NCBI GenBank assembly: GCA_005887925.1
Contig: VBLP01000012.1
Coordinates: 1-34,959, forward strand
Source of the DNA: Deltaproteobacteria bacterium
GTDB taxonomy: Bacteria > Myxococcota_A > Polyangia > Haliangiales > Haliangiaceae
DNA length: 34,959 nucleotides
Reading direction: 5' to 3'
Part shown: one piece after another, positions 1-34,959 of the stretch
Position numbering within the stretch: the first letter of the stretch is position 1
Layout of the letters: the number at the start of each line of letters is the position of its first letter
The notes under the pieces: model-generated
Databases searched by the model: none
Seen by the model: the letters and a program-made list of their open reading frames with translations, nothing else
Told to the model about the DNA's origin: nothing
Position numbers and translations under genes: made by a program

Positions 1-1649
1 CTGGGCTTCTTGAGGTCCTGGGAGGCCTTCTCGAGGTCGCGGGCCAGGCGCTTGAGCGCCTCGCGCTGCGTCGACTGCTCCTTGCCCTCGGCATCCTTCT
101 CGAGCTTCTTGAGCTCGTCCTTCTTCTTGTCGAGCTGGCGCTCGGCCTCGAGCTGCTCCTGCTCGGTCTTGGCCTGCTGCTTCTTCTTCTCGAGCCGGCG
201 GATCTCGTCCTCGAGCTTCTTCTGCTGCTGCGCCTGCTTCTGCTGCTGTTGCTGCTGCTGTTGCTGCTGCTTGTCCTCGAGCTGCTTGCTCGCCTTCTCG
301 AGCTGCTTGGCGAGCTGCTCCTTGTCCTTGTCGGACAGCTGGTTGTTCTCGAGCTTCTCGGCGAGCTTCTCGAGCTCCTTCTGCGCCTTGTCGAGCTCGG
401 TCTTCTGCAGCGCGTCGCCGAGGTCCTTGGTCAGCTGATCCTTGGACAGCTGCTTGCCGAGCTCGGCCAGCTGCTTGTCGACGTCGGCCTGATCGGGCTC
501 GGCTTTCTCCTTGAGCTTGGCGTCGGCCTTGAGGAGCGCGTCGAGCAGCTTCTCCTTGGAGATCTTGCCGAGCTCGGCATCCTGGAGCATCTGCTCGATC
601 TGCTTGACGAAGTCCTCGAGCTCGGGGACGCCATCGCGCTTGGCGGCCGCGCGGATCTGGGCGAGCAGCGAGTCGAAGTAGGCGCGATCGTCGGGGTCGA
701 GCACGACCGAGTCGGCGCGGTGGTACCGCGGGTCCTTCTTGTCGATCACGGTGAACGCGATCGGGCCGACCGGATCGTCACCGATCCACACCGTCAGCGT
801 GGTCGGGCCGATCGGCGTGTCGTCGGGAATGCGGATCGTGATCACGTTCGCCGACCAGTCGAGCACGCGCGCCGGGTGGGCCCGGCCGTCGCCGAGCGTG
901 ACCTGGGCGTTGAGCGGGACGAAGCCGTGCATCGCCGGCGACGGCTCGATCGCCTCGGGGGGGACGCCGGGCGCGGCCATCGCGCTCGGCACCGGCAGGC
1001 TCGCGATCGCGTGCGCGACGCCGGTCAGCAGGTGGGCGCCGCGCAGCAGCACCTCGTCGCCGGGCGCGCCGTGATCGGGCTCGGCGCGGTACAGCCGCGG
1101 CGTGCGGTCGACCGTCGGGATCGCCAGCCCGGCGGCGAGCGCCGAGATCACCAGGAAGCCGACCGCGGCGCGCAGATCGGCGGGGGCGGCGAACGGCGTG
1201 GCACGCTTGACATCGGCGCGCGGCACGGCACGCACGCCGTCGCGGATCGCCGCGAGCATCAGATCGTGGGTCAGATCACCGTCGGCGCCGTGCGCCGAGC
1301 GGCTGAACGCGACCGCGGTCGACAGCCGGTCCGAGAGGTGGGATGCGCGATCGATCCGGCGCGCCACGCGCTCGTCGTCGATGCGGCGCACGGCGGAGAT
1401 GATCGCGCCCAGCGCGACGATGCCGGCGGCGACGATCAGCAGCGCCAGCCCGGTCGATCGCGGGATCAGCTCGACGCGGATCGCGAAGATCGCGGCCAGC
1501 GCCGCGGCGGCGGCCAGGATCGCGGCGGTGGTCGCGCCCTCGAGCGCCCACTGCCCGCGGATGCGCCGGCGCGCCCGGCCGATCAGCCGGTGGATCGCCT
1601 GCGTGTCGCGCGGGACGTTCGATAGCCCTCGGTCATCGGTAGGTTGCAC
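1..1649 (-). CDS. DUF4175-like membrane/coiled-coil protein (3' end outside window)
   Basis: This minus-strand frame stays open from a GTG at 1649 to the window edge (about 549 codons), so the C-terminus is missing. A GGGAG stands six bases before the GTG, which decides the start. The N-terminus has three hydrophobic segments (about residues 38-57, 65-87 and 157-178) with a short motif between them, RRIDRASHLSDRLSTAV, resembling the start of DUF4175 proteins. A beta-rich region follows (about 180-330). From about residue 330 onward the protein is a highly charged K/E/Q helix rich in LEK and KQL, typical of a long coiled coil, and includes a run of ten Gln. DUF4175-type proteins are membrane-anchored and of unknown function; in other bacteria they often sit near MoxR-ATPase/VWA operons, but no such partner is visible here. 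The membrane topology is inferred; the family assignment is moderate. Confidence 0.75.
   Translation of the reverse strand, partial: MQPTDDRGLSNVPRDTQAIHRLIGRARRRIRGQWALEGATTAAILAAAAALAAIFAIRVELIPRSTGLALLIVAAGIVALGAIISAVRRIDDERVARRIDRASHLSDRLSTAVAFSRSAHGADGDLTHDLMLAAIRDGVRAVPRADVKRATPFAAPADLRAAVGFLVISALAAGLAIPTVDRTPRLYRAEPDHGAPGDEVLLRGAHLLTGVAHAIASLPVPSAMAAPGVPPEAIEPSPAMHGFVPLNAQVTLGDGRAHPARVLDWSANVITIRIPDDTPIGPTTLTVWIGDDPVGPIAFTVIDKKDPRYHRADSVVLDPDDRAYFDSLLAQIRAAAKRDGVPELEDFVKQIEQMLQDAELGKISKEKLLDALLKADAKLKEKAEPDQADVDKQLAELGKQLSKDQLTKDLGDALQKTELDKAQKELEKLAEKLENNQLSDKDKEQLAKQLEKASKQLEDKQQQQQQQQQQKQAQQQKKLEDEIRRLEKKKQQAKTEQEQLEAERQLDKKKDELKKLEKDAEGKEQSTQREALKRLARDLEKASQDLKKP
240..269 (-). repeat. 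Poly-glutamine codon run inside the coiled coil
   Basis: Ten consecutive Gln codons on the minus strand, mostly CAG with two CAA. More Gln/Lys-rich codons flank the run (215-239 and 270-275). It lies in the coiled-coil tail of the gene at 1-1649. The interspersed CAA codons argue against very recent slippage, but length polymorphism would be plausible. Confidence 0.85.
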
Positions 1650-1890
1650 GGTGGGCTCCCTGCGTGCTGGACCCTCTGAGGGGCCAACGGTCGTCCAACG
1701 GTTGAGGATAGCATCTACATTCCACGTGCCACGTACAGAGAGGGTCTAATGGCGCCCGTGGCCCGCACCGGTTGCGACACCGGGGCCGGGGGGTTGGTTG
1801 CCAGCGAGCCTACAGGTGGGGGTGCCCGGCCGTCCGGTCCGGATGCGCCCCGGCGTCGGCGCGGCATGCTGGGACATCGTTGGGGGTGAT
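1650..1890. other. Intergenic region with a candidate promoter and hairpin
   Basis: No gene is supported here. A TATCCT hexamer on the minus strand (1710-1705) could be the -10 box for the DUF4175-like gene, leaving a leader of about 50 bases that carries the GGGAG Shine-Dalgarno. A hairpin at 1763-1790 (CCGGT / ACCGG with a six-base loop, lengthened by CCCG / CGGG across a small internal loop) could end transcription of the gene stopping at 1891. It has no T tract, so the terminator role is weak. Confidence 0.35.
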
Positions 1891-2896
1891 TCACTCGTAG
1901 GGCGCGAACACGGCCTTCGACCGCCGGCGCGCGTTGAGCTGCGCGAGCTCGTCGGCGGTGTACGCGTCGCTGCCGCGGAGCCGCGCGCGGATGATGCCGA
2001 TGACGAAGGCCCGCGCGGCGGCGGATCCGGCGAGCAGCTCGTCGCTGCCGGTCTCGGCGCAGTCGTCCCACAGCTCGAACAGGCCGGCCTTGCGCGCCGC
2101 GACGGTGGTCGCGCTCGCCCACAGCCGATCGATGTTGCGCTGCATCAGCATCTGCGCCCAGCCACTGCATCATCCGATCCTGGATGTCGAGGTTCCGGTC
2201 CTCGAGGTGGACCCGGCCATCGGCGTCGACCTTGGCCGTGAACGTCTCGTGCTCGCTGCGATAGGTGCCACCGCCGGCCGGCTTGAGCTCCTCGGCCTCG
2301 CGCTCCGCGGCGAGCGCGACGACCCGCTCCCGGAGCTCGCCGACCCGGCTCGAGCCGATCGCCTCGGCGTGGCGCAGCTGCCGGCGCGCCTCGGCGAGCT
2401 CGTCGCCGACCCGCTCGGCGGGGATGTCGGGCGGAGGCGCCAGCGGCTTGCTGTTCTCGAGGAAGTGCTCGAGGAACCCGCCGGACGGGCCGCCGAGCTT
2501 GGGCCGCTCGGCCCCCCGCATCGTCATCCAGGGCGACCGGCCGGGCGCGCCCTGTGGCTGCTCCGGTCCCGCGCCGGTCGCGCCGGTCGAGATCGCTGCG
2601 TTGCGTCGACGATCGGCCGCGCTTGCCGACGCCGCGCTCGCCCGGGTCGCGTTGGCCGGGCGCACGGACGCATCCGCCGCGGGGGGCTGCGCCGGCGGCG
2701 GCTCGTCGCGAGCCTCGAGCAGCACGATCGCGATCGGCTCCGGCGGTGGGTTCACCGGCTGCGCCGGCGGCGGCGCGATCGCGGCGGTGCGATCGCGCAG
2801 CGGCACCGCGAGCACGTCCCCGTCGCACACCACCCAGCCCAGCGCGATGGCGTGGCCCGCCACCGACACCAGGATCGCCGCCGGCAGCCGTCGCAT
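1891..2896 (-). pseudogene. TonB-like periplasmic protein, frameshifted
   Basis: The N-terminal frame starts at ATG 2896. It encodes one hydrophobic segment (about residues 4-20) followed by a long Pro/Ala-rich stretch, the layout of TonB-like energy-transducer N-termini, then a conserved-looking part ending DIQDRMMQWLG. At about 2150-2160 the coding sense moves to another frame, which carries RNIDRLW, LFELWDDCAETG and a VFAPYE end with a TGA at 1891-1893. Both halves have normal codon use for this genome, so they belong to one gene. From memory of similar myxobacterial proteins, I would expect about 30 more residues between the two halves. That suggests a small out-of-frame deletion rather than a single-base error; this comparison is recollection, not a search result. 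A longer N-terminal reading from TTG 2932 is possible. Function unknown. Confidence 0.6.
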
Positions 2897-3001
2897 GACG
2901 ATGTGACCGCGGACCTGCCGCCAGCGTTGCAAGGCACGCGTGAGCGAGCTCGATCGGCCGCGGCGCCGAACGGCTGGATCTGCCAGCTGATCGAAGGATC
3001 G

Positions 3002-3856
3002 CTACAGCAGGCTCAGCTGGCGCGGACCGCCCGGCCACGGCGGCAGCTCGCCGACATCGGCGTGGCGGCGGACCATCGCATGGAACGCGTACGCGTTCTC
3101 CGGCGCGAACGTGTCGTCGGGAGCGTGCATGAAGAAGTACGGCCGCTTGCCGGCCGCGATCCAGCGCGCAATCTGCGCGGCCCAGGGCTCGACGAACGGG
3201 CGCGCCGCGTCGAACTGCTCGTGCGGCACGCAGCGCACGATCGGGCGATCCGCGGTCGTGCGCACGATCACCGGCAGGTCCGGCTTGCGCGCGCGGACCT
3301 CGGCGAGCGCGAGGCTCTTGCCCGCGTGGAGGCCGCGCGCGTCCATCGTCACCAGATCGACCCCGCGCTCGCGCAGCAGCTCGAGCACCTCGGTCTGAAC
3401 GCGGCCGTCGCGAAAGAACACCTCGTGGCGCAGCTCGACCGCGTAGTCGAAGCCCGGCGGCAGCGCGGCGAGGAACGCGTGCAGCCGCGGCAGCTGCGTG
3501 CCGTCGAACCGCGGCGGCAGCTGGAGGAACAGCGTGCCCAGCCGGTCGCCGAGCGGCGCCACGCGATCGATGAACGCGGCGACCTCGGCCGCGCAGTCGA
3601 TCAGGAGCCTGTCGTGGCTGATCTCGCGCGGGAACTTGAAGCAGAACCGGAACCCCGCCGGCACCTGGTCGCGCCAGCGCTCGACCGTCTCGGCGGCGGG
3701 CAGCGCGTAGAACGTCGTGTTGCCCTCGACGGCGTTGAACACCCGGGCGTAGCGCTCGAGGAACTCGGTCGGCCGCGTCGCGGTCGGAAACAGCCGGCCG
3801 ACCCAGGTCTTGACGCCCCATCCGGGACAGCCGAGGTAGTAGCCGCGGATCGCCAC
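3002..3856 (-). CDS. DUF72 (YecE-like) protein
   Basis: A 284-residue protein if begun at GTG 3856, where the sequence reads VAIRGYYLGCPGW. DUF72 proteins characteristically begin with such a YxGCxGW strand, so this start is favoured although no good Shine-Dalgarno precedes it. Family landmarks in order are the NAVEGNTTFYALP segment, the FCFKFPREISHDR segment, LFLQLPPRFD, and YAVELRHEVFF. The fold is a TIM barrel related to xylose-isomerase-like enzymes; its reaction is not established. It lies 50 bases downstream of vapC on the same strand. Assignment to the family is firm; function is unknown. Confidence 0.88.
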   Translation of the reverse strand: MAIRGYYLGCPGWGVKTWVGRLFPTATRPTEFLERYARVFNAVEGNTTFYALPAAETVERWRDQVPAGFRFCFKFPREISHDRLLIDCAAEVAAFIDRVAPLGDRLGTLFLQLPPRFDGTQLPRLHAFLAALPPGFDYAVELRHEVFFRDGRVQTEVLELLRERGVDLVTMDARGLHAGKSLALAEVRARKPDLPVIVRTTADRPIVRCVPHEQFDAARPFVEPWAAQIARWIAAGKRPYFFMHAPDDTFAPENAYAFHAMVRRHADVGELPPWPGGPRQLSLL

Positions 3857-3906
3857 GCCCAGGTGTCGCGCGAAGCGCCGCGCGCGGCAAGGGCCGTCGG
3901 GCCCGG

Positions 3907-4329
3907 CTATGGGGGGCGCCACTGCAACCCGGGGAACCGCGCATAGTCGCGGTCGGTCGTGATCCACTCGCATCCCGCTTCGATGGCGAGTGCCGCGAAC
4001 CACGCATCCTGCGCCAGATTGCCGGTGGCTCCCGCCGATGTGCACAGGTTCTCGAAGATCCCCCAGTGTCGATCGCCGGGAACGATCACCGTGGCGTTGG
4101 GTTGCCGGAGCAGGACGTCGCAGAACGCGAAGACATCGCGCGGCGCGTCCGGCTGCGCGAAGATCTTCGGATGCGTGCAGATCCGCACCACGCTGGACAG
4201 CACCTGAGGTGATATGCCGTACGCCGACGGACCGTTGATCACCGCGTCGAGCCAGGTCTTGTAACGCGTGTGATCTGCGACATCCGATCGAAAGGCGTAG
4301 ATGAGAACATTGACGTCCGGCAGGATCAC
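3907..4329 (-). CDS. vapC: PIN-domain toxin VapC (TIGR00028-like)
   Basis: A 140-residue PIN-domain protein, expected to act as an RNase toxin. It begins MILPDVNVLIYAFR, giving the first acidic metal ligand (D5) with N7, and has D108 in NLAQDAWFAALA and TTDRD (D126, D128) near the end. The THPKIF and GDRHW segments are typical of the TIGR00028 branch. No Asp or Glu lies between residues 29 and 60, where many VapC proteins carry the second catalytic acid; this may be normal for the branch. It overlaps the antitoxin gene by four bases (ATGA), so the two are probably translationally coupled. Confidence 0.9.
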   Translation of the reverse strand: MILPDVNVLIYAFRSDVADHTRYKTWLDAVINGPSAYGISPQVLSSVVRICTHPKIFAQPDAPRDVFAFCDVLLRQPNATVIVPGDRHWGIFENLCTSAGATGNLAQDAWFAALAIEAGCEWITTDRDYARFPGLQWRPP

Positions 4330-4568
4330 AGCTGGTCCAGGCGGTCCAGCAATGATGCGCTGTCGTCGAGGTCGACCCCCGGCAATGTACCACCGCCTGC
4401 CCGGCTCACGGGTAAGACAACAACGGGACGATCGACGCGACGGAGAGGTCGTCTCAGGACCAGGCGCAGACCTTCCTCGATCAACGCCGTCAGCGTGACG
4501 CCACGTCGTCTCGCTTCCTGCTGGGCGCGCGCGAGCAGTGGTTCATCGAGCCGGACCGTCGTTCGCAT
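4326..4568 (-). CDS. vapB: Ribbon-helix-helix antitoxin VapB
   Basis: An 80-residue protein whose first 45 residues form a ribbon-helix-helix DNA-binding unit (MRTTVRLDEPLLARAQQEA, then a second helix TLTALIEEGLRLVL). The C-terminal part, Pro-rich with LPGVDLDDSASLLDRLDQL, is the likely VapC-neutralising tail. It should repress its own operon together with VapC. No Shine-Dalgarno precedes the ATG; a CATGCT hexamer seven bases upstream, with TTGACA 17 bases before it, would put the transcript start at about the ATG, so the mRNA may be leaderless. Confidence 0.9.
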   Translation of the reverse strand: MRTTVRLDEPLLARAQQEARRRGVTLTALIEEGLRLVLRRPLRRVDRPVVVLPVSRAGGGTLPGVDLDDSASLLDRLDQL

Positions 4569-4604
4569 ATGTCAGAGCATGTCCGGCGTATGTCTGTATG
4601 TCAA
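4567..4604 (-). promoter_or_regulatory. vapBC promoter with four GACAT operator repeats
   Basis: On the minus strand the sequence before vapB carries four copies of GACATRY. In plus coordinates they are ATATGTC 4567-4573, GCATGTC 4577-4583, GTATGTC 4588-4594 and GTATGTC 4596-4602, at steps of 10, 11 and 8 bases, roughly one per helical turn. They cover a TTGACA (4604-4599) and CATGCT (4581-4576) promoter pair with 17-base spacing and reach the start codon. Ribbon-helix-helix antitoxins bind such half-site arrays, so this is the likely autoregulatory operator. Confidence 0.65.
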
Positions 4605-4616
4605 ACCCGGATCCGG

Positions 4617-5507
4617 CTAGCCCTTCAGGTTCTTCTTGAAGAAGTCCATCGTGCGCTTCCAGGCCTGCGTGGCGGCGGCCTTGTCGTAGCGCGGCGTGGT
4701 GTCGTTGTTGAAGCCGTGCTGGGTGCCGTCGTACTTGAACAGCTGGTACTTGACCTTGTTGGCCTTGAGCGCTTCCTCGAACGCGGGGATGCCGGCGTTG
4801 ATCCGGTCGTCCTTGTCGGCGTAGTTGATCAGCATCGGCGCCTTGATCTTGGCGACGTCCTCGGCCTTGGGCTGGGCGCCGTAGAACGGCACCGCCGCGG
4901 CGACCTCGGGGATGGCGACGGCGAGCTTGTTGGTCATGCCGCCACCCCAGCAGAACCCGACCACGCCGATCTTGCCGGTGCAGTCCGGGCGGCTCTTGAG
5001 GAACGCGAACGCGGCGATGAAGTCCTCGCGCGCCTTGTCCTGATCGAGCTTGCCGAACGCCTCGCGCGCCTTGTCCTCGTCGCCGGGATAGCCGCCGGAC
5101 ACGGTGAGCGCGTCGGGGGCGAACGCGTCGTAACCCTCGAGCGCGATCCGGCGCGCGATGTCCTCGATGTGCGGGTTGAGGCCGCGGTTCTCGTGGATCA
5201 CGAGCACGCCGGGCTGCGTGCCCTTGGCCGACGCGGACCGCGCGAAGTTGCCCTCGACCTTGCCGGTGCCCTCGGGCGAGTCGAACGCGAGCGTGCTGGT
5301 GGTCAGCCGCTTGTCGTCCTTGGGGACCTGCTGGGCCTCGGCGAACCTCGGGTTGAGCGTGTCGAGCAGCATCAACGCGGTCACGCCGCCGACCGCGAAC
5401 TTCGCGGCGCGCTCGAGGAAGCCGCGGCGATCGATGTCGCCGTGGACGTACTTGTCGAACAGATTCAGGAGTTCCTGATCGAAGTCGCTCGCCTGCTTGC
5501 GCTCCAT
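4617..5507 (-). CDS. Dienelactone hydrolase family protein with Tat signal
   Basis: A 296-residue alpha/beta hydrolase. The start ATG 5507 has GGAGG five bases upstream. Residues 26-60 look like a twin-arginine export signal: RRGFLERAAKF followed by a hydrophobic stretch and an AEAQQ cleavage-like site. The hydrolase core has HENRGL (residues 105-110), the nucleophile motif GFCWGGG with C186, an acidic residue in ADKDDRIN (D234 probable) and H264 in GTQHGFNND. This is the Cys-Asp-His triad of the DLH family, whose members open lactone rings or hydrolyse related esters. The substrate cannot be told from sequence. It stands alone, between the vapBC operator and the terminator of the signalling operon. 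Confidence 0.9.
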   Translation of the reverse strand: MERKQASDFDQELLNLFDKYVHGDIDRRGFLERAAKFAVGGVTALMLLDTLNPRFAEAQQVPKDDKRLTTSTLAFDSPEGTGKVEGNFARSASAKGTQPGVLVIHENRGLNPHIEDIARRIALEGYDAFAPDALTVSGGYPGDEDKAREAFGKLDQDKAREDFIAAFAFLKSRPDCTGKIGVVGFCWGGGMTNKLAVAIPEVAAAVPFYGAQPKAEDVAKIKAPMLINYADKDDRINAGIPAFEEALKANKVKYQLFKYDGTQHGFNNDTTPRYDKAAATQAWKRTMDFFKKNLKG

Positions 5508-5510
5508 GGG

Positions 5511-5534
5511 GTACCTCCGGTGGCGCGCAGCATA
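5511..5534 (-). promoter_or_regulatory. Promoter -10 and Shine-Dalgarno of the DLH gene
   Basis: TATGCT on the minus strand (5534-5529) followed by a short leader with GGAGG ahead of ATG 5507. Unlike many genes here, this transcript has room for a normal leader with a strong ribosome binding site. Confidence 0.45.
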
Positions 5535-5581
5535 TCTGCGAGGCGGCGGCGACGAAACCAGCCGTGGATCCGGAGTGCTGT

Positions 5582-5602
5582 CGTCGGCGCGGTGCGCCGA
5601 CG
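5582..5602 (-). terminator. Hairpin terminator after the signalling operon
   Basis: A perfect nine-base-pair stem (CGTCGGCGC / GCGCCGACG) with a three-base loop, lying 34 bases beyond the stop of the beta-helix gene and before the DLH promoter. No T tract follows, as is common in very GC-rich genomes. Confidence 0.55.
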
Positions 5603-5635
5603 GCCCGGACCGGGCGTCCGGCAGGAGGGCGAATA

Positions 5636-7303
5636 TTACGGTGTGTGAATCGGAGCGCCGCCTTCGTCCGGCTTGAGCACGATCAGGACATCGCCCCACA
5701 TGTATCGGCTGTCCGACGGTGCACGCTCGATCGGGAGCGCGAGTTTCTCGGCGAGAGGTACCGCGATCGGATAGGCGGCGTCGTCGTCGGACGGCACCAG
5801 GATCTTCGAGGGCGGAGGCACCGGATCCGTCTCGTCCTCGGACATCAGCAAGCCCGGCATGCCCAGTCGTTGCAGCCCGTCGTGGCGCACCTTGTCGGTG
5901 TTGGACAGGATGTGGATCTGCGGGCCGAGCAGGCGGGTCCAGAACCGCGCGACGAGCTTGTCGTCGTGGCGATCGAGCGTGACCACCACGGCACGGCGAT
6001 GGCTCGGGGAGGCGTAGACCGTTATCGCGGTCGTTCCGCCTCTCCTCGGGCTGTAGCGCATCAATCGCCACGGCGAATCATCGACATACAGGAGCGAGCT
6101 GCCGGCGTCGCCTTCGCGACATGCCTCGGGCGCGACCTGCGTTCCGCCGGTGTCCCAGGTGAGCTCGACCTGCTGCCCGATCGATCGGACCCCGGTGAGG
6201 AAATGACCAGCCGATGGCTGCTCGCACCATCGCACATGGAGCCGCGACGGCGCGAGCACGCTGCTGGGCTGGAAGCCTTCCGTCGGGAGCGAGCGCGCCG
6301 CATGCTCCGGCCATCTCGGCTCATCCGAGACGATGCGCACTCCCGGGCCGGAGAGATCCTGCCAGTGGAGGACTTTCTCGCTCGGTGCATCGATCACGGC
6401 GCGCACGCGCCATCGCGCCGGACCCGAGGCATCGCGGCCGTAGCTGAGGTCGAGGGCAAAGGCTTCCTCATCCGGGCTCCAGCTCACGACTTCGACGTTC
6501 GTACGCAGCGCCCTGGTCAGCTCGATCTCGTCGACGGTCGGTATCTGGGGAACGGTCGCCCGGGTGCCCGCCGACGGCGGGTCCAGTGACGGGGCTGCGT
6601 CACGGGGCTTCGATCTCACCGCGAGGAACATCAGGAAGCCGAACACGGCGATCATGGCGATCGCTGCGGCGACGTACCCGGGATGGACCTCACCGCCTCG
6701 CATCGCGCCGCTCGCACCCGGTGTCGCCGGTGCAGCCGTGCGTGCCGACTGTGAGCTGGGGATCGACGGAGGCGCCGGCGGCTGGGTCTGCGCCCGGGGC
6801 GGAGGCGGTGGCTGGGTCTGCGGCCGGGGCGGAGGCGGCGGCTGGGTCTGCGCCCGGGGCGGTGGTGGCGGCGGCGGTTGCGTGGGCGCACGGCGGGCAG
6901 GATCCGGTACAGCGGGAGCCGGCACGGGCGGCGTCGGCTCGCGGAGCCGGATGATCGCCGGCGCAGCGAAGCTCAGCAGCGGACTGTCGACGCGGATCTC
7001 ACCGCGCCGGATCGTCACATTGTGCTGCGCCAGCTCGCAGCCGGCGCCGATCAGGATCGCCGGATGCTGCAGGTCTCCGGTCATCTCGATCTGGAGGTCG
7101 TGCAGCTCGACACCGGAGCGCCGGATGATCAGGACCGGACCGCTGCCGTTTCCGAGCCAGGTGCCCGGGCCCCGGCCGGCGATCACGAGCGGCTTGTCGA
7201 TCACCACCTGGCCGACCATCTCCCCGGTGTCGAGCTCGATCCGATCGCCGGGCTTTGCTGTGGCGATCGCGCGGGCCAGGTCCTTGGGCAGGGTCCGCGC
7301 CAT
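5636..7303 (-). CDS. Beta-helix / Pro-rich / single-TM protein of the kinase operon
   Basis: A 555-residue protein I cannot assign to a named family. Residues 1-120 resemble right-handed beta-helix (pectate-lyase/CASH-like) rungs: KPGDRIELDTGE, VVIDKPLVIAGRGPGTW, then short beta repeats. There is no signal peptide. Residues 123-180 are Pro-rich with ten-residue repeats (RAQTQPPPPP). Residues 209-229 form one transmembrane helix, and about 325 residues follow. With an N-in topology the beta-helix would be cytosolic beside the kinase and the C-terminal domain periplasmic; the reverse cannot be excluded. The ATG lies one base after the kinase stop codon (TGACATG), so translation is surely coupled. 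Plausible roles are kinase substrate or transmembrane sensor/effector; this is inference. Confidence 0.82.
   Translation of the reverse strand: MARTLPKDLARAIATAKPGDRIELDTGEMVGQVVIDKPLVIAGRGPGTWLGNGSGPVLIIRRSGVELHDLQIEMTGDLQHPAILIGAGCELAQHNVTIRRGEIRVDSPLLSFAAPAIIRLREPTPPVPAPAVPDPARRAPTQPPPPPPPRAQTQPPPPPRPQTQPPPPPRAQTQPPAPPSIPSSQSARTAAPATPGASGAMRGGEVHPGYVAAAIAMIAVFGFLMFLAVRSKPRDAAPSLDPPSAGTRATVPQIPTVDEIELTRALRTNVEVVSWSPDEEAFALDLSYGRDASGPARWRVRAVIDAPSEKVLHWQDLSGPGVRIVSDEPRWPEHAARSLPTEGFQPSSVLAPSRLHVRWCEQPSAGHFLTGVRSIGQQVELTWDTGGTQVAPEACREGDAGSSLLYVDDSPWRLMRYSPRRGGTTAITVYASPSHRRAVVVTLDRHDDKLVARFWTRLLGPQIHILSNTDKVRHDGLQRLGMPGLLMSEDETDPVPPPSKILVPSDDDAAYPIAVPLAEKLALPIERAPSDSRYMWGDVLIVLKPDEGGAPIHTP
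6781..6870 (-). repeat. Three 30-bp tandem repeats (Pro-rich linker)
   Basis: Units 6781-6810, 6811-6840 and 6841-6870 are near-identical and in register. They encode ten-residue blocks of the RAQTQPPPPP type in the beta-helix/TM protein. Third-position differences between units show they are not a very recent duplication. Confidence 0.9.
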
Positions 7304-7304
7304 G

Positions 7305-8666
7305 TCAGAGGTCGAACCTGCTCACGATGATCGCGCGGCCGCGCGGCGGTGCCGCGAGCAGCAGGGTGAGCCCGTCGTGGAGTGCCACCGAGTCACCGGC
7401 CGGGATGACGCGATGTTCGCGACCATCGCGGATCACGCGTAGCTCGGCGAGCTCGTGATTGCGCAACCGCCAGACGCCGTTATCGTGCTCGACCTCGGCG
7501 ATCGGCCGCGCGTTCATCGACGTCGCCGCCGCGATTCCTTTCGCGGTGTGCCAGGGATAGATCCGGCGACCCTCCGTGCCGGCGATCCACCAGTGCGGCT
7601 CGGGCTCGTAGCGATGGTCACCGATGCCTTGATAGAGGTGCAGCACCGGCGTTCGCTTGCGCAGCTTCAGCGGGGTACGGCACCACGGGCAGATCGGTGC
7701 GACACCATCCGAGAGGGGCAGGAACCCCTCGGGGCAGCGCTTGCTCGAGCACGCCACGACGCGATCGGTGAGCCGTACGAGCGCGTGGACCCATTCACCC
7801 GCGGGTGGCCGGGCACCGGGGGAGCGCAGGCCGGCGACGAATGCGCGGCTGAACATCTCCATCAGCTGCGGCCCCAGGAGCCGCGTCGGCCAGAATCCGG
7901 CCCACTCCTCGCTCACCGGCCGGTTCGAAGCGTCGCTCGGATGATCGACGAACAGGCCGTCGGGGCCGAGCGCGACGAGATCGTCCTCGGCCGGATCGGG
8001 CGAGCAGACCCGCGGGCCGCGCAACGGGTGGCGGTACAGGAGGAGCTGATAGATCAGCACGGCGAGCGAGTGCAGATCGGTCGTGCTGCTCGGCCGCGCC
8101 TGCTTCACCAGCAGCTCCGGCGCGATGTACTCCGGCGTCCCGAGCACCTGCGGAGGCACGACGCCGGGCACGACCAGCCCGTCGATGTCGATCAGCGTGA
8201 CCCGACCGGTGAGCGGATCGACCCAGATATTGCGCGGCGACAGATCCGAGTGCGCGAGGCCGCTGCCGTGGAGACGGGTCACCGCCGACGCGATCGCGGA
8301 CGCGATCACCACGCGCGACCGCCACGATCGCCAGGATGGCGGCCGCGACGCCAGCGCCTTGAGGAAGATCAACCAGCTGAGCTCGTGGAAGCCGTCCGCG
8401 ACCAGCGGCAGGCGAACGCCCAGCGTCGGCTCGACGACGATCGCGTCGGGCCAGCGATACAGCTCGCTCCACTCCGTGCCGTCCGCGATGCGCCGGTAAT
8501 CGCCGACGATCAGAGGCAACGCCTTCTCGAGCTCCGGGGTCGGATGGTGGAACAGCTTGACCACGCTGCGCCCATCGGTGGTGCGGAAGACGCGCCCCAC
8601 GCCGCCCTGGCCGAGCGGCCTGGGCTCGCAGGTCACGAACGTGCCGTCCTGGAGCTTCACCCGCAT
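7305..8666 (-). CDS. YegI-like Ser/Thr protein kinase with zinc ribbon and FHA-like tail
   Basis: A 453-residue kinase. Visible motifs are the glycine loop GQGGVGRV (19-26), K37 in VVKLF, the catalytic loop HSDLSPRN (H139-N146; Ser replaces Arg of HRD), LIDIDG in place of DFG (D160), and GTPEYIAPE in the activation segment (176-184). DxD-type metal loops are usual in this branch. Residues 306-329 hold four Cys (C306, C311, C326, C329, the last pair as CPWC), a zinc ribbon like that described for kinases of TerY-PP2C-kinase triads. The last 60 residues look like an FHA-type beta sandwich (VWRLRNHELAELRV, IPAGDSVALHDGLTLLL). The ATG lies within the 10-base overlap with the phosphatase gene. The start is set by the conserved reading MRVKLQDGTFV. 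Soluble, no TM helix. Confidence 0.92.
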   Translation of the reverse strand: MRVKLQDGTFVTCEPRPLGQGGVGRVFRTTDGRSVVKLFHHPTPELEKALPLIVGDYRRIADGTEWSELYRWPDAIVVEPTLGVRLPLVADGFHELSWLIFLKALASRPPSWRSWRSRVVIASAIASAVTRLHGSGLAHSDLSPRNIWVDPLTGRVTLIDIDGLVVPGVVPPQVLGTPEYIAPELLVKQARPSSTTDLHSLAVLIYQLLLYRHPLRGPRVCSPDPAEDDLVALGPDGLFVDHPSDASNRPVSEEWAGFWPTRLLGPQLMEMFSRAFVAGLRSPGARPPAGEWVHALVRLTDRVVACSSKRCPEGFLPLSDGVAPICPWCRTPLKLRKRTPVLHLYQGIGDHRYEPEPHWWIAGTEGRRIYPWHTAKGIAAATSMNARPIAEVEHDNGVWRLRNHELAELRVIRDGREHRVIPAGDSVALHDGLTLLLAAPPRGRAIIVSRFDL

Positions 8667-9508
8667 GACGGTCCGCTGCAGCGCCAGGCAACCACGAGCG
8701 TGCGGTCGTCGAACGAGCCGTGCTTCTCGTACGACAGGATCTCGCCGAGCCGGGCGCCGGCATCTGCCAGCGCCGCCATCTGGTCGAGCTCGCCGGCAAG
8801 GATCGGCCCGTTCTCCGACCACGGGATCAGGTCGTCGGCGAGACCGTCGGTGGCGACGAACAGTCCGCGCGGCGGTGACGCGGGCTCCTCGCATCGGATC
8901 CGCGCATCCCAGCCGTGATCGTCGAGGCTCTCGAGGAACAGCGTGGCGCCGGGCACCTCGTCATCGGCCTGCGCGAGCGGCATGATCGCGCCGTGGTCGT
9001 CGATCGCCGCGATCAGGCCGTCGCCGACCTGGAACGTCGCCAGCGACATGTGCGGGCCGTCGATCGCGCAGGCGAGGCAGAGCAGCGTGCACGACAGATC
9101 CGCGACGCCCACGCCGTGGTGCCGTGCGCGATCGGCCTGCGCTGTGCGTGCGATCGACACCGCGGCGGCGATCGCGCCGCGCAACGACACGCCGGCCGCC
9201 AGGACCTCGGCAGCGCGCTGCGCCGCTGCAGCGGTCGCCGCGTCGGCGCCGTGCCGCGATAGCGCGCGCGAGCCGGCACCATCCGCCACCGCGGCGAACC
9301 ACCAGGTGCGACTGCCGTCGTGGCCGACGACGATGCTGTACGCGTCGTCGCACGGCCGCTGCTGGTACACGTGACCGCGCCCGACGATGCTCGCTGCCGC
9401 GACGCGGTATCCCGCGACGACCGAATGGTCGCTCGTCGCGACCGGCCGGATCGCGTCGGGTGCCGGCGGCGCAGGCGCAGATCGGATGTCGAACTCGTCG
9501 AGCCCCAT
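8657..9508 (-). CDS. PP2C-type protein phosphatase (YegK-like)
   Basis: A 283-residue PP2C-family phosphatase expected to reverse the neighbouring kinase. Metal-binding motifs are all present: QQRPCDDAYSIV (D55), VADGAGS (D76, G77), VGDG (D163), ATDGLADD (D221) and FDDRTL (D267, D268). The CDDA form of the first motif and DGAGS of the second match the compact PP2C group found in TerY-type triads rather than the classic PrpC/Stp group. It starts 10 bases after the VWA stop codon and ends overlapping the kinase start by 10 bases. Cytosolic; no regulatory domain is fused to it. Confidence 0.92.
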   Translation of the reverse strand: MGLDEFDIRSAPAPPAPDAIRPVATSDHSVVAGYRVAAASIVGRGHVYQQRPCDDAYSIVVGHDGSRTWWFAAVADGAGSRALSRHGADAATAAAAQRAAEVLAAGVSLRGAIAAAVSIARTAQADRARHHGVGVADLSCTLLCLACAIDGPHMSLATFQVGDGLIAAIDDHGAIMPLAQADDEVPGATLFLESLDDHGWDARIRCEEPASPPRGLFVATDGLADDLIPWSENGPILAGELDQMAALADAGARLGEILSYEKHGSFDDRTLVVAWRCSGPSCG

Positions 9509-9518
9509 GCCGCACCCG

Positions 9519-10247
9519 CTAGAGCACCACCCGGATGCCCTGAGGCGGCGGTGGCAGATCGGCGAACGTCGACTGCACGCCCTGCGCGGCGTGCTGGCTG
9601 ACCGCCCGGCTCGCGGTTCGCACCGACTGGCTGATCCAGTCGAACAGCGACGCGATCGTGTCGGGCGTCATGTCCGGCATCAGCATGACGGTCTTGGTGA
9701 GCTCGCTAAGCGTATCGATCGCGACACCCGGGCCACAGCCGATCGCGATCAGCGTGCTCTTCCACCTGGCGGCGGCGGCGCGGTAGCGCGCGAGTCCGGG
9801 CTGCCAGTCGTCGGTTGGCTGCCCGTCGGTCATCAGGAAGACCAGCGGTCGCCAGTCTCCCACGTACTCGGGCGTGCGCGGGCGCGTGTCGCGCTCCAGC
9901 GCGTCGGCGAGCAGCTCGAGCGCGGCGCCGAGCGCCGTGCCGCCCTCGGCGGTGAGCACCGGCGGGGCAAAGCTCCCCGCCTCGACCAGGCTGGTCAGCT
10001 CGTGCGCCTTGCTAGCGAACGTGAGGATGCTGATCGCGGCGCATTCGAGCGCGTGAGGATCGAGCCGGAGCGCCGCCTCGAAGTTCTTCAAGCCGGTAGT
10101 GACGGCCTCGATCGGCGCACCATGCATCGACGCGGAAGTGTCGACGACGAGATAGATCGGAAGCCGCCGACTGGTCCCTACGAGTCTCACCAGATACCCC
10201 CGAGTGATCCATCCTGGAGCATACGGCGGCGCGGTCCGGAAGTCCAT
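9519..10247 (-). CDS. VWA-domain protein (YegL/TerY-like)
   Basis: A 242-residue protein consisting almost wholly of one von Willebrand A domain. The MIDAS metal site is complete: DTSAS (D36, S38, S40), GGTALG with T104, and MTDGQPTD with D141. TerY/YegL-type proteins of this size accompany PP2C and kinase genes, and that is the order seen here. It is the first gene of the minus-strand operon. The start is uncertain: ATG 10247 leaves only 30 bases to the divergent FHA gene and has no clear Shine-Dalgarno. GTG 10190 has GGGGG seven bases upstream and a TATGCT box further up; it would shorten the protein by 19 residues without touching the MIDAS site. Confidence 0.92.
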   Translation of the reverse strand: MDFRTAPPYAPGWITRGYLVRLVGTSRRLPIYLVVDTSASMHGAPIEAVTTGLKNFEAALRLDPHALECAAISILTFASKAHELTSLVEAGSFAPPVLTAEGGTALGAALELLADALERDTRPRTPEYVGDWRPLVFLMTDGQPTDDWQPGLARYRAAAARWKSTLIAIGCGPGVAIDTLSELTKTVMLMPDMTPDTIASLFDWISQSVRTASRAVSQHAAQGVQSTFADLPPPPQGIRVVL

Positions 10248-10277
10248 CGGCCGCGACAGCTGATACTGTGGAGCTGC
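10191..10277. promoter_or_regulatory. Divergent control region of the phospho-signalling locus
   Basis: This stretch separates the VWA and FHA genes if the VWA protein starts at 10190, or partly codes for it if ATG 10247 is used. For the FHA gene, TACTGT lies at 10264-10269, eight bases from its ATG, with GGAG (10270-10273) between. For the VWA gene, TATGCT on the minus strand lies near 10220 and GGGGG just before GTG 10190. Both units must be driven from here, so they are probably co-regulated. Confidence 0.45.
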
Positions 10278-11699
10278 ATGCCTGCGAGACTCGAATGGGA
10301 GCGCAACGGAAAACGCAACCTGTTGACGATCGTCAAGCAGGAGGTGGTGATCGGACGCGACGCGGGCTGTCAGGTGCGCGGCGATACCGCCGATCTGTCC
10401 GCCCGGCACTGCCGCATCCTGCACGACGGCACGCAGTTCGTCGCCGAGCACGTCTCCGGGGCTGCCACGCTGCTCAACGGCGTCCCGATCACGCGTCACG
10501 GGCTCGAGAGCGGCGACGTGATCGAGTGCGGCAGCCTCACGGTGCGGTTCCACGAGGACAGGCGCGCCCGGCCCCGGCCGGCACCGGCCCAGGCGGTGGT
10601 GCCGCCCGCTGCCCAGCCGCCCGCTGCCCAGCCGCCCGCTGCCGTGCCATCACCACTGCCGTCAACCGCGGCACCTGCACCGTCACCACCGCCCTCACCG
10701 GTACCCGCGCCGCCGCCTGCGCCGGATCCGGCGGAGCTGCCACAGCTGCGGGCAGAGCTGGTGCGGGCGAGGGAGGACCGCGACCGCGACCGCGACGAGG
10801 CGATTCGCCTGCGCGCGAAGCTCGACCAGCGCGCCGACGACCTGCGCCGCGCCGAGGGCGAGCTCGGCCGCACCCGGAAGGAGCTCGACCAGGCGAGCGC
10901 CAGCCTGACGGCGGCGCACGACGAGCTCCGGGTCCGCGACGAGCAGCTCATGGAGAAGGAGCGGCTGATCGCGGTGCTCCACGGACAGCTCGACGACCGC
11001 GAGCGGCAGCTCCGCGACAAGGACCGGGAGCTCGACTCGCAGACGAGCGAGCTGCAGAGGCTCGAGGCGCGGGCCCGCGAGCTGTTCGATGCCAACCAGG
11101 GCCTCCGCGCCGAGGTCGCGCGGGCCCGCGAGCAGTCCAGGGCGCTCGAGGCCAGGCACGATTACCTCGCGCGAGACAGCGCGCGGCTCCAGAACAACCT
11201 GAGCAAGCTCACCAGCACGCTGGCCGAGTACCAGCAGTCGGTGCAGTCCCTCGAGAACCAGGTCAGGGAGCTCCAGGTCCTGCGCGATCGACACGCGCAG
11301 GTGATCGAGTCACAGCAGGAGGAGATCCAGGCGCTGGGAGGAGCGCGCAACCGCGTCCAGGTCCTGCTCGATGACCTCCAGCGGAGGCATCACCACCTCG
11401 ACATGAGCCACGAGATCGTCAAGGCCGAGAATGCCAAGCTGGCGCCCGAGAACGCGAGGCTGAGCGCGGAGGCGGGCCGGCTTCAGCTCGAGATCCAGCG
11501 CATGCTGCGCGACCGCATCCCCGACGGCTCGCTGCAGGACGCGCTGATCGAGATCGAGGCACTCCGCAAGGAGCTCGCGGAGGCACAGCGCGCGCTCGGC
11601 CGATCGATCGTCGATCGCGAGCTGTTCGATCGCCTGCGCGCGCTCGCCGAGTCGCACGCGCGGGATCTGCCGATCGGATCGCGATCGCAGCAGCCGTGA
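10278..11699 (+). CDS. FHA-domain coiled-coil protein
   Basis: A 473-residue protein with three parts. Residues 5-92 form an FHA domain with the phosphothreonine-binding signatures IGR (R27), SARH (S41, H44) and LNG (N67, G68). Residues 97-155 are Pro/Ala-rich with a repeated PPAAQ unit. Residues 155-465 are an almost unbroken heptad-type coiled coil (RDRDRDEAIRL, LRDKDRELDSQ, LQNNLSKLTSTLAEYQQS). There is no signal peptide or TM helix, so it is cytosolic and probably a long dimeric rod. FHA domains bind phosphothreonine, so the likely ligand is the divergent kinase or its substrate. ATG 10278 has GGAG four bases upstream. It is convergent with the lipoprotein gene beyond the hairpin at 11707. 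Confidence 0.92.
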   Translation: MPARLEWERNGKRNLLTIVKQEVVIGRDAGCQVRGDTADLSARHCRILHDGTQFVAEHVSGAATLLNGVPITRHGLESGDVIECGSLTVRFHEDRRARPRPAPAQAVVPPAAQPPAAQPPAAVPSPLPSTAAPAPSPPPSPVPAPPPAPDPAELPQLRAELVRAREDRDRDRDEAIRLRAKLDQRADDLRRAEGELGRTRKELDQASASLTAAHDELRVRDEQLMEKERLIAVLHGQLDDRERQLRDKDRELDSQTSELQRLEARARELFDANQGLRAEVARAREQSRALEARHDYLARDSARLQNNLSKLTSTLAEYQQSVQSLENQVRELQVLRDRHAQVIESQQEEIQALGGARNRVQVLLDDLQRRHHHLDMSHEIVKAENAKLAPENARLSAEAGRLQLEIQRMLRDRIPDGSLQDALIEIEALRKELAEAQRALGRSIVDRELFDRLRALAESHARDLPIGSRSQQP

Positions 11700-11706
11700 C
11701 GGGAGA

Positions 11707-11728
11707 GCTCGGCCGCGGCCGGCCGAGC
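11707..11728. terminator. Bidirectional hairpin between convergent genes
   Basis: Perfect eight-base-pair inverted repeat GCTCGGCC / GGCCGAGC with a six-base GCGGCC loop, in the 43-base gap between the FHA gene stop (11699) and the lipoprotein gene stop (11743). It suits both strands. No T tract is present. Confidence 0.55.
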
Positions 11729-11742
11729 CGGGTCAGACGCCG

Positions 11743-12828
11743 CTACCAGGTGATCTTGGCGTAGCCGTTGCCGGTGACCGCGCCGGCGGTGTTGGACGGA
11801 TTCATCCCGGCGTTGAGCGAGCCGCCGCCGCCGCAGCCGACCCAGGCGCTGGCGGTGTCGCCGCACGAGCCGCCCGAGTAGCCGCCGCCGCCGCCCTCGC
11901 CGAACCCGCCGGTGCGGCCGCCGCCGCCGCCGTAGCCACCGCTGGCCTCGGTGCCGCCGCCGGTGCCGCCCAGGTTGTAGCCCGCGCCGCCGCCGGGGCC
12001 GCCGCCGCTCGCCAGGAAGCCGCCGCCGGCGCCGCTCTGGCTACCCGCGACGGAGTTGCCGCCGGCGCCGTTGTCGACGCGCGCCGAGGCGCCTGCGGTG
12101 CCGCCCGAGGTCACGCTGCGTCCGACGCTCTCGGCGGGCACGATGGTGCCCGCGAAGTTCGAGCCGCCGCCGCCGGCGATCACCAGCGGCTTGTTGCCGG
12201 GCCCGATCACGAAGGTGCCGCCGCCGCCGGACAGGCGTTGCTGGCCGCTGCTCAGGCCGGCCTGCTGGCCCACGAGGATCCGCAGCGTGCTGTGCGGGAA
12301 CACGTCGACGGTGCCGATGATCTTGGCGCCGAAGGTGGCGCCCATCGTCCCGGTGAATCCGCCTTCGGCGCCGCCGGCCTCGATGGTGATCCGGCAGACG
12401 GACGGGGGCACGATGAACTCCTGCGCGGTGCCGTTCGGCGGGCTGCCATTGGCCGCGAACATCGCCATCCCGCCGGTGGCGCACGGCGGGATCATCACGG
12501 CCGGGGCGCTGACGGTCACGGTCTCGACGCCATCGGTGGCAGTGACAGTGCACTCGTAGTTGACGCCGGGCGCGACATCGACAGCCGGGACGGTGTCATT
12601 GGCAAACATCGTGGTGGTCGGCGTACCGGTATAGGCCATGCCATCGCGCTGCCAGGACGCGGAGTAGGTGATCGGACCGCTGCCGCCCATGGCAGGCGTC
12701 GTGATCACACAGGTCAGATCGGTCCTGGGAGCCGGTGCCGGGGAGATGTCGACGACCGGCTCGCCGAGATGGAGGACCTCCCCGCAGGCAGTGACCGACA
12801 GCAACAACAAGATCCAGCGAGAAGCCAT
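11743..12828 (-). CDS. Glycine-rich exported lipoprotein
   Basis: A 361-residue protein. Residues 1-15 are a lipoprotein signal ending at the lipobox VTAC (C15). Residues 30-115 look like an Ig-like beta domain (TDLTCVITTPAMGGSG, YECTVTATDG). From about 130 on, EFIVPPSVCRITIEAGGAEGG and later GGGG blocks (AGGGGSNF, GGYGGGGGRTGG) match the Gly-rich fold seen in ALK/LTK-type glycine-rich domains and in many bacterial surface proteins. The end reads GNGYAKITW. It probably sits on the outer membrane; its partner is unknown. There is no Shine-Dalgarno; TACGAT lies six bases before ATG 12828, so the mRNA is probably leaderless. An in-frame reading from 12858 exists but would place the signal sequence internally. 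Confidence 0.85.
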   Translation of the reverse strand: MASRWILLLLSVTACGEVLHLGEPVVDISPAPAPRTDLTCVITTPAMGGSGPITYSASWQRDGMAYTGTPTTTMFANDTVPAVDVAPGVNYECTVTATDGVETVTVSAPAVMIPPCATGGMAMFAANGSPPNGTAQEFIVPPSVCRITIEAGGAEGGFTGTMGATFGAKIIGTVDVFPHSTLRILVGQQAGLSSGQQRLSGGGGTFVIGPGNKPLVIAGGGGSNFAGTIVPAESVGRSVTSGGTAGASARVDNGAGGNSVAGSQSGAGGGFLASGGGPGGGAGYNLGGTGGGTEASGGYGGGGGRTGGFGEGGGGGYSGGSCGDTASAWVGCGGGGSLNAGMNPSNTAGAVTGNGYAKITW

Positions 12829-12834
12829 GCGCCC

Positions 12835-12840
12835 ATCGTA
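12835..12840 (-). promoter_or_regulatory. -10 box TACGAT, leaderless start of the Gly-rich lipoprotein
   Basis: TACGAT-N6-ATG on the minus strand, with no ribosome binding site between. The same arrangement recurs before several other genes in the window, and the bases around this start (TACGATGG then CGCATGGC) closely match those before the kinase gene at 16484. Confidence 0.55.
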
Positions 12841-12897
12841 ACATGGGGGGATCGCCATCCGGCGCGCCGGAATCGACGCGGATGCGATCGATGCGCC

Positions 12898-13108
12898 TCA
12901 GATCACCGGCACCGCGCTCTCGCCGAGCGTGACCTGTCGCACCTCGGCAAACACAATATCAGCTCGGCTGGATCTGCCACGGCAGAGCTGCAGACCACGC
13001 CGCCGCGCAGGATGTTCTCGGCGCGGGCCTCGACCGTGTGGGCTCCAGCAGCCGTGGACTTCCTACGCGAATCACAGGTGCGATATAGGCATACGACACA
13101 GATCCAGC
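12898..13108 (-). pseudogene. Possible decayed gene end
   Basis: The 353 bases between the kinase stop (13182) and the lipoprotein start hold no intact gene. On the minus strand one frame reads AGAHTVEARAENILRGGVV (from 13052), and a second frame, starting near 12963, reads ADIVFAEVRQVTLGE and stops with TGA at 12898-12900. Together they resemble the C-terminal beta strands of an exported beta-sandwich domain with one frameshift. The AT content here is higher than in neighbouring genes, as expected of decay. I cannot name the family, and chance is not excluded. Confidence 0.3.
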
Positions 13109-13181
13109 TGTTCCCGATCAGAGATCACCGTAGTCGCGATCGCCCGATCAGACACGAGTACACGCTACCGCGTGGCGGCGG

Positions 13182-16484
<3,303 letters not shown>

Positions 16485-16489
16485 GCGCC

Positions 16490-16495
16490 ATCGTA
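16490..16495 (-). promoter_or_regulatory. -10 box TACGAT of the kinase-propeller gene
   Basis: TACGAT-N5-ATG on the minus strand; no Shine-Dalgarno. It lies in the 175-base divergent gap shared with the MaoC-like gene, which holds nothing else recognisable. Confidence 0.5.
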
Positions 16496-16625
16496 GCCTG
16501 GTGGTCATGCCGCGACCTCACGCGTGCGTGCATGGCCAACGCGCGTGCGCCGGTGAACATTCGCGGCGATCCGCCGCCGACCTCACGTCGTACGTCCGGT
16601 ATCGGGTTCCGGCGGCCGGAGCCCC

Positions 16626-16653
16626 GTGACGGGAGGCAGCGGGAGCGTACAAT
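16626..16653 (+). promoter_or_regulatory. Promoter of the MaoC-like gene, leaderless
   Basis: GTGACG (16626-16631), 16 bases, then TACAAT (16648-16653), six bases, then ATG 16660. This is the best -10 match of the leaderless set. The purine-rich GGGAGG and GGGAG just upstream lie before the -10 box and so would not be in the mRNA. Confidence 0.6.
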
Positions 16654-16659
16654 CGCGCC

Positions 16660-17112
16660 ATGAAGCTCGCGCTGGGAATCGCCGACCTCGAGAGCCGGGT
16701 CGGTCAGGAAGTCGCCGTGTCGGCCTGGGTCGAGATCACGCAGGACCGGATCGACAAGTTCGCCGAGGCCACCGGGGACTTCCAGTGGATCCACGTCGAC
16801 CGGGAGCGCGCCCGGCGATCGCCGTTCGGCGGCACGATCGCGCACGGCTTCCTCACGCTGTCGCTGTTGCCGATGCTCACCGAGGCGACCTTCGAGATCA
16901 CCGGCCGCACGATGGGGATCAACTATGGGCTCAACCGGCTGCGGTTCACCGCGCCGGTGCCCGCCGGCTCGTCGGTGCGCGCCCGGTTCACGCTGGCCAA
17001 GCTCGAGCGGATCGAGGGCGGCGTGCAGACCACGTGGAGCGTGGTGGTCGAGCGCCAGGGCGCCGACAAGCCCGCGCTGGTGGCCGAGACCATCAGCCGG
17101 CACTACTTCTGA
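16660..17112 (+). CDS. MaoC-like (NodN-type) dehydratase
   Basis: A 150-residue single-hotdog protein. The hydratase-2 motif is present as ATGDFQWIHVD, with D40 and H45 the catalytic pair, followed by GGTIAHGF (59-64), then the NYGLNRLRFTAPVPAGS strand typical of MaoC/NodN proteins. These hydrate or dehydrate enoyl-CoA (or enoyl-carrier) substrates in the cytosol. The length matches the family. It is monocistronic: divergent from the kinase gene and convergent with the glycosyltransferase gene, whose stop codon is only three bases away. Confidence 0.92.
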   Translation: MKLALGIADLESRVGQEVAVSAWVEITQDRIDKFAEATGDFQWIHVDRERARRSPFGGTIAHGFLTLSLLPMLTEATFEITGRTMGINYGLNRLRFTAPVPAGSSVRARFTLAKLERIEGGVQTTWSVVVERQGADKPALVAETISRHYF

Positions 17113-17115
17113 CGG

Positions 17116-19714
17116 TCACAGCCAGAACGCCGCGAGCGAGAACTTGTTGCTCGTGGTGTCGATCACCTCGTAGCTGTCGCGGGCGCGCTGCGTCGGCAGG
17201 CCGGCGCGCGCGCTGGTGATCCGGCCGGCCTCGGTGATCAGGAAGTAGCGCCGGCCGAGCGGGGCGCGCGTGCGGTCGTTGATGTACCGGGTGAACTCGA
17301 TGTTGTCGGTCTTGACGAACGCGGTCTTCATCTCGGGGAGGAAGCCCCAGATCTCGTCGCCGGACCAGAAGTTCTCGCCGCGCCAGTACAGCTGCCATGC
17401 GATCAGGCGATCTGCATCGACGACGCGGACCGGCGGCCGCGTGCGCTTTTCGCCCGCCGCCTTGCCCTTCTCGACCAGCGGATCGAGCTTCGCGTGCTCG
17501 CCCTTCCCAGCGCGATCTCCTGCTCCATCATGCGCTCGTCGTTGACCTTGTTGACCTGGAGCCGCAGCGTCATCGGCTGGCCGACCTGCAGGGTCTCGGG
17601 GATGTGGGTCTCGAACGTCCAGCGATCGCCGGCGTCGTGCCAGTCGTCGTAGAGCTCGCCGAGCCCGAAGTAGACCCGCCGCTCGCCGTAGATGGTGCGC
17701 TGGTCGTAGTAGGCGCGCACCGCGTCGCGCATGCCCCAGTGGGTCCCGGCGACCGGCATGTAGACCTGCAGCGACCACACGCAGATCGCCAGGCCGACGC
17801 CGCCGAGGCACACGACGCCGAGCCGGCGCCACCGCGTCGCGGCGATGGCGATGGCGATCGCCGCCGCGATGCCGAGCGCGAGGAACCCGTCGGATGGATC
17901 GATCTGCCACGGCTCGGCGCCCGGCCACGGCCGGTCGTAGCGGAACACGAACATCTCGATCCAGCGCTCGGGCTCGTGCATCAGGTCGCGGCAGACCAGC
18001 AGCGCGATCGCGATGCCGATCATCGCGAAGATCGGATGCAGCCGGTCGCGGCGCGCGATCAGGTCGTCGAGGAAGAACGCGACCAGGATGCCGAGCGCCG
18101 GCACCGCCGGGAGGATGTAATGGTGGAACTTGGTCTGGACCAGCGAGAAGAACGCGACGCCCGCGATCGCCCACAGCGCGATCGTGAACCGGACCCGGCC
18201 CTCGCGCGTATCGGTGCGCGAGCGCAGGATCGCGGCGCCGACCGCCGCCGGCAGCAGCGCGGCCCACAGCCACATGCCGTGGCCGAGCTGCGAGGTGTAG
18301 TACTCGAACGTCCCCGGCGAGTTGTCGACGCCGATCGCGGCGCGGTTGAAGATGTGGTTGAACACGTACTCGTCGATGAACCGCACGCCGTCCTTCATGT
18401 ACATCGCGACGTGCCAGGGCAGGAACGTGCCGAGCATGACCAGCGCGCCGCGCTTGAGCTCGAACGCGCCGTCGTACAGCGCGCACCAGCGGTGGCGCAG
18501 CACGACGTGGAACACGCCGACCGCGCCGACCACGGCGAGGCCGGGCGGTCCCTTGGCGAGCACGCTGATGCCGAGCAGGCAGTAGCAGCCGAGCAGGTAG
18601 AGCTGGCGCATCGTCGTGAGCGCCGACATCGCGAGCAGGTGATCGGTGATCCGCCCGGCGTCGCCCCAGTTCAGCAGCGGCCAGCGCCCGCGCACCGCCA
18701 CGCTGATCGCGACCCAGGCCAGCGTCGCGCCGCCGAAGACCGGGAGCGACCGGAGCGCCGCATGGCCGGGATCGAGCGCGGTCAGCACGAGCCACGCGAT
18801 CAGGTGCACGACGCTGGGCAACAGCAGCAGCACCCACAGGCGGAGCAGGAAGCGGTCGGGCGAGTAGCGGCCCCAGACCCGGAGCACGTCGCCGAACACG
18901 TGCCGCCACTGCGTCTGCCCGGGCCGGCGCGGCGGGCTGGGCGCCTCGGCGATCGCCCCAGCGGCAGCGATAGCGCCGGCGGCGGCACCACGCCGCGCAC
19001 GGCGAGCTGCGGCGACAGCGAGAAGTAGATCGCATAGTGGACCGCCTGCGCGATCACCACGCCGCCGACCAGGCCGAGCACCAGGTGGCGGGGGTCCCAC
19101 GCGATCCAGCGCCGGCCGATCCGGATCGCGCCGAGCGGGGCGATCGGCCGCTCGCCGTCCTCGATCGCCATCACGAACAGCGACAGCGCGCCGATCACGC
19201 ACGCGGTCAGCGGCATGTCCGGGATGCCCTGCCGCGCGACCAGGCACATGAACGGGCACGAGCCGACGACGAGCAGCGCCAGCCACGCCAGCCGGCGGCT
19301 GACCAGCCGCGCCAGCATCCACCACATCAGCACGAGCCCGCCGATCGCGCACAGGATGAACGGCAGCCGGATCGCGATCATCGCGCGCGCGTCGTGCACC
19401 ATCTCGCCCGAGTAGCCACCGTCGGCCGCCAGCCCGACCGCACGCATCCCGCCGGCCATCAGCCAGAACGTCAGCACCGGCTTGCTGCGGAAGCCCTCTC
19501 CGTCCTGCGGCCACTCGGTGTGGACCCAGTCGTGGTTCTGCAGCATCATCCGCGCGACCTCGCCGTAATGCGTCTCCCACGGATCGACCAGCGAGTAGCT
19601 CCAGATCCCGGGCACCAGCACCGCGAGCGAGACCAGCACGACCAGCGCGAGCTCGAAGCCGAGCGGCCGCTTGCGAGGCGCGATCAGCTCGGCGCTCGTC
19701 AGGTCGGACAGCAT
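17116..19714 (-). pseudogene. ArnT/PMT-type membrane glycosyltransferase, two frameshifts
   Basis: Three overlapping reading frames make one protein of about 866 residues if two single bases are restored. The N-terminal frame (from ATG 19714) has a TM helix, then DPWETHYGEVARMML and RSKPVLTFW, the acidic loop and substrate loop of GT83/GT39-type polyprenyl-phosphate-sugar transferases. The frame changes at about 18961-18995 and again at 17506-17508, where a missing G in a GGG run turns LGKGEHAKLDPL into an out-of-frame reading. The middle frame has many TM helices; the C-terminal frame is a periplasmic domain ending TSNKFSLAAFWL. Codon use stays typical throughout, so either these are sequencing errors or inactivation is recent. 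TAGTTT-N6-ATG precedes it. Confidence 0.8.
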
Positions 19715-19755
19715 CGCTGCAAACTATCACGCCGCCGCGGCGGTAGAGTGCGTTG
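19715..19755. promoter_or_regulatory. Overlapping divergent leaderless promoters
   Basis: The 41-base gap holds TAGTTT on the minus strand (19726-19721), six bases from ATG 19714, and TAGAGT on the plus strand (19744-19749), six bases from ATG 19756. With normal 16-18-base spacing, the -35 region of each promoter would fall on or beside the -10 box of the other, so only one could be occupied at a time. Confidence 0.6.
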
Positions 19756-21006
19756 ATGGCGCCTGTGCTCGACCGTGCGATCGCCGAGGCTGTCCTGCGC
19801 GATGTGGTCGCCGCGTGCGATCCGGCGGCCCGGGTGCGCGAGGCGCTGGTCGAGCCGGGGATCGCGGCCCGGCTCGCCGGTCGGCGGCGGCTCGGGATCG
19901 CGATCGGCAAGGCCGCGCTGGCGATGGCGCGCGGCGCGGGCGAGGTGGCCGAGGGGATCGCGGTGCTGCCGGCCGGCGGTGGCGGTGAGCTGCCGGCTGG
20001 CTGGCGGCTGATGGCGGCGACGCACCCGGTGCCCGATGACCGCAGCGTCGCGGCGGGCGAGGCGCTGCGCGCGCTGGTCCGGTGCGCCGGCGATGGCGAT
20101 GTCGTGCTCGCGCTGCTGTCGGGCGGCGCGTCGGCGCTGGCGGAGCTGCCGGTGACCCGGCTCGACGAGCTGGTCGCGACGGTGCGCCAGGTGATGGCGG
20201 CGGGCGCGCCGATCGACGAGATCAACGCCGTGCGCGGCGCGCTGTCGCAGATCAAGGCCGGCCGGCTGGCGCTGGCCTCGGCGGCGCCGGTGGTCACGCT
20301 CGCGGTCAGCGACGTGATCGGCGATTCGCTCGCCGTGATCGGCTCGGGTCCCACCGTCGGGCCGTGGCTGGCCTCGCCGGGCATCGCGGTCGATGACGGC
20401 GCGGCGGCGACCTGGCAGCGGGCGCGCGCGGTGCTGCAGCGACTGGGCATCGCCGAGCCGGCGGCGCTGGCCGTCGAGCCGCCGCACAGGCAGGTCACGC
20501 GCACCGATCAGGCTGCCGTGATCGCGCCGATGGCGAGCGCGGCCCACGCGGCGGTCCGCTCGCTGACAGCGCGCGGGCTGACGCCTCATCTGATCGAGGC
20601 GCCGATGGCAGGCGATGTCTCCGAGGTCGCCGATCGGCTCGCCGCACACGCCGGCGCACCCGTCGTCGCCTGGGGCGAGCCGACCGTCCGCGTCCCGGCG
20701 ATGCACGGCGCCGGCGGCCGGGCGCAGCAGCTCGCGCTGCTCCTCGCGCACCGGCTCCGCGGCAGCTCGCGCGGCGCGTTCCTCGTCGGCACCGACGGCA
20801 TCGATGGTCCGCCGCCGCCCGGCCGCCCGTCTCCCGCCGGCGCCTGGGTCGATGGCGCGACGTGGGACGCGATCGCCGCCGCCGGCATCGATCCCGCCGC
20901 CGCGCTGGCGGCCTGCGATGCGGGGACGGCGCTCGCCGCTGCCGGCGCGCTGGTCGTGACCGGCCCGACCGGCATCAACCACGCCGATCTCCTCCTCCTC
21001 GGCTGA
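19756..21006 (+). CDS. Glycerate 2-kinase (MOFRL family)
   Basis: A 416-residue protein of the DUF4147/MOFRL glycerate kinase family, which phosphorylates D-glycerate to 2-phosphoglycerate with ATP. Landmarks in order are AIGKAALAMARGAG, ATHPVPDDRS, LLSGGASAL, INAVRGALSQIKAGRLA, VSDVIGDSLAVIGSGPTVG, then the MOFRL part with WGEPTVRV, GGRAQQLAL, GTDGIDGP and GPTGINHADLLLL at the end. The length is normal for the family. A TTG directly before the ATG is a weaker alternative start. PrmC follows 44 bases downstream. Glycerate entry into lower glycolysis is the probable role; tartronate or hydroxypyruvate routes are not visible nearby. Confidence 0.93.
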   Translation: MAPVLDRAIAEAVLRDVVAACDPAARVREALVEPGIAARLAGRRRLGIAIGKAALAMARGAGEVAEGIAVLPAGGGGELPAGWRLMAATHPVPDDRSVAAGEALRALVRCAGDGDVVLALLSGGASALAELPVTRLDELVATVRQVMAAGAPIDEINAVRGALSQIKAGRLALASAAPVVTLAVSDVIGDSLAVIGSGPTVGPWLASPGIAVDDGAAATWQRARAVLQRLGIAEPAALAVEPPHRQVTRTDQAAVIAPMASAAHAAVRSLTARGLTPHLIEAPMAGDVSEVADRLAAHAGAPVVAWGEPTVRVPAMHGAGGRAQQLALLLAHRLRGSSRGAFLVGTDGIDGPPPPGRPSPAGAWVDGATWDAIAAAGIDPAAALAACDAGTALAAAGALVVTGPTGINHADLLLLG

Positions 21007-21050
21007 CCGACGCAGCCGTGCGCGCGCCGGCGATGCTATACGAGGGCGTG

Positions 21051-21899
21051 GTGTGGACCACGCTCGGCGTGCTCGACTGGACGACCCAGCGCTTCACGGA
21101 AGCGGGGATCAGCTCGGCGCGGCTCGAGGCCCAGATCCTGCTGTCGCACGTGCTGGGCTGCTCGCGGGTCCAGCTGTACACCGGCTTCGACCAGCCGCTG
21201 GGGGAGGACGAGCTGGCGAGCTATCGCGGGCTGATCAAGCGCCGGCTGTCGGGCGAGCCGGTGAGCTACCTGGTCGGCGAGACCGAGTTCTGGGGGCTGC
21301 CGTTTCACGTCGAGCCATCGGTGCTGGTGCCGCGGCCCGACACCGAGACCGTGATCGAGGTCGCCCGCGCCGCGCGCGCCGATCGCGCCGGGCCGTGCCG
21401 CGTGCTCGATCTGGGCACCGGCTCGGGGGTGATCGCGGTCAGCCTGGCGCGCGAGTACCCCGCGGCGCTGGTCGTGGCGACCGAGATCTCGCCGGCCGCC
21501 GCGGCGCTGGCGCGCAGGAACGCCGCGCGCAATGCGGTCGCGGATCGCGTCGACGTGCGCGAGGGCGACCTGTTCGCCCCGGTCCGGGGTGAGCGCTTCG
21601 ACCTGATCGCGTCGAATCCGCCGTACATCGCGTCGGAGGTGATCGCCACGCTGTCGAGCGAGGTGCGCCGCGAGCCGGTGATCGCGCTCGACGGCGGGCC
21701 GGATGGCCTGGCGTTCTACGACCGGATCTGCGGCGAGGCCCGGCAGCACCTGGCGCCCGGCGGCGTGCTGATCGTCGAGCACGGCTACGATCAGGCCGAC
21801 GCGGTCAGCGCGCGGTTCGCGGCCGCGGGCTTCACCGGCATCGCGCTGGTCCATGATCTGGGCAAGAACCCGCGCGTGACCTGGGGCACCGCGGGCTAG
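21051..21899 (+). CDS. prmC: Release factor glutamine methyltransferase PrmC
   Basis: A 282-residue SAM-dependent methyltransferase that modifies the GGQ glutamine of peptide-chain release factors. The N-terminal helical domain (WTTLGVLDWTTQRF, EAQILLSHVLG) is followed by GEPVSYLVGETEFWGLPF and VLVPRPDTE, the SAM motif LDLGTGSGVIAVSLA, and the catalytic NPPY (ASNPPYI). GTG 21051 is chosen because family members start with this helix and GAGGG lies four bases upstream; ATG 21033 in the same frame would add six residues. It probably shares a transcript with glycerate kinase. Confidence 0.95.
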   Translation: MWTTLGVLDWTTQRFTEAGISSARLEAQILLSHVLGCSRVQLYTGFDQPLGEDELASYRGLIKRRLSGEPVSYLVGETEFWGLPFHVEPSVLVPRPDTETVIEVARAARADRAGPCRVLDLGTGSGVIAVSLAREYPAALVVATEISPAAAALARRNAARNAVADRVDVREGDLFAPVRGERFDLIASNPPYIASEVIATLSSEVRREPVIALDGGPDGLAFYDRICGEARQHLAPGGVLIVEHGYDQADAVSARFAAAGFTGIALVHDLGKNPRVTWGTAG

Positions 21900-21984
21900 T
21901 CCCCACCGGGGCAACCTGGTGCCGCGCGCGTCGATCCAGGTCACGCGACATGCCGCGGCGGCCCCCGGTCCTGCACGGCTTGTG

Positions 21985-21990
21985 TACGAT
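21985..21990 (+). promoter_or_regulatory. -10 box TACGAT of the Omp85-like gene, leaderless
   Basis: TACGAT-N6-GTG with no Shine-Dalgarno in between, in the 97-base gap after prmC. It is the same hexamer and spacing as for the lipoprotein at 12828, here with a GTG start. Confidence 0.55.
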
Positions 21991-21996
21991 GTCTCG

Positions 21997-23952
21997 GTGC
22001 GTCTTGCCGCGATCGTCTGCGTGCTGTTCGCAGGCGCTCGTGCGAGCGCGCAAGTGCCCGTGCCGCCGCCGCATCCCGGGTCTCCGGATCCCACAGCCGA
22101 GCCGGCGTCGCCGTCGCAGCCAGCGTCGCCGACCGGGCCGTCCGGGGTCGAGCCGCCGCCTCCGGCGGTGCCCCGGCAAGCGCTCGCGCCCGGATCGGCG
22201 GCCGAGTCGGCGCGCGGTGCACGGCAGCGCGCCGAGGAGAGCTGCGCCGCGCGCGATCCGGGCTGCGACTGGATCGCGGCGCTGTCGAGCCTCGAGCGCG
22301 GCAGCGTCGCCCGGGCGCTGGCGGCGCGCGGCTACGAGCCCGATCCGTTGCCGTGGGGCAAGGTGATCGGCGCGATCCGGATCTACAACGAGGAGGTCTT
22401 CGCCGAGCCGTCGCCGTTCCTCCGGTTCTTCAACCACTTCCACGTCACGACCAAGGAGTCGACGATCCACTCCGAGGCCGTGGTCCGGGCCGGCGAGGTG
22501 TGGGACCAGGAGCGGATCGAGGAGACCGCGCGGCGGCTGCGCGATCCGCTGTGGACGTCGGTGGTCGCGGTGATCCCGGTCAAGGCGGCGGCGCCCGGCA
22601 CGGTCGATGTCCTGATCGTCACGCGCGACATCTGGAGCCTGCGGTTCAACACGCAGTACACGTTCCAGCAGGGCAAGCTGACCAACCTGACGACGTCGCT
22701 GTCGGAGAACAACTTCCTCGGCCGGCGCGACGTGCTGTCGGCGGCGATGACCATGGATCAGGGCGCGATGGCGATCGGCCCCTTGTTCATCGACAAGAAC
22801 CTGCTCGGCGAGCACCTCGACTTCCGCGCCCGGGTCGACGACATCCTCACGCGCGACGACCTGACCAAGCACAGCACGCTGCACTCGGAGGGCTCGGACA
22901 GCACGATCACGCTGAGCCGCCCGCTGTGGTCGCTCGCCAGCGAGTGGGCGGCGGGCGCCTCGTTCACCCACCGCTTCGCGATCGATCGCCAGTTCCTCGG
23001 CACGCAGCTGCGGACCTACCCGTACACCGATCCGGAGACGATGCAGGTCACCGCGTTCGACCGCGCGTACGAGATGCGGCGGTGGGGCACCAACGCCTTC
23101 GTGACCCGGCAGTGGGGCGACGAGCTCAAGCAGCAGCTGTCGCTCGGCCACGGCTTCAACAGCCAGCGGCCGCACCCGCTCGATAGCTTCACCGGCGACG
23201 ACCTCCAGCGCGCCGCGTTCATCGCCGCGGTGCTGCCGCGCTCGGAGGTCACGTCCGTTCCGTATATCGAATACTCGTTCTTCACCCCGCGTTACCGCAC
23301 GCTGCGCAACGTGACCACGTTCGACCTCGCCGAGGACCTGCGCACCGGCCCCGACCTCGACATCTCCGTCGGCGTCGGGCTCAAGTGGCTGGGCTCCGAC
23401 CACTTCTTCCAGCGCCTGAGCTCGGCGGTCGGCTGGACGTTCCCGTGGGCGCGCGACGGCTTCGTCCGCGTCGCGGCCGGGCTCGGCGGGCGCCGCCAGC
23501 ACGGCGATCTGATCGACAACACCGCGACCGTGCTGGTCCGGGGCGCGACGCCGCCGATCGCGGACACGGTCCGGATCCTCGCGCAGTCGTCCGTGTCGAC
23601 GCGCTGGAACGACACCCAGAACCAGTTCTACGCGATCGGCTCGGACAGCGGGCTGCGCGGCTTCCAGATCAACGAGTTCATCGGCCAGCGCTACTTCAAC
23701 CTGCAGGTCGAGGCCCGCACGCTGCCCTATCCGATCTGGGTGCTCAGGATCGGCGGCGTGGTGTTCTACGACGCCGGCGGCGCGGCGAACTCGCTCGCCG
23801 AGATGGCGCTGCACCAGGACGCCGGGCTGGGCGTGCGCATCCTGATCCCGCAGACCTCGGCGCAGCTGCTCAAGTTCGACTTCGCGGTGCCGGTCGACGG
23901 CCGGAGCCGCGGCACGATCCGGTTCCTCGCCGGCTTCGGCTCGGAGTTCTAG
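21997..23952 (+). CDS. Omp85/BamA-superfamily outer membrane protein
   Basis: A 651-residue exported protein. GTG 21997 begins a signal peptide (VRLAAIVCVLFAGARASAQ), then a Pro/Ser-rich stretch. A POTRA-like unit follows at about residues 130-215 (IHSEAVVRAGEVWDQERIEETARRLR, DVLIVTRDIWSL). From about 215 to the end it is strand-rich, with SENNFLGRRDVLSAAM early in the barrel and the lid motif SGLRGFQINEFIG, an Omp85-type R-G pair. It ends in Phe (RFLAGFGSEF), the usual barrel signal. With only one clear POTRA it is shorter than BamA and closer to TamA- or Toc75-like members; whether it inserts proteins, moves lipids or acts as a porin is unknown. Its stop codon overlaps the opposing gene's stop. 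Confidence 0.88.
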   Translation: MRLAAIVCVLFAGARASAQVPVPPPHPGSPDPTAEPASPSQPASPTGPSGVEPPPPAVPRQALAPGSAAESARGARQRAEESCAARDPGCDWIAALSSLERGSVARALAARGYEPDPLPWGKVIGAIRIYNEEVFAEPSPFLRFFNHFHVTTKESTIHSEAVVRAGEVWDQERIEETARRLRDPLWTSVVAVIPVKAAAPGTVDVLIVTRDIWSLRFNTQYTFQQGKLTNLTTSLSENNFLGRRDVLSAAMTMDQGAMAIGPLFIDKNLLGEHLDFRARVDDILTRDDLTKHSTLHSEGSDSTITLSRPLWSLASEWAAGASFTHRFAIDRQFLGTQLRTYPYTDPETMQVTAFDRAYEMRRWGTNAFVTRQWGDELKQQLSLGHGFNSQRPHPLDSFTGDDLQRAAFIAAVLPRSEVTSVPYIEYSFFTPRYRTLRNVTTFDLAEDLRTGPDLDISVGVGLKWLGSDHFFQRLSSAVGWTFPWARDGFVRVAAGLGGRRQHGDLIDNTATVLVRGATPPIADTVRILAQSSVSTRWNDTQNQFYAIGSDSGLRGFQINEFIGQRYFNLQVEARTLPYPIWVLRIGGVVFYDAGGAANSLAEMALHQDAGLGVRILIPQTSAQLLKFDFAVPVDGRSRGTIRFLAGFGSEF

Positions 23953-24305
23953 GCGTCGCGCAACCGCAGGCAGGCGGTGACCCGGGCGCGCTCGGCGCCA
24001 CTGGGGGCGTGCTCGATCCAGCCGGGCGCCAGGCCGAGGCCGCCGGCGAACGAGTACGGCGTGCCGTCGCGGGTGATCGCGGTGAGCGCCGTACCGCGGG
24101 GCAGGGCGCACGACACGACGCGCGCCAGGACGTCGCGGCCGCGCGGGGTGCCGAGCAGCCGCATCTGGGGCAGCGAGCCGCCCTCGAGGCGGTGCGCGGC
24201 GAGCGACGCGGCATCGCGCTCGAGGCTGGGCGGCGTCGGCTCGGCGAGCCCGGGCTCGGCTCCGCAGCCTGCGAGGATCGCCGCGATCAGCGCCATGGTC
24301 TTCAT
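23949..24305 (-). CDS. Short lipoprotein, probably C-terminally truncated
   Basis: A 118-residue protein with a lipoprotein signal, MKTMALIAAILAGC (lipobox LAGC), and GGAG six bases before ATG 24305. The mature part has VVSCALPRGTALTA, GLGLAPGWIEH and ARVTACLRLRDA, a pattern I recall from larger myxobacterial lipoproteins in which the ACLLAR-like segment is followed by 150 or more residues. Here a TAG follows at once, sharing bases with the stop of the Omp85-like gene. Truncation by the neighbouring gene end is therefore likely, though a short functional form is possible. Function unknown. Confidence 0.72.
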   Translation of the reverse strand: MKTMALIAAILAGCGAEPGLAEPTPPSLERDAASLAAHRLEGGSLPQMRLLGTPRGRDVLARVVSCALPRGTALTAITRDGTPYSFAGGLGLAPGWIEHAPSGAERARVTACLRLRDA

Positions 24306-24374
24306 CTCGATCTCCGATCCGGACACCGGCCGGCCTCGACGAAGCCTGACGCGCGCGACGGGTACGCGCTGAGG

Positions 24375-25733
24375 TCATCCGGGCGAGGCGCGGGGTACGT
24401 GCGGCGCGACCGGGCCGGGGCGGGTCCGCGCGCGGAACCGCAGCACGAGGTAGACGGCGGTGACGGTGAGGCCTGCCGACAGGCCCCACCACAGCCCAGG
24501 CGCACCGAGATCGGCGCCGAAGGCGAGGGTGAGCGAGATCGCCAGGCCGACGCCGTAGTGCCCGATGACGTTGCCGACGAAGGTCGCGCGGGTATCTCCG
24601 ATGCCGCGCAGCGCCGCGGCGGCGATCGCCTGGGTGCCGTCGGACAGCTGGAACAGCGCGGCGATCTGGAGCAGCGGGATGGTCGCGGCGATCACGGCGC
24701 TGCCGTCGGTGAACAGCGCGGCGATCGGCCGCGCGGCGAGCAGGAAGCAGGCGGCGAACACCGACATCACCGCCAGGCCGAGCACGAGGCCGACGATGCC
24801 GCGGCGGCGCGCCAGGCCGAGGTCGCCCGCGCCGATCGCGTGTCCGACGCGGACGCTGGTCGCCGCGCCGATGCCGACGGCGATCGAGAACGTGAGGCTG
24901 GCGAGGTTGAGCGCGATCGAGTGGGCGGCGGCGGGCAGCTTGCCCATGTGGGCCGCGAGCACGGTGGCGAGGCCGAAGATGCCGATCTCGGCGAACAGGT
25001 GGCCGCCGACGGGCAGGCCGTAGCGCAGGATCTCGGCGAGGTCGGCGCGCGTCGACGCCGGCCGCGGCCGGGGACCCTCGATCGCGCGGACGGCGGCGTA
25101 GTAGATCGCGGCGAGCGCGACCTGGACGATCACGGTGGCGAGCGCGGCGCCGGCGACGCCGAGCGCGGGGATCGGCCCGGCGCCGAAGATCAGCGCGAGG
25201 TCGAGCAGCGCGTTGGCGAGGTTGCCGACGATCATCGCGGCGACCAGCGGTCGGGTGATGTGGTGCGCCGCGAGGTACGACCGCAGCGCGACCGACACCA
25301 GGAACGGCACGATGCCGATCGCGCGGACGTCGACGTAGATCCGCGCGTCGTGCACGACGTCGGGAGGCACGCCGGCGAGCGCGAGGATCTGCGGCGCGGC
25401 GAGCACGGCGAGCGTGCACAAGAGGCCGATCGCGGCCGCGAGCTGGAGCCCGGCCCCGAGCGAGCGCCGCGCGGCCTCGGGGCGCTGGGCGCCGATCGCC
25501 TGCGGCAGCACGCTGTCGAGGCCCATCACGATGCCGAAGCCGACCGAGGTGATCGAGAACAGGAGGTTGTTGCCGACGCCCGCCGCGGCGATCGCGGTGT
25601 CGTTGTAGCGGCCGAGCATGGCGGCGTCGACCGTGCCCATCAGGTGGAAGCCGACCTGCTGCGCCGCCAGCGGGAGCGCGAGCCGGATGTGCGCGGAGAG
25701 CTCGCCGGAGCGCGTCACGTCCGGGCGGTTCAC
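24375..25733 (-). CDS. MATE-family efflux transporter
   Basis: A 452-residue integral membrane protein with about 12 TM helices in two similar halves. The first half opens with LPLAAQQVGFHLMGTVDAAMLGRYN, the usual start of MATE/NorM transporters, and includes GLDSVLPQAIGAQ; the second half has GLPVGGHLFAEIGIFG and GATSVRVGHAIGAGD. Such proteins export cationic drugs or metabolites using Na+ or H+. The GTG start at 25733 overlaps the stop of the upstream lipoprotein gene as GTGA, so translation is coupled. Substrate unknown. A longer reading from 25844 would add a hydrophilic tail that lies inside the upstream gene and is rejected. Confidence 0.93.
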   Translation of the reverse strand: MNRPDVTRSGELSAHIRLALPLAAQQVGFHLMGTVDAAMLGRYNDTAIAAAGVGNNLLFSITSVGFGIVMGLDSVLPQAIGAQRPEAARRSLGAGLQLAAAIGLLCTLAVLAAPQILALAGVPPDVVHDARIYVDVRAIGIVPFLVSVALRSYLAAHHITRPLVAAMIVGNLANALLDLALIFGAGPIPALGVAGAALATVIVQVALAAIYYAAVRAIEGPRPRPASTRADLAEILRYGLPVGGHLFAEIGIFGLATVLAAHMGKLPAAAHSIALNLASLTFSIAVGIGAATSVRVGHAIGAGDLGLARRRGIVGLVLGLAVMSVFAACFLLAARPIAALFTDGSAVIAATIPLLQIAALFQLSDGTQAIAAAALRGIGDTRATFVGNVIGHYGVGLAISLTLAFGADLGAPGLWWGLSAGLTVTAVYLVLRFRARTRPGPVAPHVPRASPG

Positions 25734-26344
25734 GGTCGCGTGCGTGGCGTCATCGGCGCGTTGTCGTAGGTCAGGGTCTTCGCGATCAGCCGGGCGAGAT
25801 CGAGGCGGCGCGCCGCGTCCTTGCCGACGACGCGGACGTAGCACGGGGCATCATCGTCGATGAAGATCAGGCCCTGGCCATGGTGATCGAGGCCCTTGGC
25901 GCCGACCGCGACGTCGACCGCCGGCTCGGGCGGGTGGACGGCGCCGGCATCGCTCGGCCGGGCGCCGGCGTCGGCCTGGGCGTAGCGCGCGACGGCCTCG
26001 GCGCTGGCCTCGCGGTACTGCGCGAACAGCGCGTCGGCGCGCTGCTTCATGCCGTCGCGGCAATCGATGTCGAACGTCCAGTACTCGGGCTCGTGCGCCA
26101 TGACCTCGTAGTTGCAAGGGTGCGGCAGCCCGTGCGGCACGTCGAGCGCCGAGTCGAGCTGCTTGACGGTGCCGCCGAGCACCTGGCCGAGCGTGGCCAG
26201 GTCCGCGATGCTGTCGCAGCGCCACTTCTCGGGGTACACGCCGGACAGCTCGTGCGGGGCGGTGGCGCGCTGCGGATCGGACGCGGCAGCGCCGTTGTCC
26301 TTGCAGCCGGAGAGCACGGCCAAGACCCACAGGAAGCGGTGCAT
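25730..26344 (-). CDS. Cys-rich lipoprotein of unknown function
   Basis: A 204-residue protein with a short lipoprotein signal (MHRFLWVLAVLSGC, lipobox LSGC) and a good Shine-Dalgarno (GGGAG, five to six bases upstream). The mature part has four further Cys (in WRCDS, HPCNY, IDCRD and APCYV), probably two disulfides, consistent with a periplasmic location. Segments such as EPEYWTFDIDCRDGMKQRAD show no family I recognise. It is translationally coupled to the MATE gene, which hints that the two act together, perhaps as an accessory to export. Confidence 0.82.
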   Translation of the reverse strand: MHRFLWVLAVLSGCKDNGAAASDPQRATAPHELSGVYPEKWRCDSIADLATLGQVLGGTVKQLDSALDVPHGLPHPCNYEVMAHEPEYWTFDIDCRDGMKQRADALFAQYREASAEAVARYAQADAGARPSDAGAVHPPEPAVDVAVGAKGLDHHGQGLIFIDDDAPCYVRVVGKDAARRLDLARLIAKTLTYDNAPMTPRTRP

Positions 26345-26401
26345 CGCGGCTCCCAGACGGTAGCGCGACGCGGCGCGATCCTCAATGTGCGCAGCCAGTC
26401 G

Positions 26402-26884
26402 TCAGTCGGACGCCGCGACCCGGGTGGTCGCATCGAACACCAGCCGCAGCTCCGCGACCTCCGAGATCGCCTCGGCGAGCTGGAGCAGCGGCGCCGAGTG
26501 GCGCGCCTCGTCGAGGTGGATCGTGCCGCCGAGCCGCCGCTCGACGTAGGCGACGTACATGCCGCGGCGCGCGGCGACCACGACCGCGCGGAGATGAAAC
26601 AGCGGGATCGCCGCCCGCCGGCGGATGCCGAAGATCCACTGCTCGCTGCGCAGCAGGCCCTCGTCGCGATCGAACACGAGCTTGCGGCGCAGCGTGGCCA
26701 GCAGGATCCCGGCGCCGAACACCAGCGCGCCGGCGAAGACCGCCCAGATCCGGCCGACCGTCACGAGGTAGCCGCCGAGCGCGCACAGCGCCCAGCCGGT
26801 CCACGCGGTCGCGCGGGTCAGATCGAGCTCGACGCGCGAGCTGGATCGCGTCCGGATCTGCACCGAGCCCAGCCAGTCGAGCAC
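26402..26884 (-). CDS. Small membrane protein with cytosolic PH-like domain
   Basis: A 160-residue protein beginning at GTG 26884. Two hydrophobic helices (about residues 28-45 and 47-64) are followed by a beta-rich segment (KLVFDRDEGLLRSEQWIFGIRRRAAIPLFHLRAVVV) of the kind found in bacterial PH-like membrane proteins, where a strand pair reads off a basal protein sequence beside the membrane. No Shine-Dalgarno; TAGGCT lies six bases before the start. It lies between recQ and the lipoprotein gene on the same strand, with gaps of 57-78 bases. Function unknown. Confidence 0.78.
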   Translation of the reverse strand: MLDWLGSVQIRTRSSSRVELDLTRATAWTGWALCALGGYLVTVGRIWAVFAGALVFGAGILLATLRRKLVFDRDEGLLRSEQWIFGIRRRAAIPLFHLRAVVVAARRGMYVAYVERRLGGTIHLDEARHSAPLLQLAEAISEVAELRLVFDATTRVAASD

Positions 26885-26890
26885 GATCGA

Positions 26891-26896
26891 AGCCTA
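26891..26896 (-). promoter_or_regulatory. -10 box TAGGCT, leaderless start of the small membrane protein
   Basis: TAGGCT-N6-GTG on the minus strand, no ribosome binding site between. Confidence 0.45.
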
Positions 26897-26962
26897 CGGT
26901 GTTCGCGGCGCTTCGGCCAGTGCGCGGCGCGCCACGCGGCAGGGGCGCTCGCTTCGTCTCGG

Positions 26963-30241
<3,279 letters not shown>

Positions 30242-30494
30242 CCAATGTCCTCTTCACTCACACCGCCGGCCCAGCAGGAATCGATCGCGACAGCGACTGG
30301 AGGGCGCGACGCAGAGCATCCGGTGAGGCATGCCGGGGATCCCCCGGGTTCCGTTCCCCCCGGGTCCTTCCCGAGGTCTTTGTGAGCATCCTCGACTAGG
30401 ACCGCTCCGCGTGGGCTAATCATCAGCATACCAGACTCAGCAGTGCAAGGCCCTAGGAGAAGATCCGCGCCGAACTGCGTGATATCACCACACC
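30242..30494. other. Divergent intergenic region, recQ / acyltransferase
   Basis: About 250 bases with no gene. It holds a GGGGATCCCC palindrome (30335-30344) and two direct copies of CCCCCGGGT (30341-30349 and 30357-30365, 16 bases apart) that might bind a regulator. TATCAC (30483-30488) lies six bases before the acyltransferase ATG, the same distance as other leaderless -10 boxes. For recQ, candidate boxes near 30420-30440 on the minus strand are weak, but its leader has a proper Shine-Dalgarno. Confidence 0.4.
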
Positions 30495-32000
30495 ATGGCC
30501 AGTGACCGGCCGGTCCGGGAAGCCGAAAACCGGCTCGAGAGGTTCAACGCCGATCGCGAGCATCTGCTCGTGGAGGTCGAGCGCCGGGTGGTCACTCGCA
30601 AGATAGCCGAAGCACGCGCCGGTGGCGACGCCTCCCTGGAGTACGTGCTCAACGATGTCGCGTACTGCGAGATCCGCCGGCTCGAGGCGTCGCGCAAGAA
30701 CGGTGCGGTCGACCGCTGGCGCGACCTGTCGCGGCGGCTCCTCACGATGACCGAGACCGACAAGGAGGAGGAGCTGCGCAACCTCGTGCGCCACTACGGC
30801 CGCGACGTCGTCGGTAACTTCGATCCGCGCGTCTACCGCTTCGCGACCGGGGTCGCGCCGCCGCTCCTGGGCTTCGTGTTCTCGCCGATCGGCAGCCTGC
30901 GCGAGGGCATGGCCGCGGTGCGCAGCCTCGACGCGCGGGTCCACGCCGACGGCGAGATCGCGGTCGCGCGCGCGTGCGCCGAGCGCGGCACGATCGTGGT
31001 CACGCCGACGCACTCGTCGAACATGGACTCGCCGGCGATCGGCCTGGGGCTGCTCCGCGCCGGGCTGCCGCCGACCACCTACGGCGCGGGCAAGAACCTG
31101 TTTTCCAACCCGTTCATCTCGTTCTTCATGCGCAACCTCGGCGCGTACCGCGTCGATCGCCGGCTCAAGTTCGAGCTCTACAAGGACGTGCTCAAGGAGT
31201 ACTCGACCGTGCTGCTCGAGCACGGCTACCACTCGCTGTTCTTCCCCGGCGGCACGCGCTGCCGGTCCAACCTCGTCGAGAAGAACCTGAAGCTCGGCCT
31301 GCTCGGCACCACGGCGACCGCGTACAAGAACAGCGTGCGCGAGGGCGCGCCGCACAAGCGGATCTACATCGTGCCCGCGACGATCAACTACCGGCTGGTG
31401 CTCGAGGCCGAGACCCTGATCGACGACTACCTCGCCGAGACCGGCAAGAGCCGCTACATCATCAACGACGTCACCGACGACGGCGAGTCGATCGACCGCC
31501 AGGGCCGCGCGGTCGATCCGGCGAGCTTCGTGCGCGGCGCCGACGGCGAGGTCACCGACGACGACCAGCGCGACGCCGAGTACACCCGGGCGCTCGGCCG
31601 CCGGCTCGCCGCGGCGTATCCCCGGCTGACCGTGTTCCACGCGACGCACCTCGTCGCCCGCGCGGTCTACGACGCCATCGCCCGCGCGGCGGGCAGGCGC
31701 GACATCTACCGCCTGATCCGCGCGGCGCCGCAGCAGCTCGCGGTCGCCGCCGATCGCGTGGTCGAGCTGGTCGACCGGCTGCGCGCGCGGCTCGCGGATC
31801 ACCCGGCGTGGGGCGCCGAGCACCCGCGGATCGCGGGCCAGCCGGCGTCCGCGATCGTCGACGACGCGGTGCGCGGACTGTCGTCGTATCACACCCGCCC
31901 GATCGTGTCGCGCCGCGAGCATGCGCTGCACGTCGACGACGTCAAGCTGCTCTACTACTACCAGAACCGGACCGCGCACATCCCGCCGGAGGCGGTGTGA
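30495..32000 (+). CDS. PlsB-like glycerol-3-phosphate / 1-acyl acyltransferase
   Basis: A 501-residue acyltransferase. Catalytic block I is PTHSSNMDSP (H173, D178; HX4D), block II GAYRVDRR (217-223), block III FFPGGTRCRS (249-258, variant of FPEGTRS with Gly for Glu) and block IV IVPATINYR (292-300). This order is that of PlsB/PlsC-type enzymes, which acylate glycerol-3-phosphate or lysophosphatidate at the membrane. The N-terminal 120 residues are helical and charged, as in PlsB. It is the first gene of a three-gene unit with a GpsA-like gene, which supports a glycerolipid role. The Gly in block III is unusual and may alter substrate choice. Confidence 0.85.
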   Translation: MASDRPVREAENRLERFNADREHLLVEVERRVVTRKIAEARAGGDASLEYVLNDVAYCEIRRLEASRKNGAVDRWRDLSRRLLTMTETDKEEELRNLVRHYGRDVVGNFDPRVYRFATGVAPPLLGFVFSPIGSLREGMAAVRSLDARVHADGEIAVARACAERGTIVVTPTHSSNMDSPAIGLGLLRAGLPPTTYGAGKNLFSNPFISFFMRNLGAYRVDRRLKFELYKDVLKEYSTVLLEHGYHSLFFPGGTRCRSNLVEKNLKLGLLGTTATAYKNSVREGAPHKRIYIVPATINYRLVLEAETLIDDYLAETGKSRYIINDVTDDGESIDRQGRAVDPASFVRGADGEVTDDDQRDAEYTRALGRRLAAAYPRLTVFHATHLVARAVYDAIARAAGRRDIYRLIRAAPQQLAVAADRVVELVDRLRARLADHPAWGAEHPRIAGQPASAIVDDAVRGLSSYHTRPIVSRREHALHVDDVKLLYYYQNRTAHIPPEAV

Positions 32001-32923
32001 GCACCAGGCGCGACACGGTCGGCATCGCCGGCGCCGGCCCGTTCGGCACCGCGCTCGGCTCGGTGCTGGCGCGCGCCGGCCGCCGCGTCGTCCTGTGGTC
32101 GCGCGACGCCGCCGTAGTCGACGCGATCCGCAGCGCGCGGAAGAGCCCGCGGCTGCCCTCCGCTCCGCTGCCCGAGCCGCTCGAGGCGACCGCGGATCCG
32201 CGGCTCGGCGACGTGCTCGACGGCAGCCACATCGTGGTCCACGCGATCGGCGCGCTGGCGGCGCCGGGCAACGACCGCGTGTCGCAGGTCATGGAGCAGG
32301 GCCTGCCGACGCTCAAGATCGGCGCGATCGCCGGGCCGGCGCTGCCCGACGATCTCGCGGAGGGCAAGTACTCGTCGATCGTGATCGCCTCGGCGTTCGA
32401 CTAGGTGGTCGGCGAGGGCCGCCGGCTGCTCAACACGCCGCCGGCGCTGCGGGTCTACGGCTCGCGGGACGTGGTCGGCGTCGAGCTCGCGTCGGCGCTG
32501 TCGGGCGCGTACACCGTCGTGCTCGGCCTCAGCGACGGGCTCGACGTCGGCCCGGGGACGCGCGCGGTGCTGATCACGCGCGCGCTCGCCGAGGCGTCGC
32601 GGCTCGGCGTCGCGGCCGGGGCCGAGGCCCGGACGTTCAGCGGCCTGGCGGGCCTGGGCAACCTGCTGGTCCGCGGCGGCGATCGGCCCATGCCGAATCG
32701 ATCCGCGGACTACCAGCTCGGGCGCCGGCTCGCCGACGGGGTCGTCACCGCCGATGCCGCCCGGACCGAGGGCGCGCGGGCCGCGCTCGCCGGCGTCGAG
32801 CTCGCCGCGCAGCTCCGGGTGCGCATGCCGGTGCTGCAGGGCCTCGCCGCGGTGCTCACCGGGCGGCTCGAGCCCAGGCAGGTCGCCAACCTGATCGGCG
32901 ACTCGGTGGCGGAAGCCGAGTGA
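31997..32923 (+). pseudogene. gpsA: GpsA-like protein with in-frame amber codon and missing lysines
   Basis: The reading frame starts with GTG 31997, overlapping the acyltransferase stop as GTGTGA, with GGAGG four bases upstream. It has the Rossmann motif GAGPFGTALG (12-21) and, in the C-terminal half, ITRALAEASRLGVAAGAEA and FSGLAGLGNLL, clear marks of NAD(P)-dependent glycerol-3-phosphate dehydrogenase. Codon 136 (32402-32404) is TAG where VIASAFDEVV would be expected (one base from GAG). Besides that, about 25 residues around the KGI lysine are absent, the catalytic LKN reads LSG, and GLGDL reads GLGNL. Even without the amber codon the protein would probably not catalyse the usual reaction. 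It could be a pseudogene, a pseudoenzyme paralogue with a base error, or a readthrough case. Confidence 0.75.
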
Positions 32924-34068
32924 TCCGCCGCGCGCGGGTGGCCAGGCTCGTCGCGCCTGCGCTCGCCGCGGTCGCGTGGGGGCTGCTGGGCGCGCCCGGC
33001 TGCGGCCGCGGCCCGAGCGCGCCGGTCGCCGCGCGCGACGGCGTCGCGATCGCGCTGTACTACCACCCGGGCGTGCGCTACGCGGTGATCGATGACCGGC
33101 GCTGGGTCGACGTCGCCGGGGACAGCGTCGTGTTCGACCACATCGATCCGGGGGGAGGGCTGTCCTCGCTGGTGATCGAGCCGCTCGCGGGCGCGCTCGA
33201 GATCGGCGCCTGCCTGCGCGAGCGCATCGCGCCCGATGCTGCGAGCGGGCTCGCGGTGCCGGCGCTGCGCTGCGCGGTGCGCGGCCGTCCGGGGCGCTAT
33301 CTGGTGCGGCTGCTCTACATGTCGTGGGCGCTGGCCTATCGCGTCGAGCACGACATCGCGATGACCGCGCCGGATCGCGCGACGGTGGTGTCGCGGTTCG
33401 CGATCGTCGCCCCCGCGTGGCGGACGCGCGCCGAGGTCGCGGTGTTCGACGGCGTGGCGGGGGGCGAATCGCCTCCGCGCGAGCTGGCGCGCGGCACGAT
33501 CGCGCTCGACGGCGGCACGGCGCTGCTGGCGACCCCGCCGCGCGAGGTCACCGCCCGGCTGCGCCGGATCTACGACGGCGCCGTGCGCAAGCCCGACGGG
33601 CCGGACACCCGCGATCCGCGCTGGGCGCGCGACTCGCACTCGGCGGTGTGGGTCTGGCTCGAGCTCGGCGTCCCCGGCCTCGCCCCCGGCCCGGTCCACG
33701 TCCACGTCGATCTCCCCGGCGAGGCGATCCGCGACATCGACGTCCCTGCCGCCGGCCGCCGCGGCGGCGCCGCCGAGCTCCGCCTGCCGCTGTGGATCGA
33801 CGACCGGCTGCGCGGCAAGCGCGACCGCTGGACCGATGCGCCCGACGACGCGGTGCTGAGCGACCGGTTCCTGGTCTCGGTCGCCAACACCGGCGACGCG
33901 CCGCGCGAGGTCTGGATCGAGGAGCAGCTGCGAGCCGGGGCGCGCCGCACCGTCGGCCGCGCCTGGCCGAGGTCGCCCGAGGTCGACCGCCGCCGGCTGC
34001 GCATGAAGCTCACCGTCGCGCCCGGCGGGATCGAGCGCGCCGGCTTCGCGGTCGACTACGAGCGCTGA
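32920..34068 (+). CDS. Exported lipoprotein with DUF4139-like C-terminus
   Basis: A 382-residue protein starting at GTG 32920, overlapping the GpsA-like stop as GTGA. Residues 5-28 are hydrophobic and end GAPGC, a passable lipobox. The C-terminal third reads FLVSVANTGDAPREVWIEEQL, then RLRMKLTVAPGGIERAGFAVDYER, matching the strand pattern of DUF4139 (beta sandwich, NxxxxPxxVxVxExL). The rest is beta-rich with no family I recognise. It probably lies in the periplasm or outer membrane. Its coupling to lipid-synthesis-like genes is the only hint of a role. Confidence 0.75.
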   Translation: MIRRARVARLVAPALAAVAWGLLGAPGCGRGPSAPVAARDGVAIALYYHPGVRYAVIDDRRWVDVAGDSVVFDHIDPGGGLSSLVIEPLAGALEIGACLRERIAPDAASGLAVPALRCAVRGRPGRYLVRLLYMSWALAYRVEHDIAMTAPDRATVVSRFAIVAPAWRTRAEVAVFDGVAGGESPPRELARGTIALDGGTALLATPPREVTARLRRIYDGAVRKPDGPDTRDPRWARDSHSAVWVWLELGVPGLAPGPVHVHVDLPGEAIRDIDVPAAGRRGGAAELRLPLWIDDRLRGKRDRWTDAPDDAVLSDRFLVSVANTGDAPREVWIEEQLRAGARRTVGRAWPRSPEVDRRRLRMKLTVAPGGIERAGFAVDYER

Positions 34069-34078
34069 GCCGGAGAAA

Positions 34079-34117
34079 GAACGCCAAGAGATCTGGCGGA
34101 CTTAGCTCATGGCGTTC
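34079..34117 (+). terminator. Alternative hairpins after the lipoprotein gene
   Basis: GAACGCCA (34079-34086) can pair with TGGCGTTC (34110-34117), a perfect eight-base stem with a 23-base loop, or five of its bases (CGCCA 34082-34086) can pair with TGGCG (34094-34098) across a seven-base loop. The element follows the stop at 34068 and precedes the glyQ -35 box, so termination of the upstream unit is the simplest reading. No T tract. Confidence 0.4.
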
Positions 34118-34119
34118 GC

Positions 34120-34148
34120 TTGACCGCATCGCTTGCCGCGGGTAGGGT
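34120..34148 (+). promoter_or_regulatory. glyQ promoter
   Basis: TTGACC (34120-34125), 17 bases, TAGGGT (34143-34148). The ATG lies 17 bases beyond the -10 box, giving a leader of about 10 bases without a Shine-Dalgarno. Confidence 0.6.
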
Positions 34149-34165
34149 CCCCGTTCTCTGGCGCC

Positions 34166-34959
<794 letters not shown>

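Follow-up and report, generated by a model that had tools for sequence, protein, structure and literature searches.

A TerY-P-like kinase-phosphatase-VWA triad with a possible membrane input in a genome of the Haliangiaceae

Positions 5636 to 11699 of the window, that is, of the whole stretch of 34,959 nucleotides that was analysed, hold a TerY-P-like triad of VWA, PP2C and kinase genes, together with the gene of a beta-helix protein that has a single transmembrane (TM) segment and, behind it, a domain homologous to part of a TM Ser/Thr kinase. A homologous beta-helix gene stands at the nearest other triad. A known type of bacterial switch, which combines a kinase and a phosphatase with a metal-binding protein, usually stands among tellurite-resistance genes. 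Our preferred reading is that the present TerY-P switch lies outside a tellurite cluster and is attached to the envelope, with the beta-helix/TM protein as its input; taken as a whole, we hold this tentatively, at somewhat under an even chance.

Layout of the locus and the triad

The five open reading frames described in the earlier note were all confirmed by ORF and domain analysis. On the minus strand lie the genes of the TerY-like VWA protein (9519-10190), the PP2C-family phosphatase (8657-9508, 283 aa), the TerY-P-type Ser/Thr kinase (7305-8666, 453 aa) and the beta-helix/TM protein (5636-7303, 555 aa), while the FHA rod (10278-11699, 473 aa) is encoded on the plus strand. Their spacing is also as previously described: the kinase and PP2C genes share 10 bases, a gap of 10 bases separates PP2C from VWA, and 1 base lies between the kinase stop and the start of the beta-helix gene. 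This tight packing of four co-directional genes speaks for the main reading.

The VWA and FHA genes were said to diverge from a short common control region. The divergence holds, and the VWA start probably lies at GTG 10190 rather than at ATG 10247, since the aligned relatives start at or just before RRLPIY, the longer reading matches the nearest relative in tblastn from residue 20 onward, and GGGGGT is found five bases upstream of the GTG. With this start, the region between the two genes (10191-10277) measures 87 bases. A scan of 5400-11900 gave no consensus promoter or terminator, which weighs little at 72% G+C. Of three flanking proteins scanned with Pfam, those recognised were a dienelactone hydrolase and one Ser/Thr kinase; the mark of a CoCoNuT-associated TerY-P triad is McrBC-type cnu genes in its operon.

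The Pfam domains are Pkinase (2.8e-13), PP2C_2 (4e-30), VWA (8e-9) and FHA (1.3e-8). The assignment of the first three to a TerY-P-like triad was borne out for each member, and the gene order is the same. The VWA protein has a complete MIDAS motif (DTSAS...T...D), of which D17, S19, S21, T85 and D122 are invariant in all six aligned VWAs; among the matches listed, its identity to 15 plasmid rows is 43.6-44.4%. The metal-site aspartates of the phosphatase are conserved. In the kinase, which has no TM segment by hydropathy, the beta3 Lys37 and Asp141 are intact, with HSDLSPRN as the catalytic loop and a DxD motif, and the four cysteines of its putatively metal-binding zinc ribbon (C306, C311, C326 and C329; 7680-7751, minus strand) are unchanged in all 8 kinases aligned. 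Both the kinase and the VWA protein group with members from tellurite (ter) operons.

PMC11090510, citing Anantharaman et al. 2012, places TerY-P triads in ter operons and CoCoNuT systems. With these the window shares a TerY-like VWA, a PP2C and a kinase with a C-terminal zinc ribbon, in the same order. Unlike them, it has one VWA gene only, its five genes include none for a TerY-C protein, there is no TerD (PF02342) match in the draft assembly, which is 81% complete, and it adds the beta-helix/TM gene and the divergent FHA gene. Its kinase also keeps the beta3 lysine, which is absent from all seven ter-type kinases looked at. In the E. coli locus of YegI, PphC (YegK) and YegL, as described in PMC13232886, the kinase and PP2C genes likewise adjoin, with yegL in the same locus, and PphC dephosphorylates the neighbouring kinase YegI. 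There, however, YegI, compared here by description, is itself membrane bound, whereas in the window the membrane part is a separate protein.

The C-terminal beta-strand domain of the kinase (7308-7655, minus strand) is possibly FHA-like. Local hhalign gave a probability of 46 percent, whereas six other profiles reached at most 2.8 percent and the best of 30 column shuffles 2.5 percent; the global alignment gave only 3.6 percent, and a Pfam scan of 8 kinases listed no FHA match. This is a suggestive lead, backed neither by the global profile alignment nor by Pfam. A Foldseek search with the kinase model was uninformative on this domain, the best 50 of 1999 matches being protein kinases. An antiphage kinase was considered and rejected, as the PADLOC matches among those listed (such as PD-T4-6 and mad6) fall in the generic catalytic core, at residues 107-228. 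The idea that this genome has a second triad was likewise discarded, there being one VWA match at E 1e-5.

The beta-helix/TM protein and its relatives

All parts of this protein are encoded on the minus strand. Its N-terminal domain, a putative short beta-helix of residues 1-118 (6950-7303), has no N-terminal hydrophobic segment. Pfam gives no match for the protein up to E 0.1; NosD matches residues 9-99 at 1.3e-9, with 37 bits for this short domain, far below the cut-off of 300. A structure model predicts regularly spaced short strands at the N-terminus, with a pLDDT of about 75 for residues 11-100. A proline-rich linker follows in the translation (residues 122-200; 6704-6940), and then the only hydrophobic segment, the TM segment of residues 206-233 (6605-6688), modelled as a helix at 208-230. 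The earlier description of a beta-helix, a proline-rich part and a single TM segment was correct as far as it went; it overlooked a C-terminal domain of 316 residues (about 240-555; 5639-6586), which lies where the structure model failed, beyond about residue 240.

In a Ser/Thr kinase of 1030 aa from another genus of the same family, the part that follows the TM helix is homologous to this C-terminal domain (E 1.3e-26). The two copies are 30% identical over 298 aa (E 1e-26), and two cysteines are placed nearly alike in both. Clear copies were found in 2 of 377 genomes, the own one included, with at most five candidates scored per genome, and 72,556 plasmid records gave no match. Both proteins carry the domain behind a TM helix; the difference is that in the relative (genome G019, locus L095) it is covalently joined to the kinase. 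The 19 kb examined around that kinase gave no VWA or PP2C match, and G019 is without a match to the window VWA in the genome listing. That the domain is fused to a TM kinase elsewhere points to the TM protein being a sensor or anchor of the kinase rather than its substrate.

The nearest other triad (L033/L085), with a VWA 52% and a kinase 49% identical to those of the window, belongs to another family of the class. It has a homologous beta-helix gene upstream of the VWA gene, at the opposite end of the operon compared with the window. The encoded protein is larger, with long repeats (Pfam Beta_helix, 5.7e-57), and is without a TM helix, so membrane attachment is not common to the two loci. This is what favours an alternative in which the beta-helix protein is an intracellular scaffold or substrate, with the TM helix and C-terminal domain a lineage-specific tether that senses nothing. 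Against it stand the size of the C-terminal domain and its sharing with a TM kinase, where it occupies the usual position of a receptor domain, and we consider this alternative unlikely.

The inclusion of the beta-helix protein in the assembly seems justified. The one close relative found adjoins a triad, and homologues regularly lacking one, named in advance as counting against the assembly, were not seen. From the sequences, the protein looks like a genuine triad partner, a partnership seen at two loci. In the stretches examined of three proteobacterial triads, which have the next nearest kinases (L086, L087 and L091), there is no beta-helix gene. Beta-helix matches in 14 further genomes (E 9.3e-8 to 9.7e-4) were treated as generic: none of the 14 stretches examined from them (L069-L082) gave a VWA match, although a kinase is present in some, a PP2C in one and an FHA domain in two.

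The VWA has matches in 25 of 289 genomes of the class, and in 0 of the 15 same-genus genomes among those listed. A search with the kinase in 95 relatives gave matches in the own genome, G083 and G036. Outside the window there are 28 VWA places, of which 22 were examined at length (the other six being at E 7.8e-7 or weaker), and 18 of the 22 are complete triads. The stretches examined span 3.3 to 19.5 kb. Absences from the genome searches are soft, because only a limited number of candidates per genome was scored (kinase 17, VWA 9, C-terminal domain 9, beta-helix 15, FHA 21).

The FHA rod

The rod consists of an N-terminal FHA domain ending in a CGSL-type strand, a proline-rich linker and a long coiled coil. 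GR, SxxH and NG(T) are the binding-loop motifs of FHA phosphothreonine readers. In the window, G, R, S and H are kept, and the NG of NGT is replaced by AA; among 80 aligned rows, the own row and some duplicate loci included, 71 have the N and 78 the G. The rod is an additional, divergent paralogue within a widespread family, of which 19 matches were inspected.

The earlier note had counted it among the five parts of a circuit in which the rod docks on phosphothreonine made by the kinase, either on itself or on the TM protein; as a fixed fifth part it is not supported. The divergent gene only 87 bases away fits such a circuit, as does the FHA-vWA pair ArnA-ArnB of Sulfolobus acidocaldarius, whose phospho-signalling involves phosphorylation-dependent binding (PMC6509490); that pair is archaeal, however, and the available text of the source mentions neither a PP2C/zinc-ribbon kinase operon nor a beta-helix protein. 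We judge the five-part circuit improbable. Rods built in the same way often occur where there is no triad, no FHA gene occurs in the stretches examined at 22 other VWA loci of the class or at three proteobacterial triads, and the window rod has AA for NG; for the FHA family, the regular occurrence without a triad that the note had named as counterevidence is therefore what is found. As a conserved system the five-part unit was rejected, given these 25 other triad-type loci. A single FHA neighbour is also weak evidence in a genome with 109 stretches containing FHA domains, and the rod is only weakly linked to the triad. In the PpkA-PppA-Fha1 set of type VI secretion, a kinase, a PP2C and an FHA protein are writer, eraser and reader of threonine phosphorylation; here, in contrast, none of the three flanking proteins scanned with Pfam is a secretion protein, and the FHA link is weak.

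Proposed circuit and significance

A horizontally acquired TerY-P triad that came by accident to lie among signalling genes unrelated to it, the genome having many kinases and FHA proteins, would suit the patchy VWA distribution and the absence of TerD from the draft assembly, but it is highly improbable given the 1-base spacing between the kinase and beta-helix genes and the beta-helix gene at the opposite operon end of the nearest other triad, for which chance is not an easy cause.

For the preferred reading, an envelope-attached TerY-P switch, we infer the following topology, docking, phosphorylation and output. The beta-helix/TM protein would be the input, with its C-terminal domain outside the membrane, one TM helix crossing it, and the proline linker holding the short beta-helix in the cytosol. 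The charge around the TM helix, with RSKPRD C-terminal to it, speaks against this N-in/C-out orientation under the positive-inside rule. The cytosolic beta-helix would dock the soluble kinase and/or the VWA protein, which, via its metal site, may be a metal-dependent adaptor. The kinase would phosphorylate itself and its partners, and PP2C would reset the circuit. The divergent FHA rod could be an output scaffold and would be the weakest link.

The beta-helix/TM and kinase genes would then together be a receptor kinase split in two. It is possible, if somewhat unlikely, that a domain which senses the envelope, and which elsewhere is covalently part of a TM kinase, sits here on a protein of its own, that the cytosolic beta-helix of this protein brings in the TerY-P kinase, and that the triad thereby takes a membrane-input form; such a form was not found described in the literature searched.

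The stimulus of TerY-P triads is itself still hypothetical, with PMC11090510 speaking of a metal-sensing phosphorylation switch. The triad is already known, and its membrane partner may represent a variant wiring of the switch to the cell surface. The candidate envelope domain, common to this protein and a TM kinase, would give a handle on its possible ligand and on any control it has over the kinase, and kinases of this group that have the usual lysine can be set beside those that lack it.

The TerY-P triad and its relatives

The five ORFs reported in the earlier note are indeed present at the positions assigned to them in the window, which is C153 among the 778 contigs of a draft assembly of 12.2 Mb that is 81% complete. 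The genes for the beta-helix/TM protein (5636-7303), the kinase (7305-8666), PP2C (8657-9508) and VWA (9519-10190) all lie on the minus strand with next to no spacing, while the FHA gene (10278-11699) has the opposite orientation. The VWA start is here corrected to the GTG at 10190, because the VWAs aligned from L085, L086 and L091 (relatives discussed below) start at or just before RRLPIY, in the longer reading the tblastn alignment of the nearest relative starts at residue 20, and GGGGGT sits five bases upstream of the GTG. The divergent VWA and FHA starts are thus separated by 87 bases. On the operon strand, 128 bases downstream of the operon, a gene for a dienelactone hydrolase-family protein with a YqhI-like N-terminus is found (4617-5507, minus strand; Pfam).

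Kinase, PP2C and VWA are each matched by Pfam. PMC11090510 defines TerY-P by three components, a TerY-like VWA, an enzyme resembling PP2C and a Ser/Thr kinase with a C-terminal zinc ribbon fusion; all three are found in the window triad. Of 289 class genomes, 25 have a VWA match at E 1e-5 (29 places, the window genome counted); none of the 15 same-genus genomes among those listed does. Of the 28 places other than the window, 22 were examined over long stretches with local profile models; of these, 18 contain VWA, PP2C and kinase, three VWA and kinase, and one, a 3.3-kb contig, VWA and PP2C only. At L042, L043 and L050 the VWA adjoins the kinase, with PP2C undetected by the local profile.

Searching genome contigs with the kinase alignment retrieved eight loci (L085-L092). 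L085, on a deltaproteobacterial MAG contig, has the same length and genes as L033, the nearest other triad, in reversed orientation. L086, a Chromatiales MAG, carries three VWA genes, PP2C and kinase in that order, with TerD-type genes, a TerB-like and a TerC-like ORF upstream of the VWA genes, as read from the sequences. L087 and L091 are proteobacterial triads. At L088, L089, L090 and L092, a profile search of each locus found the kinase alone, with no VWA or PP2C match near it over the 8.8 to 21.3 kb searched; these genomes are titled Halobeggiatoa, Thiotrichales and Thioploca, and the L092 kinase ORF is short (245 aa). Among 72,556 plasmid records, 2324 match the kinase (E 1e-15) and 2277 the VWA (E 1e-8). 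The one plasmid inspected, pPNAP04, has a ter cluster with VWA, TerD, VWA, a TerY-C protein, PP2C and kinase. The window assembly, 81% complete as it is, gave no TerD match.

In a FastTree of kinase domains, the window and L033 kinases group with the ter-type kinases at a support of 0.97 and lie apart from the other class triads, and in the VWA tree the window pairs with L085/L033 (0.997) within the ter-type VWAs (0.76-0.89); both trees are midpoint rooted, which makes the branching order provisional. In all seven ter-type kinases inspected (L086:9992-11485, L087:2739-4271, L088, L089, L090, L091 and L149), the beta3 lysine is replaced by A, L, C or G and a lysine is present in the glycine-rich loop (for example GGLKDVY, GGMKDMY, GATKQAY and GAMKDVY), an arrangement that resembles eukaryotic WNK kinases. 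The lysine arrangement of the kinases in the window and L033 is the usual one. The domain C-terminal to the zinc ribbon (window 7308-7655, and likewise in the L085-L091 kinases) may be a degenerate FHA domain: profile comparison with FHA gave 46 percent locally (controls at most 2.8 percent) and 3.6 percent globally, and the structure model has many short strands.

The FHA rod

The earlier note had read the five genes as one phospho-signalling system. The observation of five genes stands, but the five-part reading does not. Local profile models found an FHA gene in none of the 22 VWA stretches. The proteobacterial triads L086, L087 and L091 have neither an FHA nor a beta-helix gene within the stretches examined.

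At E 1e-5 the window FHA domain matches 173 of 240 class genomes. Of 19 non-self loci examined, 11 have the layout of FHA, Pro/Gly-rich or acidic linker and coiled coil, three start in the same way and reach the locus edge, and five are otherwise arranged. Ten of the 11 come from genomes outside the 25 with a VWA match (genomes without a match are not all named), and the eleventh, in G026, lies on a different contig from that genome's VWA match. On contig C626 the window genome itself encodes a rod closer to the common type, with 42% and 58% identity to the G010 rod in two overlapping reading frames, and the window rod, P0005, is therefore a divergent extra paralogue. The common rod appears split between these frames in the draft (G000:C626:11263-12322; L107, L124). 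In an 80-row FHA alignment, which includes P0005's own row and some duplicate loci, P0005 keeps the G, R, S and H positions and has AA in place of NG, where N occurs in 71 and G in 78 rows. Since the window genome contains 109 FHA stretches, a lone FHA gene nearby is no strong indication of function.

Beyond the rod follow a glycine-rich protein with a lipoprotein-like start, read from the sequence (11743-12858, minus strand; without a Pfam match at E 0.01 or below), and, 1.5 kb past the FHA gene, a second Ser/Thr kinase (13182-16508, minus strand; Pkinase, 7.4e-31) with a hydrophobic segment and a long C-terminal part.

The probable beta-helix partner and its C-terminal domain

We now turn to the beta-helix gene, which was found in one of the 22 VWA stretches, namely L033. 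The N-terminal beta-helix domain has one close non-self place in 289 class genomes (G112 contig C65, E 1.5e-11) and 14 other matches (E 9.3e-8 to 9.7e-4). That place is L033, whose triad is the nearest relative of the window's (VWA 52%, PP2C 42% and kinase 49% identical) and whose beta-helix gene ends 18 bases upstream of the VWA gene. Identity between the two N-terminal domains is 35%, and proline-rich stretches come next in both; the L033 protein extends into a full right-handed beta-helix (Pfam 5.7e-57) and by hydropathy has no TM helix. As beta-helix genes adjoin both triads, the domain accompanies both members of this pair, at opposite operon ends. Next to the ter-type triads, which come after this pair in closeness, no such gene was found. 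A second locus supports a reading in four parts, the triad and a beta-helix partner; the partnership rests on these two loci, which are few.

The TM helix and the 316-residue C-terminal domain belong to the window protein only, with no counterpart in the L033 partner. Searched with the single sequence, 240 class genomes gave one further copy of the C-terminal domain; a two-row profile gave two clear copies in 377 phylum genomes, the window's included, and one marginal match (E 8.2e-4) with an internal stop. Plasmid records gave no match. The other copy makes up the C-terminal portion of a protein of 1030 aa at L095, in the same family, which has a Pkinase domain (4.7e-42), a hydrophobic segment at 689-714 directly before the shared domain and another at 127-149. 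The two copies are 30% identical over 298 residues, each with two cysteines at near-identical positions. That the domain is fused behind a kinase and TM helix at L095, and encoded one base from the kinase here, suggests that the beta-helix/TM protein works with the soluble kinase. An N-in/C-out topology is not secure, because in the window protein the positive charges sit C-terminal to the TM helix.

A proposed envelope-linked switch

The best-supported mechanism for the window locus is an envelope-linked TerY-P switch. Precedents are YegI-PphC of E. coli, a pair of kinase and PP2C (PMC13232886), and, for an FHA-vWA pair, ArnA-ArnB (PMC6509490). In the titles and abstract openings listed by literature searches that cover few subscription journals, this combination is not described. 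The newly found C-terminal domain is the most interesting element of the locus.
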